Positions 1 to 64,000 of a stretch of DNA of 64,000 bases are shown here, piece after piece. The stretch is from assembly GCF_012848855.1 (NCBI RefSeq), contig NZ_CP051630.1, forward strand, positions 2,707,501-2,771,500, read 5' to 3'. Numbering within the stretch: position 1 is the first letter of the stretch; every line of letters begins with the position of its first letter. The notes under the pieces were generated by a model. That model was not told where the DNA came from and searched no databases. It worked only from the letters and a program-made list of their open reading frames with translations. The stretch comes from Pyruvatibacter mobilis (GTDB lineage Bacteria > Pseudomonadota > Alphaproteobacteria > CGMCC-115125). A program made the position numbers and the translations under genes.

Positions 1-881
1 GTGAATTCCTCCCGGAAGGTGTATTCGCCGGACTTGAAGGCCTCGAAGGCAGCCGTCCGGTCCCGGAAATATTCAAAGCGCACTGTGCCGAAGTTGAAGC
101 GCCCCCGGTTCACCGGCAGGTCACGGCCCCAATAGTCAGGGTCCAGACGGTGGGTTATCGAGCGCCCCTGCTGTACGTCATCCACGCGATAGGGGCCTGA
201 GCCAAGCGGCGGCTCGAGCGACGAGGCTGAAAAGTCGTGGTCGGAATAATAGGCCTTGGACAGGATCGGCAGCTCGGCAACCGTGAAGGGCAGGTCGCGC
301 ACGAGGTCGCCCTGGAATCGGTAGACCACGGTGCGGTCGCCCGCCGCCTCGGCGGATACCACGTCACGGATAGCCGTGGTGAGCAGCGGATGTCCCTTCT
401 CCTTCAGGAGATCGAAGGTGAACACCACATCGTCCACCATGACCGGGCTGCCGTCATGAAACCGCGCGCCGTCACGGAGGCGGAACGCAACAGACATGCG
501 GTCCGGCGCGATGGCGGCCGCTTCCGCTGCAAGGCCATACATGGCGTCCGGCTCGTCCCACGCGCGGGTCATCAACGTATCGAAGGTGAGCCGCATGCCA
601 TGGGCGCCCGAGCCCTTGAGCACGAAGATGTTGAGGGTGTCGAAAGTGAGGAAACCCTGGTTGAGATACGCCTCGGAGGGAATCAGCCGCAGCTCACCGC
701 CCTTCGGTGCGGCGGGGTCGGCGTAGTCGAAATGCGGGAACCCGGCGTCATATTTCAGGTCGCCGAAGATCGACATACCGTGGCGCCACTCTCCCCCATT
801 GGGAGCCAGGCTTTCCGCCTGCGCAGGACCGGTGAACGCCAGGGCGATCGTGGCGGCAAGGGCCGCGAGCCGCGCCCTCAC
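1..881 (-). CDS. Peptide ABC transporter substrate-binding protein, second copy (partial)
   Basis: Periplasmic solute-binding protein of family 5 (YejA-like), cut by the left window edge; 293 codons are visible. The start is a GTG at 881 that overlaps the TGA of the upstream paralogue in a GTGA junction, implying translational coupling. Residues 1-22 form a Sec signal peptide ending in PAQA. The mature part has the family pattern seen in its neighbour: HFDYADP, APKGGELR, TFDTLM, DEPDAMYGL, RFHDG, PPLGSGPYR and YWGRDLPVNRG. It is clearly homologous to the upstream protein, so the pair is a tandem duplication. It probably delivers peptides to a Yej-type permease encoded past the left edge (inference). 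Confidence 0.88.
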   Translation of the reverse strand, partial: MRARLAALAATIALAFTGPAQAESLAPNGGEWRHGMSIFGDLKYDAGFPHFDYADPAAPKGGELRLIPSEAYLNQGFLTFDTLNIFVLKGSGAHGMRLTFDTLMTRAWDEPDAMYGLAAEAAAIAPDRMSVAFRLRDGARFHDGSPVMVDDVVFTFDLLKEKGHPLLTTAIRDVVSAEAAGDRTVVYRFQGDLVRDLPFTVAELPILSKAYYSDHDFSASSLEPPLGSGPYRVDDVQQGRSITHRLDPDYWGRDLPVNRGRFNFGTVRFEYFRDRTAAFEAFKSGEYTFREEF

Positions 882-2821
882 TGGCTGCTCCCGCTGCTAG
901 CCGCGGACGCTGTGTCGTCATACCACCACACGGTGGGGAAGCCGCCCAGCGGGGCGTAGTCCGGCAAGGTGTCGGGCAGGCCGAAGCGGTTCCAGCGGGC
1001 CGAGCGCAGGGGGCTCCACCATTGCGGGATCACGTAGTGGTTCCACAGCAGCACCCGGTCAAGCGCGCGGGAGGCAGCCACCAGCGTCTCACGGTCTGGT
1101 GCGAAGATAATCTTCTCGATCAGCGCATCCACCGCCGGGTCCTTGATGCCGATCGTGTTGCGGGCGCCTTCTTTGTCGGCTCCTTCCGAGCCCCAGAAAT
1201 CCCGCTGCTCGTTGCCCGGCGACAGGGACTGGCTGAAACTGTCGACGATGATGTCAAAGTCGAAGGTCTCCTCGCGCGCCTGGTATTGCGACGTATCCAC
1301 CGTCCGAACGGATGCCTCGATCCCCAGCCGCTCCAGGCTCTGCTTGAAGGGCAGAACCACCCGCTCGAAAGAGGGCGACTGCAGCAGGAACTCGACGGTC
1401 ATTGCTTCGCCGCTGGTGCCGTTGACCAGCTTGCCGTCCGTCACAACCCAGCCGGCTTCCCTCAGCAGCCCGGCTGCCTTGCGTAGATTGGCGCGGACGG
1501 CGCGGGTGTCCGGGTTGGTGGGGTTCTCGAAATCCTGGGTGAATACTTCCTCGGGCACCTGACCGCGCAGGGGTTCGAGCAACTCGAGCTCCTTCGGACT
1601 TGGCAGGCCCGTGGCCTCGAGTTCGGAGCCTTCGAAGAAGGAATCCGTGCGCGTGTACTGATCAAAGAAGATGTTCTTGTTCATCCACTCGAAATCGAAG
1701 GCCAGATTGAAGGCCTGGCGCACGCGGCTGTCGGCGAATTTCTCGCGGCGAGTGTTGAACACGAAAGCCTGCATGGGCGACGGTACCTTGCTGGTGAAGG
1801 TCTGCAGCACCACGCGGCCATCCTTCACCGCCGGGAAGTCATACTCCGTGGCCCATGACTTGGCACTGTTCTCCACCCGCACGTCGTATCGGTCTCCCTT
1901 GAAGGCTTCCAGCATGGCGGTGTTGTCGAGGAAGAACTCGTAGACCATGAGGTCGAAATTGTTCTTGCCGCGATTGACCGGCAGGTCGCGGCCCCAATAA
2001 TCCGCCACCCGCTCGAACACGACCTTGCGGCCCGGGGTCACATCCGTGATGCGGTAGGGGCCGGAGCCAAGCGGCGGCTCAAGCGTTGTCTGGGTGATGT
2101 CGCGCCCGTCAGACCCGTCCCAGTAATGGGCGGGCAGCACGGGGAGTTGGCCCATGATCAGAGGCAGTTCCCGGTTGCCGGTCTGGTCGAAGGTGAAACG
2201 CACCTTGTGGTCCGACAGCGCTTCCGCCTTGGTGACGTTGGCATAGTAGCCGGCATAATGCGGATGGTTGGTGGTGAGCGCCTCGAAAGAGAAAATCACG
2301 TCCGCTGCGGTCACCGGCTTTCCGTCATGCCAGCGCGCAATGTCGTGGAGTTCAAATTCGACCCAGCCGAAATCCTCCGGATAGGTCACAGACTTCGCCA
2401 CCAGGCCGTATTCGGCGCTCGGCTCGTCCATCGAATCCGCCATCAGCGTGTCGTAGACGAGAGTGACCGGGCCAGGCTTCCCCTTCACGACGAAGGGGTT
2501 GAGGCTGTCAAAGGTGCCATAGAGCGCCTGGCGCAGGCGGCCTCCCTTCGGCGCATCGGGGTTCACATAGTCGAAATGGGTGAAGTCGGGGGCGTATTTG
2601 GGCTCACCGATCAACGACAGGCCGTTGGTCGTCACCGTCTCCTGCGCGTGGGCCTGGGGCACGGCGGCCAGCGGCAACGCCACGCCCAATGACGCAACCA
2701 AGGACAGGGCTGCCAGAGGTCGGCGCACATCCAATTGCCATGCGGCGGCACACGTGTCGGCAGGAATGCCGCGTGCCGTGCGATGCGTGCGTGAATGCCG
2801 TGATGTCAGCCGAAAGCGCAT
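878..2821 (-). CDS. Peptide ABC transporter substrate-binding protein (YejA-like)
   Basis: A 647-residue family 5 periplasmic binding protein for oligopeptides or microcin-like peptides. Start ATG at 2821 is chosen because GGAG lies about 5 bases upstream; further upstream starts add unrelated Arg/Cys-rich sequence. The N-terminus is odd: an n-region of roughly 30 basic/polar residues precedes the hydrophobic core, with a likely signal peptidase site after AHA near residue 59. Family motifs in order: FDYVNPDAPKGG, YDTLMADSMDEP, ARWHDGKPVTAADV, EPPLGSGPYR, YWGRDLPVNRG and a C-terminal VIPQWW. It is coupled by a GTGA overlap to a second copy. Yej annotation is by resemblance to the YejA family; the substrate is unknown. 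Confidence 0.9.
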   Translation of the reverse strand: MRFRLTSRHSRTHRTARGIPADTCAAAWQLDVRRPLAALSLVASLGVALPLAAVPQAHAQETVTTNGLSLIGEPKYAPDFTHFDYVNPDAPKGGRLRQALYGTFDSLNPFVVKGKPGPVTLVYDTLMADSMDEPSAEYGLVAKSVTYPEDFGWVEFELHDIARWHDGKPVTAADVIFSFEALTTNHPHYAGYYANVTKAEALSDHKVRFTFDQTGNRELPLIMGQLPVLPAHYWDGSDGRDITQTTLEPPLGSGPYRITDVTPGRKVVFERVADYWGRDLPVNRGKNNFDLMVYEFFLDNTAMLEAFKGDRYDVRVENSAKSWATEYDFPAVKDGRVVLQTFTSKVPSPMQAFVFNTRREKFADSRVRQAFNLAFDFEWMNKNIFFDQYTRTDSFFEGSELEATGLPSPKELELLEPLRGQVPEEVFTQDFENPTNPDTRAVRANLRKAAGLLREAGWVVTDGKLVNGTSGEAMTVEFLLQSPSFERVVLPFKQSLERLGIEASVRTVDTSQYQAREETFDFDIIVDSFSQSLSPGNEQRDFWGSEGADKEGARNTIGIKDPAVDALIEKIIFAPDRETLVAASRALDRVLLWNHYVIPQWWSPLRSARWNRFGLPDTLPDYAPLGGFPTVWWYDDTASAASSGSSQ

Positions 2822-2932
2822 GTCTCCGTACCCGGATCGTTTCTGAATGTGCGAGCGTGCTTCGGGCAAGCATGGCGCAGCCCGATCCACAGTCGATACG
2901 CATATTGTGACGAAACTGCGCCACATATGCGA

Positions 2933-2960
2933 GAGGCGGACCCCGCAAGGGGCCCGCCTC
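2933..2960 (-). terminator. Hairpin downstream of cytochrome c gene
   Basis: Strong dyad: GAGGCGG-A-CCCC, loop GCAA, GGGG-C-CCGCCTC. It sits 31 bases after the cytochrome c stop on the minus strand and upstream of the binding-protein operon. No U-tract follows on either strand, so it could be a weak terminator or an mRNA-stabilising hairpin. Confidence 0.4.
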
Positions 2961-2991
2961 TTCACGAATCAGTGTTGTGCAGTGTGCCAGA

Positions 2992-3669
2992 TCAGTTGTT
3001 GCGGCCCGGCATGTCGTCGCCATCAGCGGTGCCTGCATCATCGGCAGCCGGTGCGTCAGCAGCAGCATCCGTGGCATCCGCCGGTGCGGCGGCCTCTTCA
3101 GCCGGGGCCTCACCGGCCGGGGCTGCAGCCACTTCGGGCTTCGGGTACGGCGTGCCGCGCAGGGAGGCGAGATAGACCATCACCGCAGCGCGGTCCTCGG
3201 CCTTGCCGAGACCGGCGAAGGACATGGCGGTGCCCGGAATGTAGTCAGACGGCTTCAGCAGGAAGGCGTTCATGTTATCCCAGGTCCACTCACCGCCCTT
3301 TGCAAGGAGGGCTGCGGAATAAGAGAAGCTGTCGCTGTGCCCCTTGGAAGCACCCATGGTGCCATAGAGGTTCGGGCCGACCTTGTTTTCGCCGCCCTGC
3401 TCGAAGGTATGGCAGGCCACGCAGCGGCGGGCCACCTTCTGGCCGCGCTCAATGGTGGCGAGCTGGATCAGCTCCTCGATGGACTGTTCGGCAGGGGCCT
3501 CGGCGGCCGCGCCTTCACCCTCGACTTCCACACCCTCGACCACATAGGCCTGCTGTTCAGGCTCCGCTGCGTGATAGAGGGTCGGGGCCAGGAACATGCC
3601 GATGCCGAGCAGCACCAGGAGCGATGCCAGAACGGCGCCTGCGATCTTGTTGAATTCAAAGCTGTCCAT
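2992..3669 (-). CDS. Membrane-anchored class I cytochrome c (CycM-like)
   Basis: A 225-residue cytochrome c carrying electrons in the periplasm, anchored by one N-terminal helix (residues 8-30). The haem site is CVACH (83-87) and the distal ligand is Met149 in GTAMSF, with GPNLYG and a C-terminal VMVYLASLRG as in the mitochondrial-type cytochrome c552/CycM family, which links the bc1 complex to oxidases in alphaproteobacteria. An acidic Ala/Pro/Asp-rich spacer separates the anchor from the haem domain. A second low-complexity tail of about 48 residues (178-225) follows it; this tail is not part of the core fold. Single gene with its own upstream region of 360 bases shared with kdsB. Confidence 0.92.
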   Translation of the reverse strand: MDSFEFNKIAGAVLASLLVLLGIGMFLAPTLYHAAEPEQQAYVVEGVEVEGEGAAAEAPAEQSIEELIQLATIERGQKVARRCVACHTFEQGGENKVGPNLYGTMGASKGHSDSFSYSAALLAKGGEWTWDNMNAFLLKPSDYIPGTAMSFAGLGKAEDRAAVMVYLASLRGTPYPKPEVAAAPAGEAPAEEAAAPADATDAAADAPAADDAGTADGDDMPGRNN

Positions 3670-4029
3670 AATGCTGAAGTCCGGAGTTATCTTTAGCGTT
3701 TGTCAGATCAAAGCGCGGAGTGGCACTTCGGGGAGGATACTGGGTCTTTGGCGCACGCCGTGAAGGGGCGCCATGTCGCACGGGCCGCGCCGCAGGCCCT
3801 TGGTGGGCGGCCCGGCGCGATTGGCGCGCAGACTACCCGCTTCCGGTTTTGCCGGGCAAGACGTATAAGCGGCTGAATTTTGCCCGTTTTTGCGGGCTTT
3901 GAGGGCAATCGGGGCGGCGATGGCGCGGCGAAGCGTCGCATCGCCTGCTCTCCGCGCCCGCGAATCACCCCGCCAGGGCCCTTTCCTCCGGTTTGCGCGC
4001 CCCTGCCTGATGGGATTTATAGTCTGCCG
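3670..4029. other. Intergenic region between cytochrome c and kdsB
   Basis: A 360-base divergent spacer that must hold both promoters. ORFs crossing it are in-frame extensions or antisense shadows without ribosome sites. The only structure I see is a small hairpin, GCCCG-TTTTTG-CGGGC, at 3882-3897. No convincing consensus promoter or operator was recognised. Confidence 0.5.
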
Positions 4030-4836
4030 ATGACCGCTGTTTCCGCCACATTCTCCCGCACCGACGCGCCTGCTGATCTGAAGCCCCTCCTGGTCATTCC
4101 AGCCCGCATGGCCGCCACGCGCCTGCCCGGCAAGCCGCTGCTGGATATCGCCGGCAAGCCGATGATCGTACGGGTCTGGGAGATTGCGCGGGACTGGGCG
4201 GCAAGCGTCCCCGGCGCCCGGGTGCTTGTCGCCGCCGGTGATAGGGAGATCGTCGACGCGGTAACCGCTGCCAGCGGGGACGCCGTGCTGACGGACCCGG
4301 ACCTGCCTTCCGGTACGGATCGGTGCTGGGCTGCAGCGCGCACAGCGGACCCCGAGGGCAATCACCAGGTCATCGTAAACCTGCAGGGCGACCAGCCGGT
4401 GTTTGATGCGGACATCCTGTCGGCTGTGCTTGCGCCCTTGTCCGAGCCTGCCGTCGACATCGCGACGCTGGCCTCGGTCATCATCGACGCGCAGGAGCGC
4501 GATAACCCGAACGTCGTGAAACTGGTGCCGAGCTTTGCCGCGCCGGACGCACAGATCGGCCGGGCGCTCTACTTCACCCGCGCCACCGCGCCGACGGGCG
4601 ACGGGCCGCTTTATCACCATGTGGGCATCTACGCGTTCCGCCGTAACGCGCTTGAACGCTTCGTCTCGCTGCCGCCATCGGCGCTGGAGATACGCGAGAA
4701 GCTGGAACAGCTGCGGGCGCTGGAGGACGGCATGCGTATGGATGCAGCCATCGTGCCACAGGGCACGCGGATCGGCGTGGACAGCCCCGAAGACCTCGAG
4801 CGCGCCCGCGCCTATTTTGCCCACCAATCGGCATGA
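4030..4836 (+). CDS. kdsB: 3-deoxy-manno-octulosonate cytidylyltransferase
   Basis: Activates KDO to CMP-KDO for lipopolysaccharide inner-core synthesis in the cytosol. The 268-residue protein has the family's N-terminal nucleotide-binding signature (residues 22-36, VIPARMAATRLPGKP), then NLQGDQP and a C-terminal IGVDSPEDLERAR. The ATG at 4030 was chosen because the fold begins about 17 residues later; the 50 residues upstream in frame do not resemble KdsB. The N-terminal extension of about 17 residues is slightly longer than usual. It is followed 37 bases later by pheA on the same strand, a pairing common in alphaproteobacteria. Confidence 0.95.
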   Translation: MTAVSATFSRTDAPADLKPLLVIPARMAATRLPGKPLLDIAGKPMIVRVWEIARDWAASVPGARVLVAAGDREIVDAVTAASGDAVLTDPDLPSGTDRCWAAARTADPEGNHQVIVNLQGDQPVFDADILSAVLAPLSEPAVDIATLASVIIDAQERDNPNVVKLVPSFAAPDAQIGRALYFTRATAPTGDGPLYHHVGIYAFRRNALERFVSLPPSALEIREKLEQLRALEDGMRMDAAIVPQGTRIGVDSPEDLERARAYFAHQSA

Positions 4837-4873
4837 TCGCGGACCAGCACCTACTTCCAGAAACGAGCCAAAA

Positions 4874-5749
4874 ATGAGCGCAGACAACATCATCGTCTAT
4901 CAGGGCGAACCCGGCGCCAACTCCCAGATCGCCTGCCAGCAGGTGTTTCCGGGCATGGAACCCCGTGCCTGCGCCACCTTCGAAGAGGCATTTGCCGCCA
5001 TCAGTGAGGGCGATGCCCGGCTGGGCATGATCCCGATCGAGAATTCGCTGGCCGGCCGCGTGGCGGATATCCATCACCTGCTGCCCGAATCAGGCCTTTA
5101 CATCATCGGGGAGCATTTCCTGCGCATCCGCTTCGCGCTCATGGCTCCCAAGGGCGCCAAGCTTGACGGCATCAAAGTCGCCCAAAGCCACATCATGGCG
5201 CTGGGCCAGTGCCGCAAGACGCTGCACGGGCTCGGCATCAAGGCTGAAGCGGCGGCGGACACAGCGGGTTCTGCTCGCCAGGTGGCCGAGCGGGGCGACC
5301 TCACGCGGGCTGCCCTGGCGGCGCCGGAAGCTGCCGAGATCTATGGCCTGGATATTCTCAAGACAGAGATGGAGGATGCGAGCCACAACACCACCCGCTT
5401 CCTCATCATGGCCAACGAGCCAGACGACGCGACCCCGGAAGAAGAGCCAGTAATCACAAGTTTCGTCTTCCGTGTGCGGAACGTTCCGGCCGCGCTCTAC
5501 AAGGCCATGGGCGGCTTTGCCACCAATGGCGTCAACATGACCAAGCTCGAGAGCTACCAGGTGGCGGGCTCGTTCAATGCCACGCAGTTCTATGCCGACA
5601 TCGAAGGCCACCCGGACCGGCGCAATGTGCGGCTGGCGCTGGAGGAACTGCAGTTCTTCTGCAGTGAACTCAAGATCCTCGGCATCTACCCGGCCAGCCC
5701 GTATCGGGCCAAGATCGAAAAGGAACTGGCCGCGCCAACTGCGGATTGA
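4874..5749 (+). CDS. pheA: Prephenate dehydratase
   Basis: Converts prephenate to phenylpyruvate in phenylalanine synthesis. This is the stand-alone form (291 residues) without a chorismate mutase domain. The catalytic PDT domain spans about residues 6-185, with YQGEPGANSQ at the start, PIENSLAGRV and the SHNTTRF catalytic motif. An ACT domain (about 195-275) should bind phenylalanine for feedback control; its usual ESRP motif reads ESYQ here. ATG at 4874 directly precedes MSADNIIVYQG. It ends 4 bases before the convergent nudC stop. Confidence 0.96.
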   Translation: MSADNIIVYQGEPGANSQIACQQVFPGMEPRACATFEEAFAAISEGDARLGMIPIENSLAGRVADIHHLLPESGLYIIGEHFLRIRFALMAPKGAKLDGIKVAQSHIMALGQCRKTLHGLGIKAEAAADTAGSARQVAERGDLTRAALAAPEAAEIYGLDILKTEMEDASHNTTRFLIMANEPDDATPEEEPVITSFVFRVRNVPAALYKAMGGFATNGVNMTKLESYQVAGSFNATQFYADIEGHPDRRNVRLALEELQFFCSELKILGIYPASPYRAKIEKELAAPTAD

Positions 5750-5753
5750 GGCG

Positions 5754-6695
5754 TCAGCCCTGATCCACCCAGTGGCGGATGAGCTGGTGGGCGATGGCGA
5801 AGGCGGGCGGGACCCAGAAGCCTTTGTTTTCGCCGGCCAGCACGGCGCGCAACTCATCGCGAGAGAACCAGCGCGCCTCTTCCAGCTCGATGCCGTCCAC
5901 GGTCACTTCTTCGGTTTCCGCTTCCGCATGGCACCCGATCATCAACTGCGACGGATAGGGCCAGGGCTGGGTCGAGTGGTAGCGCACATTGCGCACCTGG
6001 ATGCCCGCCTCTTCCATCATCTCGCGGGCCACGGCTTCCTCGATCGATTCGCCCGGCTCGATGAAGCCTGCCAGCGACGAGAACATGCCGCGCGGGAACA
6101 TGGGCTGGCGGCCCAGCAATGCCTTGTCACCGCGCGTCGCCAGCATGATCACCACGGGGTCCGTGCGGGGGAAGTGCTCCGCCTTGCAGTCGGGGCAGAC
6201 GCGCTTGTAGCCAGCCTCCATCATGTCGGTCGGATAGCCGCAATTGGCGCAGAAGCCGTGGCGAAGGTGCCAGTCGATCATGCTCTTGCCCTGGGCCATG
6301 ATGGCAAGCTCGCCCGGCGTGATCTCACCTTTCATGGCCAGGCCGCGCAGGTCCTCGAACTCACCCATGCCCTTGAAGGCGGTCTGTTCCGGGTTCTCAC
6401 CGGCTGAAAGATCAGTGGCAAACAGCGCCCGGCCGCGCTTGTTGATACCCAGCAGCACTGTCACCGAGTTCGACGTCATCAGCGGCTTCACCATCTGCGG
6501 CGGCAGCCAGCCGATATCCTTGCCGTCGCCCGGTGCCACTTCCGGCAGCACGAAGGGCTGCAGATTGTAGAACGGCACATAGCGGCTTTCGGGATCGTCC
6601 ATCTTCTCCTTCAGCCACGCTTCGTCCGTGCGTTTGTCGCTGACACGGTCCAGCGGGTTGTTGGCGAAGATGTTGGGATTGGGTTCAAGCGCCAT
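5754..6695 (-). CDS. nudC: NADH pyrophosphatase / NAD-cap hydrolase (Nudix)
   Basis: Hydrolyses NADH to NMNH and AMP; family members also remove NAD caps from RNA. The 313-residue protein has an N-terminal substrate domain, a four-cysteine zinc ribbon (CANCGY then CPDC), and a complete Nudix box beginning GFIEPGES and ending REMMEEAGI. A SQLMIG motif, characteristic of NudC (SQPWPFPxS-type), follows as TQPWPYPSQLM. Start at 6695 is supported by AGGAAGG 7-13 bases upstream; the longer in-frame extension lacks a site. Confidence 0.95.
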   Translation of the reverse strand: MALEPNPNIFANNPLDRVSDKRTDEAWLKEKMDDPESRYVPFYNLQPFVLPEVAPGDGKDIGWLPPQMVKPLMTSNSVTVLLGINKRGRALFATDLSAGENPEQTAFKGMGEFEDLRGLAMKGEITPGELAIMAQGKSMIDWHLRHGFCANCGYPTDMMEAGYKRVCPDCKAEHFPRTDPVVIMLATRGDKALLGRQPMFPRGMFSSLAGFIEPGESIEEAVAREMMEEAGIQVRNVRYHSTQPWPYPSQLMIGCHAEAETEEVTVDGIELEEARWFSRDELRAVLAGENKGFWVPPAFAIAHQLIRHWVDQG

Positions 6696-6817
6696 GGGGC
6701 GGCCTTCCTGTCGTGCGTCTTTGAGCTTTTTCGGGCGGAAACCTGCCATGGCGGGCGCTTGCGGGCAAACACCCATCTCCGGTGCAGGGATACTGCCAGA
6801 ATCTTCGATGGCCCGGG

Positions 6818-6848
6818 TTGCCATGCCGCCCCCGGCGTCTGATATAGT
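6818..6848 (+). promoter_or_regulatory. Promoter of the SRP RNA gene
   Basis: TTGCCA (6818-6823), 17-base spacer, then GATATA/TATAGT (6841-6848), placing transcription start near 6853-6855, exactly where the RNA secondary structure begins. Confidence 0.6.
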
Positions 6849-6853
6849 GCCTT

Positions 6854-6952
6854 CGGGAGGTTGGCGGCGGACAAGTCCCTCGCCAACCCGGTCAGGTCCG
6901 GAAGGAAGCAGCCGTAACGAGTTCGGCTTGGGTCGTCTGTCCAGCCTCCCAC
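6854..6952 (+). ncRNA. ffs: Small SRP RNA (4.5S)
   Basis: RNA of the signal recognition particle, which with Ffh targets membrane proteins. It has the family signature GGTCAGGTCCGGAAGGAAGC followed by AGCCG, the conserved apical region bound by Ffh. The ends pair: GGGAGG at 6855-6860 with CCTCCC at 6945-6950. The size (about 99 nt) and the position just upstream of dnaX are typical of alphaproteobacteria. Exact ends are estimated from base-pairing. Confidence 0.95.
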
Positions 6953-7004
6953 TTCATCACCCAGCATCAGGGTTGCCCCGTTTCAAGGATCATCTCTCGC
7001 TCTC

Positions 7005-8975
7005 ATGACGCCGCCATCCGACACAGCGCATGAGGCAGATGAGCCCAATCTCGGCATGACGTCGGACGATGCGGGGTTTGATCTCATGGGCGGCTCGGCA
7101 GACGCCCCCGCCCAACCTGCCGAATATCAGGTTCTTGCCCGCAAGTACCGGCCACAGACCTTCGATGACCTCGTCGGTCAGGAGGCGATGGTGCGCACCC
7201 TGCGCAATGCGTTCGCCACCGGCCGCATCGCGCATGCTTTCATCCTCACCGGCGTGCGCGGCATCGGTAAGACGACCACCGCCCGCATTCTGGCCCGCGC
7301 CCTCAACTATGAAGCCGAGGGCGTTGAAGGGCCGACCATCGACATGCCGGGGCCGGGCGTGCACTGCCCGTCGATCATGGAATCCCGGCACCAGGACGTG
7401 CTGGAGATGGATGCGGCCTCTCGCACCGGCATCGACGATATTCGCGAGATCATCGAAAGCGTGCGCTATGCGCCGACGTCCGCACGCTACAAGGTCTACA
7501 TCATTGACGAAGTGCACATGCTGTCGAAGGCCGCATTCAACGGCCTTCTGAAGACGCTGGAGGAACCGCCGGCGCATGTGAAGTTCATCTTCGCCACCAC
7601 CGAAATCCGCAAAGTGCCGGTCACGGTGCTGTCGCGCTGCCAGCGCTTCGATCTGCGGCGGCTGGATGCAGACGCGATGAGCCAGCATCTGTCCAACATC
7701 GCCGGCAAGGAAGGCGTCTCGATTGACGACGGCGCTTTGGCACTGATCGGCCGGGCCGCCGAAGGCTCCGTGCGTGACGGCCTGTCGCTGCTCGACCAGG
7801 CGATTGCACACACTGGTGACGGGACCGCAAACGGCGAAGCGGTGTCCGCCGACAGCGTGCGCGCCATGCTGGGCCTCGCGGATCGCGGACGCGTCTTCGA
7901 CCTTTATGAGCATGTGATGAAGGGCGACGTGGCCGCGGCCCTCTCCGAACTCACAGCGCAGTATCAGGACGGCGCGGACCCGGCGGTCGTCATCTCTGAC
8001 ATGGCCGAGCTGACCCATTGGCTGACGCGCCTCAAGCTCGTTGAGAGCGCGGCCGATGACAAGACCGTCTCCGACATGGACCGCACGCGCGGCCTGGAGA
8101 TGGTGGCCAAGCTGCCGGTGAAGACGCTGGCGCGCACCTGGCAGATGCTGCTCAAGGGGCTGGCCGAAGTCGAGCGCGCGCCGTGGCCGCTGGCCGCCGC
8201 CGAGATGGTGCTCGTGCGGCTTGCCTATGCGGCAGATCTTCCGTCGCCGGATGAAGTGATCAAGAAGCTGCAGGCTATGCCCGCACCATCCGGCGCTCCT
8301 CGGGGTGGCGGCGGCCCAGGTGGCGGCGGGAGTGCCGCTGCGATGCAAGGGACCGCCGGGGGCATGCCCCAGAGCCCTGTGCGCATGGCGCCCGCCGCGC
8401 CCAGCTCCGGGCCCAGCATGAGTGCTGGTTCTTCCACAAGTGGAGCTGCAGGCGGCGGCCCTCAGGCCGCGCAGCAGACGGCCCCATCGGCACGGCTTCA
8501 GTTGCAGCGCTTCGAAGACGTTGTGGCGATGGCCGAACAGAAGCGCGATGTGATGCTGCAGCACGCGCTTGAAAACGACGTCCAGCTCGTCAATTTCGCC
8601 CCCGGCCGCATCGAGCTTGCGGTGGTCAAGGGCAATGGCGACATCATCCAGGAATTGTCGCGCAAGCTGTCTGCCTGGACCAATGAGCGCTGGTTCATAT
8701 CCCAGGCCCGCAAGGATGTGACGCCCGCCCAGCCGACCATCGGCGATACCAAGCGCGCGGCCCGCGAAGCGGAGCTTGCCGCAATCCGCCAGGAACCGCT
8801 GGTGAAGGCGGCGCTCGAGGCCTTTCCCGGTGCGGAAATTCTGGAGATCCGGGATCTCGGCGCGGATGCCGCCGCAGGCGCTGCTGCCGCCCCCGCCCCG
8901 CCGGATGATACGGGCGAAGAAGACGGGGACGACTATGGGGGTGGGGACCTCCCGACGACAGAGGATTTCATCTGA
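7005..8975 (+). CDS. dnaX: DNA polymerase III subunit gamma/tau
   Basis: Clamp-loader ATPase and replisome organiser. In the 656-residue protein, the AAA+ domain follows an acidic 40-residue N-terminal extension: Walker A GVRGIGKT (83-90), Walker B/DEVH (168-171) and sensor TEIRKVP. A Gly/Pro/Ala-rich linker (about 425-500) leads to the tau-like C-terminal domain and a very acidic tail. The zinc module normally made of four cysteines between Walker A and B is degenerate; only Cys121 remains. I saw no A-rich slippery site in the linker, so a frameshift-derived gamma is not evident. The stop shares one base with the ybaB ATG. Confidence 0.97.
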
Positions 8976-9292
8976 TGAAGAATCTCACCGGCCTGATGAA
9001 ACAGGCGAAGGAAATTCAGGCCCGCATGGGCGAGATGCAGGAGCGCGTGGACGCGCTTGAAGTGGATGGCACGTCCGGCGGCGGCATGGTCACTGTGCGT
9101 CTCAAGGGCAAGGGTGAACTTGTGGGCGTCAAGATCGACCCCAGCATGATGGCCGCCGACGAGGTGGAGATCCTCGAGGATCTCATCGTGGCAGCGCATA
9201 CGGATGCCCGCACCAAGCTGGAGGCGAAGCTGCAGGAAGAGATGCAGTCGATCACCGGCGGGCTGCCCCTGCCGCCGGGCTTTTCACTCTAG
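8975..9292 (+). CDS. ybaB: Nucleoid-associated protein YbaB/EbfC
   Basis: Small DNA-binding protein (105 residues) that dimerises and coats the nucleoid. It has the classic N-terminal helix with [12 protein letters not shown], the [20 protein letters not shown] core and the C-terminal GLPLPPGF. It starts at the last base of the dnaX stop (TGATG), so it is translationally coupled, and lies 12 bases before recR; dnaX-ybaB-recR is a near-universal operon. Confidence 0.96.
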
Positions 9293-9304
9293 GCCGCTGC
9301 CATC

Positions 9305-9910
9305 ATGGCCGGGCATTCCGCAGGAACCGAGATAGAGCGGCTGATCCAGCTGTTGTCGCGCCTGCCGGGGCTTGGCCCCCGCTCAGCCCGGCGCGCGGCT
9401 TTGCAGTTGCTCGGCAAGAAAGAGACGCTGATGCGGCCGCTCGCGGACGCACTGCAGGACGCCGCTGACCATGTGCTGACCTGCACCACCTGCGGCAATC
9501 TCGATACGACGGATCCCTGTTCTATCTGCGCCGATGGGCGCCGCGACAAGGGCGTGATCTGTGTGGTGGAGCAGGTGGCCGATCTCTGGGCGCTTGAGCG
9601 CGCCGGGGCCAATTCCGGCCAGTATCATGTGCTGGGCGGTACACTGTCGGCGCTGGACGGGGTGGGGCCGGACGATCTCAACATTTCGGGCCTTGTCACC
9701 CGCGTCTCCGGTAGCGATGTGCGCGAAGTCGTTCTGGCGCTGAACGCCACGGTCGATGGGCAGGCAACGGCCCATTACATTACCGACCAACTCGAAGGAT
9801 CCGGCGCCAATGTGAGCCAGGTGGCACATGGCGTGCCCGTCGGCGGTGAGCTTGATTATCTCGACGACGGCACACTGGCCGCGGCCATGAAGGCCCGCCG
9901 TCCCTTCTGA
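9305..9910 (+). CDS. recR: Recombination mediator protein RecR
   Basis: Works with RecF/RecO to load RecA on gapped DNA. The 201-residue protein contains the helix-hairpin-helix [14 protein letters not shown] near residue 19, a four-cysteine zinc finger (CTTCGN and CSIC), the Toprim domain with [12 protein letters not shown], and a C-terminal Walker-like end at ARRPF. Full length for the family. Confidence 0.97.
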
Positions 9911-9933
9911 CTTCTCCCGTGAAAGGCGCATGC

Positions 9934-10491
9934 ATGGCGCAGCAGTTCGACAGACTGGACGAAAGGCTGCGCGGCATGATCGCCCAGCAGCATATTTTCT
10001 TCACGGCCACAACGGTCGCGGGCGCGCGCATCAATATCTCGCCGCGAAGCACAGAGTGGTTCCGCGTCGCGGATGACAAAACGGTGCTCTATCTGGATCA
10101 AACCGGCAGCGGCAACGAGACAGCCGCACATCTGCCGAAGGACGGACGGATGACCATCATGCTCTGCTCCTTTGCCGAAACTCCGATGATCCTGCGACTG
10201 TTCGGCAAGGGCGACGTGACCCCCTATTCGCACCCCAGTTACGCAGCCTTGAGGGATACCTATTTCGATGGCACGGAACCTCCTGGCGCGCGTCAGATCG
10301 TCCGCCTACAGATTGATCTTGTCCAGACGTCCTGCGGTTACGGCGTTCCCTTTTTTACCTTTGAGGGGGAGAGGGACACACTCGACAAGTGGGCAGAGGC
10401 GCGCACGCCGGAAGACTTGAAAGCATATCGGCGCCAGAAAAATGCCCGGAGCCTGGACGGGATCGAAACATGGGCGGCAAAGGATGCCTGA
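9934..10491 (+). CDS. Pyridoxamine 5'-phosphate oxidase-fold protein
   Basis: A 185-residue member of the split-barrel flavin-binding superfamily, predicted cytosolic. The N-terminal part (ATTVAGARINISPRSTEWF, then LDQTGSGNETAAHL and GRMTIMLCSF) matches the subgroup often annotated as PNPOx-like, which binds FMN or F420. It is not the biosynthetic PdxH. The ATG at 9934 is preferred over a GTG at 9919 because GAAAGG lies 7-8 bases upstream. It follows recR by 23 bases, probably the last gene of that operon, and is closed by a strong hairpin. Substrate unknown. Confidence 0.75.
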   Translation: MAQQFDRLDERLRGMIAQQHIFFTATTVAGARINISPRSTEWFRVADDKTVLYLDQTGSGNETAAHLPKDGRMTIMLCSFAETPMILRLFGKGDVTPYSHPSYAALRDTYFDGTEPPGARQIVRLQIDLVQTSCGYGVPFFTFEGERDTLDKWAEARTPEDLKAYRRQKNARSLDGIETWAAKDA

Positions 10492-10524
10492 AAAACGGGC
10501 GGCAATCCCGAAGGATGCCGCCCG
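10491..10524 (-). terminator. Terminator between convergent PNPOx-like gene and symporter
   Basis: Stem CGGGCGGCA / TGCCGCCCG plus TCC/GGA around a CGAA loop; on the minus strand it is followed by TTTTT, making a good intrinsic terminator for the symporter operon. It may act on the plus strand too. Confidence 0.8.
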
Positions 10525-10550
10525 CTTGGCGTTTCAAGGCCGTGTGGCCG

Positions 10551-11894
10551 TCATCGGTTGTTCCAGTAGTCCCGCGTCTTGGCGAAGATCACGGGGCCGA
10601 GGATCAGCAGGCCGATCAGGTTGGGCAGGGCCATCATGGCGTTCAGCGTGTCGGCGATGAGCCAGATGAGGCCCAGATCGAAGGTAGCCCCCACCGGGAT
10701 CGCCAGGATCCACACCACGCGATAGGGCCAGATGGCGCCTGCGCCGAAGATGTACTGGATCGACCGTTCGCCGTAATAGCTCCAGCCCAGCACCGTGGTG
10801 AAAGCGAAAACCGCCAGCGCCACGGTGACAATTTCAGCCCCCAGCGGCAGCGACGCGGCAAAGCCCGCGCTGGTGAGTGCCGCGCCGGTCTCGCCCGAGG
10901 TCCACAGGCCCGAGGTGATGATGACGAGGCCTGTCATGGTGCAGACGATGATGGTGTCGATGAAGGTGCCCAGCATGGCCACATGGCCCTGTGCCACCGG
11001 ATCATCGGTCTTGGCTGCCGCATGCGCGATGGCCGCGGAGCCCAGGCCCGCCTCATTGGAGAAGACACCACGGGCCACACCGAAGCGGATGGCCGCTGCC
11101 ACCGTTGCACCGGCAAAGCCGCCGGCAGCCGCCACCGGCTCGAAGGCATACTGGAAGATGAGGGAGAAGGCCGCCGGGATCTCGGCGGCGTTGATGACCA
11201 GGATGACGATCGCCGAGCCCACATAGGCAACGATCATCAAGGGCACCAGCGCACCTGCCACATCCGCGATACGCTTGATACCGCCGATCAGCACGAGGCC
11301 GACAACGGCCATCATGATGATGCCGGTGACCAGTGGGTCGATGGAGAAACTCGAATCAAGCGCCTGCGCCACCGAGTTGGCCTGCACACCATTACCGATG
11401 CCGAAGGCGGCCACGGCTGCGAACAGGGCAAACAAGAAGGCCAGCACCTTCCCCAGCGCCGGGAATCGCTGCCCCACGCCGTCACGCAGGTAATACATCG
11501 GCCCGCCCACATGCATGCCGCGGCTGTCCACTTCGCGGTAGGAGACGGCGGCGACCGCCTCGGCATATTTGGTGGCCATGCCGATGAGGGCGATCACCCA
11601 CATGTAAAAAAGGGCGCCTGGACCGCCGAGGAAGATGGCTGTCGCGACGCCCGCGATGTTACCGGTGCCCACCGTTGCGGCGAGCGCTGTGGCCAGGGCC
11701 TTCTGGGGCTGAATATCCCCCTCCCCTAGCCGCTGCGGTGTCAGCAGCAGCGAAAAGGCATGAAACAGCTTGCGCAGCGGCATGAACAGAAGGCCCGCCA
11801 TCAGGAAAACGCCCGTGGCGGCGATCAGGACGAGCATAGGCACGCCCCAGACGATCGAATTCACGTCGCTGACAATGGATTCAAATAATTCCAT
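10551..11894 (-). CDS. Alanine/glycine:cation symporter (AGCS family)
   Basis: Sodium- or proton-coupled amino-acid importer of the inner membrane. The 447-residue protein has about ten to eleven hydrophobic helices. It carries the AGCS signature region ATVGTGNIAGVATAIFLGGP, later GVARGVFSNEAGLGSAAIAHA and FAFTTVLGWSYYGERS, all diagnostic. Starts 7 bases after the rmuC stop, so it is probably transcribed with rmuC. Substrate (alanine, glycine or D-alanine) cannot be read from sequence. Confidence 0.93.
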   Translation of the reverse strand: MELFESIVSDVNSIVWGVPMLVLIAATGVFLMAGLLFMPLRKLFHAFSLLLTPQRLGEGDIQPQKALATALAATVGTGNIAGVATAIFLGGPGALFYMWVIALIGMATKYAEAVAAVSYREVDSRGMHVGGPMYYLRDGVGQRFPALGKVLAFLFALFAAVAAFGIGNGVQANSVAQALDSSFSIDPLVTGIIMMAVVGLVLIGGIKRIADVAGALVPLMIVAYVGSAIVILVINAAEIPAAFSLIFQYAFEPVAAAGGFAGATVAAAIRFGVARGVFSNEAGLGSAAIAHAAAKTDDPVAQGHVAMLGTFIDTIIVCTMTGLVIITSGLWTSGETGAALTSAGFAASLPLGAEIVTVALAVFAFTTVLGWSYYGERSIQYIFGAGAIWPYRVVWILAIPVGATFDLGLIWLIADTLNAMMALPNLIGLLILGPVIFAKTRDYWNNR

Positions 11895-11901
11895 GGTTGA
11901 T

Positions 11902-13047
11902 TTAGTCCCCCGCTAGAAGATCGCGCTGCCCGGCGGGCGGCGCCAGTGACCCGTTCTCTTCTTCCTCGCCGATATCCAGTTCGGCGATGCGCTCCCCACG
12001 CTTGGTTATCTTATCAGTAGAAATTCCGATCTGGCGAATATCCTCCTGGGCCTGGCCGAAATGCTTGCCCAGATTGCTGACGCGGGTGTCCAGCCGGCTG
12101 ACATCATTCATCAGCTTGTCCACTTCTGCCTGAATGAGATGTGCCTGCTCACGCATCTGCGCATCCTTCAGCACCGCGCGCACCGTGTTGAGGGTCGCCA
12201 TCAGCGTGGTCGGCGACACGATCCAGACATGCGCCTTGAAGCTGGCCTCCACGGTGGCGGGGAAGTTTGCATGCAGTTCCGCGTAAACGGCCTCGGACGG
12301 CAGGAACATCAGCGCGGAATCTGCCGTCTCACCGGGAATGATGTATTTGGCCGCGATGTCCTCCACATGCTTGCGCATGGCATCGCGAAAAAGACGCATC
12401 GCCTTTGTCTTCTCATCGTCTGTCTTGGCATCGATAAGGGCGCGGTAGCTTTCCAACGGGAACTTTGAATCCACCGCGATGGCGCCGGGCGGGTTGGGCA
12501 GTTTCAGCAGGCAGTCCACCCGAGACCCGTTGCCCAGCGTCGTCTGGAAGGAGTAGGCCGAGGGCGGCAAGGCGGATGTCACGAGGTCATTGAGCTGGAT
12601 CTCGCCAAACGCACCGCGCGCCTGCTTGTTGGCGAGAATGTCCTGCAGGCCCACCATCTGGCCTGAGAGTTCGCCGATCTTTTTCTGCGCTTCGTCGATC
12701 AGCGCCAAACGCGTATGCAGGCTGGAAAGGGTTTCGCTGGTCTTCTTGGTGTTGTCTTCCAGACTGTCACCCAGACGCTTGGAGACAGAGTCCAGGCGCT
12801 CATTCAGCGTGCGCGAGAGTTCCGCTTCGCGCTTGGCCTGGGCATCGGCCATGGCGGCCAGGCGGCCGGACAGTTGCAACTGGGCATCCATCAGGCTGGT
12901 GAGCGCCTTCTGCTGCGCTTCGGCCGCCTGTGAGGCTGCCGCCGCCGCGGCACCATCATCAGCAGGGCGCCGCAGCACCAGCGCCACGATACCCGCGCCC
13001 AGCAGGGCGGCGATGAGGGCAGATGCGATGACGACCCAAGCTTCCAT
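11902..13047 (-). CDS. rmuC: DNA recombination protein RmuC
   Basis: Membrane-tethered protein of 381 residues that limits DNA inversions between short repeats and has been linked to nuclease-type functions. One N-terminal helix (about 4-25) is followed by a long Ala/Gln/Glu-rich coiled coil (about 35-150). The RmuC domain follows, with GAFGEIQL, VDSKFPLESY, ALMFLPSEAVYAE and SPTTLMATL. ATG at 13047 (MEAWVVIASAL) was chosen because the helix begins there; an upstream in-frame start adds a second hydrophobic stretch without a ribosome site. Confidence 0.93.
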   Translation of the reverse strand: MEAWVVIASALIAALLGAGIVALVLRRPADDGAAAAAASQAAEAQQKALTSLMDAQLQLSGRLAAMADAQAKREAELSRTLNERLDSVSKRLGDSLEDNTKKTSETLSSLHTRLALIDEAQKKIGELSGQMVGLQDILANKQARGAFGEIQLNDLVTSALPPSAYSFQTTLGNGSRVDCLLKLPNPPGAIAVDSKFPLESYRALIDAKTDDEKTKAMRLFRDAMRKHVEDIAAKYIIPGETADSALMFLPSEAVYAELHANFPATVEASFKAHVWIVSPTTLMATLNTVRAVLKDAQMREQAHLIQAEVDKLMNDVSRLDTRVSNLGKHFGQAQEDIRQIGISTDKITKRGERIAELDIGEEEENGSLAPPAGQRDLLAGD

Positions 13048-13118
13048 CCCGGCGTATATCCTTACAAAACAAGGGAGAATCGCTCCCACGGGGGCCAAGT
13101 ATAGCCCCACCTCCTCAG

Positions 13119-13147
13119 TTGACGCGCCCCGCCCGCTCGCTTATCTG
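13119..13147 (+). promoter_or_regulatory. Near-consensus promoter immediately upstream of def
   Basis: TTGACG (13119-13124), exactly 17 bases, then TATCTG (13142-13147). The expected transcription start (13154-13155) coincides with the ATG of def at 13155, and no Shine-Dalgarno lies between, which suggests a leaderless mRNA. Confidence 0.6.
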
Positions 13148-13154
13148 ACGCCCC

Positions 13155-13673
13155 ATGGCAATACGCGAAATACTCACAGCCCCGGACCCGCGCCTCAAGC
13201 AGGTCTCCGACCCCATCGAGAAGGTGGATGACGAGATCCGCGCGCTGATGGACGACATGCTCGAGACCATGTATGCGGCGCCCGGCATCGGGCTTGCCGC
13301 CATCCAGATCGGCGTGCCCAAGCGGGTGATCGTGATTGATCTCGCCCATGAGGGCGAGGAGCCCCGGCCGATGTATTTCGCCAATCCGGAAATCATCGAG
13401 AAGGCCGACGACACAGCTCCCTATGAAGAGGGCTGCCTGTCGGTGCCTGACCTTTATGAAGAGGTGGAGCGGCCCGCTACCTGCCGGGTGCGGTTTCTCG
13501 ACTACCAGAACGAGCTGCGCGAGATGGACTGCGAGGGGCTTCTGGCCACCTGCATCCAGCACGAGATGGACCATCTCGAAGGCGTGCTGTTCATCGACCA
13601 TCTGTCGCGCCTCAAGCGGCAGATGATGCTCAAGAAGCTTCAGAAGGCGAAGAAGCTCGCCCAGCCGGCGTAA
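13155..13673 (+). CDS. def: Peptide deformylase
   Basis: Removes the N-formyl group from nascent proteins using Fe2+/Zn2+. All three catalytic motifs are intact in the 172-residue protein: GIGLAA (44-49), EGCLS (92-96, metal Cys) and QHEMDH (135-140, two metal His and catalytic Glu). Followed by fmt, which adds the formyl group to the initiator tRNA; the two functions are commonly co-transcribed. It appears to lack an untranslated leader. Confidence 0.97.
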
Positions 13674-13696
13674 GCCTGGCCTGTCTTTGGGGGATC

Positions 13697-14635
13697 ATGC
13701 CGATGACCCTGCGCCTTGCCTTCATGGGCACGCCGGACTTTTCCGTTCCCGCCCTAGCCGAGCTCATTGCCGCCGGTCATGACGTGGTGGCCGTCTATTC
13801 GCAGCCGCCGCGCAAGGCGGGCCGCGGTATGGCCGAAACGCCGTCGCCGGTACACGCGTTTGCCGAGGCGCAGGGCATCGAGGTACGCACGCCGGAAAAG
13901 CTGCGGGATGCCGCCGCGCAAGAGGCTTTCCGGGCGCTTGATCTGGATGCAGCAATCGTTGCCGCTTATGGGTTGATCCTGCCCCAGCCCATCCTTGATG
14001 CACCCCGCCTCGGCTGCCTTAACATCCATGCGTCCCTGCTGCCGCGCTGGCGCGGGGCGGCCCCCATCCAGCGCGCCATCATGGCAGGGGATAGCGAGAC
14101 AGGCGTTGCCATCATGCAGATGGAGAAGGGCCTCGATACGGGCCCCGTGCTGCTGATGGAGCGCACGCCCATCGGCACACAGGAAACCGCCGGTGAACTG
14201 CATGACCGCCTGTCTACGATCGGTGCCGGGCTGATGGTGCGGGCGCTGGCAGCGCTTGAGCGCGACAGCCTGGAAGTAACACCGCAGCCCGAAGACGGGG
14301 TTACCTATGCGGACAAGATCGACAAGGCCGAAGCCCACATAGACTGGACACGTCCGGCCCATGAGCTCGACTGCCACATCCGCGGCCTCTCCCCCTTCCC
14401 CGGTGCGTGGTGTGAGGTGGGGAAAGACGGCAAGCGCCAGCGGGTGAAGGTGTTGCGGGCGGTGCCCGTTGACGGGTCCGGCACTCCTGGTGCGGCGCTG
14501 GATGATGCCCTGACCATCGCCTGCGGTGACGGGGCGCTGCGTCTTACGCAGGTCCAGCGCGCCGGCAAGGGTGTTCAGCAGGCGGAGGAGTTCCTGCGCG
14601 GCTTTCCGGTCGCAGCAGGCACTGTCCTCACGTGA
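13697..14635 (+). CDS. fmt: Methionyl-tRNA formyltransferase
   Basis: Formylates Met-tRNA(fMet) with 10-formyl-THF. The 312-residue protein shows [12 protein letters not shown] at the N-terminus, [18 protein letters not shown] in the catalytic region, and a C-terminal OB-like domain. MPMTL gives two possible ATGs (13697 or 13703). The stop overlaps the truA GTG by four bases. Confidence 0.97.
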
Positions 14636-15396
14636 CCACGCGCTACAAGCTTACTATCGAGTATTTCGGCGCCCCTTTTGTCGGCTGGCAGGAGCAGGCA
14701 AACGGGCGCGGCGTGCAGCAGGTCATCGCCGAGGCCATCCATGCCTTTTGCGGCGAGAGGGTGCAGGTGTTCGGCGCGGGCCGGACGGATGCAGGCGTGC
14801 ACGCAACCGGCCAGGTGGCGCATGTGGACATCGCGCGCGACACCGATGCCAACACGGTGCGCGAGGCGGTAAACCACCATCTGAAGCCAGATCCCATTGC
14901 CATCATGGCGGCGGAAGATGTATCCGCTGATTTCGACGCGCGGTTCTCGGCCACCAAACGGCATTATCTCTACCGGATCATCAACCGGCGCGCGCCGCTG
15001 ACCGTTGAGCGCGGTCGGGCCTGGCAGGTCGCCGTACCGTTGGATGCTACAGCCATGCACGACGCAGCACAGGTGCTGGTGGGCCGCCATGACTTCACGA
15101 CTTTCCGTGCAGCCCAGTGCCAGGCGGCGTCACCGGTGAAGACGCTAGATGCGCTGGACGTGGCACGTGACGGCGACCTCATTACCATCCGGGCGCGGGC
15201 GCGCTCCTTCCTGCACAACCAGATCCGCTCCTTCGCCGGCACGCTCAAAGCTGTGGGTGAGGGACGGATGACCGCACAGGACGTGAAGGACGCGCTGGAA
15301 GCATGTGACCGGGCCCTATGCGGGGCGGTGGCGCCACCGGACGGGCTTTATCTCACACGCGTGGATTACAAGGGGCCGGCTGGCAATGATGCCTAG
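14632..15396 (+). CDS. truA: tRNA pseudouridine(38-40) synthase
   Basis: Isomerises uridines 38-40 in the anticodon arm. The 254-residue protein contains the catalytic-Asp motif [22 protein letters not shown] and the C-terminal [13 protein letters not shown]. The GTG start at 14632 lies inside the fmt stop (GTGA). It ends convergently with murI; the two stops share two bases. Confidence 0.96.
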
Positions 15397-16202
15397 AGGT
15401 CAATGATCTCGATCTCGCCCTCATTGATCGGCTGGCCGAAGAAAATCTGCCCGACGCGGGCAAAACGCTCCGGTCCGTCGGTGGCGAGAAACCGGACTGT
15501 GCCGTCCCTGCCTTCGGGGGCCGCTTGGTCACCGAGAACCCTGGCAACGGCCTGGGCCGTGGTCGTGGCTGAGTCCACCAGCGTCACACCGTCCGGAAGT
15601 TCGGCGCGAATGGCGTCGGCCAGCACCGGGAAGTGCGTGCAGCCGAGCACCAGCGTGTCCGGGTGGTTTGTGCCCGCAAAGAGTGGAGCCAGATAGGCGC
15701 GGGCCGCCTCCCGGGTGGGGGCTGTATCGGTCCAGCCTTCTTCGGCGAGGGCAACGAAGACGGTTGCCGGGGTTTGCACCACCGCAGCGTCAGGTGCCCT
15801 GGCCTGAATGGCGCGGGGATAGGCCCCGCCGCGCACGGTGCCTTCTGTCGCAATGACAGCGATATGCCTGCCGCTGCTGGCCGCAATGGCCGCCTCAGCC
15901 CCCGGCTCCACCACCCCGATGACGGGAACGGGAGCAAACTTCTCAGCAAGCACGGGCGTGCCGACGGCGCTTGCGGTGTTGCAGGCAATCACCAGGAGCT
16001 TGATGTCGCGGGCGATCAGCGCGTTGGCGGCCTGGGTGGCATAGCGGACCACCGTCTCAGCGCTCTTGGTGCCATAGGGCAGCCGCGCGGTGTCACCCAG
16101 ATAGATCAGGTCTTCGCCGGGGAGCAGATCATGGATCGCGCGCAGCACGGTGATGCCGCCGACGCCGCTGTCGAACACGCCGATGGGTCGCGGATCACTC
16201 AT
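15393..16202 (-). CDS. murI: Glutamate racemase
   Basis: Makes D-glutamate for peptidoglycan. The 269-residue protein starts [16 protein letters not shown] (active-site Asp/Ser loop), with both catalytic cysteines in place: ACNTAS and LGCTHFP. ATG at 16202 overlaps the TGA of the upstream membrane-protein gene by four bases. It is the last gene of a minus-strand run that also makes diaminopimelate precursors, so two peptidoglycan amino-acid routes appear co-expressed. Confidence 0.96.
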
Positions 16203-16807
16203 CCCGCCGGTTGCCCGACAATGAGAGCGGCCACGCCGAGGCTGATGAACAGGCCAAGCAGGATATCCAGCACCACGAAGCCCGCCGCCGTCAGGCCCGG
16301 TGCGCCCAGCACATCGGTCGCCAGCGTCCAGCGAAACCAGAGCACGGCAAGCAGGATCATGAAGTTGATGGCAAGCACGATGCCCGGTGGGAAGACGCCG
16401 AGCGCAAACAGCAGATAGGGCGGCAGCACGGCAAGCACTATGGCGAGTGACGTCCAGTTGTAGACAATGACATATCCGGCGAAGCGCTTGGCGAGCCCGA
16501 ATTGCGGTGCCAGCGCAAACATGGCCAGCGGATAAGCCCCCCACGCAATGACGCTGGCGATGAGTTCGGTCACCATCATCACCGTCGCACTCGGGATCTC
16601 GGCGACGGGCGCTTCGGACATGGACAGGGCCAGACGGCGCTCGGCCAGCACCAAAATCATCTGGAGCGGCGCAATATAGAGGAATGCGCCGAAAGAGCGC
16701 CAGAAACTGTCCGCCGACAGATCAAAGAAACGGTCGGCATTCGGGTCCCGCCGCACAATGGCGATGGCACCCTCGACCGCGCTCTGTGCCTCGGCCCATC
16801 TCGGCAT
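16199..16807 (-). CDS. Integral membrane protein of unknown function
   Basis: 202 residues with about five hydrophobic helices (roughly 38-55, 75-97, 103-125, 128-150 and 172-195), so an inner-membrane protein. The N-terminal 35 residues are cytosolic and charged, ending with FWRSFGAFLYIAPLQ. The overall shape resembles Yip1-like membrane proteins, but I do not recognise a specific family. It sits 2 bases after the dapE stop and overlaps murI by 4, so all three genes are translated from one message; that suggests, but does not prove, a cell-envelope role. Confidence 0.7.
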   Translation of the reverse strand: MPRWAEAQSAVEGAIAIVRRDPNADRFFDLSADSFWRSFGAFLYIAPLQMILVLAERRLALSMSEAPVAEIPSATVMMVTELIASVIAWGAYPLAMFALAPQFGLAKRFAGYVIVYNWTSLAIVLAVLPPYLLFALGVFPPGIVLAINFMILLAVLWFRWTLATDVLGAPGLTAAGFVVLDILLGLFISLGVAALIVGQPAG

Positions 16808-16809
16808 TG

Positions 16810-18018
16810 TCAGCCCCTGCTCTGCTTCTCCGCGGCGAATGCGGCCGCCTCGGCAAAGTAGCCGTCAATCAGCCGGTGATAAATGGCCGTGAGCTGTTCC
16901 ACGTCCTGCGCGGGTACACGCTCGTCCACCTTGTGCATGGTCTCGCCGACAAGGCCGAATTCCAGCACCGGGCAATGGTTCTTGATGAAACGGGCATCGG
17001 ACGTGCCGCCGGTGGTGGACAATTCCGGCGCGCGGCCCAGCACATATTCCACAGAGCGGGCGACAAGGTCCACGAACGGCCCCGGCTGGGTGACGAAGCT
17101 TTCGCCGGAGATCTTCGCGCTCACCGTCAGCGTTGCATCGCGCTTGGCGGCAACAGCAGAGACGGTGTTCTTGACCAGGTCAATGAGGCTCTGGCCCGTA
17201 TGCCGGTCGTTGAAGCGGATATTGATGCGGGCGCGGGCCGTGGCGGGAATGACATTGGTGGCCTCGTTCGCAACGTCCACCGTGGTGATCTCGAGGTTGG
17301 AGGGCTGGAAATGCTCCGTGCCCTGATCGAGCTCCAACGCATCAAGTGCTGCCAGCGCAGCCACAAGATGCGGCACCGGATTGTCAGCCAGGTGCGGATA
17401 GGCCACGTGCCCCTGCTTGCCCTGGGCCGTGATGACCATGTTGACGCTGCCGCGGCGGCCGATCTTGATCATCTCGCCCAGCTCATGCGGGTTGGTGGGT
17501 TCGCCTACCACGCAATGGTCAATCTGTTCGTTGTGCCGGTCGAGCCAGTCCAGCATCTTGACCGTGCCGTTGACCGCAGGGCCTTCCTCGTCGCCGGTGA
17601 TGAGGAAGCTGATGGACCCCGCCTCGGTGCCCTGGGCCTTGATATAGGCAGCCGCCGCCGCAGCGAATGCAGCGATCGAGCCTTTCATGTCCGCAGCACC
17701 GCGGCCCCAGATCACGCCATCCTTCACCGTGCCCTCGAAAGGGCCGACCTGCCACTCACTGGCATTGCCGGGCGGTACCACGTCCGTGTGGCCGGCAAAG
17801 CAAAGGTTCGGGGCCGCTGTGCCGATGCGGGCATACAGGTTGTCCACCCGGTCCTCGCCCGGCTCCTCGAAAGGCAAGCGGTGACAGGTGAAGCCCAGCG
17901 CCGTGAGCCGTTCTTCCAGGAGATCAAGCGCACCGCCTTCTGCCGGGGTGACGCTGGGACAGCGGATCAGCTCGGCAGCAAAGGCAACGGGATCAATCGG
18001 CAGGGATTTATCGGTCAC
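16810..18018 (-). CDS. dapE: Succinyl-diaminopimelate desuccinylase
   Basis: Releases succinate from N-succinyl-L,L-DAP in lysine and peptidoglycan synthesis. M20 metallopeptidase fold of 402 residues, with di-zinc ligands in AGHTDVVPPG and GRGAADMKGS and the catalytic pair in ITGDEEG; GTSDAR near the C-terminus is the substrate loop. Lies 12 bases after dapD, the enzyme that produces the succinylated intermediate two steps earlier. Confidence 0.96.
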   Translation of the reverse strand: MTDKSLPIDPVAFAAELIRCPSVTPAEGGALDLLEERLTALGFTCHRLPFEEPGEDRVDNLYARIGTAAPNLCFAGHTDVVPPGNASEWQVGPFEGTVKDGVIWGRGAADMKGSIAAFAAAAAAYIKAQGTEAGSISFLITGDEEGPAVNGTVKMLDWLDRHNEQIDHCVVGEPTNPHELGEMIKIGRRGSVNMVITAQGKQGHVAYPHLADNPVPHLVAALAALDALELDQGTEHFQPSNLEITTVDVANEATNVIPATARARINIRFNDRHTGQSLIDLVKNTVSAVAAKRDATLTVSAKISGESFVTQPGPFVDLVARSVEYVLGRAPELSTTGGTSDARFIKNHCPVLEFGLVGETMHKVDERVPAQDVEQLTAIYHRLIDGYFAEAAAFAAEKQSRG

Positions 18019-18030
18019 GGGCGGCTCAGG

Positions 18031-18876
18031 TCAGTCACGCAGCAATTCATTGATGGATGTCTTTGAGCGGGTCTGGGCGTCCACGCGCTTGACGATGACG
18101 GCGCAGGCCAGGCTCGGGCCGGGAGTTCCGTCCGGCAGCAGCTTGCCGGGCAGCGCGCCGGGCACGACCACCGAATAGGCCGGCACTTCACCCATAAAGA
18201 TCTCGCCCGTCGTGCGGTCGACGATCTTGGTGGACTGGCCGAGGAAGACGCCCATGGAGAGCACCGAGCCCTCACGCACGATCACGCCTTCGGCCACTTC
18301 CGAGCGGGCACCGATGAAGCAATTGTCCTCAATCACCACCGGGTTGGCCTGCAGCGGCTCCAGTACGCCGCCAATGCCGGCGCCACCGGAGATGTGCACG
18401 TTCTTGCCGATTTGGGCGCAGGAGCCGACGGTGGCCCAGGTGTCCACCATGGTGCCCTCATCCACATAGGCGCCAAGATTGACGAAGGATGGCATCAGCA
18501 CCACGCCCGGCGCGATATAGGCAGACTTGCGGACCACGCAGTTGGGCACGGCACGGAAACTGGCCGCGCGCCACTGATTCTCGCCCCAGCCCTCAAACTT
18601 GCTGGGCACCTTGTCCCACCAGGTGGTGTTGGCACCGGGACCACCCTCAATGGGGGCCATGTCGTTGAGGCGGAAGGACAGAAGCACGGCCTTCTTGGCC
18701 CACTGGTTGACGGTCCAGTCGTCGCCCTGCTTTTCCGCCACGCGCAGCTTGCCGCTGTCGAGCGCATTGAGCGCGTCGTCCACCGCCTCGCGCACCTCGC
18801 CGGTGGTGGAAGTTGTCACGCTGTCGCGATTGTCGAAGGCGGTTTCGATGGTGGCAGCAAGATCGGCGAAGCTCAT
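18031..18876 (-). CDS. dapD: Tetrahydrodipicolinate N-succinyltransferase
   Basis: Transfers succinyl from succinyl-CoA to tetrahydrodipicolinate. The 281-residue protein has an N-terminal helical domain and then a left-handed beta-helix of hexapeptide repeats (about 110-240, for instance [19 protein letters not shown]). Family motifs include [24 protein letters not shown] and [12 protein letters not shown]. First gene of dapD-dapE-membrane protein-murI; the 151-base gap upstream should hold its promoter. Confidence 0.97.
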
Positions 18877-19027
18877 ATCTGTCTCTGTCGGCTCGTCTTT
18901 TGAGGGAAGGTCATAAGAGGTGGCCGCACGATAGCCACAGGCCCCCTACAGTCAACCTGAATGGGCGTTCCGGCCGGCTCACCTGGCCATTTGGCACTCT
19001 TTTGTGCCTCCGTGGGGGTCGTCAGGC

Positions 19028-19735
19028 TCAGAGGGCGTCGAGAAAGCCCACCAGATCCTCAGTCGTGTGGTGGACGTGGTCACCGTCCTTGCCGTGATGG
19101 GCCTTTTCGGTGGCGAAGGCGTCTTCAGTGTGGACCCACACCGTGCGCATGCCCATCTGGTGCGGCACCACGAGATTGCGGGCGATATCCTCGAACATCG
19201 CCGCTTTTCTGGCATCCGCTGCCGAACGGCCGATGAAATGGCCGAAAGCATCCGGGTGCGGCTTGGGAATGTAATTGCACGCGGCGATGTCGATGATGCC
19301 CTCGAAGCGGTCGAGCACACCAAGCTTTCCGGCCACATTTTCCGCGTGCCGGTGGGAGCCATTGGTGAAAATGAAGCGCTTGCCCGGCAACCGCGCCAGG
19401 GCTGCGTCCAGGGCCCGGCTTTCGTCCACCACGGCCAGGTCGATGTCGTGCACGAAATCAAGGAAGGGCGTGGGGTCCATGCCGTGCTCTGCCATCAGGC
19501 CGGCCAGGGTGGTGCCGTGATCCACATAATATTGTTTCTGGATGCGGCGGGCTTCCACCGGATCAACATCAAGCTCTCTGGCAATGAATGCGCCCATGCG
19601 CTGGTCGATCTGGGCGAAGAGGTTGCAGTGAGCCGGGTAGAGCGTGTTGTCGAGGTCGAAAATCCAGGTGTCCACATGGCCGAAATCGGCATGGGTCACG
19701 GGCTGCGCAGACTGTGTTTCGGCATAATCGCTCAT
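19028..19735 (-). CDS. Pyrimidine 5'-nucleotidase-type HAD hydrolase
   Basis: Cytosolic haloacid-dehalogenase phosphatase of 235 residues, resembling the yeast Sdt1/alphaproteobacterial nucleotidase group. HAD motif I is FDLDNTLYP (nucleophile Asp), motif II FTNGS, motif III Lys in PKPHPDAF, and motif IV FEDIARNL. The start at 19735 (MSDYAETQSAQ) was chosen over an upstream in-frame extension that has no homology-like sequence. It precedes dapD but with a 151-base gap, so co-transcription is uncertain. Physiological substrate is inferred from the family. Confidence 0.82.
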   Translation of the reverse strand: MSDYAETQSAQPVTHADFGHVDTWIFDLDNTLYPAHCNLFAQIDQRMGAFIARELDVDPVEARRIQKQYYVDHGTTLAGLMAEHGMDPTPFLDFVHDIDLAVVDESRALDAALARLPGKRFIFTNGSHRHAENVAGKLGVLDRFEGIIDIAACNYIPKPHPDAFGHFIGRSAADARKAAMFEDIARNLVVPHQMGMRTVWVHTEDAFATEKAHHGKDGDHVHHTTEDLVGFLDAL

Positions 19736-19931
19736 GACCGGGAATGTGGCGCGACGACCCGGTGCTGGCAAGGCCGTCGCTCAGCCTGGGGTGCGATTTG
19801 GGGTTAATTTCCCGTTAGGCGCAGATGCCTAGACTTGCCTTCAGACGTGGCGGTGCCCCCGCCAGAAGCCCGGGGAAGGCCGGGTGTGGCTGTCGGGGCC
19901 ATTGCATAAGGAATTCGCGGGATTTTGGGCC

Positions 19932-21203
19932 ATGCTCAAGCTCATTAAGCGCCTGACGGGAGACCGTGCCGCTGCGCGCGGCACGCTGGCCTATGAGGAA
20001 GCGCGGGCGTTGCTTGAAACCGAAAAGCCGGCCACCCGCCGCGACCTTGCGCAGCGCACCGACCTCAAGCCTGAGATGCTCTACTACCTGGCGGAAGATT
20101 CCGACGAGCGCACCCGCGCGCTTGTTGCGGCCAACCCGTCCACGCCGCACCAGGCCAATGCGCTTCTTGCGGAGGACGAGGCCGCCAGCGTGCGCCAAGA
20201 ACTGGCGGCGAAGATCGGGCGCCTCCTGCCCGACCTCGAACCTGACGCCGCCGTCCGCCTGCGCGACCAGACCCTTGAGCTGATCGAGAAGCTGGCCCGC
20301 GACCAGGAGCCCCGCGTGCGCGCAATCCTGTCGGAAGAAATCAAGTCTTCGCCGCTGGTGCCGCGGGATGTCGTGCAACGGCTGGCCCGCGACGTCGAGA
20401 TATCGGTCTGCGGGCCGATCCTGCGCTACTCACCGCTGCTGAGTGATGCCGACCTGATCGAACTGATTGCCACCACGCAGATTGCCGGGGTGATCGAGGC
20501 AATTGCAGGCCGCGAGGCGCTGAGTGCCGATGTCTCGGATGAGGTTGTGGCCTCGCTGGACATCCCTGCTGTTGCCACGCTGCTGGCGAACAGCAGTGCT
20601 GAAATCCGCAACAGCACGATGGACAAGATTGTCAAGAACGCCGCCGAAGTGGCGCAGTGGCACGAGCCGATTTCGCTACGCCCCGACCTGTCGATCCGCG
20701 CGGTGCGGCGCATTGCCCAATTTGTCGGGCGTGACCTGCTGCACGGTCTCGCAGACCGGCTGGGCATGGACGAGGAAACCCGCCGCCTGTTGTCAGGCCG
20801 GTTGCACGAGCGTCTTGATGAAGGGCCCGAAAGCGAAACGGAAGTAGCAGCCGCCACCATCGTGCAGCGCGCACGCGAGCAGGGACGGTTGGATGCTGCC
20901 TTCATCACGGACGCGGCGGAGGAAGGGCACGGAGACCAGGTGGCCTATGCCATGAGCCTGTTATCCGGCCTGCCGCTTGATGATGTGCGGCGCGTGCTGG
21001 GAGCAAGCAATGGCAAGGCGATAACGTCGCTTGTCTGGCGTGCGCGGCTGCCGATGCGGGTATCGGTGGTGATCCAGACCCACGTCATGCACCTCAAGCC
21101 GCCGGCACTTCTGCCGGCGCGCAATGGCAGCGAATTCCCGATGAGCGAAGACGAGATGACACGGCTTCTCGACTATTTCGGCCTTGCGGCCAAGTCTGCC
21201 TGA
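19932..21203 (+). CDS. DUF2336 domain-containing protein
   Basis: A soluble, almost entirely helical protein of 423 residues in a family largely confined to alphaproteobacteria. Successive 35-40-residue helical pairs carry a repeated theme (for example DSDERTRALVAANPSTP, QELAAKIGRLLP, NSSAEIRNSTMDKI), like HEAT-type repeats, which suggests a protein-binding scaffold. The C-terminal region TSLVWRARLPMRVSVVIQTHV is the conserved family part. Start at 19932 (MLKLIKRL); an upstream start at 19884 adds residues without a ribosome site. Function unknown. Confidence 0.8.
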   Translation: MLKLIKRLTGDRAAARGTLAYEEARALLETEKPATRRDLAQRTDLKPEMLYYLAEDSDERTRALVAANPSTPHQANALLAEDEAASVRQELAAKIGRLLPDLEPDAAVRLRDQTLELIEKLARDQEPRVRAILSEEIKSSPLVPRDVVQRLARDVEISVCGPILRYSPLLSDADLIELIATTQIAGVIEAIAGREALSADVSDEVVASLDIPAVATLLANSSAEIRNSTMDKIVKNAAEVAQWHEPISLRPDLSIRAVRRIAQFVGRDLLHGLADRLGMDEETRRLLSGRLHERLDEGPESETEVAAATIVQRAREQGRLDAAFITDAAEEGHGDQVAYAMSLLSGLPLDDVRRVLGASNGKAITSLVWRARLPMRVSVVIQTHVMHLKPPALLPARNGSEFPMSEDEMTRLLDYFGLAAKSA

Positions 21204-21207
21204 GGCG

Positions 21208-22239
21208 CTATCGCAGCCTCATTGTGTGGGTCTCAGTCCCCTCTTCCAGCGTCACTTCCTGAAACGGCACTTCGTCATATCCACGCGCAGCGCAATTGCT
21301 CCGCCCCCGGATGAAGAAGCGTGTGGGCTTTGTGCAGAATGTGCGGTCGCCGCCCCAGACCATGGGAACGTCATTGCGCTTGGCAATGTCTCCCCCCTCG
21401 GTCACCGCCTCGGCATAGGCATAGTAGGTGGGTTCGTCCAGGGTACTGGTGATGGCAGGCGCGCAATTGCCAGCAGGTACGCGAATCCAGCCTGAAGAGC
21501 GCCATTCATCGGATTTGCGGTACCCGATGGCGGCCCACACCAGCAACTCCGTATCGTTGCAGAAGTGAAAGCCCGTGCGGCGCTGGCGCTTCTCGCCGGC
21601 GGCTTCCAACGCTGCGAACAGGCCATCGGAAATCTGTCCATTCACAGGCAGGCCGTTGGCTTTCTGGAAATCCTTGATGGCGCGGGTGGTGCGGCCACCT
21701 GAAAAGCCATCGACGGAGCCCGGTTCATAGCCAAGCTCCCGAAGAAGCCGCTGGGTCCCGGCCGTGCGGGCGCGTTTGTTGTCGTAGCTGCCGCTTTCGG
21801 CAAACACAGCCTTCCAGTCACGGCGCCCTTCGGTATCGATGCGGGCAAACTCCACTTTCTGAAGTCCGCGGCCGGTGCAACCATTGGCGCTGACAAAGCT
21901 GAAATCCGCCACATCAATGCACAGCATGCGGTCGCCGGAGGTGAGCCTGCGGCTGGCTCCGTGGGCGGCGCGGGTGCGGGCGAAAGCGTAGTATTCGGCC
22001 TCACCGAGGTCCTCGCCGATCACCGTCACGCACTCACCGGGATTGACCTTGAACCAGCCCTGCACGAGGAAGCCTTCCTCCACTTCGTGCGCGGAGGCGG
22101 CATCCAGCAGATAGCTCGAGCGGTTGCAGTATTCGAGCTTTGCCTCGGCGGGGGCCGCGGCCAGCACGGACAGAACTGCCGTGACGATAGCGGCGAAGGC
22201 AATGGTCAGGCGATCAGCCAATGAGGGACCCCGCACCAT
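21208..22239 (-). CDS. Secreted DUF1036 / peptidoglycan-binding protein
   Basis: Predicted periplasmic protein with a signal peptide ending AEA, then a first DUF1036 domain ([21 protein letters not shown]), a PG_binding_1 domain ([18 protein letters not shown]) and a second DUF1036 domain ([15 protein letters not shown]). DUF1036 domains are cysteine-rich and their role is unknown; the middle domain suggests contact with peptidoglycan. Start is ambiguous: ATG at 22239 would overlap the argB 3' end by 26 bases, whereas a TTG at about 22220 touching the argB stop leaves a normal signal peptide. I list the ATG. Confidence 0.78.
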
Positions 22240-23125
22240 GCTCGGTGAAGAGCTCGAGCAGAACCGCATGCGGCACCCGGCCGTCGAGGATGACAGCAGC
22301 CTCGGACCCCGCGGCTCGGGCTTGCAGGCAGGTTTCGATCTTCGGGATCATACCGCCTGAGATGGTGCCATCCTTGATCAGCGCTTCCGCATCGGCGGGC
22401 GTGATGTTGGTCAGCAGGTTACCGTCCTTGTCGAGCACACCGCGCACATCCGTAAGCATCAGCAGGCGCTTGGCGTTGAGCGCACCGGCGATGGCACCGG
22501 CGGCGGTGTCCGCATTGATGTTGTAGGTGTGGCCGTCTTCGGATACGCCGATGGGTGCAATCACGGGGATGAGGGCCGAGCCGAGCAGCACCTTGAGCAC
22601 GTCCGGGTTCACCTTGGCGGGCTCACCGACAAACCCCAGATCCAGCACGCGCTCGATGTTGCTGTCGGAGTCCTGCACGGTCTTGTGCATCTTCTCTGCA
22701 ACGATGAGCTTGGCGTCCTTGCCTGACAGGCCCACCGCCTTGCCGCCCGCCTGGTTGATGGCGGTAACCACTTCACCGTTGATCTTGCCCGCCAGCACCA
22801 TCTCAACGACTTCGACGGTGGCCTTGTCGGTGACACGCAGGCCGCCCTTGAACTCACTTTCGATCGCCAGGCGCTCAAGCATGGAGCCGATCTGCGGACC
22901 GCCCCCGTGGACGACGATGACGTTGATTCCCACCTGCTTGAGCAGCACGATGTCGCGCGCGAACTGGGCAGCCAGCTTGTCGTCGCCCATGGCGTGGCCA
23001 CCATACTTCACCACCACGACCTTGCCTTCGTAGCGCTGCATGTAAGGCAGGGCCTCGGAGAGGATATGGGCCTTTTCAAGCCAGGCTTCGGCCGTTGCGT
23101 CTGTCATTTCGCGGATGTCCGCCAT
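22214..23125 (-). CDS. argB: Acetylglutamate kinase
   Basis: Phosphorylates N-acetylglutamate in arginine synthesis. The 303-residue protein has VVKYGGHAM at the phosphate site, [17 protein letters not shown] and [11 protein letters not shown], diagnostic of ArgB. ATG at 23125 (MADIREMT) is the likely start; MTDATAEAW at 23107 is the alternative. It lies 127 bases after the engB stop, the usual alphaproteobacterial order. Confidence 0.96.
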
Positions 23126-23252
23126 GTCCGTCTGGTCAATCTGTTTGCGGGTCCGGTGTGCGCTTGCGCCGCTGCGCGGCCGCACCGCCCGGTTGCTGAA
23201 GTCTATAGCGTGAAACCGCCTTCGACTGCCAGAACATGGGTCTCAGCAGCGG

Positions 23253-23912
23253 TTAATGTTCGCGAAGACCCGCTATCTCCGCGCGCACATGTTCGAGGCC
23301 CTCGCCCGTTCGGGAAGCAGTAACCAGCACGCGGGGATGTGCCGCCACATGCTTACGCATCACGGCCTCTGTGCTTTCGATCACCTTCTCAAGCTCACCC
23401 TTCTTGGGCTTGTCAGCCTTGGTCAGCACCACCTGATAAGACACAGCGGCCGTGTCCATGAGCTTGAAGATTTCCTCGTCATTGGCCTTCACGCCGTGGC
23501 GGCTGTCGATCAGCACGAAGACCCGGCGCAGAGACGCGCGTCCCGCGAGATAGTTCGTGATGAGAGAGTTCCATGCCCGCACCTTGGACTTGCTTTCGCG
23601 CGCATAGCCGTAGCCCGGCAGGTCGACCAGATAGACACCGTCGGGATCGTTTTCGGGCAGGGTGAAGAAGTTGATTTCCTGGGTGCGGCCAGGCGTGTTG
23701 GACGTGCGGGCCAGATCCTTGCGGCCGGTCAGCGCGTTGATGAGGCTCGACTTGCCAACATTTGACCGGCCCGCAAAGGCGAATTCCGGCCGGTCGCCCA
23801 TTGGCAGGCCATCCACCTTGACCACGCCCTTGAGAAAGCCGCAGGGCCGCGCGAACAGGAGCCGGCCGGCCTCGATCAGCCGTGCCTGCTCCTCATCATC
23901 CGCGTCCGACAT
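23253..23912 (-). CDS. engB: Ribosome biogenesis GTPase YihA/YsxC
   Basis: GTPase needed for large-subunit assembly and division. The 219-residue protein has G1 GRSNVGKSS, G2-adjacent TSNTPGRTQ, G3 DLPGYGYA, G4 TKADK and the terminal TASRTGEGL. It starts 12 bases after the yidC stop, in the conserved rpmH-rnpA-yidC-engB order. Confidence 0.96.
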   Translation of the reverse strand: MSDADDEEQARLIEAGRLLFARPCGFLKGVVKVDGLPMGDRPEFAFAGRSNVGKSSLINALTGRKDLARTSNTPGRTQEINFFTLPENDPDGVYLVDLPGYGYARESKSKVRAWNSLITNYLAGRASLRRVFVLIDSRHGVKANDEEIFKLMDTAAVSYQVVLTKADKPKKGELEKVIESTEAVMRKHVAAHPRVLVTASRTGEGLEHVRAEIAGLREH

Positions 23913-23924
23913 ATCCCTTTCGCC

Positions 23925-25781
23925 TTACGAAGCGTCGGTATTGGAACCGGACTTGAAGCGCTTGGTCAGCCACTCAAAATCCTGTCCCCATTCCGGCGAC
24001 ACGCCCTGGCGGCGCATGATCACCCATTGCTGAAGGATCGACAGGGCGTTGTTGAACGTCCAGTAGATCACCAGACCCGCCGGGAAGGTCGCGAGCACGA
24101 AAGTGAAGATCACCGGCATCCAACGGAAGATCTGCTGCTGGATCTCGTCAGTCGGTGCCGGGTTCATCTTCATCTGCAGGTACATGGAGATACCCATCAG
24201 CACCGGCCAAATGCCGACGGTCAGGAAATCCGGCGTATCCCACGGGATGAGGCCGAACAGGTTGAACAGTGATGTCGGATCCTTCGCCGACAGATCCTCG
24301 ATCCAACCGAAGAACGGTGCGTGGCGCATTTCGATGGTGACGAACAGCACCTTGTAGAGGGCAAAGAATACCGGGATCTGGATCAGGATGGGCAGGCAGC
24401 CGGCGAGCGGGTTCACCTTCTCGCGGCGGTAGAGCTCCATCAGCTCCTGCTGCTGCCGTTGCTTGTCGTCCTTATAGCGGTCACGCAGCTTCATCATTTC
24501 CGGCTGCACCTTCTTCATCTTGCTCATCGCCACATAGGACGTGTTGGCAAGCGGGAAGAAGGCAAGCTTGATGAGGATGGTGAGGACGATGATGGCGACA
24601 CCGAAATTACCGACGATGCCCTGGATGTAGAGCAGCGCCAGGAACAGCGGCTTTGTGATGAAGTAGAACCAGCCCCAGTCGATGGCGAGTTCAAAGTTAT
24701 CGATACCCAGCGCCCCTTCATAGGCGTCGATGATGCGCACCACCTTGGCACCGGCGAACAGGCGGTCGGTGATGGAGGCGGTGCCATTGGCCGGCACGGT
24801 GATTGGATCGCGCAGATAATCGGCCTGGTAGACGTCCTGGCCGCGCAGGGGCGTATCGGAGAACGACATGCGGCTGTTGGCGGACTGGTCGGGCACCAGA
24901 GCCGTCATCCAGTATTTGTCGGTGATGCCGATCCAGCCACCGGCAGTGCGGGCCCGCACTGAACCCTGCTCCTGGAGATCGTCATAATCGATCTCCTGCA
25001 AGCCGTCCGCATCCGGAAAATAGCCGATCAGGCCTTCATGCAGGATCCAGATGCCCTCGGTCTCCGGCGTGCCGGTGCGCGCCACGAGGCCATAGGGAAA
25101 CAGGGTGACAGCTGCACCCGTGCTGTTCTCGACGCTCTGTTCGATGGTGAACATGTAGTCGTCGTCGATCGAGATCGTCTTGCGGAAGATGAGACCCGCG
25201 CCGTTGTTCCACGACAGGGTGACCGGGTTAGCCGGCGTCAGCGTGCCCTCAGTTTCACGGGTCCAGAGAGTGGAGCTGCCCGGCAGCGCGACATTCGCGG
25301 ATGCAGGCGCCGTCCAGCCGAACTCGGCGTAATAGGGGTTGTCTGATCCGCGCGGCGACAGCAGAACGATTTCCGCGCTCTCCGGGTCCACCGTCTGGCG
25401 ATATTCCTTGAGCTGAAGATCATCGATACGTCCACCCACAAGCGAGATCGACCCGTCGATGCTGGGGCTGTCGAAGGCAATGCGCGGGGTCTGCTCAAGG
25501 GCGATCGCGCGCGGCAGCACCGGCTGGCCTGCTGCGGGCACGCCTGCGCCGCCGAGTTGCTCATCTACCTGCGGCGCACCACCCGTGTCCGGCACCGGCG
25601 TGACGCTGCCGCCTGCTGCACCGGCCGGGGTGCTCTGCCCGGCGGCATCGCCTGGAGTGGCGGCCTGCTGCGTTTCCTGGGTGGCGGGCGCCGGCGGTTC
25701 GACGAAGAAGTACTGCCAGCCCACAAGGACGGCGACACACAGAACGGCTGCGAGAATGAAGTTACGGTTTTCGTCGGTCAT
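23925..25781 (-). CDS. yidC: Membrane protein insertase YidC
   Basis: Inserts and folds inner-membrane proteins with or without SecYEG. The 618-residue gram-negative form has an N-terminal helix (NFILAAVLCVAVLVGWQYFF), a Pro/Ala/Gly-rich linker, a large periplasmic beta-domain (about 90-360) and five C-terminal helices with KPLFLALLYIQGIVGNFGVAII and NPLAGCLPILIQIPVFFALYKVL. ATG at 25781 (MTDENRN) is preferred; an in-frame GTG 18 bases upstream is possible. Only 82 bases separate it from rnpA, and the small yidD gene often found there is absent. Confidence 0.97.
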   Translation of the reverse strand: MTDENRNFILAAVLCVAVLVGWQYFFVEPPAPATQETQQAATPGDAAGQSTPAGAAGGSVTPVPDTGGAPQVDEQLGGAGVPAAGQPVLPRAIALEQTPRIAFDSPSIDGSISLVGGRIDDLQLKEYRQTVDPESAEIVLLSPRGSDNPYYAEFGWTAPASANVALPGSSTLWTRETEGTLTPANPVTLSWNNGAGLIFRKTISIDDDYMFTIEQSVENSTGAAVTLFPYGLVARTGTPETEGIWILHEGLIGYFPDADGLQEIDYDDLQEQGSVRARTAGGWIGITDKYWMTALVPDQSANSRMSFSDTPLRGQDVYQADYLRDPITVPANGTASITDRLFAGAKVVRIIDAYEGALGIDNFELAIDWGWFYFITKPLFLALLYIQGIVGNFGVAIIVLTILIKLAFFPLANTSYVAMSKMKKVQPEMMKLRDRYKDDKQRQQQELMELYRREKVNPLAGCLPILIQIPVFFALYKVLFVTIEMRHAPFFGWIEDLSAKDPTSLFNLFGLIPWDTPDFLTVGIWPVLMGISMYLQMKMNPAPTDEIQQQIFRWMPVIFTFVLATFPAGLVIYWTFNNALSILQQWVIMRRQGVSPEWGQDFEWLTKRFKSGSNTDAS

Positions 25782-25863
25782 CGGCGGAGGACGTCTCACT
25801 CACGTAAATGCAGGAAGGCGGAAATGCAGCGAGGCAATTGGCTGGCCGATCAGCTTTGGATCG

Positions 25864-26247
25864 TCAGCCGGTGGATGGGCGGTCAGGTGGCCGCTTGCGC
25901 TTGCCCTGTCCATGCACCCTTGCCAGCGCCTGCTCGAGATCGCCCTGCAACAGCGCAAAGGGACGGGTCAGCGTGCCGGCGCGCCCGATAACTACATAAT
26001 CGCGGCCCGGAAGGCCATAGCAGGGGAGAATTGCCGCAACCGCGGCACGCAGACGGCGCTTGGCCCTGTTGCGGACCACGGCATTGCCGACCTTGCGGGT
26101 GACAGTGAAACCGACCCGCAAGGGAGCTTCACCGGGCGTGCCCGCATCTGACCGCTTGCGCATCTGAAGCACGAGTCCGGGCATGGCGACGCGGCGGGCG
26201 CGCGCTGCCTTGAGGAAGTCCGCCCGCTGCTTCAGGCGTTCGATCAT
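25864..26247 (-). CDS. rnpA: Ribonuclease P protein component
   Basis: Protein subunit assisting the catalytic RNA in 5'-processing of tRNA precursors. The 127-residue protein has RADFLKAARA at the substrate cleft, GFTVTRKVGNAVVRNRAKRRLR (the RNR box, split here as GFTVTRKVGNAV and RNRAKRRLR), and a basic Gln/Lys/Arg-rich tail. Downstream of rpmH on the same message. Confidence 0.95.
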   Translation of the reverse strand: MIERLKQRADFLKAARARRVAMPGLVLQMRKRSDAGTPGEAPLRVGFTVTRKVGNAVVRNRAKRRLRAAVAAILPCYGLPGRDYVVIGRAGTLTRPFALLQGDLEQALARVHGQGKRKRPPDRPSTG

Positions 26248-26292
26248 TTTCTTCAGTGCTGCCGGGGCATACGGGCCCCGAACGGCGCCTTG

Positions 26293-26427
26293 TTAGGCGG
26301 AAAGAACCTTGCGGCCCTTCGCGCGGCGGCGTTGCAGAACCTTGCGGCCGTTCTTGGTGGCAAGGCGCGCGCGGAAGCCGTGACGGCGCTTACGTACGAG
26401 GCGGCTGGGCTGGTATGTCCGTTTCAC
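26293..26427 (-). CDS. rpmH: Ribosomal protein bL34
   Basis: A 44-residue basic protein of the large subunit: starts [18 protein letters not shown] and ends [12 protein letters not shown], essentially the family consensus. The start codon is GTG (25 bases into the message side at 26427), with no ATG available. It is preceded by a strong sigma-70-type promoter and followed by rnpA 45 bases on. Confidence 0.97.
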
Positions 26428-26787
26428 GGCACAAACTCCGGATAAGGCCCCGAATTCTCAGGGAATGGCTCAAAACTGGGTCAGGCGGCTTTCAGGACCG
26501 CGCGAAGCGAAGGCAATGGCAAAGCCTCTCCGCCCGCGGCGGGAAATCCCGCAGCGCCGAAGCCGCGGGTTTTAAGCAAGCGGCAGAGGCTTGTCAATCA
26601 CCGCCCGCACTGTCTCAGGGCTCAAATTCGGCGCAGATTAACGCCTATCACAGGTGAAAACAGCCCATCACAAGGCCGGGAGGCGGGCTTTCAACTGCCC
26701 CGGCAATAGGTCACTTAGTGCCACACCAACCGTGACACCGGTCCCCATGTCGTCGGCACCGCCCATCCTGTGACCCAAGGAGCCCTT
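26428..26787. other. Leader region upstream of rpmH and of the DUF547 gene
   Basis: A 360-base divergent spacer. It holds the rpmH promoter and a roughly 130-base untranslated leader of that operon. No protein gene or DnaA-box cluster was recognised, so I do not call an origin here. Confidence 0.5.
26569..26597 (-). promoter_or_regulatory. Sigma-70 promoter of the rpmH-rnpA-yidC operon
   Basis: On the minus strand: perfect TTGACA (26592-26597), 17-base spacer, TAAAAC (26569-26574). Transcription should start near 26562, leaving a leader of about 130 bases before rpmH. Confidence 0.7.
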
Positions 26788-27699
26788 ATGCAGCGTAAGA
26801 TGAGCATATCGTCCGCCCGTACGGGCCGTCTCCTCAGCGCGGTCGGGCTGGACCGGCGTGACGTCATGGCGGCAACCTGCGGTGTTCTTCTGAGTGGCCT
26901 CTTGTTGGGGGCACCGGGAGAAGCCGGGGCGATGGATCTGGCAGAGGCATTCAAGGATCATGACCCGATGAGCACACGCACCGTCGACCACAGCCTGTGG
27001 GCTGATCTTCTGTCCGCCCATGTGCGCGAAGGGGACGACGGGGTTACGCGGGTGGATTATGCGGCCCTTGCCGCCAGCAAGGCGGATCTTGAGAAGCTGG
27101 GCACCTATCTCGATATCCTGCAGGACACCAAGGTCTCCAGCCTCTCACGCGACGAGCAATTCGCCTATTGGGCCAACCTCTACAACGCGGTGACGGTAGA
27201 GGTCATTCTTGACCACTATCCGGTCCGGTCGATCCGCGACATCAACATTTCACCCGGCCTGTTTTCTTCAGGACCCTGGGGCAAACCACTTGTCACCGTT
27301 GAGGGTAAGGATCTGTCGCTCGACAATATTGAGCACGACATCCTGCGCAAGAACTGGGATGAACCGCGGGTGCATTACGCGGTCAATTGCGCGTCTTATG
27401 GCTGCCCAAACCTGGCAACCGATCCCTACACGGGCAAGACACTTGAAGCCCAGCTTGATGCGGCGGCCCGCGCCTATGTGAACCATCCGCGCGGTGTGCG
27501 CTTCGACGGCAGCAAGCTCGTGCTTTCCAAGATCTTCGACTGGTACGGCAAGGATTTCGGTACCACCCGCGACGAGCAGCTTGCGGCCATCGCGGCCCAT
27601 GCCGCTCCTGATCTTGCCGAAAGGCTTGCAACCCATTCAGGCCGCATCGGTTACGAATATGACTGGACGCTCAATGATACGGCCAACACGGACAGCTGA
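26788..27699 (+). CDS. DUF547 domain-containing exported protein
   Basis: 303 residues. The N-terminus has a twin arginine (LDRRDVMAATC) followed by a hydrophobic run and APGEAGA, which looks like a Tat signal. The DUF547 domain has FAYWANLYNAVTVEVIL, SLDNIEHDILRKNW, HYAVNCASYGCPNL and a C-terminal GYEYDWTLND. The conserved Cys/His pattern hints at a thiol-protease-like fold, but activity is unproven. ATG at 26788 has AAGGAG 7 bases upstream. It precedes a TVP38 membrane protein and a flavoprotein; the three recur together in many gram-negative genomes, to my recollection. Confidence 0.85.
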   Translation: MQRKMSISSARTGRLLSAVGLDRRDVMAATCGVLLSGLLLGAPGEAGAMDLAEAFKDHDPMSTRTVDHSLWADLLSAHVREGDDGVTRVDYAALAASKADLEKLGTYLDILQDTKVSSLSRDEQFAYWANLYNAVTVEVILDHYPVRSIRDINISPGLFSSGPWGKPLVTVEGKDLSLDNIEHDILRKNWDEPRVHYAVNCASYGCPNLATDPYTGKTLEAQLDAAARAYVNHPRGVRFDGSKLVLSKIFDWYGKDFGTTRDEQLAAIAAHAAPDLAERLATHSGRIGYEYDWTLNDTANTDS

Positions 27700-27758
27700 G
27701 CGGACACCCTAGACCACATCTTTCCCACATCTGCCATTCACTCGCGGGGGACTGCGCG

Positions 27759-28556
27759 ATGACTGACCAATCTACTGATCCGACAAAGGACGCGCAGGGC
27801 TTCAGCCTGAAACGCTCCCTGCCGCTCGTCGTCCTGGTGGCGCTCATTGGCGCAGCCTTCTATTTCGATCTGCACTCTTATCTGTCGCTTCAGACCATTG
27901 CTGAAAACCGTGAGGCACTGACGGGTTTCGTCGCCGGCAACATCCTCGTGGCGGTCGCAGCATTCGTCGCCGTCTATATTGTGGTAGTTGCCCTTTCGCT
28001 GCCCGGTGGCGCGCTGCTGACCATCACAGGCGGGTTTCTGTTCGGACCGCTTCTCGGCGGGCTTGCCACGGTGGTGGGCGCAACGATCGGGGCAACCATC
28101 ATCTTCCTTATCGCCAAGACATCCTTCGGCGAGCCCCTGGCGGCGCGGGCCGGCCCATGGCTTGAGAAGCTGCGTGACGGCTTCCGCAAGGATGCGCTGT
28201 CCTATCTCTTGTTCCTGCGGCTGGTGCCCGCCTTCCCCTTCTGGCTGGTGAACCTTGCACCTGCTGTCCTCGGCGTGGGCCTGGGGACCTATGTCATCGG
28301 CACCTTTGTCGGCATCATTCCGGGGACCTTTGCCTTTGCCTTTGTCGGCGCGGGCCTCGACTCGATCATCGAAGCGCAGCAGGAGGCCTACAACGCCTGC
28401 ATCGCCGAGAAGGGCGCTGATGGCGGCTGCTCCTTCGCCCTTGATCCGGGATCGCTGCTGACCCCTGAAATCCTTATCGCCTTCGCCGCGCTGGGCGTGG
28501 TGGCGCTGATCCCCGTGGTGATCCGCCGCCTGCGCGACCGCAAATCCGCTGCCTGA
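27759..28556 (+). CDS. TVP38/TMEM64-family membrane protein
   Basis: Polytopic inner-membrane protein of 265 residues with a VTT (DedA-like) domain. Motifs include LSLPGGALLTITGGFLFGPLLGG and FLRLVPAFPFWLVNLAP, with about six hydrophobic helices and a final TM anchor. Relatives include lipid scramblases in eukaryotes and the DedA superfamily. A Cys-containing loop (NACIAEKGADGGCSF) lies before the last helix. It ends 14 bases before the flavoprotein gene, so they are probably co-expressed. Confidence 0.88.
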   Translation: MTDQSTDPTKDAQGFSLKRSLPLVVLVALIGAAFYFDLHSYLSLQTIAENREALTGFVAGNILVAVAAFVAVYIVVVALSLPGGALLTITGGFLFGPLLGGLATVVGATIGATIIFLIAKTSFGEPLAARAGPWLEKLRDGFRKDALSYLLFLRLVPAFPFWLVNLAPAVLGVGLGTYVIGTFVGIIPGTFAFAFVGAGLDSIIEAQQEAYNACIAEKGADGGCSFALDPGSLLTPEILIAFAALGVVALIPVVIRRLRDRKSAA

Positions 28557-28570
28557 GGAAGGATGATCCA

Positions 28571-29998
28571 ATGAACAAGATCACAACGGATATCTGTGTC
28601 ATCGGCGCCGGATCAGGCGGCCTGTCGGTTGCGGCGGGCGCTGTCCAGATGGGTGCCAAGGTAGTGCTGATCGAAGGCGGCAAGATGGGCGGTGACTGCC
28701 TCAACTATGGCTGCGTGCCGTCAAAGGCACTGCTGGCTGCCGGCAAGCACGCACACATGTTCGGCCATTCGGACGAATTCGGCATAGCCCCTGCAGCCCC
28801 GCAAGTGGACTTCGCCAGGGTCAATGCGCATGTGAAGAGCGTCATCGCGGCGATTGAGCCCAACGACAGCGTCGAGCGCTTCGAGGGGCTGGGCGTGCAC
28901 GTGATCCAGGCCTATGCGCGCTTCAAGGATGCCCGCACGGTCATTGCCGGTGACACCGAAATCCGTGCCAAGCGCATTGTTATCGCCACCGGGTCGAGCC
29001 CGGTCGAACCTCCGATCCCGGGTCTTGAAGACGTCCCTTATTTCACCAACGAGACTATCTTCGACAATACCGACCTGCCGGACCACCTGATCGTCATCGG
29101 CGGCGGGCCCATCGGCATGGAGATGAGCCAGGCGCATCGCCGGCTCGGCGCGAAGGTAACGACACTGGAAGGCGGCACGGCGCTGGGCAAGGACGACCCG
29201 GAGCTCACGGCCATCGTCAAGAAGCGCCTGATCGATGAAGGCATAGACCTGCGGGAAAACGCCATGGTGCAGCGGATCGAAAAGACCGATGCAGGCATCC
29301 GGGTGGTCTTTGAGAAGGACGGCCAGGAACAGAGCGTGGACGGAACGCACCTGCTGCTGGCCGTTGGCCGCAAGCCCAATGTGGAGCGGCTCGAGCTTGA
29401 GAACGCGGGCATCGAGTACACCAAGCGCGGCATCCAGGTGGATGACCGGCTGCGCACGACCAACAAGAAAATATTCGCCATGGGCGACGTTGCAGGCGGC
29501 CTGCAGTTCACCCACGTCGCCGGCTATCACGCGGGCATTGTGATCCGTAACGCGCTGTTCAAGGTGCCGGCCAAGGCAGATCATTCGGCGGTGCCGTGGG
29601 TCACTTACACGGACCCCGAAATGGCCCATGTTGGCCTGACCGAAGCCGACGCGCGCAAGAACCACGGGGACAGCATCACGGTCCTCAAATGGGGCTTTGA
29701 CGAAAACGACCGCGCCCAGGCAGAACGGCGGACCGAAGGCCTTATCAAGGTCGTGACGGACAAGAAGGGCGTCATCCTTGGCGCCTCCATCGCCGGCCTC
29801 AATGCGGGTGACCTGCTGGCCCCATGGATTCTCGCGGTTGGCCAAAGGCAGAAGATCGGCACCATGGCGCAGTTCATTGCGCCTTATCCCACTCTGACGG
29901 AAGTGTCCAAGCGGGCGGCCGGCTCCTATTATACGCCGACGCTGTACAGCAGCCGGATCAGGTTCATCGTGCGGCTGCTGATGCGCCTGTTCGGCTGA
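28571..29998 (+). CDS. MerA/dihydrolipoamide dehydrogenase-like flavoprotein
   Basis: Class I pyridine-nucleotide disulfide oxidoreductase (475 residues). It has FAD motif GAGSGGLS near residue 12, redox disulfide CLNYGCVPSK, NAD(P) motif GGGPIGMEM, second FAD motif FAMGDVAGG, and a dimerisation domain. The base-pair His-Pro near the C-terminus of true lipoamide dehydrogenases is not seen (the end reads PYPTLTEVSKRAAG), and there is no extra MerA N-terminal metal domain or C-terminal Cys pair. So it is neither Lpd nor classical mercuric reductase; the substrate is unknown. Grouped with DUF547 and TVP38 genes upstream. Confidence 0.9.
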   Translation: MNKITTDICVIGAGSGGLSVAAGAVQMGAKVVLIEGGKMGGDCLNYGCVPSKALLAAGKHAHMFGHSDEFGIAPAAPQVDFARVNAHVKSVIAAIEPNDSVERFEGLGVHVIQAYARFKDARTVIAGDTEIRAKRIVIATGSSPVEPPIPGLEDVPYFTNETIFDNTDLPDHLIVIGGGPIGMEMSQAHRRLGAKVTTLEGGTALGKDDPELTAIVKKRLIDEGIDLRENAMVQRIEKTDAGIRVVFEKDGQEQSVDGTHLLLAVGRKPNVERLELENAGIEYTKRGIQVDDRLRTTNKKIFAMGDVAGGLQFTHVAGYHAGIVIRNALFKVPAKADHSAVPWVTYTDPEMAHVGLTEADARKNHGDSITVLKWGFDENDRAQAERRTEGLIKVVTDKKGVILGASIAGLNAGDLLAPWILAVGQRQKIGTMAQFIAPYPTLTEVSKRAAGSYYTPTLYSSRIRFIVRLLMRLFG

Positions 29999-30049
29999 GG
30001 CCAACCGGCCGCGGGCGGACGTCACGACCACAGGGGATGCAGGCAGGCG

Positions 30050-31546
30050 ATGTCTGAGGAGCAGGACAGGGACGATCCGCAAGGCACGGCCGCACGGCCG
30101 AGCCTGCAGACCCTGTTGCCCAGGCGACTTGCCCGCAGCCTTTCAGCGCAGCTTCTGGTGCTGACTGTCGCCTTCGTCATGCTGGCGGAAGTCTTCATCT
30201 ATGTGCCGTCAATCGCCAATTTCAGGGCGACCTGGCTGATGGACCGCATCAATGCCGCTCAGCTTGCAAGCCTTGCCGTCGAGGCTGCTGCCGAGCGCGG
30301 CGTCATGCCGGAGCTTGAAGCTGAATTGCTGCGCAATGCCGAGGTGAAGGCGGTGGCACTCAAGCGTGACAACCGGCGTGAACTGCTCCTGGCAAGCCCC
30401 ATGCAGGACATGATCGTCGCACGCTATGATCTGCGTGGCGCCACGTGGCTGGAACTGTGTTACGACGCCTTCGAAACCCTGGTTTTCGGGGGCGGCCGCA
30501 CGGTGGCCGTTGCCGGCAGCCCGCGGTTTCGCGGCGGTGAGTTCATCGAGATCGTGATCGACGACACGCCGCTGCGGCAGGCGATGTTCGTCTATTCCGG
30601 AAATGTCCTGTTCCTGTCGATCGTCATTTCCATCTTCACCGCAGCGCTGGTGTTCCTCGCGCTCAACCGGGCGCTGGTGATTCCGATGATGCGTATCACG
30701 GAAAACATGGTGCGGTTTCGTCAGCAGCCGGAAGATGCGTCCCGCGTGATGCTGCCGTCCCAACGGCGCGACGAGATCGGCACGGCGGAACGGGAACTTG
30801 CGGCCATGCAGGGCGAGATTCGCCAGGCCCTACGCCAGAAGACCCGGCTGGCCGCGCTCGGCACGGCCGTGAGCAAGATCAACCATGACCTGCGCAATAT
30901 TCTCGCCAGCGCGCAACTGATCTCAGACAGGCTCACCGGTATCGACGACCCTCAGGTGCAGAAGCTGGCACCACGCCTGTTCACCTCAATCGACCGGGCC
31001 ATCCAGCTTGCGACCGACACGATGAAGTTCGGCAAGGCGGAGGAAGCACCGCCGCGTAAACAATTCGTCCCGCTGGCGGATCTCGTGCACGAGGTGTGCG
31101 ATGCTGCCGTTCCAGCGGATGACACACGCATCCGGACCGAGATTTCCATCGATCCCGAGGAGCAGGTCTTCGCCGATGCCGATCAGCTCTTCCGTGTGCT
31201 GCTCAACCTCGCGCGCAACGGCGTTGAAGCCATGCTGGAGGCAGATGGCGGCGGCACTCTGTCCATAGGCTGTGAGATGGTGCCAGGCGGCGGGCGGCTC
31301 TACATAGCTGACACGGGGCCCGGCCTGCCGGTCAGCGCGCGGGCGCACCTGTTCGAGCCTTTTGTTGGATCAGCCCGCAAAGGTGGCACGGGGCTGGGCA
31401 TGGCGATCGCGGCGGATCTCGTGCGCGCCCATGGCGGCATCATCCGCCTGCACCAGTCCATACCCGGCCATACGGTGTTTCATATCTACTTGCCTGGCCC
31501 GGATGGCCAGATGGCGGAACCGGAAGCCGATCTCGCTGCGGAATGA
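30050..31546 (+). CDS. Orphan sensor histidine kinase
   Basis: Membrane two-component sensor, 498 residues. Two transmembrane helices (about 33-56 and 182-205) bracket a periplasmic sensor region, followed by a HAMP segment and the phospho-acceptor motif INHDLRNILA. The ATPase region has NLARNGVEAM (N box), IADTGPGLP (G1), FEPFVGSARKGGTGLGMAIA (F/G2). The H-box reads NHDLRN rather than the more usual SHELRT, as in the HPK4-like group. No response regulator is encoded next to it, so the partner must be elsewhere. Confidence 0.88.
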   Translation: MSEEQDRDDPQGTAARPSLQTLLPRRLARSLSAQLLVLTVAFVMLAEVFIYVPSIANFRATWLMDRINAAQLASLAVEAAAERGVMPELEAELLRNAEVKAVALKRDNRRELLLASPMQDMIVARYDLRGATWLELCYDAFETLVFGGGRTVAVAGSPRFRGGEFIEIVIDDTPLRQAMFVYSGNVLFLSIVISIFTAALVFLALNRALVIPMMRITENMVRFRQQPEDASRVMLPSQRRDEIGTAERELAAMQGEIRQALRQKTRLAALGTAVSKINHDLRNILASAQLISDRLTGIDDPQVQKLAPRLFTSIDRAIQLATDTMKFGKAEEAPPRKQFVPLADLVHEVCDAAVPADDTRIRTEISIDPEEQVFADADQLFRVLLNLARNGVEAMLEADGGGTLSIGCEMVPGGGRLYIADTGPGLPVSARAHLFEPFVGSARKGGTGLGMAIAADLVRAHGGIIRLHQSIPGHTVFHIYLPGPDGQMAEPEADLAAE

Positions 31547-31579
31547 CAGGTCAGCCTGTGGCGTGCTATCTGACGCGCC

Positions 31580-32344
31580 ATGAGCTGGGATCCGACGACC
31601 TATCTGGGCTTTGCCGACCACCGCACCCGTCCTGCCGCGGAACTGCTGGCCCGCATCGACATGACGTCCCCGGCCCGCGTGGCGGATCTCGGCTGCGGCC
31701 CCGGCAACTCCACCGCCCTCCTTGCAACGCGCTGGCCTGAGGCAGCCGTCCACGGCGTCGACAGTTCCCCGGAGATGATTGAGCGAGCCTCACGTGCCGG
31801 TCTCAATGCCGCGTTTTCTGTCGGCGACATTGCAGGCTGGTCGGCGGAAGCTCCGTATGACGTCATCTTTTCCAATGCGGCATTGCACTGGCTCGACGGG
31901 CACGACGCCCTTCTGCCACACCTGATGAGCCAATTGTCGAAAGGCGGTGTCCTGGCCGTGCAAATGCCCGCCAATTTTTCGGCCCCCAGCCACGTACTTC
32001 TTGAGGAGGCCGTTCTTGAGACCGGCAGCAAGGATCTGATCGCCCGCCTGCGAGGCAATCCTGTCAGTCCGATGGCGGAGTATCACCGGATACTTGCACC
32101 CCATGCTGCCAATCTGGATATCTGGGAAACGACCTATCTGCAGGTTTTGACCGGGAACGACGCGGTGCTGCAATGGACGAGCGGAACAGCACTTGTGCCC
32201 TTTGTCTCAGAACTTGCCGGGCAGCAGCGAGACGACTTCGTTGATGCCTATCGGGGAAAGCTCGCGGCGGCCTACCCGCAACGTGCTGACGGCACGACGC
32301 TTTTTCCCTTTACCCGACTTTTCATGGTCGCCCGCTGCGCTTGA
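31580..32344 (+). CDS. tam: Trans-aconitate 2-methyltransferase
   Basis: SAM-dependent methyltransferase that detoxifies trans-aconitate. The 254-residue protein starts MSWDPTTYLGFADHRTRPA, a near-diagnostic Tam opening. It continues with the SAM motif VADLGCGPGNST, FSNAALHWLDGH and TFLYP-like FPFTRLFMVA at the end. It is 33 bases after the histidine kinase; no functional link is apparent. Confidence 0.93.
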   Translation: MSWDPTTYLGFADHRTRPAAELLARIDMTSPARVADLGCGPGNSTALLATRWPEAAVHGVDSSPEMIERASRAGLNAAFSVGDIAGWSAEAPYDVIFSNAALHWLDGHDALLPHLMSQLSKGGVLAVQMPANFSAPSHVLLEEAVLETGSKDLIARLRGNPVSPMAEYHRILAPHAANLDIWETTYLQVLTGNDAVLQWTSGTALVPFVSELAGQQRDDFVDAYRGKLAAAYPQRADGTTLFPFTRLFMVARCA

Positions 32345-32460
32345 GCCAGATCAGAAACGGAAGCCCGTGGACGCTCTGAGGTCATGGTGCATTGCAACCA
32401 AAGCGCCGTGGTGCCACCCTTGATCCAGCCCCCACCTTCCACGACGATCACAAGGGTTTC

Positions 32461-34254
32461 ATGTCCACGCTTGATCTTGGTGTTATCGGCAACAGCAGCT
32501 TTGGTGCTCTTATCAACCCTCAAGGCCGCATCGTGTGGTGCTGTCTTCCCCGCTTCGATGGCGACCCGGTTTTCTGCGACCTTCTGAATGGCGGCGATGA
32601 GGCGCGCGAAGGCGGCGGCTTCGGCTTCTGGGACATCGAGATATCGGATTTCGCGCGTAGTGAGCAGCACTACGCACACAACACGGCGATCCTGAAGACG
32701 CGGCTGTATGACAGCGACGGCAACGCGGTGGAGATCACCGATTTCGCGCCGCGTTACATCAGCCTGGGCCGCATGTTCCGCCCCGTGTCGATTATGCGGC
32801 GACTCAAGCCGATTGCCGGTACCCCACGCATCACCATCCGCCTGCGCCCGCGCTACAATTGGGGCGACCGCGTGCCGGATGTCAGCCGCGGCTCCAACCA
32901 TGCACGCTTCTTTCATACCGGCCAGGCCCTTCGGCTCAACACCAATGCCCCGCTGACATACGTGCTTGAGGAGCGCAGCTTCCTGCTGGAAGAGCCAGTG
33001 GACATGATGCTGGGGCCGGACGAACCCCTGATCGGCAGTTTGCGCGAGACAGCGAACGCCTTCGAAGAGCGCACGGCGGATTACTGGCGCACCTGGGTAC
33101 GGCGGCTGGCGTTGCCGCTTGAATGGCAGGACGCCGTGATCCGGGCGGCCATCACGCTCAAGCTGTCCACTTTCGAGGAGACGGGCGCCATCATCGCGGC
33201 GATGACGACGTCGATCCCCGAGGCACCGGGCACCCAGCGTAACTGGGACTACCGCTATTGCTGGCTGAGGGACGCGTTCTTCGTGGTGCGCGCTCTCAAC
33301 TCGCTGGCAGAGAACGAAACGATGGAGAACTATCTCCGCTATCTCAACAATATCGTCGGCGAAGCGAACAACCACCTGCAGCCCGTCTGGGGCATCAGCC
33401 GGGAAGCCCAGCTCGTGGAGCGGGAGGTCGAAAGCCTGTCGGGCTATCGCGGCATGGGCCCCGTGCGGGTGGGCAACCAGGCCTATGAGCACTTCCAGCA
33501 TGACGTATACGGAAACGTAGTGCTCGCCGCGGCGCAGAGTTTTCTGGATCAGCGGCTGTTTCATCCGGGCACGCCGGAAGACTTCCAGCGGCTGGAGCAT
33601 ATGGGCGAGCTGGCTTTCGAGAAGCATAACCAGCCGGATGCGGGCATGTGGGAACTGCGCACGCGTGCGCGGGTTCATACGTCTTCCAGCCTCATGTGCT
33701 GGGCTGCATGCGACCGTTTGTCCAAGATTGCCCGTCATATGGGGTTCACAGACCGGGCGTCCTATTGGCAGGGCCGCGCGGACACGATCCACGCAACGAT
33801 TACAACGGAAGCTTGGAACCCGGACATGGAATCATTCGCTGAAAGCTTTGGCGGCAAGGGTGTGGAGGCCGGTCTGCTGCTGATGGCTGAAGTCGGTTTC
33901 CTCAGTCCCGACGATGAGCGGTTCCGCAAGACATTGGATGCCGTTGAGCGCACCCTGCGGCGCGGCAAGCATATGTACCGCTATGCGGAGGCGGATGATT
34001 TCGGCGAGCCGGAAACCGCCTTCAATATCTGCACCTTCTGGTACATCGATGCCCTGGCCCGCGTCGGCCGGGAGGAAGAAGCGCGCGAGATCTTCGAGGA
34101 GATGCTGGCAGCACGGAATTCGCTGGGGCTGCTGTCGGAAGATACCGACGTCAAGTCCGGTGAATTGTGGGGCAATTACCCACAGACCTATTCGCTGGTG
34201 GGCATCATCAACGCTGCCATGCGGCTGTCACGGCGCTGGGAGGAAGAAGTATGA
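32461..34254 (+). CDS. Glycoside hydrolase family 15 protein
   Basis: A 597-residue GH15 protein (glucoamylase/trehalase clan), cytosolic with no signal peptide. The N-terminal beta-sandwich (about 1-220) opens LDLGVIGNSSFGALINPQG. The (alpha/alpha)6 barrel carries the general-acid region RNWDYRYCWLRDAFF and the catalytic-base region around SGELWGNYPQTYSLVG. GH15 members in this clan include trehalases. Being translationally coupled to otsA and followed by glk, it most plausibly hydrolyses trehalose or an alpha-glucan; that is inference. ATG at 32461 fits the fold start. Confidence 0.9.
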   Translation: MSTLDLGVIGNSSFGALINPQGRIVWCCLPRFDGDPVFCDLLNGGDEAREGGGFGFWDIEISDFARSEQHYAHNTAILKTRLYDSDGNAVEITDFAPRYISLGRMFRPVSIMRRLKPIAGTPRITIRLRPRYNWGDRVPDVSRGSNHARFFHTGQALRLNTNAPLTYVLEERSFLLEEPVDMMLGPDEPLIGSLRETANAFEERTADYWRTWVRRLALPLEWQDAVIRAAITLKLSTFEETGAIIAAMTTSIPEAPGTQRNWDYRYCWLRDAFFVVRALNSLAENETMENYLRYLNNIVGEANNHLQPVWGISREAQLVEREVESLSGYRGMGPVRVGNQAYEHFQHDVYGNVVLAAAQSFLDQRLFHPGTPEDFQRLEHMGELAFEKHNQPDAGMWELRTRARVHTSSSLMCWAACDRLSKIARHMGFTDRASYWQGRADTIHATITTEAWNPDMESFAESFGGKGVEAGLLLMAEVGFLSPDDERFRKTLDAVERTLRRGKHMYRYAEADDFGEPETAFNICTFWYIDALARVGREEEAREIFEEMLAARNSLGLLSEDTDVKSGELWGNYPQTYSLVGIINAAMRLSRRWEEEV

Positions 34255-35672
34255 GCAGGCTCATTGTCGTTTCCAACCGCGTGGGACCGATCGGTGATGC
34301 AGCACGCGCCGGCGGTCTTGCCGTAGCCCTTGTGGAAGCGCTCAAGTCTTCGGGCGGCATCTGGTTTGGCTGGACCGGCGACGTGATCGAAGAAGCGGAC
34401 ACCCGCCTGAAACTCGAATCCGCCGGACCGCTGACGCTGGCGACCATTGATCTGTCAGCGGATGATTTCGACGCCTACTACAATGGCTTCGCCAACCGCT
34501 CCCTGTGGCCGCTTTTCCACTTCCGGACCGGGCTTGTGCAATATGACCGTGACAACTTCGCGGGCTACTCAAGGGTCAATGCAGCCTTCGCCAAGGCATT
34601 GCTGCCGCTTGTGCAGCAAGACGACCTGATCTGGGTGCATGATTATCACTTCCTTCTCTTCGCCGAGGAGCTGCGCAAGCTGGGCTGCACCCGACCCATA
34701 GGTCATTTCCTGCACATCCCCTTTCCGCCGCGCGAACTTCTGACAACGCTGCCCAACCATGAGGAGCTGGTAAAGGCACTCTTTGCCTTCGACATTCTCG
34801 GGTTTCAGACCGAGCATGACCGCGACCGGTTCTTCGATTATGTGCGCATGGAAGTGGGCGGCAGTATCCTTGGTGACAAGGCGCGGTGCTTCAACCGTAC
34901 GGTGACAGCACGCGCATTCCCTATCGGGATCGACGCCGGCACGTTTGCCAATTTCGCCAGTACGGATGACGGGCAGAAACAATTCGCATCCATGCGTGAC
35001 ATGCTGCGCGGGCGCAGGCAGATCATCGGTGTGGACCGGCTGGACTACACCAAGGGCCTGCCTGAACGCTTCAATGCCTTCGAGCGCATGCTGGAAGACC
35101 ATGAGGAGCATCGCGGTGAAGTGAGCCTGCTTCAGGTCGCGCCGCCATCACGCACGGATGTGAGCGAGTATCAGGATCTGCGGCTCGAGCTGGAAGGCAT
35201 GGCAGGCCATATCAATGGCCGTTTTGCCGAATTCAACTGGACACCGATCCGCTATCTCAACCGGTCCTTTGCCCGCCAGGCGCTGGCCGGTCTCTACCGT
35301 GCCAGCCATGTGGGGCTGGTGACCCCGCTGCGCGACGGGATGAACCTCGTTGCCAAGGAGTATGTCGCTGCTCAGGACCCGGAGGATCCCGGCGTGCTGG
35401 TGCTGTCGCGCTTTGCCGGGGCTGCGAAACAACTGACGGATGCTGTGATCGTCAACCCCTATGACGTGCAGGGCATGGCGGACGCCATGAATGTGGCCCT
35501 CACCATGCCGCTGGATGAACGCAAGGACCGCTATACCAAGCTGATGAAAGTCATTTCCGAAGAGGACATCGGTCATTGGCGGACATCCTATCTCGAGGCC
35601 CTGTCCAGCGTGGAACATGCGGGGGTGACCGGAGGCAGCCTGCATGGCGACCAGAACGGGGCCGTTGCCTGA
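34251..35672 (+). CDS. otsA: Trehalose-6-phosphate synthase
   Basis: GT20 glucosyltransferase making trehalose 6-phosphate from UDP-glucose and glucose 6-phosphate. The 473-residue protein has RVGPIGDAARAGGLAVAL at the N-terminus, VHDYHFLLFAEELR, the phosphate-binding GVDRLDYTKGLPER and PLRDGMNLVAKEYVA. ATG at 34251 overlaps the GH15 stop (ATGA) and is preceded by GGAGGAAG. No trehalose-phosphatase (otsB) occurs in the window. Confidence 0.95.
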   Translation: MSRLIVVSNRVGPIGDAARAGGLAVALVEALKSSGGIWFGWTGDVIEEADTRLKLESAGPLTLATIDLSADDFDAYYNGFANRSLWPLFHFRTGLVQYDRDNFAGYSRVNAAFAKALLPLVQQDDLIWVHDYHFLLFAEELRKLGCTRPIGHFLHIPFPPRELLTTLPNHEELVKALFAFDILGFQTEHDRDRFFDYVRMEVGGSILGDKARCFNRTVTARAFPIGIDAGTFANFASTDDGQKQFASMRDMLRGRRQIIGVDRLDYTKGLPERFNAFERMLEDHEEHRGEVSLLQVAPPSRTDVSEYQDLRLELEGMAGHINGRFAEFNWTPIRYLNRSFARQALAGLYRASHVGLVTPLRDGMNLVAKEYVAAQDPEDPGVLVLSRFAGAAKQLTDAVIVNPYDVQGMADAMNVALTMPLDERKDRYTKLMKVISEEDIGHWRTSYLEALSSVEHAGVTGGSLHGDQNGAVA

Positions 35673-36656
35673 ATGCCGACGCCGCATGATCTGCCGGTCC
35701 TTGTTGCCGATATCGGCGGCACCCATGCCCGCTTCGCCCTGACACAGCCGGGTGCGTCCAGGCCGGACGAGCCCATGGTGCTGATGACGGCGCTTTATCC
35801 AACGCTTGAGGCTGCGCTCGAGACCTTTCTCGAGCAGGCGGGCCACCCTGCCCTCGGCGGGGCGGCTCTCTGTGCTGCCGGCCCGGTTCAAGGAGCAGGG
35901 GACGAGTGCCACATCGCGATGACCAACCTGCCCTGGGTCGTCAGCGCCCGTGCCGTCACCGCGGCGACCGGCTGCCCGCGTATTTCCATCGTTAATGATT
36001 TCACCGCAGCCGCCCTGTCCCTGCCCCATCTGGATGCAGACGACCTCGTGCAGATCGGCGGGGCCACGGCAGATGACGACGCCCCTCGTGGCATTCTCGG
36101 TCCGGGTACGGGGCTTGGCGTTTCGGGGCTCATCCCTGATGGCCGGGGCGGGTTCGTGCCATTGTCCGGCGAAGGCGGGCATGTCTCGCTGGCGCCGGGA
36201 ACCGAGCGTGAGATATCGCTGCTCTTTCAGTTGATGCAGACCCATGGCCATGTCTCCGCAGAGCGGGTGCTGTGCGGGCCGGGCATGGAGGAGCTCTATG
36301 GGGCACTTGGAGCGCTTGATGGGTCCCCGGAAATCGGCAGGCCGACAGCGGCGGATATTGCCCGCATGGCCGCAGACGGCTCATCGCCGCTGGCGCGGGA
36401 GGTGGTCGAGGTGTTCACGGGGCTTCTGGGATCGGTCGCCGGTGACCTCGCCCTCACCCTGGGCGCGCGCGGCGGCATCTATCTCGCGGGTGGTATCCTG
36501 CCGCGCTGGGGTGACATTCTGAACCACCGCCTGCTGCGCTACCGCTTTGAAGCAAAGGGACGCTTCAAGCCCTATCTGGCTGAGATCCCCATCTATCTGA
36601 TCACCGTGCGGGACATCGCCCTTATCGGCCTCACTGCCCTCGCCCGCCGCAGCTGA
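35673..36656 (+). CDS. glk: Glucokinase
   Basis: ATP-dependent glucose kinase of the bacterial Glk (non-ROK) family, 327 residues. Motifs: LVADIGGTHARFAL (phosphate 1), IVNDFTAAALSLP (catalytic Asp), LGPGTGLGVSGLIP, LSGEGGHVSL and IYLAGGILPRWGD. The ATG follows the otsA stop with no spacer, so the three genes form one operon; glucose released by GH15 could be returned to glucose 6-phosphate. Confidence 0.95.
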   Translation: MPTPHDLPVLVADIGGTHARFALTQPGASRPDEPMVLMTALYPTLEAALETFLEQAGHPALGGAALCAAGPVQGAGDECHIAMTNLPWVVSARAVTAATGCPRISIVNDFTAAALSLPHLDADDLVQIGGATADDDAPRGILGPGTGLGVSGLIPDGRGGFVPLSGEGGHVSLAPGTEREISLLFQLMQTHGHVSAERVLCGPGMEELYGALGALDGSPEIGRPTAADIARMAADGSSPLAREVVEVFTGLLGSVAGDLALTLGARGGIYLAGGILPRWGDILNHRLLRYRFEAKGRFKPYLAEIPIYLITVRDIALIGLTALARRS

Positions 36657-36665
36657 CACGCTCCC

Positions 36666-38396
36666 TCAATCCAGCACCACGCCCTCGCGGCGCGGGTCCG
36701 CACCGCCCTCGAGGCCACCTTCCACCACGCGGACCCCATGCAAACCGCTGGTTATTTCCTTCACTTCCACGTCGTGCCCACGCATGCGCAGGCTTTCGGC
36801 CAAGGTCGCGATGAAGGTGTCTTCCTCAAGCTCAAGTGTGGTGTTGCGGTGCACGTGGCGCGGCATGTTGATCGCCTCCTGCATCGTCATGTTCCAGTCC
36901 AGAACGCCCACCAGCGTCTGAGCAACGAAGGCGATGATGCGGCTGCCGCCCGGCGAACCGACCGCAGCATAGAACTCCCCGTCCTCATCCAGCACGATCA
37001 TCGGTGACATGGAGGACCGGGGCCGCTTGCCGGCTTCCGGCCGGTTGGCGACTGGACGCCCTTCCTTCTCCGGCACGAAGGAGAAATCCGTAAGCTGATT
37101 GTTGAGCAGGAAGCCGCCGGTCATCAGATGGCTGCCGAAGGGTGCCTCGATGGACGTCGTCATGGACACCGCATTGCCCCACCTGTCGCGAATGGCGAAA
37201 TGAGACGTGGAGTGCGCCGGCTTGGGCTCAGCCACTGCGAGGGACGCATCGGATCCGGCCGGAAGCCCCGCCTCCAGCGGCGCGCTGGACTGCGTCTTGT
37301 CAGGGTGAATAAGACGGCTGCGCAGGCGCAGATAAGCCCGGTCCAGCATGCCTTCGAGCGGTACGTCCACGAAGTCCGGGTCCGCCAGATATTTGTTGCG
37401 GTCCGCATAGGCCAGGCGGCTTGCTTCGGAGATCAGGTGAATTGAATCCGCCGACTGCGGCTCGGCGCGCTGCATGTAGAAGCTTTCAAGGAGCCCCATG
37501 ATCTGCAACACCGTCGTGCTGCCAGACGTAGGCGGCGGAGCACCGCAAAGAGTGTATGTGCGGTAGGGCGCACACACAGGCTCCCGCTTCACAGGCTCAT
37601 AGGCAGCGAGGTCAGCCGCCGTCATGCGTCCCGGGTTTCGTGGCGCATTGTTGACCGCTTCGAGGATCTGCGTGGCGATCTCACCTTCATAGAAGGCGCG
37701 CGGGCCTTGCGTGGCAATAAGCCTTAGTGTGCGCGCATAGGCCGGGTTTGTGAGGCGAGCGCCGATGGCGAGCGGAACGGGCTTTCCCTCCCCGTCGACC
37801 GCGCCCGGCTCGAAGAAGTAGTCTTTCACCACAGGCATCATCGGCAGGGCCGGGGACCAGTTGATGAGCTTGTTGAGGCGGGGTGTGACGTCGAAGCCGT
37901 TCTCGGCAAGCGCAATCGCAGGCTCGAACAACTCCTCCCAAGGCAGGCGCCCGTGCTCATCATGCGCGGCGGCCAGCATGGCAATGACACCGGGCACGCC
38001 CACAGCATGACCGCCGACGACCGCGTCGAAGAAGCCCATGGGTGTGCCGTCGGATTGCAGGAAATGCCGCTCGGTCACGCTTGCGGGCGCGGTCTCGCGT
38101 CCATCCCAAGTTTCGACGCGCTTGGTATCCTCATTCCAGTAGACGAGAAAGGCCCCGCCGCCGATGCCGCTTGACTGCGGCTCCACCAGGGTCAGCACAA
38201 GCTGTGTCGCCACGGCTGCATCCACCGCGGAGCCACCACGCTTGAGCATCTCCATGCCCGCCTGGCTTGCCAGCGGATGGGCTGCTGACACCATGTGCAC
38301 CGGCGGCGGCGTCACGGCGATGGTGACGAGGAAGCCGACAAGGGCAATGCCCAGCAGCGTGCCGGCAAGGGTGAGGACAGTCTTGAGGCGTGCCAT
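36666..38396 (-). CDS. ggt: Gamma-glutamyltransferase, membrane-anchored
   Basis: Cleaves glutathione and other gamma-glutamyl compounds in the periplasm. The 576-residue protein is a Ntn-hydrolase that self-cleaves at the Thr of HSTSHFAIRD, giving a small subunit from there on. Other motifs: GGSAVDAAVATQLVLTLVEPQSSGIGGGAF, RPRSSMSPMIVLDEDG and GSPGGSRII. Instead of a cleavable signal it has an N-terminal helix (about 8-28) without a clear cleavage site, suggesting an anchored form. Convergent with glk. Confidence 0.94.
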   Translation of the reverse strand: MARLKTVLTLAGTLLGIALVGFLVTIAVTPPPVHMVSAAHPLASQAGMEMLKRGGSAVDAAVATQLVLTLVEPQSSGIGGGAFLVYWNEDTKRVETWDGRETAPASVTERHFLQSDGTPMGFFDAVVGGHAVGVPGVIAMLAAAHDEHGRLPWEELFEPAIALAENGFDVTPRLNKLINWSPALPMMPVVKDYFFEPGAVDGEGKPVPLAIGARLTNPAYARTLRLIATQGPRAFYEGEIATQILEAVNNAPRNPGRMTAADLAAYEPVKREPVCAPYRTYTLCGAPPPTSGSTTVLQIMGLLESFYMQRAEPQSADSIHLISEASRLAYADRNKYLADPDFVDVPLEGMLDRAYLRLRSRLIHPDKTQSSAPLEAGLPAGSDASLAVAEPKPAHSTSHFAIRDRWGNAVSMTTSIEAPFGSHLMTGGFLLNNQLTDFSFVPEKEGRPVANRPEAGKRPRSSMSPMIVLDEDGEFYAAVGSPGGSRIIAFVAQTLVGVLDWNMTMQEAINMPRHVHRNTTLELEEDTFIATLAESLRMRGHDVEVKEITSGLHGVRVVEGGLEGGADPRREGVVLD

Positions 38397-38553
38397 GCAG
38401 GTTTCTTCCCGGAGGTGTCGGCGGATCAGTCATCGCGTGATCGGTTATCCGCAGAATAGCCAGCCGGCGACCGGACTGGCCAGACTTGAAACAGGACCGT
38501 TTCGAACAGGTTTGGGCGTGCCTCACTGAATGCCCGCGCAGCCCTATCGGGTT

Positions 38554-38583
38554 TTGCGTTTTCGATGACCGGTCGCGCATACT
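38554..38583 (+). promoter_or_regulatory. Putative promoter of the P1 peptidase gene
   Basis: TTGCGT (38554-38559), 18-base spacer, CATACT (38578-38583), 65 bases before the start codon. Confidence 0.4.
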
Positions 38584-38648
38584 CCGGCACCCCCACTCCG
38601 GGACCGGTGCCGTGACACCGGCTCGCCGGCGTTTTCAGGAAGAGCTGC

Positions 38649-39692
38649 ATGACTGTTCAGACACCCGTCCCCTTCGCACCCGGGCCGCGCAATCTCATCA
38701 CCGATGTCACCGGGCTGCGGGTCGGACAGGCACAGGATGATGCGGTGCGCACGGGCGTAACGGTGATCGCACCGGAAGGCCGCGCCGTGGCCGCGGTGGA
38801 TGTACGCGGAGGCGGACCGGGCACGCGGGAAACGGATGCATTGTCCGCCGACTGTCTGGTCGACGAGATAGACGCCATCGTTCTGTCCGGTGGCTCCGTC
38901 TACGGCCTCGAAGCGGCCTCAGGTGTCACTGCACGGCTGGGGGCGCGGGGGCGTGGCTTCGCCCTGGGGTCAACTCCACTTGTGGCGCCCATCGTGCCAT
39001 CGGCCATCCTTTTCGACCTTTCGAATGGCGGTGCCAAGGAGTGGGGCGAGACGCCGCCCTACCGGCGTCTGGGCATCGAAGCCATGGAGGCGCTGGACGC
39101 GGATGTGAGGCTGGGCAATGCGGGGGCCGGCCTTGGCGCGCGCGCGGGCGCGCTCAAGGGCGGCACGGGGTCCGCTTCTGTTGTTGCGCCGGGCGGTTTC
39201 GTCGTCGGTGCTCTGGCCGCAAGCAATCCCTTTGGTTCCTGCGTCATGCCGGGAAGCGGCCGGTTCTGGGCCGCTCCCTTTGAGAAAGCAGGTGAGATGG
39301 GTGATCAGGACTCCTTTCCGGGGCCAGCACATCTGCCTGATGATCCGTATGCGGAGACCAAGATCGGTGCATCGCCTGGCATGAACACCACGATTGGCGT
39401 CGTTGCGACCGATGCAGCCCTGACGGTGGCCGAGACCCGGCGTCTGGCGATGATGGCGCAGGATGGGTATGCGCGCGCCATCCGCCCTGTCCACACGCCT
39501 TTTGACGGTGATGTCGTTTTTGCGCTGGCGACCGGGTCACGGCCTCTGCCGGAGGACACGGCGCGGGCGGGACTGGTAGCGATGCTTGGTGCGCTGGCTG
39601 CCGACACGCTGGCACGCGCCGTTGCGCGGGGTGTCTATGAAGCTGAGACCCTGGGGGCAAGCCCCTCTTATCGCGAGCGGTATACGCGCTGA
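38649..39692 (+). CDS. P1-family (S58, NylC/DmpA-like) peptidase
   Basis: Self-processing aminopeptidase or amide hydrolase, 347 residues, no signal peptide. The N-terminal region has ITDVTGLRVGQAQD and LSGGSVYGLEAASGV. The autocleavage site is between Asn246 and Thr247 in ASPGMNTTIGVVATDA, matching the Asn-Thr junction of the nylon-oligomer hydrolase NylC rather than the Gly-Ser of DmpA; Thr247 would be the nucleophile. Monocistronic and divergent from ggt; both act on peptides or amides. Confidence 0.9.
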   Translation: MTVQTPVPFAPGPRNLITDVTGLRVGQAQDDAVRTGVTVIAPEGRAVAAVDVRGGGPGTRETDALSADCLVDEIDAIVLSGGSVYGLEAASGVTARLGARGRGFALGSTPLVAPIVPSAILFDLSNGGAKEWGETPPYRRLGIEAMEALDADVRLGNAGAGLGARAGALKGGTGSASVVAPGGFVVGALAASNPFGSCVMPGSGRFWAAPFEKAGEMGDQDSFPGPAHLPDDPYAETKIGASPGMNTTIGVVATDAALTVAETRRLAMMAQDGYARAIRPVHTPFDGDVVFALATGSRPLPEDTARAGLVAMLGALAADTLARAVARGVYEAETLGASPSYRERYTR

Positions 39693-39713
39693 AGCTCCCT
39701 GGTCACCTGTCGA

Positions 39714-41297
39714 TCAACTGCCCAGAACCAGCGGCGCTAGGAAGGTGGCCAGCAGCGCGATCAGTACGATCCCGATGATGTTGAGCGCGAACCCGGCCCG
39801 CATCATTTGCGGCACGGTTACATAGCCCGACGCGAAGACGATAGCGTTCGGCGGGGTTGCGACTGGCAGCATGAAGGCGCAGGACGCCGACATGACTGCG
39901 GCAGCGGCCAGTACCATCGGCGGGTGGCCGGTGGCCGCCGCAATGGCCGCGATGACCGGCAGGAGGGCTGCGACCGTTGCGGTGTTGCTGGTGAGTTCTG
40001 TCAGGAAGATGACCATCGCTGCCACCGCCGCGACAAAGGCGAAGAGCGGCAGCCATGACAACGTCCCAAGGCTATCGCCCAGAGCTGCCGCGAGACCGGT
40101 GCTCGAAAAGGCCCCGGCGAGCGCCAATCCGCCGCCGAAGAGAATCAGCACGTCCCATGAAATGTTGCGCGCCTGAGCCCAGGACAGGAGACGCTCGGAA
40201 TGCGGCGCCTCTTCTGAGGACGTCTGTTGCGCCCCGGCCGGCAGGATGAAGAGCGCCAGCGCGCCTGCAATCGCAATGCCCGGATCAGACAGACCGGAGA
40301 GAAAGGGAAGATCGTCAAGCAAGGGGCGAATGAGCCAGAGGCCTGCCATGGTGGCAAAGACGATACCCACGCGTTTTTCAGGCGTCGTCATTTTGCCCAG
40401 CTCGGCCAGCTGGCTGCGTACTTCTTCCTGACCATGGGCAGCCTCTTCAGCGGACCTGCCGAGATCAAAGGGATAGACGACGCGCGTCATCACCAGCCAG
40501 ATGACCGGCAGCATGATGACCACCAGCGGCATGGCCAGCAGCATCCAGGCGGCAAACGAAATCTCGATGCCGAATTCCTGCTCGAAGAAGGCGGCCATCA
40601 GCGCATTGGGCGGGGTACCTACCAGGGTGCCGATGCCGCCTACGCTGGCGCTGTAGGCAATGGAAAGCATGGTGGCGAGGCCGAAGCGCTGGGCATTCGA
40701 TTGCGTGGCGTGCGGGCTGTTGAGGATGACCACGCTGACCACGGATGCTGCGATGGGCAGCATCATGATGGTAGTGGCGGTGTTCGACACCCACATGCTG
40801 AGAAAGGCTGTCGCAACCATGAAGCCCGCGATCAACCGGGTCGGTTCCGAGCCCGCCCGCGAGGCAATGGTGAGGGCGATGCGCTTGTGCAGGTCCCAGC
40901 GCTGCATGGCCTGCGCCACCAGGAAACCGCCCATGAACAGGAAGATGAGCGGATGCGCATAGGATGCAGCCGTCGGGCGGATGGGCTGAATATCCAGGAG
41001 CGGAAAGGCAACAAGCGGCACGAGGGCCGTAGCGGCGAGCGGCAGGGCCTCGAGAGCCCACCAGCAGGCCATGAGGGCAGCGACCGCGAGAACGTTCCAG
41101 GCGGCGGGCGGCATGCCCTCCGGAGGACCAATGGCGATAAGCACAACAAAGGCCGCAATACCGCCAAAAAGCCCCAGGCGCCTGTGATGCGGCGCCGGTG
41201 ACCCGGCTGCCGCAGCGGCGGCCAGATGGCCGTGGCTGATTACGTCGGATTGAGCGGCAGAACCCGGCTTGCCGGGGGCTGTGTCGTTATCCGCCAT
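39714..41297 (-). CDS. SLC13/DASS-family anion transporter
   Basis: Sodium-coupled di/tricarboxylate or sulfate transporter with about twelve helices, 527 residues. Diagnostic repeats: SMWVSNTATTIMMLPIAASV (first clamshell SNT) and FLTELTSNTATVAALLPVIAA (second SNT). A hydrophilic N-terminal stretch of about 45 residues precedes the first helix, and a charged insertion (about 290-320) lies in the central loop. Substrate not readable from sequence. Confidence 0.93.
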   Translation of the reverse strand: MADNDTAPGKPGSAAQSDVISHGHLAAAAAAGSPAPHHRRLGLFGGIAAFVVLIAIGPPEGMPPAAWNVLAVAALMACWWALEALPLAATALVPLVAFPLLDIQPIRPTAASYAHPLIFLFMGGFLVAQAMQRWDLHKRIALTIASRAGSEPTRLIAGFMVATAFLSMWVSNTATTIMMLPIAASVVSVVILNSPHATQSNAQRFGLATMLSIAYSASVGGIGTLVGTPPNALMAAFFEQEFGIEISFAAWMLLAMPLVVIMLPVIWLVMTRVVYPFDLGRSAEEAAHGQEEVRSQLAELGKMTTPEKRVGIVFATMAGLWLIRPLLDDLPFLSGLSDPGIAIAGALALFILPAGAQQTSSEEAPHSERLLSWAQARNISWDVLILFGGGLALAGAFSSTGLAAALGDSLGTLSWLPLFAFVAAVAAMVIFLTELTSNTATVAALLPVIAAIAAATGHPPMVLAAAAVMSASCAFMLPVATPPNAIVFASGYVTVPQMMRAGFALNIIGIVLIALLATFLAPLVLGS

Positions 41298-41355
41298 CGC
41301 GCTCCCCGGTTCGGTCTCTCAGCGTACTGATTGTCCTCGTCCGGATAAGGACATA

Positions 41356-42519
41356 TCAGCGGACGTAGACGCGCACCTCATTGGCGGTGACATCACCGCG
41401 GGTGGTCGCGGAGAGGCGGATGCGGTCCGCCGGGAGGCCCATTTCGTTCATGGTGCGCACCACCGTCTCGGCATTGCGGCGGGACTGGCTCTGTGCCAGC
41501 TGCACCCGGTCCGGGCTGCCGGCAGCGGGGCTCACCGCCACCACGTCGAACTGGGCAGCTGGACGCACTTCAAGTGCCCGGCTCAGGGCCGTGTACAGGG
41601 CCTGCTGATACTGAACGTCCGGACGGTCAAAGCGGATGGTGACCAGCGCCGGCGTGCCGGCGGCAGGGGCCGGAGCGGCTGCCGCGGTGGCAGCGGGCGG
41701 CGCGATGTTGGACACGGCAAGGCCGGACCCGAACAACTCACCGGCCTTGATGGCGTTGGCCAGGGTGGTGAGGCTCGACCGCTCATTGGCCACATAGGTC
41801 GTCTGGCGGGCGATGTCGTCGCGCAGCTCCGTAAGCAGGCGTTCGATCAGCACCGTGGTCTGGCGGACTTCGTCCTGCAGGATCCGGAGCTGGCGATGAT
41901 CGTCTTCGACGGCACCGGACAGCGAGAACGTGGCGGCGGTTGCTTCCAGCAGGTAATTGGCCGTGGACGCGTTGGTCGCGATCTCGGTGGAGAGGCCGGA
42001 CATGGCGTTGATGTCGGCAGAGACCGCGTCAAGCTGGGCCTGCGCGGTATTCCACTGTGACACCAGTTCCGGGTTGCCCGGCGTGGTGCCGCGTTGCAGG
42101 CGGGCGGTGATGGCGGCGCGGGTCGCGTGATAATCGCGCGCATTGGCCGTGGCCTCGGCGCGGGCGGTGTTCACGCGGGAGGTCTGGCCTACCATCGTGT
42201 CCTGCAGGCTGCGCAGCTCGTTGCGCAGGCTTTCGACCTTTGCACCAACGCCGGTGCCGGTGGCCCGGCCGCCGGTGACGCTCAGGGCTTCGAAGCTGCG
42301 GGCAGAGACGCCCACATCAGTGGAGACGGCAGTGGTGCCTGCGGCATTGGAGGCCGACGTCACGTTGCGGCTGCCTTCACCGAACAGGTCTGAGTCCTGG
42401 ATCGCCGCGCAGCCACCAAGGAGCAGCGCCGAGGCAGCCAGCGCGCCTGCCGTGCGGACCAGCGAAGTCAATGAGAGGGAGTAGGCGCGGGGAGCAGTTC
42501 TGGAAATGGGGGTGGTCAT
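41356..42519 (-). CDS. Coiled-coil lipoprotein with OmpA-like C-terminus
   Basis: 387 residues with a lipoprotein signal ending LLLGGC (lipid-anchored Cys near residue 37). A long Ala/Thr-rich helical region (about 85-255, RNELRSLQDTM through ELRDDIARQTTYV) is probably coiled coil. An Ala/Pro linker (about 280-300) follows. A small alpha/beta domain ends the protein, with FDRPDVQYQQALYTALSRAL and QSQSRRNAETVVRTMNEMGLP, resembling the OmpA peptidoglycan-binding fold. Probably an envelope-spanning structural lipoprotein. Not assigned to a named family. Confidence 0.72.
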   Translation of the reverse strand: MTTPISRTAPRAYSLSLTSLVRTAGALAASALLLGGCAAIQDSDLFGEGSRNVTSASNAAGTTAVSTDVGVSARSFEALSVTGGRATGTGVGAKVESLRNELRSLQDTMVGQTSRVNTARAEATANARDYHATRAAITARLQRGTTPGNPELVSQWNTAQAQLDAVSADINAMSGLSTEIATNASTANYLLEATAATFSLSGAVEDDHRQLRILQDEVRQTTVLIERLLTELRDDIARQTTYVANERSSLTTLANAIKAGELFGSGLAVSNIAPPAATAAAAPAPAAGTPALVTIRFDRPDVQYQQALYTALSRALEVRPAAQFDVVAVSPAAGSPDRVQLAQSQSRRNAETVVRTMNEMGLPADRIRLSATTRGDVTANEVRVYVR

Positions 42520-43173
42520 CGCGCGCTCTTGTTACCCTTTGGTTCTGACAGGGAAGCCTGCCTGCATGGCCCGGTTCCAACCGGCATGGTGCGTCCGGCA
42601 CCGCCATCCAAGAAGATCAGCCCCCTGAAACTGGCCGCAGCCGCCGGGATGGCGGACGACCGGTTGACAACGATTGCCGGTTTTTCCGGGACGAGACCGC
42701 ATCCTGGCCCCTGTCGCCCCACGCCGGCTCAATGAATGGTGCGGATGAGCACGATGAAAGCCGCCGCAATCGGCTCTCTGACCGCTCCTCCAGCAGTCCT
42801 GCCCTGCGTTTAATAGTGCAGCGCGAAACCGAAGTCACTCTAGCCAATGCAGAATCGGCCTACAAGCTTGGCTTTTATGGTGAATTTGAAGGGGTTAAGA
42901 GAGTCTTTACATGCCAGATACGGGTCACCGGCACAGGAACCGGGCCCCGTCGGGCAGGCAGCGAATCAGATGGCCTGACACAGCCCCGCGGCACACGGCT
43001 CTACGCCGCCGGGAAGACGCAGCTTTGTGAGCTTTTTGTCGGTTTGCCCTTGCACTCCGCCCCCGGGTGCAATAAACGTTCACGCCTTCGCGGGCAGGGC
43101 GTGCGTGTAGCTCCCCTGCCAGACGGTCACACACCGTCCCGCCGGGTCACCCGGCAGTCCAATAGCGAAGCCT
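42520..43173. other. Long intergenic region upstream of tRNA-Arg
   Basis: 654 bases without a convincing gene. ORFs present are short, lack ribosome sites and have no recognisable domain; the longest (plus, from 42732) runs into the tRNA. Base composition is locally more AT-rich around 42820-42920. It may hold a degraded gene or regulatory DNA; apart from the tRNA promoter candidate I see nothing definite. Confidence 0.5.
43050..43078 (+). promoter_or_regulatory. Candidate promoter of tRNA-Arg
   Basis: TTGCAC (43050-43055), 17-base spacer, TAAACG (43073-43078), about 95 bases upstream of the mature tRNA 5' end. Confidence 0.35.
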
Positions 43174-43250
43174 GCGCCGGTAGCTCAGCTGGATAGAGCA
43201 CCAGACTACGAATCTGGGGGTCGGGAGTTCGAATCTTCCCCGGCGCGCCA
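43174..43250 (+). tRNA. tRNA-Arg (anticodon ACG)
   Basis: 77 nt with encoded CCA. Acceptor stem GCGCCGG / CCGGCGC with discriminator G, D arm GCTCAGCTGGATAGAGC, anticodon stem CCAGA / TCTGG enclosing loop CTACGAA (anticodon ACG, to be edited to ICG), and T loop TTCGAAT. Folds fully. Confidence 0.97.
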
Positions 43251-43255
43251 CTCCT

Positions 43256-43549
43256 TCATTGCTTACACATCCGACTGCATGAGCTGCCGATTGCGCGGTG
43301 TGAGAGCTCGCCGGAGACGAAGAATAGCCCCTGCCATTCCTGGGTGTTGGTGCGGCTGGTGTCGCGGTCGAGCGGCTTTGCCAGCTCGAACCCGGCGCTT
43401 ACCTTCTCCGCCAGGGTGAGGCGGATACCGGCCCCGGCTGACGACAGGGACTGTCGGCTGTCTCCGAAGACGATGTTGCGGTTCCAGACGGCGCCCGTGT
43501 CATAGAAGAGATAGAGCGCGGGGCCGGTGACCGGACCTAGGCTCAGGGC
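43256..43549 (-). pseudogene. C-terminal remnant of a TpsB (FhaC/ShlB-type) outer-membrane transporter
   Basis: Reading the minus strand gives 97 codons with an in-frame stop at each end and no start. It includes ALYLFYDTGAVWNRN, SAGAGIRLTLAEKVSAGFEL and AKPLDRD, then FFVSGEL. This is the pattern of the last beta-strands of the two-partner-secretion transporter barrel (YAFYDxGxVWN, GxGLRL, EVAKPL, FFFSL). The remaining roughly 450 residues (POTRA and most of the barrel) and any secreted partner are absent, and the extreme C-terminus is altered by a short unrelated tail. It ends 6 bases from the tRNA-Arg, consistent with loss of an inserted segment at that tRNA. Confidence 0.68.
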
Positions 43550-43795
43550 TCACACTCTGCCACGAGGGGCAAATCGGCGGACCCAAGGGTCGATTTGCGT
43601 ATTTCAGTCAGCAGGGGCACCCCGGCAGCGTGATCGAGATATCTGACATCAGCGGATCGAAGGGCGATCTCTTTGCACATATCCGCGACACGGCCCGCGG
43701 GTGGGATGGGACAGACCCGGTGCGGCGCGTCGGCTAAGTCTCGCCGGCAAGGCTTGATACCCCCAAGGACGCTCTCGCCAAAAAGGACTGACAAT

Positions 43796-44230
43796 ATGGA
43801 TGATCTGACGCAACGCCGCCTGAAGACGGTGCGCGACCACATGGCGCTGGAATGCGACTGTGATTGGGATGCGGTGATCGCGACCTTCGCGCATCCGCGC
43901 TACGAGATGTATGGTACCGGGCAGGTATTTGACGGCGAAGACGCCGTGCGCGGCTACTTCGCGGACTCGCGCACGCCTTTCCCCGACCAGGCCAACGAAA
44001 TCATCTCGCTGGCAGCCGGGGATGACGATACAGTGCATGTGGAGTTCTTTCTCACCGGCACCCATCTCGGCCCGCTCGCCACCCCCATGGGCACCTTCGA
44101 GCCGACTGGCCGCAGCTTTCGCGTTCGGATGGCTGCCACATTCGAGTTCGCCACGGGAAGTGACAAGATCATCTGCGAACGCCCCTACTATGATGGCAGC
44201 ATGGTGCTGCGCGAGCTTGGGCTGATCTAA
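43796..44230 (+). CDS. SnoaL-like / NTF2-fold protein
   Basis: A 144-residue cone-shaped alpha+beta fold protein. The opening helix (RRLKTVRDHMALECDCDWDAVIATF) is followed by HPRYEMYGTGQVFDGEDAVRGYF and strands up to CERPYYDGSMVLRELGLI. Relatives include polyketide cyclases and limonene-epoxide-hydrolase-type enzymes; activity is unknown. Start ATG at 43796 has AAAAAGGA about 8 bases upstream. First gene of the accessory cluster after the TpsB remnant. Confidence 0.78.
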   Translation: MDDLTQRRLKTVRDHMALECDCDWDAVIATFAHPRYEMYGTGQVFDGEDAVRGYFADSRTPFPDQANEIISLAAGDDDTVHVEFFLTGTHLGPLATPMGTFEPTGRSFRVRMAATFEFATGSDKIICERPYYDGSMVLRELGLI

Positions 44231-44260
44231 GCTTCGGCGGGCCGTACAGAATCCGCCCGG

Positions 44261-45100
44261 CTAGAGACCAAAGACCCGCCTGGCATTTCCGCCCAGGAAC
44301 AGGGCCCGCGTCTCGTCGCTGAGGCCCAGCGCGTCCAGATCCTTCAAAGCTGCCGCAGGCGGGAACATGGGATAGTTGGTGCCGAACATCACCTTGCGGG
44401 CCCCATTGCCGCGCAGATAGGCGACCAGCTGGTCCGGGTAGCGCCTGGCAGTGTAAGCGGATGTGTCGATATAGACATTCTCGTGCTTGGTGGTGACGGC
44501 AATGGCTTCATCCGTCCACGGATAACCGATATGGCCGGCCACGATGACCAGTTCAGGGAAATCCAGCGCTACCTGGTCGAGATATATGGGACGGCCAACC
44601 TCGGACGGCATCAGCGGGCCGGTGTGGCCGATCTGGGTGCAGAACGGAACGCCCTCTTCCACACAGGCCGCATAGACGGGGTAGAAGCGCCGATCCGTCG
44701 GTGGCACTTCCCACAGCCATGGCAGCACGCGAATGGCCCGGAACCCGAGCTCGCGCACGCAGCGTCGAATTTCACGCACGGCATCCATGGGACGGGAGAT
44801 ATCCACGGAGCCCACACCCACGAGCCGGTCCGGCGCCTCGGCAACGAAGCCTGCCACTTCGTCGTTGGAAATCATCACATTACGGGGCGCCACCCAGGCG
44901 GAGATCAGCATCCGGTCAATGCCGGCCTGATCCATCATCGCGATAGTGACTGACACGGGCAGTTGCTCGGTCGGCGCTTCTGTTTTCGTCCAGCGCCGCA
45001 GGCTGTCAAAAATAGGATCCTGACTGTGGCGGAGCGTGGGGTGCTGGCCCCAGGCATCGATAATCATTGCAGCCTCGCTTGTGGTTGCTAAGGTGTTCAT
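44261..45100 (-). CDS. Amidohydrolase_2-family protein with altered metal site
   Basis: A 279-residue TIM-barrel protein of the amidohydrolase 2 family (relatives: ACMSD, resorcylate decarboxylase). The N-terminal metal motif, normally HxH, reads IIDAWGQH (only His20). His159 (QIGHTGP) and His190 (AGHIGYPW) are kept, but the terminal catalytic Asp of the usual SDYP is Asn242 in FGTNYP. So a normal metal centre is doubtful. ATG at 45067 (MIIDAWGQ) is an alternative start and would give the usual family N-terminus. It is divergent from a TetR gene across a short operator-like dyad. Confidence 0.8.
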   Translation of the reverse strand: MNTLATTSEAAMIIDAWGQHPTLRHSQDPIFDSLRRWTKTEAPTEQLPVSVTIAMMDQAGIDRMLISAWVAPRNVMISNDEVAGFVAEAPDRLVGVGSVDISRPMDAVREIRRCVRELGFRAIRVLPWLWEVPPTDRRFYPVYAACVEEGVPFCTQIGHTGPLMPSEVGRPIYLDQVALDFPELVIVAGHIGYPWTDEAIAVTTKHENVYIDTSAYTARRYPDQLVAYLRGNGARKVMFGTNYPMFPPAAALKDLDALGLSDETRALFLGGNARRVFGL

Positions 45101-45105
45101 GACTT

Positions 45106-45131
45106 GGACTATTGCTCTAGAGTGTTACTCC
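45106..45131. promoter_or_regulatory. Candidate TetR operator between amidohydrolase and tetR
   Basis: 26-base imperfect inverted repeat of the form GGA-n-TA-nnn-CTCTAGAG-nnn-TA-n-TCC, with 18 of 26 positions symmetric, filling the 34-base gap between the two divergent start codons. This is the expected position for autoregulation by the adjacent TetR protein. Confidence 0.5.
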
Positions 45132-45134
45132 ATT

Positions 45135-45713
45135 ATGATCGAAACGACAACCACGAACCGTATCCGCCAAGCTGCGTTCGCGCTGTTCGAACAGGACGGG
45201 GTGGACGCGACTTCGGTGGCCGCCATCTGCCGTGCTGCACAGGTGTCGAATGGCAGCTTCTTTCACGCCTACGCCACCAAGGATGCACTGGCAGGCGACA
45301 TCTACCTGTCGGCCCTGGCCAGCTATCACGCGGCAATGGTGAAGGCGGTCAGCGGGAACCCGTCAGCTGCCGACGGGGTTACAGCGCTGGTGCGGGCCCA
45401 TGTGAGCTGGGTAGTTCGGGAGCGTGGGCTGGCCACCTTCATCTTCGAGCAGGTGCGCGCGGGATGGCTCGACACCCTGCGCGAGGCGCAGAAGGCGGAG
45501 AATGCGCGTTATCGCGATGCCCTGAATGGCTGGCGTCTGCGCCACGTATCGGAGGGGGCGCTGGCCGACCTTGAGGACGAGGTCTTCATGGCGCAGCTCA
45601 TCGGTCCTGCTCAGATGATATGCCGAGCCTGGCTTTCGGGCCGCCGCAGCCAGTCACCCAAAACACATCTGCCGGATCTTGCCCGGTGTGCGCAGATGGT
45701 GCTCTGCACCTGA
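45135..45713 (+). CDS. TetR/AcrR-family regulator
   Basis: 192 residues. The N-terminal helix-turn-helix reads RIRQAAFALFEQDGVDATSVAAICRAAQVSNGSFFHAYATKDAL (cited as its two ends, RIRQAAFALF and SNGSFFHAYATKDAL, residues 9-52). The ligand-binding domain is all-helical. ATG at 45135 was chosen because upstream in-frame codons belong to the opposing gene. Divergent from the amidohydrolase gene, which it likely controls, and convergent with the aldolase gene. Confidence 0.88.
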   Translation: MIETTTTNRIRQAAFALFEQDGVDATSVAAICRAAQVSNGSFFHAYATKDALAGDIYLSALASYHAAMVKAVSGNPSAADGVTALVRAHVSWVVRERGLATFIFEQVRAGWLDTLREAQKAENARYRDALNGWRLRHVSEGALADLEDEVFMAQLIGPAQMICRAWLSGRRSQSPKTHLPDLARCAQMVLCT

Positions 45714-45728
45714 TTGTGCGGAGAGGCT

Positions 45729-46379
45729 TCAGCCCTTTTTCTTCTGGCCGTATCCGGCGAAGCGCTGCATCACCTCGTCAATCTGCGCATCAGAGAGTAT
45801 CTTCGCGCCGCCGATCGCCAACGTGCCGTGATAGACAGCCGCTTGCTCCTCGACTTCCGTCGCTACCATCATGGCAAAATCGAGGGTCGGCGCGACGGCG
45901 ATCTGACCGTGATTGGCCATGAGGCAGGCCAGGCGCCCATCCAGCGTCTCGACGATGGCCTGCGCCAGCTCCTCAGAGCCGAAGGGCTCATAGGGCGCAA
46001 GCCGTATCTCGCCGCCGCCGGTGACGGCGGTCATGTAATGCAGGGGCGGGATCGTCCGATGGGCGCAGGCAAGGGTGGTGGCATATCGCGAGTGGCAGTG
46101 CACGATGGCGTTCACGTCAGGCCGGGCAGCAAGGATGCTGCCATGCATGCGCCACTCGCTGGTGGGCCGCATCGCGCCTTCATGCTTACCGTCGAAATTC
46201 ATGCGGACGATGCTGTCCGGCGTCAGAAGATGTGCCGGGACACCTGACGGGGTGACAAGCATGCCGCCCTCGACCCTGGCCGACACATTGCCTGCCGTGC
46301 CGTGATTGAGGCCCTTTTCATCCATCGCGACCATGGCGGCGACGATTTCGCGCCGCAGAACCGATTCATCCGCCGTCAT
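45729..46379 (-). CDS. Class II aldolase/adducin-family protein
   Basis: 216 residues, zinc-dependent fold of L-fuculose-1-phosphate aldolase and relatives (also decarboxylases and dehydratases). Motifs: GLNHGTAGNVSAR, VTPSGVP, the zinc pair in HCHSRYATTLA, and the third ligand in LMANHGQIAVAP; the catalytic Glu region is PTSEWRMH. It is coupled (ATGA overlap) to a PfkB kinase, the arrangement of kinase-aldolase sugar pathways in which a phosphorylated ketose is split to a triose phosphate. Substrate unknown. Confidence 0.88.
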   Translation of the reverse strand: MTADESVLRREIVAAMVAMDEKGLNHGTAGNVSARVEGGMLVTPSGVPAHLLTPDSIVRMNFDGKHEGAMRPTSEWRMHGSILAARPDVNAIVHCHSRYATTLACAHRTIPPLHYMTAVTGGGEIRLAPYEPFGSEELAQAIVETLDGRLACLMANHGQIAVAPTLDFAMMVATEVEEQAAVYHGTLAIGGAKILSDAQIDEVMQRFAGYGQKKKG

Positions 46380-47302
46380 GCTGCCGTCTCCATGAGCGCA
46401 TCAACCTGGGCTGCATTCTCAAGCAGCCCCGTCGTCCCAAGCCCCTGAGCTACCAGAGAGGCCGTGGCGATGCCATAGGCCGCGGCGTCACCTAGCGCCA
46501 TGCCACGCGCCAGACCGGCAATCGTACCGGCACAAAAGCTGTCGCCGCAGCTGGTTGTGTCGACGACGTCGATCGCGCGGGCGGGAATTGCCGTCACTGT
46601 CCCGTTTATCAGGCCAAGCACACCTCCTGCACCACGCTTGATGATACAGGCTCCTGCACCCATGGCGACGAAATGAGCCAAAGCCTCCGCATGGCCCATG
46701 CCCGGCAACAGAACATCGACTTCCGCGGCGCTGGGCATGAAGAGATCCGTATGCGGCAGGGTCTGCTCCAGCAGTGCCAACACATTGGGATCTGGCATGA
46801 TGAGATCGGAGGTGGTGAACACGCCGTCTGCGCGGATCGATGCCAGCGCCTCGACGGCTTGCGGCGTCGACAGCTCCGGGAAGCCGAGGCCCGCAAAATG
46901 GAGAAAACGGCTGCCGCGCGCGCGGGTCATCACTTCCCCTGCGAAAGAGGTCAGGATGCTGGCGCCGAGCATGTGGAAATTGGGCCGGCCACCCCTTGTA
47001 TTGATGGCCAGTACGGTTGTGGAGGTGGGCATGGCTGAAGTGGTGCTGACACAGTCAGCATTCACATTCTCCCGAGCGAGCAGCATGCGCAGAACCGCGC
47101 CGTTCACATCCTCACCAATGACCGTTGCCAGCGAAACATCCAGCCCCAACCGGGCTGCGATCACCGCCGCGCCACCGGCTGTGCCCGCAGGCGCAAGGGC
47201 AATTTCCTCGATCAGGTTTGTGGTTTCCCCGTCGGGCAGCGCATCGATCGCGCGCGCCAGGATGTCGAGCGTGGTGAGGCCGATGCAGGTGAGGTCGGTC
47301 AT
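46376..47302 (-). CDS. PfkB-family carbohydrate kinase
   Basis: 308-residue ribokinase-fold sugar kinase. Glycine-rich GTAGGAAVIAARLGLDVSLATVIGEDVNG is cited in part (GTAGGAAVIAARLG, PfkB signature 1). The catalytic base lies in DTTSCGDSFCAGTIAGLARG, with Asp in the GD motif (signature 2, normally DTTGAGDxF; here SCGDSF). Start ATG at 47302 fits MTDLTCIGLTTLDI. First gene of a two-gene operon with the class II aldolase and divergent from the aminotransferase gene. Confidence 0.88.
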   Translation of the reverse strand: MTDLTCIGLTTLDILARAIDALPDGETTNLIEEIALAPAGTAGGAAVIAARLGLDVSLATVIGEDVNGAVLRMLLARENVNADCVSTTSAMPTSTTVLAINTRGGRPNFHMLGASILTSFAGEVMTRARGSRFLHFAGLGFPELSTPQAVEALASIRADGVFTTSDLIMPDPNVLALLEQTLPHTDLFMPSAAEVDVLLPGMGHAEALAHFVAMGAGACIIKRGAGGVLGLINGTVTAIPARAIDVVDTTSCGDSFCAGTIAGLARGMALGDAAAYGIATASLVAQGLGTTGLLENAAQVDALMETAA

Positions 47303-47354
47303 TGTGCGTGTTCCCCAATGTCGACCCCTGCTTGCAGTGGTCGAATTCATAATT

Positions 47355-47368
47355 ATAGTAATTGCTAT
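47355..47368. promoter_or_regulatory. Inverted repeat in the kinase/aminotransferase divergent region
   Basis: ATAG-TAATTG-CTAT, a perfect 4-6-4 dyad within an AT-rich island (47343-47372) in otherwise GC-rich DNA. It lies midway in the 118-base spacer and may bind the nearby TetR regulator encoded at 48699. Confidence 0.3.
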
Positions 47369-47420
47369 TTTTCTGCAATGTACGGTCGATGCCGCATCGT
47401 CCAGCGAAGGAGCCTGACCC

Positions 47421-48659
47421 ATGAGTGCAGCACCTGCCACCGGCCCTGCCGACACAGCCCTTCGCGCCCGGGCGCAGAAGGTGATCCCCAACGGCATGTA
47501 CGGCCATCAGTCGGTTGGCATGTTGCCTGCGGCCGCACCGCAATTCTTTGCCGAGGCTAAAGGGGCCTATCTGTGGGATGTGGACGGCAAACGTTTCGTA
47601 GATTTCATGTGCGGTTATGGCCCCAACCTCCTGGGCTACCGGCATGAGGAGATTGACGCCGCCTATATCGACCAGCTCCGGAAGATCGACGCTGCCACCG
47701 GGCCGAGCGCCTGCATGGTCGAGCTAGCGGAAGCCTTCTGCGGCCAGGTGGGCCATGCGGACTGGGCATTGTTCTGCAAGAACGGTACGGATGCGACCAC
47801 CATGGCGCTGATGACGGCGCGGGCGCATCAGGGCAAGCGCAAGGTGCTGATGGCCCAGGGCGCCTATCATGGCGCCTCTACCTGGTGCACCCCGGCGCCG
47901 GCGGGCACAACGCCGGAAGACCGGGCGCATTTCATACACTACACCTATAATGACGTGGCGAGCCTCGAGGCGGCGGCGGCCGAGGCCGGAGATGATCTCG
48001 CGGGTATCTTCGCCTCCCCCTTCAAGCACGATGTCTTCGTGGACCAGGAGCTTCCGGACCCGGCCTATGCGGAAGCCGCACGGCGCATCTGTGACACGAA
48101 GGACGCGCTGCTGATCGTGGATGATATCCGGGCCGGCTTCCGCATGGCGCGCGACTGCAGCTGGCAGGCCATCGGTGTGGCACCGGACCTTTCAAGCTGG
48201 GGCAAGGCAATTGCCAACGGCCATCCGCTGTCGTGTCTGCTCGGATCCGAACGCGCCCGGGCGGGAGCCGAGCAGCTTTATGTCACCGGATCGTTCTGGT
48301 TTGCCGCCGCGGCCATGGCCGCCTCCCTCAAGACGCTCGAGATCATCCGCACCAGCGACTATCTCGAGACCACCATCGCGCTCGGTGATGCCCTGCGCCA
48401 GGGCCTGGCCGAAGTCGGCCGCACCCACAATGTAGGCATTCGCCAGACGGGACCGTCTCAGATGCCGCTCATCATGTTTGATGGAGAGGAAGGACAGGTG
48501 GACTACGGACTTGGTGAAGCTTTCTGCAACGGCATGCTTCAGCGCGGTGTCTACTTCCACCCCTTCCACAATATGTTCATCAGTGCGGCGATGACACAAG
48601 GTGACATTCAGTATACTGTGGAAACAGCCGATGCGGTGTTGTCTGACCTGCGAGGATGA
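47421..48659 (+). CDS. Class III aminotransferase, GSA-aminomutase-like
   Basis: 412-residue PLP enzyme of fold type I, subgroup near glutamate-1-semialdehyde aminomutase. DVDGKRFVDFMCGYGPNLLGY at the N-terminus is cited in part (DGKRFVDFMCGYG). Further motifs: FCKNGTDATTMALMTARA, cofactor Asp in LLIVDDIRAGFR, and Schiff-base Lys in LSSWGKAIANGHPLS. It is not HemL, whose Lys context and active-site loop differ, so a catabolic amine or amino-acid substrate is more likely (inference). AAGGAG precedes the ATG. Followed by tetR 39 bases later. Confidence 0.87.
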   Translation: MSAAPATGPADTALRARAQKVIPNGMYGHQSVGMLPAAAPQFFAEAKGAYLWDVDGKRFVDFMCGYGPNLLGYRHEEIDAAYIDQLRKIDAATGPSACMVELAEAFCGQVGHADWALFCKNGTDATTMALMTARAHQGKRKVLMAQGAYHGASTWCTPAPAGTTPEDRAHFIHYTYNDVASLEAAAAEAGDDLAGIFASPFKHDVFVDQELPDPAYAEAARRICDTKDALLIVDDIRAGFRMARDCSWQAIGVAPDLSSWGKAIANGHPLSCLLGSERARAGAEQLYVTGSFWFAAAAMAASLKTLEIIRTSDYLETTIALGDALRQGLAEVGRTHNVGIRQTGPSQMPLIMFDGEEGQVDYGLGEAFCNGMLQRGVYFHPFHNMFISAAMTQGDIQYTVETADAVLSDLRG

Positions 48660-48698
48660 AGCTGCATCGGGCCACGGCATGATAAGCCCCGGAGGCCT

Positions 48699-49352
48699 AT
48701 GCCCGATACGTCACGCCACTCGCCGCCATTGCAGGCGCGGGCGAAGCAGACATATGAAAAGCTTCTCGACGCAGCCCAGACGATCCTTGCGGAGGGCGGC
48801 TTCGAAGCCCTGAATTCGAATGCCATCGCGCGGGCGGCAGGCGTTACTCCGCCAGCCTTCTATCGCTACTTCACGGACAAACATGCCGTGATGCTGGTGC
48901 TGTGTGATCGACTGATGGCTGCACAGAATGACCTTGTGGCCCCATCACTCGCGGCAGCTAACCAGCGCAGCGCAACCCCGCGCGAGATCATTGCAGCGCT
49001 GATGCACGGCCATGTGGCCGCCACGCGCACCTTTCCCGCCGGATTGCAGATCATGGTGCTGATGCGCGCCCTGCCCGAATTGCGGAGCGTGCGGCTTCAC
49101 TCCCATGCATCTGTTGCAGCCATGGTGGCGCGCAACATCGCGCCGTTGCTGCCGGGCGTACCTCCAGGTGACCTCGCCATCCGCGCACGGGTGGCGACGG
49201 ACATGTTCTACAGCGTGATCGAAATGCTGTTCGAGAACGGCTTCACAGACGAGGAAGCCGTGATGCACCACGCGTCCATCGGCATTGCCGCAGTACTCGA
49301 GGGCCAAGCGCCTGATAGCCAAGCGATCAAGGCCCCACCGCCTCAGGCATGA
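48699..49352 (+). CDS. TetR/AcrR-family regulator
   Basis: 217 residues. The helix-turn-helix spans about residues 18-62, with KLLDAAQTILAEGGFEALNS and VTPPAFYRYFTDKHAVM. Long helical effector domain with a Pro-rich tail. GGAGG precedes the ATG by 4 bases. Lies directly between the aminotransferase and MBL genes, so it probably controls both and the divergent kinase-aldolase pair. Confidence 0.88.
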   Translation: MPDTSRHSPPLQARAKQTYEKLLDAAQTILAEGGFEALNSNAIARAAGVTPPAFYRYFTDKHAVMLVLCDRLMAAQNDLVAPSLAAANQRSATPREIIAALMHGHVAATRTFPAGLQIMVLMRALPELRSVRLHSHASVAAMVARNIAPLLPGVPPGDLAIRARVATDMFYSVIEMLFENGFTDEEAVMHHASIGIAAVLEGQAPDSQAIKAPPPQA

Positions 49353-49369
49353 CTTGCCTCCCCACCCCT

Positions 49370-49394
49370 GATTAATGATAGTTTCTAATAAATC
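49370..49394. promoter_or_regulatory. Candidate operator upstream of the MBL-fold gene
   Basis: 25-base AT-rich imperfect palindrome beginning GATTAATGATAG and ending CTAATAAATC, 16 of 25 positions symmetric, located 18 bases after the tetR stop and 76 bases before the MBL start. Confidence 0.35.
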
Positions 49395-49470
49395 GTATTG
49401 CCCCAGCCGCGATGCGCACAGAAACAGGCCGCCCCGTTTCGGCGGACATAACATCAGGGACGGATCGACC

Positions 49471-50802
49471 ATGGCCGACATTCTGGCGCGGGCCGCGCAT
49501 TACATCGACAACGGGGTCTATGAGGGCGCCGGGCTGATCAACCGGCCGACCACGGAATTGTCGGAGGTTGGTGACGGCGTTGCCCTGATCGAGGCTTTCT
49601 CGCATGTGGTTGCGTTCCGGTCCGGTGACGGGCTGGTGCTGTTCGATACCAGCCTCGAAGCCTTCGCAGGCGGCGTGCTGACGTCATTGCGCCGCTGGAC
49701 GGACGAACCGGTGACCCATGTGTGCTACACGCATGGTCACGCGGACCATGTGGGCGGCACAGGTGCGATCCTCTGCGAGGCCTGCGAGCGAGGTCATACA
49801 CGGCCCAAGGTGGTGGCCCATGAGAATGTGAGCCCGCGCTTCCGCCGCTATGAGCTGACCAACGGCTACAATTTCACCATCAATGCCCGGCAGTTCGCCC
49901 CGGCAACCGAACTCCGCATGGGCGCGGGAGCGGACAACAAGGACGGCCCGCCGGCACCGCGCCGGTTCGGCCCCGACCCCTGGGTTGATCCGGACACGAC
50001 CTTTCGCGAGGCGATGAGCCTGCGGGCCGGTGACCTGACCTTCCAGCTCAATCACGCCATCGGCGAGACGGATGACCATTTGTGGGCATGGATTCCCGAA
50101 CACAAGGCCATCTGTTCCGGTGATTTCGTCACCTGGGTGTTTCCCAATGCCGGCAACCCGCAGAAGATTCAGCGCTATCCGCTTGAATGGGCCAAGGCCC
50201 TGCGCGACATGGCAGCAAAGGAGCCGGAGCTGCTGCTGCCGGCGCACGGCCTGCCAATCGAAGGCAAGGCTCGCATCGCCGAGGTGCTGGATACCATTGC
50301 CACGGCGCTTGAAACGCTGGTGAGCCAATCGCTGGAGATGATGAATAACGGGGCGCGCTTCGATGACATCCTGCACGGGGTGAAGCTGCCGTCGCATTTC
50401 ATGGACAAGCCCTACCTCAAGCCCGTCTATGATGAGCCGGAATTCATCCTGCACAATGTCTGGCGGCTTTATGGCGGCTGGTATGACGGCAATCCTGCGC
50501 GTCTCAAGCCCGCGCCTGATGCGCGTGTAGCACAGGAGATGGTGCAGTTAGCCGGCGGGATCGGGCCGGTCATTGCGCGGGCGCGCATGCTGGCGGAAGC
50601 CGGGACGGAGGAAGAAATGCGACTCGCGTGCCACCTTGCCGAAGCGGCGGCCCTGGCCGAACCGGATAACCGGGATGCTCATGCCGCCCGGGCCGATATT
50701 TACGGGGCGCGACGGCACGCTGAGCTGTCGCTCATGTCGAAGGGCATTTTCGGCTGGGCGGAACGGGAGTCCCGCCTCAAGTCAGGTGTCAACGACGCCT
50801 GA
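49471..50802 (+). CDS. MBL-fold alkylsulfatase-like hydrolase
   Basis: 443 residues. An N-terminal metallo-beta-lactamase domain has THGHADHVGG (HxHxDH, residues about 88-94), a further His in NHAIGETDDH, a bridging Asp in ICSGDFV and the last His in LLPAHGLP. The C-terminal part (about 300-443) resembles the alkylsulfatase dimerisation domain (FILHNVWRLYGGWYDGNPARLKP). No signal peptide, unlike secreted SdsA1-type sulfatases. The start at 49471 (MADILARAAHYID) is preferred; an upstream in-frame start runs through the operator-like palindrome. Substrate could be a sulfate ester or another ester; undetermined. Confidence 0.87.
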   Translation: MADILARAAHYIDNGVYEGAGLINRPTTELSEVGDGVALIEAFSHVVAFRSGDGLVLFDTSLEAFAGGVLTSLRRWTDEPVTHVCYTHGHADHVGGTGAILCEACERGHTRPKVVAHENVSPRFRRYELTNGYNFTINARQFAPATELRMGAGADNKDGPPAPRRFGPDPWVDPDTTFREAMSLRAGDLTFQLNHAIGETDDHLWAWIPEHKAICSGDFVTWVFPNAGNPQKIQRYPLEWAKALRDMAAKEPELLLPAHGLPIEGKARIAEVLDTIATALETLVSQSLEMMNNGARFDDILHGVKLPSHFMDKPYLKPVYDEPEFILHNVWRLYGGWYDGNPARLKPAPDARVAQEMVQLAGGIGPVIARARMLAEAGTEEEMRLACHLAEAAALAEPDNRDAHAARADIYGARRHAELSLMSKGIFGWAERESRLKSGVNDA

Positions 50803-50827
50803 CTTGTGCCGCTTCAGGTCCGTACCG

Positions 50828-51130
50828 CTAAAAGAGGCTCACCACCTTGCGCGGGCTCTCATCTTCGTCGAGCAGGGTCCGCAACTGCACGATCATGGCG
50901 GCGTTGGACCGGGTCAGCCCCTCTGCGATGACGATCTGCACACCGCGCTGATCCAGCCGCGGGCGGCCTTCCGCATCCCGGGCGACAATCTTGTAGGTGC
51001 CGGTCTCCCGGTCGTGGGCCACGCCCCAGGGGGCGGGCGTGGTATCGATCAGCCATTGCCGATACAGGCTCTTGGTGCGTTCGTCGAGCATCCAGGGATC
51101 CACTTCCTGTCTGTCCGGAGGCCCCCGCAT
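50828..51130 (-). CDS. Conserved-looking hypothetical protein, 100 residues
   Basis: Small soluble protein with no recognised domain: charged N-terminus (MRGPPDRQEVDPWMLDERTK), central IDTTPAPWGVAHDRETGTYKIV cited in part (TTPAPWGVAHDRETG), and a C-terminal helix ending SPRKVVSLF. Start at 51130 is chosen because AAGGGAG lies 6-7 bases upstream; a GTG at 51232 is the longest option. It lies downstream of luxI on the same strand but a terminator separates them. No HTH is visible, so it is not the missing LuxR. Confidence 0.6.
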   Translation of the reverse strand: MRGPPDRQEVDPWMLDERTKSLYRQWLIDTTPAPWGVAHDRETGTYKIVARDAEGRPRLDQRGVQIVIAEGLTRSNAAMIVQLRTLLDEDESPRKVVSLF

Positions 51131-51276
51131 GGGCGCTCCCTTCCCGGCGGGACCCGGCATGCGCGCCCTGCCAGGTACCAATGGGTAAGAGAGTCTCTTT
51201 GAGATTTCCACAACCAGTCGTGAACAAATCACCGAAAATCACCCGGCTTCGACACGAGGCAGCGGGCCGGACACGC

Positions 51277-51312
51277 AAAAGGCCCGGATGGGTGTGACCA
51301 TCCAGGCCTTTG
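51277..51312 (-). terminator. Terminator downstream of luxI
   Basis: On the minus strand AAAGGCC-TG-GATGG, loop, CCATC-CG-GGCCTTTT: a strong stem with internal mismatch and a short U-run, 33 bases after the luxI stop. Confidence 0.7.
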
Positions 51313-51344
51313 TCATGCGCGGTGCGCCCTTGGACGAATATCCG

Positions 51345-51986
51345 TCAGGCGGCGCGTTCGTAGGGGAAGGCTGCTTCCGGATAACGGATAATATTGCCCT
51401 CCACGCCGGCACCCATGCGATAGGCCGCCAGCGTCGTTTCGTTGATATGAACCCAGCCGCCGACCAGCAGCGTGCCATCGTCGAGCGTGATGGGTTCCCC
51501 CAGCATCTCGACAAACTCCGGATTGTTGCGGGACTGGAATTCCAGCAGCTTCGGCGGCATCTCGAAGATGACCCGGTTGGCGCCAACACCAATCAGGAAC
51601 TCCGCGAAAGCAGCCCCCAGCTCACCCAGGGTCTGACGGCGCTCATCCACCGACAGTTCCGGGGCGGCGCTCATGCGCGTGCCTTCCCAGACCTTGGGAT
51701 CCTTGGGAATCGGCCGGGTCTGGATGAGATCCGGCCAGACATGCTCGGCCAGGTACGGCTGAGTGGTGGGAATGAGGCGCATGCCCCCCATCACTTCCCC
51801 CGTCTCCGGCCGCCGCTTGATCAGATAGACGGTCGCCGGGGTGTCGAACTGGTCATATTCCAGGTTGTCGAAATGCGGAATGTTCCAGCCTTCACGTTCT
51901 ATGAAGAGCCGGTAGCGCATGCGGTGGTAGTCCACCAATGCATCCCCGAATTCACCTGCGGTTGTGAATGTCATGCATTCAATCAT
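51345..51986 (-). CDS. Acyl-homoserine-lactone synthase (LuxI family)
   Basis: Makes an acyl-HSL autoinducer from SAM and an acyl carrier. The 213-residue protein has the family's invariant residues at nearly the reference positions: Arg24 and Phe28 (RYRLF), Trp34 (REGW), Asp45 and Asp48 (EYDQFD), Arg70 (GGMRLIPT), Glu101 and Arg104 (VWEGTR). The PTTQPYLAEHVWP segment is also typical. ATG at 51986 has AGGAGG 7 bases upstream, but that site can pair into a hairpin. There is no LuxR-type regulator in the window. Acyl chain length cannot be predicted. Confidence 0.93.
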   Translation of the reverse strand: MIECMTFTTAGEFGDALVDYHRMRYRLFIEREGWNIPHFDNLEYDQFDTPATVYLIKRRPETGEVMGGMRLIPTTQPYLAEHVWPDLIQTRPIPKDPKVWEGTRMSAAPELSVDERRQTLGELGAAFAEFLIGVGANRVIFEMPPKLLEFQSRNNPEFVEMLGEPITLDDGTLLVGGWVHINETTLAAYRMGAGVEGNIIRYPEAAFPYERAA

Positions 51987-51993
51987 TGTTAAG

Positions 51994-52013
51994 CCTCCTG
52001 CTTTAAACAGGAG
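51994..52013 (-). promoter_or_regulatory. Shine-Dalgarno-sequestering hairpin in the luxI leader
   Basis: In the mRNA, CUCCUG (DNA 52008-52013) can pair with CAGGAG (51995-52000) across a 7-base loop; the latter contains the AGGAGG ribosome site. A 6-bp stem would mask translation initiation. Confidence 0.5.
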
Positions 52014-52032
52014 CCCATTCCGATCAAAAGCA

Positions 52033-52055
52033 GTGACGCGGTCACCTAGGCAGGT
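52033..52055. promoter_or_regulatory. Dyads upstream of luxI
   Basis: Perfect GTGAC-GCG-GTCAC (52033-52045) overlapping ACCT-AGGC-AGGT (52044-52055). The second resembles a shortened lux box but lacks the full 18-20 base form. Possible regulator site for luxI and/or the divergent hydrolase. Confidence 0.35.
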
Positions 52056-52173
52056 CGCGGGTTGACGCAGGCACGGCGCACGCCGCAGCCGCTAATGACC
52101 TGTTCGATTCCGCAGCGCAGCACGCGCCTTTGAAGCCTCCCTTTCCGGCGCGGGTGCGGATAAACTGCGCACC

Positions 52174-53064
52174 ATGACAAAATCACCGACCAGCTTCATC
52201 GGCCCGGCTTCCCGGACCTATTTCTCGCAGCGCCTGAGACTTCATTACGTGGATTGGGGCAACCCGGACGCGCCGCCGCTGCTGCTCGTGCATGGCGGGC
52301 GTGACCATTGCCGCAACTGGGACTGGGTGGCTGAGGCCCTGCGCGACGACTATCACATCATCGCACCTGACCTGCGCGGCCACGGCGACAGCCAGTGGAT
52401 GGTCGGCGGTACCTACATGATCAATGACTATGTCTATGACATCGCCCAGCTTATCCATCAGCTGGATCTGGCGCCGCTGAAGATTCTCGCCCATTCGTTC
52501 GGCGGGGCGATCTCCCTTCGCTATGCGGGTGTTTATCCGGATACGGTGCAAAAGCTGATTGCCATTGAGGGTCTTGGCCCGTCGCCCAAGATGCTGGCGG
52601 AACGCGCGGAGACAGCGCCCCATGAACGGTTGTCAGGCTGGGTTGACCAGATGCGCAAACTCTCGTCACGCATGCCACGGCGCTACGAGAGCCTGGATGC
52701 TGCGTTCAAGCGCATGCAGGAAGAAAACCCGCATCTAAGTCCCGAACGGGCGCGGCATCTGACCGAACACGGCATGAACCAGAATGAGGATGGCACCTGG
52801 TCCTGGAAGTTCGACAATTACGTGCGGGCCTTCCCGCCGGACCAGTGGCCGGCCGAGGAAACCCGCGCGCTGTGGGGCCGCATCACATCACCGGTAATGC
52901 TGGTACGCGGCACGGAGAGCTGGGCGTCAGACCCGGTGAAGGACGGCAGGATCGAAGCATTCCAGAATGCTACGTCTGTCAATATCGACGGCGCGGGTCA
53001 CTGGGTGCACCACGACAAGCTGGAAGAGTTCCTCCCCCTCGCCCGCGACTTCCTCAAGGACTGA
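52174..53064 (+). CDS. Alpha/beta-fold hydrolase
   Basis: 296 residues, cytosolic. Oxyanion region LLVHGGRDHCRNWD, DLRGHGDS, nucleophile elbow AHSFGGAIS (catalytic Ser), acid probably the Asp in WASDPVKDGR, and catalytic His in GAGHWVHHDK. Probably an esterase or epoxide/haloalkane-type hydrolase; substrate unknown. It is divergent from luxI, so a lactonase role is conceivable but nothing in the sequence supports it specifically. 22 bases before the HerA-like gene. Confidence 0.85.
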   Translation: MTKSPTSFIGPASRTYFSQRLRLHYVDWGNPDAPPLLLVHGGRDHCRNWDWVAEALRDDYHIIAPDLRGHGDSQWMVGGTYMINDYVYDIAQLIHQLDLAPLKILAHSFGGAISLRYAGVYPDTVQKLIAIEGLGPSPKMLAERAETAPHERLSGWVDQMRKLSSRMPRRYESLDAAFKRMQEENPHLSPERARHLTEHGMNQNEDGTWSWKFDNYVRAFPPDQWPAEETRALWGRITSPVMLVRGTESWASDPVKDGRIEAFQNATSVNIDGAGHWVHHDKLEEFLPLARDFLKD

Positions 53065-53086
53065 TCCTCCGTATACGGCCAATAAC

Positions 53087-54571
53087 ATGACAGAACAGAT
53101 ATTCATTGGCCGTGGCGCGGCTGACCAGCATCTCTCGCTCAAGCTCGCGAACCGGCACGGGCTGATCGCCGGAGCGACGGGCACAGGCAAGACGGTGTCG
53201 CTGCAGATCCTGGCGGAAGGCTTTTCCGAAGCAGGTGTCCCCGTCTTCATGGCGGACATCAAGGGCGATCTGTCCGGCATGTCCCAACCCGGCGTGGAGA
53301 CAGACTTCCTGGAAGAACGCGCCCGGACAATCGGCCTCGAAGACTATCACTACACCCGCTATCCGGTCGTTTTCTGGGACGTGTTCGGGGAACAGGGGCA
53401 CCCGGTCCGCACCACGATCTCGGAGATGGGCCCGATCCTGCTGTCGCGCCAGCTTGGTCTCAACGATACGCAGGAAGGCGTGCTGACAATCGCCTTCCGG
53501 CTGGCAGACGAGGATGGGCTCCTGCTGCTCGACCTGAAGGACCTGCGCGAGATGCTTGTCTTCATGTCGGAGAACGCCAAAGAGATTTCGGCGCGCTACG
53601 GCAATGTGACGGCGGCATCCATTGGTGCCATCCAGCGCAGGCTCCTGACGCTGGAAACCCAGGGCGGGGACAAGTTCTTTGGTGAACCGGCATTGAAGCT
53701 GCAGGACCTGATGCGGCTCACCTATGACGGGCGTGGACAGGTAAACATTCTGGCAGCCGATATGTTGGTGCGGGCGCCACAGCTCTACGCCACCTTCATG
53801 CTGTGGCTGATGTCGGAGTTGTTCGAGGAACTGCCGGAAGTCGGTGACCCGGACAAGCCCAAGCTCGTGTTCTTCTTCGACGAAGCGCATCTGCTGTTCG
53901 ATGATGCCCCCAAGCATCTGGTGGATCGCATTGCACAGGTGGTGAAGCTGATCCGCTCCAAGGGCGTGGGCATCTATTTTGTGACGCAGAACCCGCTCGA
54001 CGTGCCTGATGAGGTGCTGGGCCAGCTCGGCAACCGCGTCCAGCACGCGCTGCGCGCGTTTACCCCGCGCGACCAGAAGGCCGTGCGCGTGGCGGCGGAG
54101 ACCTTCCGGGAGAACCCGGAGCTGAATACCAGGAAGGTGATCACCGAACTCGGGGTCGGCGAAGCGCTGACATCAACCCTCGGCAAGAAGGGCGTGCCGG
54201 GCATCGTCCAGCGCACCCTCATCCGCCCTCCCAAGTCGCGGCTGGGTCCGGCCACGCCGGAAGAGCGCAAGGCCGTGATACAGGCCAGCCCGGTAGGTAC
54301 GTCCTATGACATGGCGGTTGACCGGGAATCCGCTTTCGAAGTGCTGAAAGTGCGCCGCAAGCAGATCGAGGCGGAGCGCGATGCCGCCGAGAAGGCCGCA
54401 CAGGCGGAAAAGGAGCGAAAGGCACGAGAGAAGGCCGAAGCGCGGATGCGGCCCCGGACCTCCCGCCGACAAGGTGCGACCGAGGCCTTCATCAAATCCA
54501 TGGTGCGACAGGTCGGCCGCACGCTGGGGCGCGAACTCATTCGCGGCATTCTGGGATCGCTGAAGAAGTAA
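53087..54571 (+). CDS. HerA-like ATPase (DUF853)
   Basis: 494-residue P-loop ATPase of the HerA/FtsK superfamily, the stand-alone YjgR/DUF853 type. It has Walker A GATGTGKTVS (about 29-38), Walker B LVFFFDEAHLLF, sensor FVTQNPLDVP and an Arg-rich end. A highly charged coiled-coil stretch (about 420-460, KQIEAERDAAEKAAQAEKER) precedes a C-terminal helix with TLGRELIRGILGSL. No NurA nuclease is adjacent. Function of this family in bacteria is unclear. Confidence 0.9.
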   Translation: MTEQIFIGRGAADQHLSLKLANRHGLIAGATGTGKTVSLQILAEGFSEAGVPVFMADIKGDLSGMSQPGVETDFLEERARTIGLEDYHYTRYPVVFWDVFGEQGHPVRTTISEMGPILLSRQLGLNDTQEGVLTIAFRLADEDGLLLLDLKDLREMLVFMSENAKEISARYGNVTAASIGAIQRRLLTLETQGGDKFFGEPALKLQDLMRLTYDGRGQVNILAADMLVRAPQLYATFMLWLMSELFEELPEVGDPDKPKLVFFFDEAHLLFDDAPKHLVDRIAQVVKLIRSKGVGIYFVTQNPLDVPDEVLGQLGNRVQHALRAFTPRDQKAVRVAAETFRENPELNTRKVITELGVGEALTSTLGKKGVPGIVQRTLIRPPKSRLGPATPEERKAVIQASPVGTSYDMAVDRESAFEVLKVRRKQIEAERDAAEKAAQAEKERKAREKAEARMRPRTSRRQGATEAFIKSMVRQVGRTLGRELIRGILGSLKK

Positions 54572-54610
54572 AAGCCGACCGCTATTACATGCTTTCCAGC
54601 ATTAGCGCCA

Positions 54611-54666
54611 AAACACTCGGAAATCTGCGAGTTTCCAAACAGTTTTCACGCCCTTTGCGAGTGTTT
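54611..54666. repeat. Repeated CGAGTGTTT motif upstream of the chemoreceptor gene
   Basis: AAACACTCG (54611-54619) and its exact inverted copy CGAGTGTTT (54658-54666), with a third imperfect copy CGAGTTT (54628-54634) between. Within the 186-base leader of the MCP gene, in locally AT-rich DNA; could be a regulator site. Confidence 0.4.
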
Positions 54667-54757
54667 CTCTAATACTTCAACTTTTACGCTATTTTTAGAG
54701 TCTCGGGTGTCTCATGCGTCTGCTTTCGGAGCGGCCACCGCATGAGAGGGGAGAATC

Positions 54758-56140
54758 ATGGGATTCATGGATCGCGTAAAAGAAACCGCCAAGCGCCGGA
54801 ATAGTCCTGCGCCAGAGGCGGCTGAGTCAGACGACACGACGGCCACGACTGTTGAACAGGCCCTTGCGACCATGGCCGCCAATACGCCCGTTCGCCTGCC
54901 CGAAGGGGCAGCCGAGGGCGAACTGGGCAGCACCTGGCACGCCATTGCGCAAATCGCTTCTACCTTGAGCCAGGCACGCAAGCTGCGCCAGATGGTCGAT
55001 GTGATGCCGATTAATGTCATGATGTGCGACCCGGAAGACTTCCGGATCAACTATATCAACAAGACCAGCCTGGAGACCCTGCGCTCCATCGAGGAACACC
55101 TGCCGATCACGGCTGATGAACTCGAAGGTGCCTGCATCGACGTGTTCCACAAGAACCCGGTCCACCAGCGCACGATGCTCGCCGACCCATCCAACCTGCC
55201 GCACAAGGCCTTGATCCAGGTCGGGCCGGAGAAACTCGAACTGAACGTGTCGGCAATTCACAATTCGGACGGCAGCTATGCCGGACCGATGGTGAGCTGG
55301 AGCGTCGTGACCTCGCAGATCGCAATCGCCGAGAAGGTGAAGAATGTGGTCGACGTTGTGGCCGCGGCCTCTACGGAACTGGACTCGACTGCCCGCAGCA
55401 TGACCGGCACGGCTGAGGAAGCCTCCACGCGTTCGGCCACCGTGGCATCGGCATCCGAGGAAGCCTCGACCAATGTGCAAACGGTGGCCGGAGCGGCTGA
55501 GGAGTTGGCCAGCTCGGTTCAGGAGATTGGACGCCAGGTAGCCCAGTCGTCCCAGATTGCCGGGCGCGCCGTGGCAGAAGCCACCCGCACCAACGAGACG
55601 GTGCAGAGCCTTGCGGAGGCCGCCGGCCGTATTGGCGACGTGGTGAGCCTCATCACCGATATTGCCAGCCAGACCAACCTGCTTGCACTCAACGCCACCA
55701 TCGAGGCCGCGCGCGCCGGTGAGGCGGGCAAGGGCTTTGCGGTCGTTGCGTCAGAAGTGAAGGCATTAGCCACCCAGACGGCCAAGGCAACGGAAGACAT
55801 CGGCACCCAGATCACGGCCATTCAGGACGTGACATCGAGTGCCGTGGAAGCCATCGCCTCGATCCAGTCCACCATTGATGAGATCTCCACGATCTCGACG
55901 GCGATCGCCAGTGCGGTGGACCAGCAGGGCAGCGCCACTCAGGAGATTGCCCGCAATGTGCAGGAAGCCGCGGCAGGCACCCAGGAAGTGTCGTCCAATA
56001 TCTCCGGTGTGTCTTCATCGGTGAGCGAGACCGGTGCATCCGCTCAGGAAGTTATGTCAGCTGCCGGGCAGCTGTCGGAACATGCCGTGCAGTTGCGCAA
56101 CGACGTGGAGGACTTCCTCCGCCAGCTCAACGCCGCCTGA
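54758..56140 (+). CDS. Soluble PAS-containing methyl-accepting chemotaxis protein
   Basis: 460-residue cytosolic chemoreceptor with no transmembrane helix. The PAS-like sensor spans about 80-185 ([25 protein letters not shown], cited in part as [13 protein letters not shown]). The MCP signalling domain (about 195-450) includes the conserved tip [20 protein letters not shown] and [15 protein letters not shown]. The pattern around MPINVMMCD resembles receptors with a haem or flavin PAS, but no ligand is certain. No che genes are adjacent. A clear terminator follows. Confidence 0.93.
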
Positions 56141-56166
56141 TTACCGGAACACTTCGGGACAGCATG

Positions 56167-56201
56167 AACCGGGGTCTGCACACTGCGGGCCCCGGTTTTT
56201 T
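56167..56201 (+). terminator. Terminator of the chemoreceptor gene
   Basis: AACCGGGG (56167-56174), 15-base loop, CCCCGGTT (56190-56197) followed by a T6 run. Confidence 0.85.
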
Positions 56202-56262
56202 CGTTTGCCCGCACCTGACCGCAAAATCTTTCCATCTTTGCGGCTAGAGTGCGGACAATCGA

Positions 56263-57039
56263 GTGTCTCACCGCGTCAGGAAATCTCCCTTGGCTTCATC
56301 TCATCACAAGCTCCGTCACGTCTTGCGGCGTGAAGCGCGGGGGTTCCTTTCCCGATTGCGGCGGGGACGGCTGAGCGTCGTTGAATGGTTAGCCACCGGG
56401 CTGGTGACCCTGTTCATTGTCCTGCCCGTGGGGCTAACACTGATCTATCGCGTGGTGCCGCCGCCGCTCACAAGCGTTATGGTCATCCGCTTCTTCGAGG
56501 GCGACGGCGTGCGGCGCGACTGGGTGCCGCTCGAGGACATCGCCCCAAGCGTGAGGGCTGCGGTTCTTGCGTCGGAGGACAACAGTTTCTGCACCCATTC
56601 GGGCGTCGATTGGCCGGCGCTCAAGGCAGCAATGGATGCGGAAGTGAAGGGCGCGGGCAAGGGCGGTGCCAGCACCATCACGATGCAGACCGCGCGGAAT
56701 CTGATGCTGTGGCCGCAGCGCAGCTATATCCGGAAGGGCCTGGAACTCTATGTGGCGACGCTGATCGAGTTGTTCTGGCCAAAGAAGCGCATTCTGGAGG
56801 TCTATCTCAACATCGCGGAATGGGGGCCCGGTGTCTTCGGCATCGAAGCTGCTGCTCAGCACCACTTCGGCGTCAGCGCCGGCGAGCTGACCCAACGTGA
56901 GGCCGCGCGGCTGGCGGTCATCCTGCCGAACCCGAGAGAGCTCCACGCGACCGCCTCCACAGGCCATGTTGTGCGCCAGGCGGGTATTGTCGAGCGCCGG
57001 ATTGGCCAGTTGGGGCCACTTCTCGACTGTGTGAAGTGA
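56263..57039 (+). CDS. mtgA: Monofunctional peptidoglycan glycosyltransferase
   Basis: GT51 enzyme polymerising glycan strands from lipid II at the inner membrane. The 258-residue protein has one N-terminal helix (about 45-65), then the catalytic-Glu motif VLASEDNSFCTHSGVDW, GGASTITMQTARNLML, the second Glu region KKRILEVYLNIAEWGPG, FGIEAAAQHHFG and REAARLAVILPNP. Start uncertain: GTG at 56263, or TTG at 56290 with AGGAAA upstream. Full-length and monocistronic. Confidence 0.94.
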   Translation: MSHRVRKSPLASSHHKLRHVLRREARGFLSRLRRGRLSVVEWLATGLVTLFIVLPVGLTLIYRVVPPPLTSVMVIRFFEGDGVRRDWVPLEDIAPSVRAAVLASEDNSFCTHSGVDWPALKAAMDAEVKGAGKGGASTITMQTARNLMLWPQRSYIRKGLELYVATLIELFWPKKRILEVYLNIAEWGPGVFGIEAAAQHHFGVSAGELTQREAARLAVILPNPRELHATASTGHVVRQAGIVERRIGQLGPLLDCVK

Positions 57040-57083
57040 CTTTTTTCGGGGGTTTGTGACACCCCATTTCTTGATTAACTTTG

Positions 57084-57305
57084 TTAACCTTCTGCTTCTG
57101 GCCTTGGCCCATGGTAGTCGGTAATGCCATGGGCGAGCGCATAACATGCAAGCCTAATGGAACGCGGGACTTTAACGGACTCCCCGTCCCTCTCACCTTT
57201 CTCATAGTACTGAATTATTCTGGGTTTTAGCCCAAGTGCTTTTGCCGCATCTTTTTGCGACATGCCCAATGACTTGCGCCACCGCTTGAAATCTTTGGCT
57301 TCCAT
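57084..57305 (-). CDS. Small XRE-type helix-turn-helix regulator
   Basis: 73 residues, essentially a single HTH domain: FKRWRKSLGMSQKDAAKALG, then LKPRIIQYYEKGERDG and a final basic/Pro tail. ATG at 57305 (MEAKDFKRW) or 57311 are the sensible starts; the upstream in-frame stretch overlaps an operator. It is divergent from a 50-residue ORF across 168 bases that contain two similar inverted repeats, so it is most likely an autoregulated repressor of that ORF. The YYEKGER phrase is typical of XRE antitoxin- or phage-type repressors. Confidence 0.85.
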   Translation of the reverse strand: MEAKDFKRWRKSLGMSQKDAAKALGLKPRIIQYYEKGERDGESVKVPRSIRLACYALAHGITDYHGPRPEAEG

Positions 57306-57345
57306 TGTCATCCAGATTCTGCGGTCGCGACCGCGAACACCCTGT

Positions 57346-57364
57346 TTGCGCACTGTGTGCGCAA
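57346..57364. promoter_or_regulatory. Operator O1, perfect inverted repeat
   Basis: TTGCGCAC-TGT-GTGCGCAA, an exact 8-3-8 dyad upstream of the XRE gene. Same consensus as O2 31 bases away, about three helical turns. Confidence 0.75.
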
Positions 57365-57369
57365 CTCCA

Positions 57370-57398
57370 TTGACAATTGCGCACCCCGTGCGTATATA
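57370..57398 (+). promoter_or_regulatory. Consensus promoter of the 50-residue ORF
   Basis: TTGACA (57370-57375), 17-base spacer, TATATA (57393-57398). Operator O2 fills the spacer and O1 lies just upstream, so a bound repressor would block RNA polymerase. Confidence 0.8.
57377..57395. promoter_or_regulatory. Operator O2 within the promoter spacer
   Basis: TTGCGCAC-CCC-GTGCGTAT: same left half as O1 and five matching bases of the right half, lying between the -35 and -10 elements. Confidence 0.7.
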
Positions 57399-57473
57399 GG
57401 ATGCACATTACGGTTTTATGACATCGCCGATTGGCGGCGAAGCATCAAGACCTGAAAGAATGGAGAGTCGATC

Positions 57474-57626
57474 ATGACCAGGAATATGGTGTTCTGGCTC
57501 TCTTTCGGGCTCGTACCCCGGAGGGAGCAGCGCGAAGACCGCCGTGTGTTTAGCGGTCACACTCTTGAAGACGAACGTTCGTTTTCTCGCCGCATGGCCT
57601 TCTACAAGGCCCACCCCCACCACTAG
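57474..57626 (+). CDS. 50-residue small protein under XRE control
   Basis: Short ORF reading MTRNMVFWLSFGLVPRREQR at its start, then an acidic/basic middle and an end of MAFYKAHPHH. The first 13 residues are hydrophobic/aromatic and the rest strongly charged. Evidence that it is real: GGAGAG 8-9 bases before the ATG, a consensus promoter 75 bases upstream with twin operators, and a strong terminator 43 bases after the stop, giving a complete one-gene transcription unit. No family recognised. The antisense ORF here has no such signals. Confidence 0.6.
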   Translation: MTRNMVFWLSFGLVPRREQREDRRVFSGHTLEDERSFSRRMAFYKAHPHH

Positions 57627-57668
57627 GCGCCTGCGTATTTACGGCGACTAGCTGACGAGTAAGAAATC

Positions 57669-57705
57669 AGGCGGATCAACTTGCAGGTTGATCCGCCTTT
57701 TCTTT
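57669..57705 (+). terminator. Terminator of the small-protein unit, shared with bioD
   Basis: Perfect 12-bp stem AGGCGGATCAAC / GTTGATCCGCCT with a 6-base loop, then TTTTCTTT on the plus strand. On the minus strand it lies beyond the bioD stop and is followed by a weaker T-rich run. Confidence 0.9.
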
Positions 57706-57733
57706 GCGCTTCGTCAGGTGTTGCAAGTGCGGC

Positions 57734-58414
57734 TCAGGCTGGCACCAGATCAGCGAGCCTGGCAAAGGCATCCTGGTCATCGCGCGGCACGGCGATCACT
57801 GGCACGTCGCCGGTGAAGCGGCGGATGGCGTCGCAGGTGTCCTGAAGGGGGATGCCCGCATCGGGCGTCTCGCTGACCATGATGGCCAGCGGATCAAGAC
57901 CGCGCGACTGAAGCGCTTCAAGCGCAGTAAGTGTGTGACTGATCGTGCCCAGATAACTGCCCACAACAAGGATAGGCGTGGCGGCAAGGTCTCTCATGAA
58001 GTCGCGCATGGTGCGGGTGTCATCCACCGGCACCAGCACACCGCCTGCGCCTTCGACAATCAGCACCGTTCCATCCCCTGCCGCATCACGGTGGCGGGTG
58101 CAGAAAGCGATCACCTCGTCATAAGGCACGGCCTTGCCCTCGCGTGCGGCGGCCATGTCAGGGGCGAGTGCCGCCACGTATCGCCACGGTGACAGTTCGG
58201 CCATGGCCTCACCGGTCACCTCCCGCCCCAGTGCCTCGAGCATCAGCGCCGTATCACTTGTCGGAGCTGTCTCGTCGGTGAAATCCGTGATGAGCGGCTT
58301 AAGGGCTATCACCTCACGGCCCCGGGCGCGCAGCGCACGGATGAGACCGGTGGACACGTAGGTCTTGCCGATCTCAGTGCCGGAAGCGGTGACAAAAAGG
58401 GACAGTGCAGTCAT
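57734..58414 (-). CDS. bioD: Dethiobiotin synthase
   Basis: ATP-dependent carboxylation closing the ureido ring of dethiobiotin. The 226-residue P-loop protein has FVTASGTEIGKTYVS (P-loop; the usual GTDTxVGKT has lost two residues to GTEIGKT), catalytic Lys in LKPLITDF and VEGAGGVLVPV. The ATG overlaps the bioF stop by four bases. Last gene of bioF-bioD. Confidence 0.93.
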   Translation of the reverse strand: MTALSLFVTASGTEIGKTYVSTGLIRALRARGREVIALKPLITDFTDETAPTSDTALMLEALGREVTGEAMAELSPWRYVAALAPDMAAAREGKAVPYDEVIAFCTRHRDAAGDGTVLIVEGAGGVLVPVDDTRTMRDFMRDLAATPILVVGSYLGTISHTLTALEALQSRGLDPLAIMVSETPDAGIPLQDTCDAIRRFTGDVPVIAVPRDDQDAFARLADLVPA

Positions 58415-59577
58415 GCGGCAGGCCGTTTGATGATCCGGTCACGGATGAGTGACGCCAGACGAGTGATATCGGCCGGGTCGTGTTCGGCCATGAAGGTGAG
58501 GCGCAGACGCGCGGTGCCCGGCGGTACCGTCGGCGGACGAATGGCGGTGACGAGATAACCTTCGTCCAGCAACAGGCGAGAGGCGTCGAGCGCCCTGGTC
58601 TCTTCACCGATGATGACGGGCACAATGGGGCTCTCAGGCGTCGGCAGGCCCACTTCCCGGCAGAACTGAGCGGCATTGGCCACCGGACGCACCACCCGCT
58701 CGGGCTCAGCCTCGATTACATCCAGCGCAGCGAGGGCAGCTGCCACGCTGGCCGGCGGCAGGCCCGTTGAATAGACAAGCGTGCGTGCACGGCTCTTCAG
58801 AAGATCGATGACCGGCTGATCCGCGCAGAGATACCCGCCGTAGCCGCCGACAGCTTTTGAGAGCGTGCCCATCTGCAAGGGGACATTCATCTTCTGCGGG
58901 CCGAAGGCGAAGGAAGATCCCCGGCCGCCGCCGATGACACCGAGCCCGTGGGCATCATCGGTCATCAGCCAGGCGTCGTGCGCTTCCGCCAGTGCGGTCA
59001 TCTCCGGCAGTGGCGCCAGGTCCCCATCCATGGAAAACACGCCGTCGGTGACCACAAGGGCGTTGGCACCCTCTGCCCGGTGCGCCGCCAGGAGGCTGCG
59101 AAGATCGGCCATGTCGTTGTGCCTGAAGATGACCACTTGGGCGCGCGACATGCGCGCGCCGGAAATGATGCAGGCGTGGCTCAACTCGTCAGCGAAAATG
59201 ATGTCGCCTTCGCCAAGGAGGCTGGGAATGATGCCGGTGTTGGCCAGATAGCCGGACCCGAAGACAAGTGCTGCTTCCGCGCCCTTGATGCGGGCAAGGC
59301 GGGCTTCAAGCTCGGCGAAAAGCGGATTGTTGCCGGTGACAAGGCGCGAGGCGCCGGTGCCCGCGCCATAGGTTTGAAGCGCTTCAGCGGCGGCCGCTTT
59401 CACCTGCGGGTGCTGGGAGAGGTTAAGATAATCATTGCAGCAGAAGGAGATGACGTCGCGCCCATCGCGCGTGGCACGCCCTGCCATGCCGCGGCCCGTA
59501 TCCACCAGCTCACGGCGCTGGCCGCGTGTTTCCAGCTCGGCAAGCTTGCGGCCGGCAAATTCGTTGAGGCTGGGCAT
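58411..59577 (-). CDS. bioF: 8-amino-7-oxononanoate synthase
   Basis: PLP enzyme condensing pimeloyl-ACP/CoA with alanine. The 388-residue alpha-oxoamine synthase has ISFCCNDYLNLSQHP, GSGYLANTG, ELSHACIISGARMS, DDAHGLGVIGGGRGS and the PLP Lys in GTLSKAVGGYGGY. Divergent from bioA by 143 bases. Confidence 0.95.
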   Translation of the reverse strand: MPSLNEFAGRKLAELETRGQRRELVDTGRGMAGRATRDGRDVISFCCNDYLNLSQHPQVKAAAAEALQTYGAGTGASRLVTGNNPLFAELEARLARIKGAEAALVFGSGYLANTGIIPSLLGEGDIIFADELSHACIISGARMSRAQVVIFRHNDMADLRSLLAAHRAEGANALVVTDGVFSMDGDLAPLPEMTALAEAHDAWLMTDDAHGLGVIGGGRGSSFAFGPQKMNVPLQMGTLSKAVGGYGGYLCADQPVIDLLKSRARTLVYSTGLPPASVAAALAALDVIEAEPERVVRPVANAAQFCREVGLPTPESPIVPVIIGEETRALDASRLLLDEGYLVTAIRPPTVPPGTARLRLTFMAEHDPADITRLASLIRDRIIKRPAA

Positions 59578-59653
59578 GCGGGGATATCTCTCCCTTCTCG
59601 TTGTGCGGTCTTTTCAGCTCTGCGCGCTGCGTGACGCAGGCCGGTTGCGGCAC

Positions 59654-59681
59654 TTGTGATGTGCGTGCGGGCCACTATGCT
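59654..59681 (+). promoter_or_regulatory. Putative bioA promoter
   Basis: TTGTGA (59654-59659), 16-base spacer, TATGCT (59676-59681), 40 bases before the bioA ATG, in the bioF/bioA divergent region. No BioR-type TTAT-n-ATAA palindrome was found. Confidence 0.4.
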
Positions 59682-59720
59682 CTGGCGCTTCACCCGCCTC
59701 AAGTTGTTCCCGGCAGATGC

Positions 59721-61022
59721 ATGGCAGATACCCCCTTCACCCCGCCCGACTGGCTGCGCCAGGGGTTTGACCATATCTGGTTGCCCTACACCCAGATGCA
59801 AGATGCTGCACTCCCTGCGCCCATTGCGCGGACGGAGGGCTGCCGGCTGATCATGGCGGATGGCCGCGAGCTCGTGGATGGCGTTGCGTCCTGGTGGACG
59901 GCTGCGCATGGCTACAACCATCCGCATATTCGCCAGGCTGTGCAGCAACAGCTGGAAACCATGCCGCATGTCATGTTTGGCGGCCTGGCTCATGAGCCGG
60001 CCTACCGGCTTGCGACGCGGCTGGCGGCCCTCACCCCGGGTGACCTCACACGCGTGTTCTTTTCTGAATCCGGTTCGGTCTCCGTCGAGATCGCCATGAA
60101 GATGGCTGTGCAGTATTGGATCAACAAAGGCGAGCGCGGGCATTCCCGCTTCGTGAGCTTCACCGGCGGCTATCACGGCGACACATTCGCCACCATGTCG
60201 GTATGCGACCCGGAAGAGGGCATGCATTCTCTTTTCGCTGGTCTGCTGGCGGAGCAGATCCTCACGGATCTCCCGACTAGCGAGGCAGCGCGGCAGGCTT
60301 TCGACGACTTGCTGGCGGCGCGCAAGGGCGACATCGCGGCGGTGGTGACCGAACCTCTCGTTCAGGGCGCCGGCGGAATGCTGTTTCACTCCGCGGAGAC
60401 GCTGCGTTTCATCCGCGAAACATGCGACAGGCATGGTGTGCTGCTGATCGTCGATGAGATCTTCACCGGCTTTGGCCGTACGGGCTCGCTGTTTGCCTGT
60501 GACCAGGCGGGGATCGTGCCCGACATCATGACGCTGTCAAAGGCGCTCACCGGCGGAACGCTGCCGCTGGCGGCCACCATCGCGCGGCAGCATGTCTTCG
60601 ACGCCTTCCTGTCGGACAGCGCCTCCACGGCGCTGATGCACGGGCCAACCTATATGGGCAACGCGATGGGGTGCGCGGCCGCCAATGCGGCGCTGGACCT
60701 GTTCGAACAAGACCCGCCAGGCCCCCGCGCCGACAGAATTGCCACGCAGCTGGTCGCTGAGCTGGAGCCGGCGCGGCATCTTCCAGGCGTGCGCGACGTG
60801 CGCGTGCTGGGTGCCATCGGTGTCATCGAGCTTGATCCGCATTCGGACCATGACTGGATGAAGGCCGAGTTCATCCGGCGCGGTGTCTGGGTGCGGCCCT
60901 ACAATTACATCATTTATACGACCCCGCCGCTGGTGATCTCACCAGAGGAGCTGAGCACCCTTACCACCGCCATGGTGGATGTGGTGCGGCTGTGGGGCGG
61001 GAAAACGCAACAGGAAGGCTGA
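59721..61022 (+). CDS. bioA: Adenosylmethionine-8-amino-7-oxononanoate aminotransferase
   Basis: Uses SAM as amino donor to make diaminopelargonate. The 433-residue class III aminotransferase opens with HIWLPYTQMQDA, typical of BioA. It has SWWTAAHGYNHP, LTRVFFSESGSVSVEIAMKM, Asp in LLIVDEIFTGFGRTG and PLP Lys in LSKALTGGTLPLAAT. ATG at 59721 fits the family start. bioB and the pimeloyl genes are not in the window. Confidence 0.95.
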   Translation: MADTPFTPPDWLRQGFDHIWLPYTQMQDAALPAPIARTEGCRLIMADGRELVDGVASWWTAAHGYNHPHIRQAVQQQLETMPHVMFGGLAHEPAYRLATRLAALTPGDLTRVFFSESGSVSVEIAMKMAVQYWINKGERGHSRFVSFTGGYHGDTFATMSVCDPEEGMHSLFAGLLAEQILTDLPTSEAARQAFDDLLAARKGDIAAVVTEPLVQGAGGMLFHSAETLRFIRETCDRHGVLLIVDEIFTGFGRTGSLFACDQAGIVPDIMTLSKALTGGTLPLAATIARQHVFDAFLSDSASTALMHGPTYMGNAMGCAAANAALDLFEQDPPGPRADRIATQLVAELEPARHLPGVRDVRVLGAIGVIELDPHSDHDWMKAEFIRRGVWVRPYNYIIYTTPPLVISPEELSTLTTAMVDVVRLWGGKTQQEG

Positions 61023-61029
61023 CGCACAT

Positions 61030-61674
61030 ATGGTCAAGGCAGTTATCTGGGATTTCGGCGGGGTTTTCACGACGAGCCCCTTCGAGGCATTCGCGCGCTT
61101 TGAGCGGGAGAAGGGTCTGCCGGAGGATTTCATCCGCAAGATCAATTCCACAAATCACCTGGACAATGCCTGGGCAAAGTTCGAGCGCTCGGATGTCAGC
61201 ATGGATGAATTCGACGAGCTTTTTGCAGAGGAAGCGCGCGCGCTGGGCCACGAGGTGCGTGGCCGTGACGTGATTGCGCTGCTGTCAGGTGATGTGCGAC
61301 CGGAAATGGTGCGGGCTCTGAAGCTTGTAAAGGAAAACGGCCTGCGGGTTGCGTGCATCACCAACAATGTCTCCGCCGGGGAAGGCGCGGGCATGGCCAC
61401 GACCCATGAAAAGGCTCTGGCCGTCCAGTCGATAATGGATGAGTTCGAGCACATCATCGAGTCGAGCAAGGCCGGCGTCCGCAAGCCGCATCCGCGCATC
61501 TACCAGATGGCGCTTGAGGCGCTCGGGATCGAGGGGCCGGACGCGGTCTATCTCGATGACCTGGGAATCAACTGCAAGGCAGCGCATGAGCAGGGCATGG
61601 CGGCCATCAAGGTAACGAGCGCCGAGCAGGCCATCAGCGACCTGGAAAAGGCCGTCGGCTTTTCGCTCCGCTAG
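61030..61674 (+). CDS. HAD-IA hydrolase (ACAD10/epoxide-hydrolase-N-like)
   Basis: 214 residues. Motif I VIWDFGGVFTTSPFEAF (nucleophile Asp8), motif II ITNN, motif III Lys in GVRKPHPRIYQMAL and motif IV YLDDLGINCKAA. The GGVFTTSP pattern is typical of the HAD group found beside acyl-CoA dehydrogenases and at the N-terminus of soluble epoxide hydrolase. It starts 7 bases after bioA with GGAAGG upstream, so it shares the message; a role with biotin is not evident. Closed by a terminator. Confidence 0.88.
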   Translation: MVKAVIWDFGGVFTTSPFEAFARFEREKGLPEDFIRKINSTNHLDNAWAKFERSDVSMDEFDELFAEEARALGHEVRGRDVIALLSGDVRPEMVRALKLVKENGLRVACITNNVSAGEGAGMATTHEKALAVQSIMDEFEHIIESSKAGVRKPHPRIYQMALEALGIEGPDAVYLDDLGINCKAAHEQGMAAIKVTSAEQAISDLEKAVGFSLR

Positions 61675-61715
61675 GCAATGCTGGAATAGGTGCTGCAATA
61701 AGTGCTGCAACAAAG

Positions 61716-61744
61716 AAGCCCCGGCGCATGCGCCGGGGCTTTTG
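61716..61744 (+). terminator. Terminator after the bioA-HAD unit
   Basis: AGCCCCGGCGC / GCGCCGGGGCT with a 2-base loop and a T4 run. It also faces the convergent terB gene, 20 bases beyond. A TGCTGCAA direct repeat (61691-61698 and 61703-61710) lies just upstream. Confidence 0.85.
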
Positions 61745-61764
61745 TCGTTCAAATCGGCAGGAGC

Positions 61765-62229
61765 CTATTTGCTGATGCCGAGGCGGGCCTGTGCGTCGGC
61801 ACGGGCCTTTTCAAGCTCTGCATCGCCGAGACCGAGTTGGCGGGCGACGCTCTTGATCTGATGGACTTCGAAACGGTGCAACTCACCGTCCGCATAGGCC
61901 ACTTCCCACATCATGGAAAGGATGTCGATCTGCTCCTGAGCGGAGAAGTTCTTCTTCACCGCTTCGGTGAACTGCCAATCGGAGTAATTGGCCTTCTGGC
62001 GGGCGGCGGCGATGTCGATCAGCGTTTGAGCGTCATCGGCGGCAAGGCCGAAGCGCTCTGCCACAATGCGCTCCATGGCAGCGCGTTCGCTCTCGTCGAA
62101 GTCACGGTCAAGGCGGGCACCTTCGACCATCAGTGCCGCGGCAGCGACCTGCTTGACGGAGAACGGATCAGCACTTTCGCCGTCCGGCGCCTTGCGCTGA
62201 TCAAGAAAAGCAACAATTCGATCCAGCAT
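61765..62229 (-). CDS. TerB-family protein
   Basis: 154-residue helical protein of the TerB/tellurite-resistance fold, a bundle that binds divalent metal. Conserved segments: FSVKQVAAAALMVEGARLDR cited in part (AAAALMVEGARLD), ESERAAMERIVAERFGL, and the second repeat MMWEVAYADGELHRFE with acidic metal ligands. Stand-alone TerB proteins are common in alphaproteobacteria and usually unrelated to tellurite in context; none of terA/C/D/Z is near. Downstream of the RND gene. Confidence 0.88.
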   Translation of the reverse strand: MLDRIVAFLDQRKAPDGESADPFSVKQVAAAALMVEGARLDRDFDESERAAMERIVAERFGLAADDAQTLIDIAAARQKANYSDWQFTEAVKKNFSAQEQIDILSMMWEVAYADGELHRFEVHQIKSVARQLGLGDAELEKARADAQARLGISK

Positions 62230-62280
62230 GGTTTGTTTCCTCTAGCGAGCAATCCGGCTCTTGTATCGGTCCGGTAAGTC

Positions 62281-62318
62281 CGGGAGTGCAGCAGCCTTGT
62301 GTGACAGCTGCACTCCCG
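62281..62318 (-). terminator. Hairpin downstream of the RND gene
   Basis: Perfect 12-bp stem CGGGAGTGCAGC / GCTGCACTCCCG with a 14-base loop, 17 bases after the RND stop and 51 bases before the terB start. No U-tract, so it may attenuate rather than stop transcription. Confidence 0.5.
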
Positions 62319-62335
62319 TCTCGTGATTATTCCGC

Positions 62336-64000
62336 CTAATGGGCCAGGATGCCCGACGCGGCCTTCACCGGGGCACGGCGCGGGAACACCATGTCCAGCA
62401 CCACGGCGATGGCCGGCAGCACGGTGATCGACATGATCATGTTGGTCATGAACATGAAGGTCAGCAGCAGGCCCATATCCGCCTGGAACTTGAGCGGCGA
62501 GAACGTCCAGGTGCTGACGCCCACAGCCAGGGTGATGGCGGTGAACACAACGGCCATGCCCGTCTCGAACATCGACTGCTTGAAGCTATCGGTGATGTTG
62601 AGGCCTTCGGACAGGTGGAACTGGAGGCGGTTGTAGATATAGAAGGCGTAGTCCACGCCGAGGCCAACGGCCAGCACCATCACCGGCAGGGTGGACACCT
62701 TGAGGCCGATTTCCAGCTCCTTCATGAACCAGTAGCCCAGGAAGGTGGCCAGGGTCAGCGGCACACAGCAGCAGATCGTGGCGCGCCAGTCGCGGTAGGT
62801 GAGATACACCAGCAGGATGATGGTCACATAGACATAGAGCATCATCGGCAGTTCGGCCGTTTCGATCTCTTCGTTGGTGGCCGCCTGCACGCCCACATTG
62901 CCGGAGGCAAGGCGGACATTGACGATGTTGCGGAAGTAGTCGTCCGGATCAGCCTTGGCGGCGGACGCGTCACCATCTTCGGAAGCAGCAGCCTTCTCGG
63001 CATCAGCAGCAAGACGCTCACTGACGGCCGCGCGGGCTTCGTCTTCGGTCTGGTATCGGTTGCCCCACTGGTCGACAAAGACGTTGCCGTCCGGATCGAC
63101 ATAGGGATAGGCCGCACGCCACGTCTTCACGCCGGCAATCACGCTTTCAATCGTGGTGGCCTTGGCATCGTCGGTGAAGATCTGAAGCGGCAGGGTGGTG
63201 CAATCCACGTCAAGAAGACCTGACGAGGTGGGCACGGGACCAACAGCCTGCACGAGGGCAAACTTATTGCGCGGCAGGGTCTGATATTTGAGGTTGCCCT
63301 CGTTCCAACCGGCTGATGAGCCCTTGGCAGCAGTCGGCAGCGAGATCACCGCGGCGACGCCTTCCCGGTTCTGCATGTACCAGGAGAAGCGGGCGAGATA
63401 GTTCATGACATTGTGGTCGATACAGGCCTCAGACGGGGTCTCGTTGACGACCGTCAACAGGTTGAGGCCGAGGGCGAACTTGTCGACCACGAAGCGGCTG
63501 TCCTCATTGTAGCGCGCTTCGGTACGCAGTTCCGGGGCGCCTGCATGCAGGTCACCCACGTGGCGGCCAAGGCTCTGCCACACGGCGAGACCGAAGAGCA
63601 CAACACTGCCGGCGAAGATCATGATGGCAACGCGCGGTTCGGCCAGCTTGCCCACATGGGTCATCATTCGGATACGGAAGTCGCGCGCTGCGTTGGCCCG
63701 GTCCACGAACTTCTCGTCGAAGGAGAAGTAGGACGCCAGCAGCGGCAGCATCACCAGGTTGGTGACAATCTTGAGCGCCACACCGATGGAGGCGGTGACG
63801 GCCAGTTCCTGGATCATGCCGATCGGGATCAGGATCAGGGTACCGAAGCCGACGAGGTCGGTGATCAGCGCCATGGAGCCAGGTATGAACAGCAGGCGGA
63901 AGCTGGCGCGCGCCGCTTCCTCGCCGCTGGACCCTGCCGTGATTTCCTTGGTGATCAGGTTGATCTGCTGCACCCCGTGACTCACGCCGATGGCGAAGAC
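62336..64000 (-). CDS. RND/MMPL-family exporter (partial)
   Basis: C-terminal 554 residues of a polytopic RND-superfamily transporter; the N-terminal half lies beyond the right edge. The frame is open to 64000 and begins VFAIGVSHGVQQIN, which is the family's conserved TM4-5 junction. It shows a periplasmic loop (about 145-360, with Ala/Asp-rich insert), then LPVMVLAVGLGVDYAFYIYNR, the Asp-containing TM10 proton-relay-type segment, and six closing helices ending AVVLDMVFPRRAP. This organisation matches MmpL/HpnN-like lipid or hopanoid exporters. Cargo unknown. Confidence 0.9.
   Translation of the reverse strand, partial: VFAIGVSHGVQQINLITKEITAGSSGEEAARASFRLLFIPGSMALITDLVGFGTLILIPIGMIQELAVTASIGVALKIVTNLVMLPLLASYFSFDEKFVDRANAARDFRIRMMTHVGKLAEPRVAIMIFAGSVVLFGLAVWQSLGRHVGDLHAGAPELRTEARYNEDSRFVVDKFALGLNLLTVVNETPSEACIDHNVMNYLARFSWYMQNREGVAAVISLPTAAKGSSAGWNEGNLKYQTLPRNKFALVQAVGPVPTSSGLLDVDCTTLPLQIFTDDAKATTIESVIAGVKTWRAAYPYVDPDGNVFVDQWGNRYQTEDEARAAVSERLAADAEKAAASEDGDASAAKADPDDYFRNIVNVRLASGNVGVQAATNEEIETAELPMMLYVYVTIILLVYLTYRDWRATICCCVPLTLATFLGYWFMKELEIGLKVSTLPVMVLAVGLGVDYAFYIYNRLQFHLSEGLNITDSFKQSMFETGMAVVFTAITLAVGVSTWTFSPLKFQADMGLLLTFMFMTNMIMSITVLPAIAVVLDMVFPRRAPVKAASGILAH

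What the first reader, a model, noticed from the sequence alone, without database searches (positions are those of the whole stretch)
57084..57705. Compact XRE repressor / 50-residue protein switch with twin operators
A 73-residue XRE regulator faces a 50-codon ORF. Between them are an exact 19-base dyad (TTGCGCAC-TGT-GTGCGCAA) and a near copy 31 bases away that fills the spacer of a TTGACA-17-TATATA promoter. The small ORF has a ribosome site and a perfect terminator. This is the architecture of a repressor-controlled one-gene unit, yet the product matches no family I know, and it is not next to phage or toxin genes. Candidates: a stress-induced regulatory peptide, a membrane-active small protein, or the toxin half of an unusual module.
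Basis: partly seen in the sequence, partly recalled or inferred. Interest (0 to 1): 0.72.

Follow-up and report, generated by a model that had tools for sequence, protein, structure and literature searches.

The report
Repressor switch guarding unknown small proteins
A tiny DNA-binding repressor sits back to back with a gene for a 50-residue protein of unknown function, and the same repressor and promoter-embedded binding site guard different unknown small proteins in many alphaproteobacteria.

Summary
XRE gene, 50-codon ORF, exact 19-bp dyad, second dyad filling a TTGACA-17-TATATA spacer, ribosome site and terminator are all present. The unit is conserved in all four genomes of the genus, with the small ORF under purifying selection (dN/dS 0.05-0.27). 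It is not a one-off: orthologues of this XRE occur in 30 of 385 sampled alphaproteobacterial genomes. About two thirds have GCGCAC-N3-GTGCGC dyads just upstream. In 24 of 25 loci the dyad lies inside a promoter spacer. Downstream lies a small ORF: homologues of this one in one other sampled family, an unrelated ~80-aa family elsewhere, and a few more. None tested matches Pfam or NCBIfam. One genome has the dyads and small gene away from its XRE, so control appears to act in trans. Best reading: a dedicated local repressor of small chromosomal effector genes. It works like an Aca-acr unit but is not one, and nothing points to a toxin or phage module. New clue: a Pho-box-like site pointing at the XRE gene in every locus with this small protein, suggesting phosphate input. 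Regulation is inferred with good support; the small protein's biochemical role is unknown.

The parts
57084..57305 (-). XRE/HTH_3 repressor, 73 aa
   Evidence: Pfam HTH_3 E 1.3e-8; 83-87% identical orthologues in genus, 30/385 genomes in class
57346..57364 (.). operator 1, exact 19-bp dyad TTGCGCAC-TGT-GTGCGCAA
   Evidence: core conserved in all 4 genus genomes
57379..57393 (.). operator 2, GCGCAC-CCC-GTGCGT, inside the promoter spacer
57370..57398 (+). rightward sigma70-type promoter TTGACA-17-TATATA of the small ORF
   Evidence: same composite element in 24/25 XRE-linked loci
57407..57424 (-). Pho-box-like element ATGTCAT-AAAA-CCGTAAT, 10 bp from TATACG, directed at the XRE gene
   Evidence: joint best score in the 64-kb window; exact GTTTTATGACA core in all six homologous loci
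57462..57467 (+). ribosome site GGAGAG
57474..57626 (+). 50-aa small protein MTRNMVFWLSFG...AHPHH, two predicted helices (3-11, 31-46)
   Evidence: conserved 66-74% in genus; dN/dS 0.05-0.27; distant homologues in G094 and G295; model
57669..57705 (+). intrinsic terminator, 13-bp stem plus T-run
   Evidence: stem-loops with T-runs also found in G001 and G003

Best explanation
This is a chromosomal repressor-target pair. The 73-aa XRE protein most likely binds as dimers to the two GCGCAC-N3-GTGCGC dyads, on one face of the helix, 31 bp apart. The dyad inside the -35/-10 spacer of the small-gene promoter blocks RNA polymerase there, so an intrinsically good promoter is held off. The dyads also lie across the start and leader of a possible leftward transcript, so the XRE most likely represses itself. 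In this lineage a Pho-box-like site reads towards the XRE gene 10 bp from a -10-like hexamer, and it also lies just downstream of the expected small-gene start. PhoB may therefore raise the repressor and block the small gene when phosphate is short. The released product is a small basic, aromatic-rich protein that probably works as an adaptor or effector by binding another cell component, not as a toxin. Shown here: conservation, selection, operator/promoter geometry, linkage, near-uniqueness of the sites. Inferred: binding, repression, autoregulation, phosphate input (about 0.45 likely), effector role. The confidence given is for the repressor-operator-small gene core.
For: Small ORF, XRE and dyads conserved in 4/4 genus genomes, with neighbours mtgA and bioD kept. 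Purifying selection on the ORF. XRE orthologues in other families have dyads upstream in 19/30 loci at <=1 mismatch. Dyad inside a 16-18-bp promoter spacer in 24/25 loci, with flank shuffles rarely matching. Twin-dyad genomes and XRE genomes overlap in 10 of 11 (p about 2e-11). In G067 three dyads precede an 80-aa small gene on a contig other than the XRE's, indicating action in trans. Only 2 other dyads in the whole genome: a local regulon. Pho-box-like element on the XRE-directed strand in all six loci with this small protein. In G380 a second twin-dyad promoter precedes a small ORF followed directly by a CHAD-domain gene (E 9e-50); CHAD domains bind polyphosphate (own knowledge).
Against: No binding or expression data. 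Seven of 30 XRE orthologues have no dyad or recognisable small ORF beside them, so the pairing is not obligatory. The leftward -10 (TATACG) is weak. The Pho-box-like site matches only 11 of the 14 consensus bases, and in G295 and G094 its spacing to a -10 is uncertain. Pho boxes of known phosphate genes in this genome were not checked. The fold model of the small protein is low confidence (pLDDT 67).
Confidence: 0.78

Rival explanations
1. Toxin-antitoxin pair: the XRE is the antitoxin and autorepressor and the 50-aa protein is the toxin.
For: XRE-type HTH with weak profile similarity to MqsA-like antitoxins; small basic product; operators typical of autoregulated TA units.
Against: Divergent rather than operonic; XRE is only HTH plus a short tail with no toxin-binding domain seen; unrelated small families pair with the same XRE; in G067 the dyads and small gene are unlinked from the XRE; no homologue in the plasmid, phage or viral collections searched; syntenic in the genus; no toxin-family or PADLOC match for the small protein.
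Confidence: 0.08
2. Anti-repressor loop: the small protein binds the XRE and lifts its own repression, as CinS does for PraR in Rhizobium leguminosarum (PMC4149787, PMC10688885), giving a bistable or pulse switch.
For: XRE has no sensor domain, so something must relieve it; precedent of a small anti-repressor for an alphaproteobacterial XRE.
Against: The partner is swapped for unrelated families while the XRE stays mostly 64-76% identical; no co-variation test possible with these numbers.
Confidence: 0.15
3. Chromosomal relic or domesticated anti-CRISPR unit: Aca-like repressor plus a small Acr-like protein.
For: Same size HTH, profile match to Aca1 structures (E 2e-5), an inverted repeat inside the core promoter with one or two repeats as in Aca families (PMC9410906), and one regulator linked to several unrelated small families.
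Against: Divergent, not downstream in an operon; fixed chromosomal position in the genus; small proteins not found in the phages, plasmids and viral contigs searched; no mobile genes near. Presence of CRISPR-Cas in the host was not tested.
Confidence: 0.06
4. The small ORF is not translated; the conserved stretch is a regulatory RNA with a terminator.
For: Short transcript with strong terminator; conserved 5' segment.
Against: Codon-level selection (dN/dS 0.05-0.27), no indels in the frame, conserved RBS and stop; no Rfam match.
Confidence: 0.03

Closest known systems
Aca (anti-CRISPR-associated) HTH repressors and acr-aca operons
   Same: 65-80-aa HTH protein, one or two inverted repeats with one inside the core promoter, control of small orphan ORFs of several unrelated families
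   Different: Divergent, chromosomal, vertically conserved, not in mobile elements; acts in trans in one genome; Pho-box-like input; no Acr known among the products
PraR/CdxA/RogA-type XRE regulators of Alphaproteobacteria
   Same: Alphaproteobacterial XRE regulators with phage relatives; one (PraR) is controlled by a small anti-repressor, CinS
   Different: From their described neighbourhoods and targets (PMC10688885) a different XRE group; direct sequence comparison not run. Here a 73-aa protein with a near-unique local operator, not a broad regulon
Type II TA units with XRE antitoxins (HigA/MqsA type)
   Same: XRE autorepressor, small basic partner
   Different: Divergent, partner swaps, no toxin family, unlinked in one genome
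CI/Cro-type phage switches
   Same: HTH repressor, paired operators about three helical turns apart between divergent genes
   Different: Single repressor, no phage genes; the operator lies inside one promoter's spacer

Membership tests
Aca-acr unit | small HTH regulator with inverted repeat inside the target core promoter | tested here: met
Aca-acr unit | regulator gene downstream in the same operon as the small gene(s) | tested here: not met
   divergent in the window and all four genus genomes
Aca-acr unit | located in phages, plasmids or other mobile elements | tested here: not met
   no small-protein relative in the phage, plasmid or viral-contig collections searched; syntenic with mtgA and bioD
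Aca-acr unit | partner inhibits CRISPR-Cas | not testable with these tools
   needs an interference assay
Type II toxin-antitoxin | toxin and antitoxin genes co-transcribed | tested here: not met
   opposite strands
Type II toxin-antitoxin | partner belongs to a toxin family | tested here: not met
   no Pfam, NCBIfam or PADLOC match
Type II toxin-antitoxin | partner is toxic and neutralised by the XRE | not testable with these tools
   needs expression test
HTH_3 / XRE regulators | HTH_3 domain above curated cut-off | tested here: met
   35.2 bits against 23
PhoB regulon target | two CTGTCAT-like 7-mers separated by an A/T-rich 4-mer upstream of a -10 | tested here: inconclusive
   11 of 14 matches, A/T spacer, 10 bp from TATACG; GTTTTATGACA core in 6/6 loci; PhoB dependence not tested

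The most novel reading that the evidence does not exclude
A class-wide alphaproteobacterial regulon in which one minimal XRE repressor controls, through an operator built into the promoter spacer, a rotating set of unrelated small proteins tied to phosphate or polyphosphate physiology (PhoB raising the repressor; small basic proteins and a CHAD protein as outputs).
Probability: 0.3. Interest if true: 0.75.

Novelty: new variant of a known kind. Interest (0 to 1): 0.58.

Why it matters
It gives a sequence-level rule (TTGACA-N2-GCGCAC-N3-GTGCG-TATA next to, or in trans of, one XRE family) that finds small-protein genes across Alphaproteobacteria that the family libraries do not hold. Repressor, operator and target together are only about 600 bp, so the switch is directly testable, and the conserved Pho-box-like site supplies a specific condition to test.

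Tried and rejected
Toxin, anti-CRISPR, phage and plasmid origin: small proteins not found in the plasmid, phage or viral collections searched; viral XRE relatives are only 27-51% identical and rarely have these dyads. Rfam search of the stretch: nothing. Homology between the 50-aa family and the other small families (G150, G327, G120, G144 types and the 80-aa family): not supported above shuffled decoys; only G094 and G295 are. Grouping of XRE by partner: tree poorly resolved. Fold search of the small-protein model: not done, confidence too low. Extra dyads in G001/G003 (L069, L070) and G003 (L065): no convincing small gene found.

Full report
Observation. It lies between a transglycosylase gene (mtgA-like) and bioD-bioF-like genes. 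A MAG of Candidatus Phaeomarinobacter carries the same locus, so the window most likely comes from that genus.

The ORF is real. All four genomes of the genus have it at 66-74% identity next to the XRE, with conserved neighbours where the contig allows. There is no indel in the frame, and dN/dS is 0.05-0.27 for the ORF and 0.05-0.08 for the XRE. No Pfam, NCBIfam or PADLOC family matches the product and the only PHROG hit is E 0.62; Rfam finds nothing. Structure prediction gives two helices, residues 3-11 and 31-46, at low confidence. The protein has 10 K/R, 6 D/E, 4 H and 7 aromatic residues.

The unit is one case of a wider pattern. XRE orthologues occur in 30 of 385 class genomes and, in an even phylum sample, in 6 of 398, all of the same class. 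Upstream of 19 of the 30, dyads of the form GCGCAC-N3-GTGCGC with at most one mismatch occur, often two or three, mostly 26-34 bp apart. In 24 of 25 loci the dyad lies within a 16-18-bp spacer between TTGnnn and a TATANT-like -10, and shuffled flanks rarely reach the observed score (the 25 loci were chosen because they have a dyad and a partner gene, and four are from one genus). The twin-dyad pattern occurs in 11 of 385 genomes, none for the reversed control, and 10 of these 11 have the XRE (related genomes count apart, so the p-value is optimistic). In G067 the dyads and an 80-aa small gene are on a contig without the XRE, whose own locus has none: the best evidence that the XRE acts in trans on these sites. 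In the window's genome only four such sites exist, two of them here, so the regulon is local.

The targets vary. Homologues of the 50-aa protein are found in G094 and G295, a different sampled family, beside their XRE genes (E about 1e-4 in a set with 4600 shuffled decoys, whose best is 0.25). Elsewhere the divergent gene encodes an ~80-aa family (nine members; four not used in the first profile match it at E 2e-7 or better; no similarity to the 50-aa family), a 41-aa family, 24-aa proteins, or others. None of those tested matches Pfam or NCBIfam. The representatives tried were not found in the phage, plasmid and viral collections.

A new element. All six loci with homologues of the 50-aa protein contain GTTTTATGACA, read on the other strand as TGTCAT-AAAA-C, the first half of a Pho box. 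The best 18-bp matches score 13-14 of 16 in five loci, at or above the best of 100 shuffles; G295 shows phased 11-bp repeats (12.5). In the window it is the joint top match and reads towards the XRE gene, with TATACG 10 bp further on, so that the two promoters would share one AT-rich hexamer region. Pho boxes are two 7-nt CTGTCAT repeats with a 4-nt A/T-rich spacer (PMC3131613; PMC4415409). In G380 a second twin-dyad promoter precedes a small ORF followed directly by a CHAD-domain gene. Both point to phosphate, but neither is proof.

Mechanism. I infer that XRE dimers occupy both dyads and exclude RNA polymerase from the small-gene promoter, and also repress the XRE's own leftward promoter. 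The XRE has no sensor domain, so release must come from a change in its amount or from another protein. PhoB could set the amount in this lineage. What the small protein does is not known; that it is an effector or adaptor is inference from its size, basic and aromatic content, and strict conservation of its C-terminal half. Toxin, anti-repressor and anti-CRISPR readings are rated in the rivals.

Comparison. The arrangement works like acr-aca units, where one small HTH protein represses small orphan genes through an inverted repeat inside the core promoter (PMC9410906), and the profile of this XRE family matches Aca1 structures. It is not a member: genes are divergent, chromosomal and vertical. 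Described alphaproteobacterial XRE regulators of the PraR/CdxA group (PMC10688885; PMC4149787) supply the precedent of a small anti-repressor. Literature searches for the operator with XRE regulators found no description of this unit, within an open-licence library only.

Limits. 

Noticed in passing
L116:3916-4582 (same promoter in L117, L120): Phage contigs with twin ACGCAC-N3-GTGCGT dyads in a promoter-like stretch; in L116 it is followed by a 24-aa hydrophobic ORF (MLGKLLTLLILVLEVIERLLNLLN) and then an XRE gene: a phage unit with similar logic.
   Followed up: partly
L196:3184-5700 (G380): Second twin-dyad promoter in G380 with a 134-aa ORF of no known family directly followed by a CHAD-domain gene (Pfam E 9e-50).
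   Followed up: yes
L065:1500-1515 (G003): A dyad inside a TTGCAC-TATATG promoter-like element upstream of a gene resembling uvrC by eye, with no evident small gene.
   Followed up: partly
L201:4558-4911 (G067): Three dyads and an 80-aa small gene on a contig separate from this genome's XRE gene.
   Followed up: yes
L059, L060, L207 (G144, G242): Very small (24-aa) ORFs MLGHFIYWKFVFK.../MYGHLLYWGFVFK... beside the XRE in 1.4-Mb genomes, near a gene resembling formaldehyde-activating enzyme by eye.
   Followed up: partly
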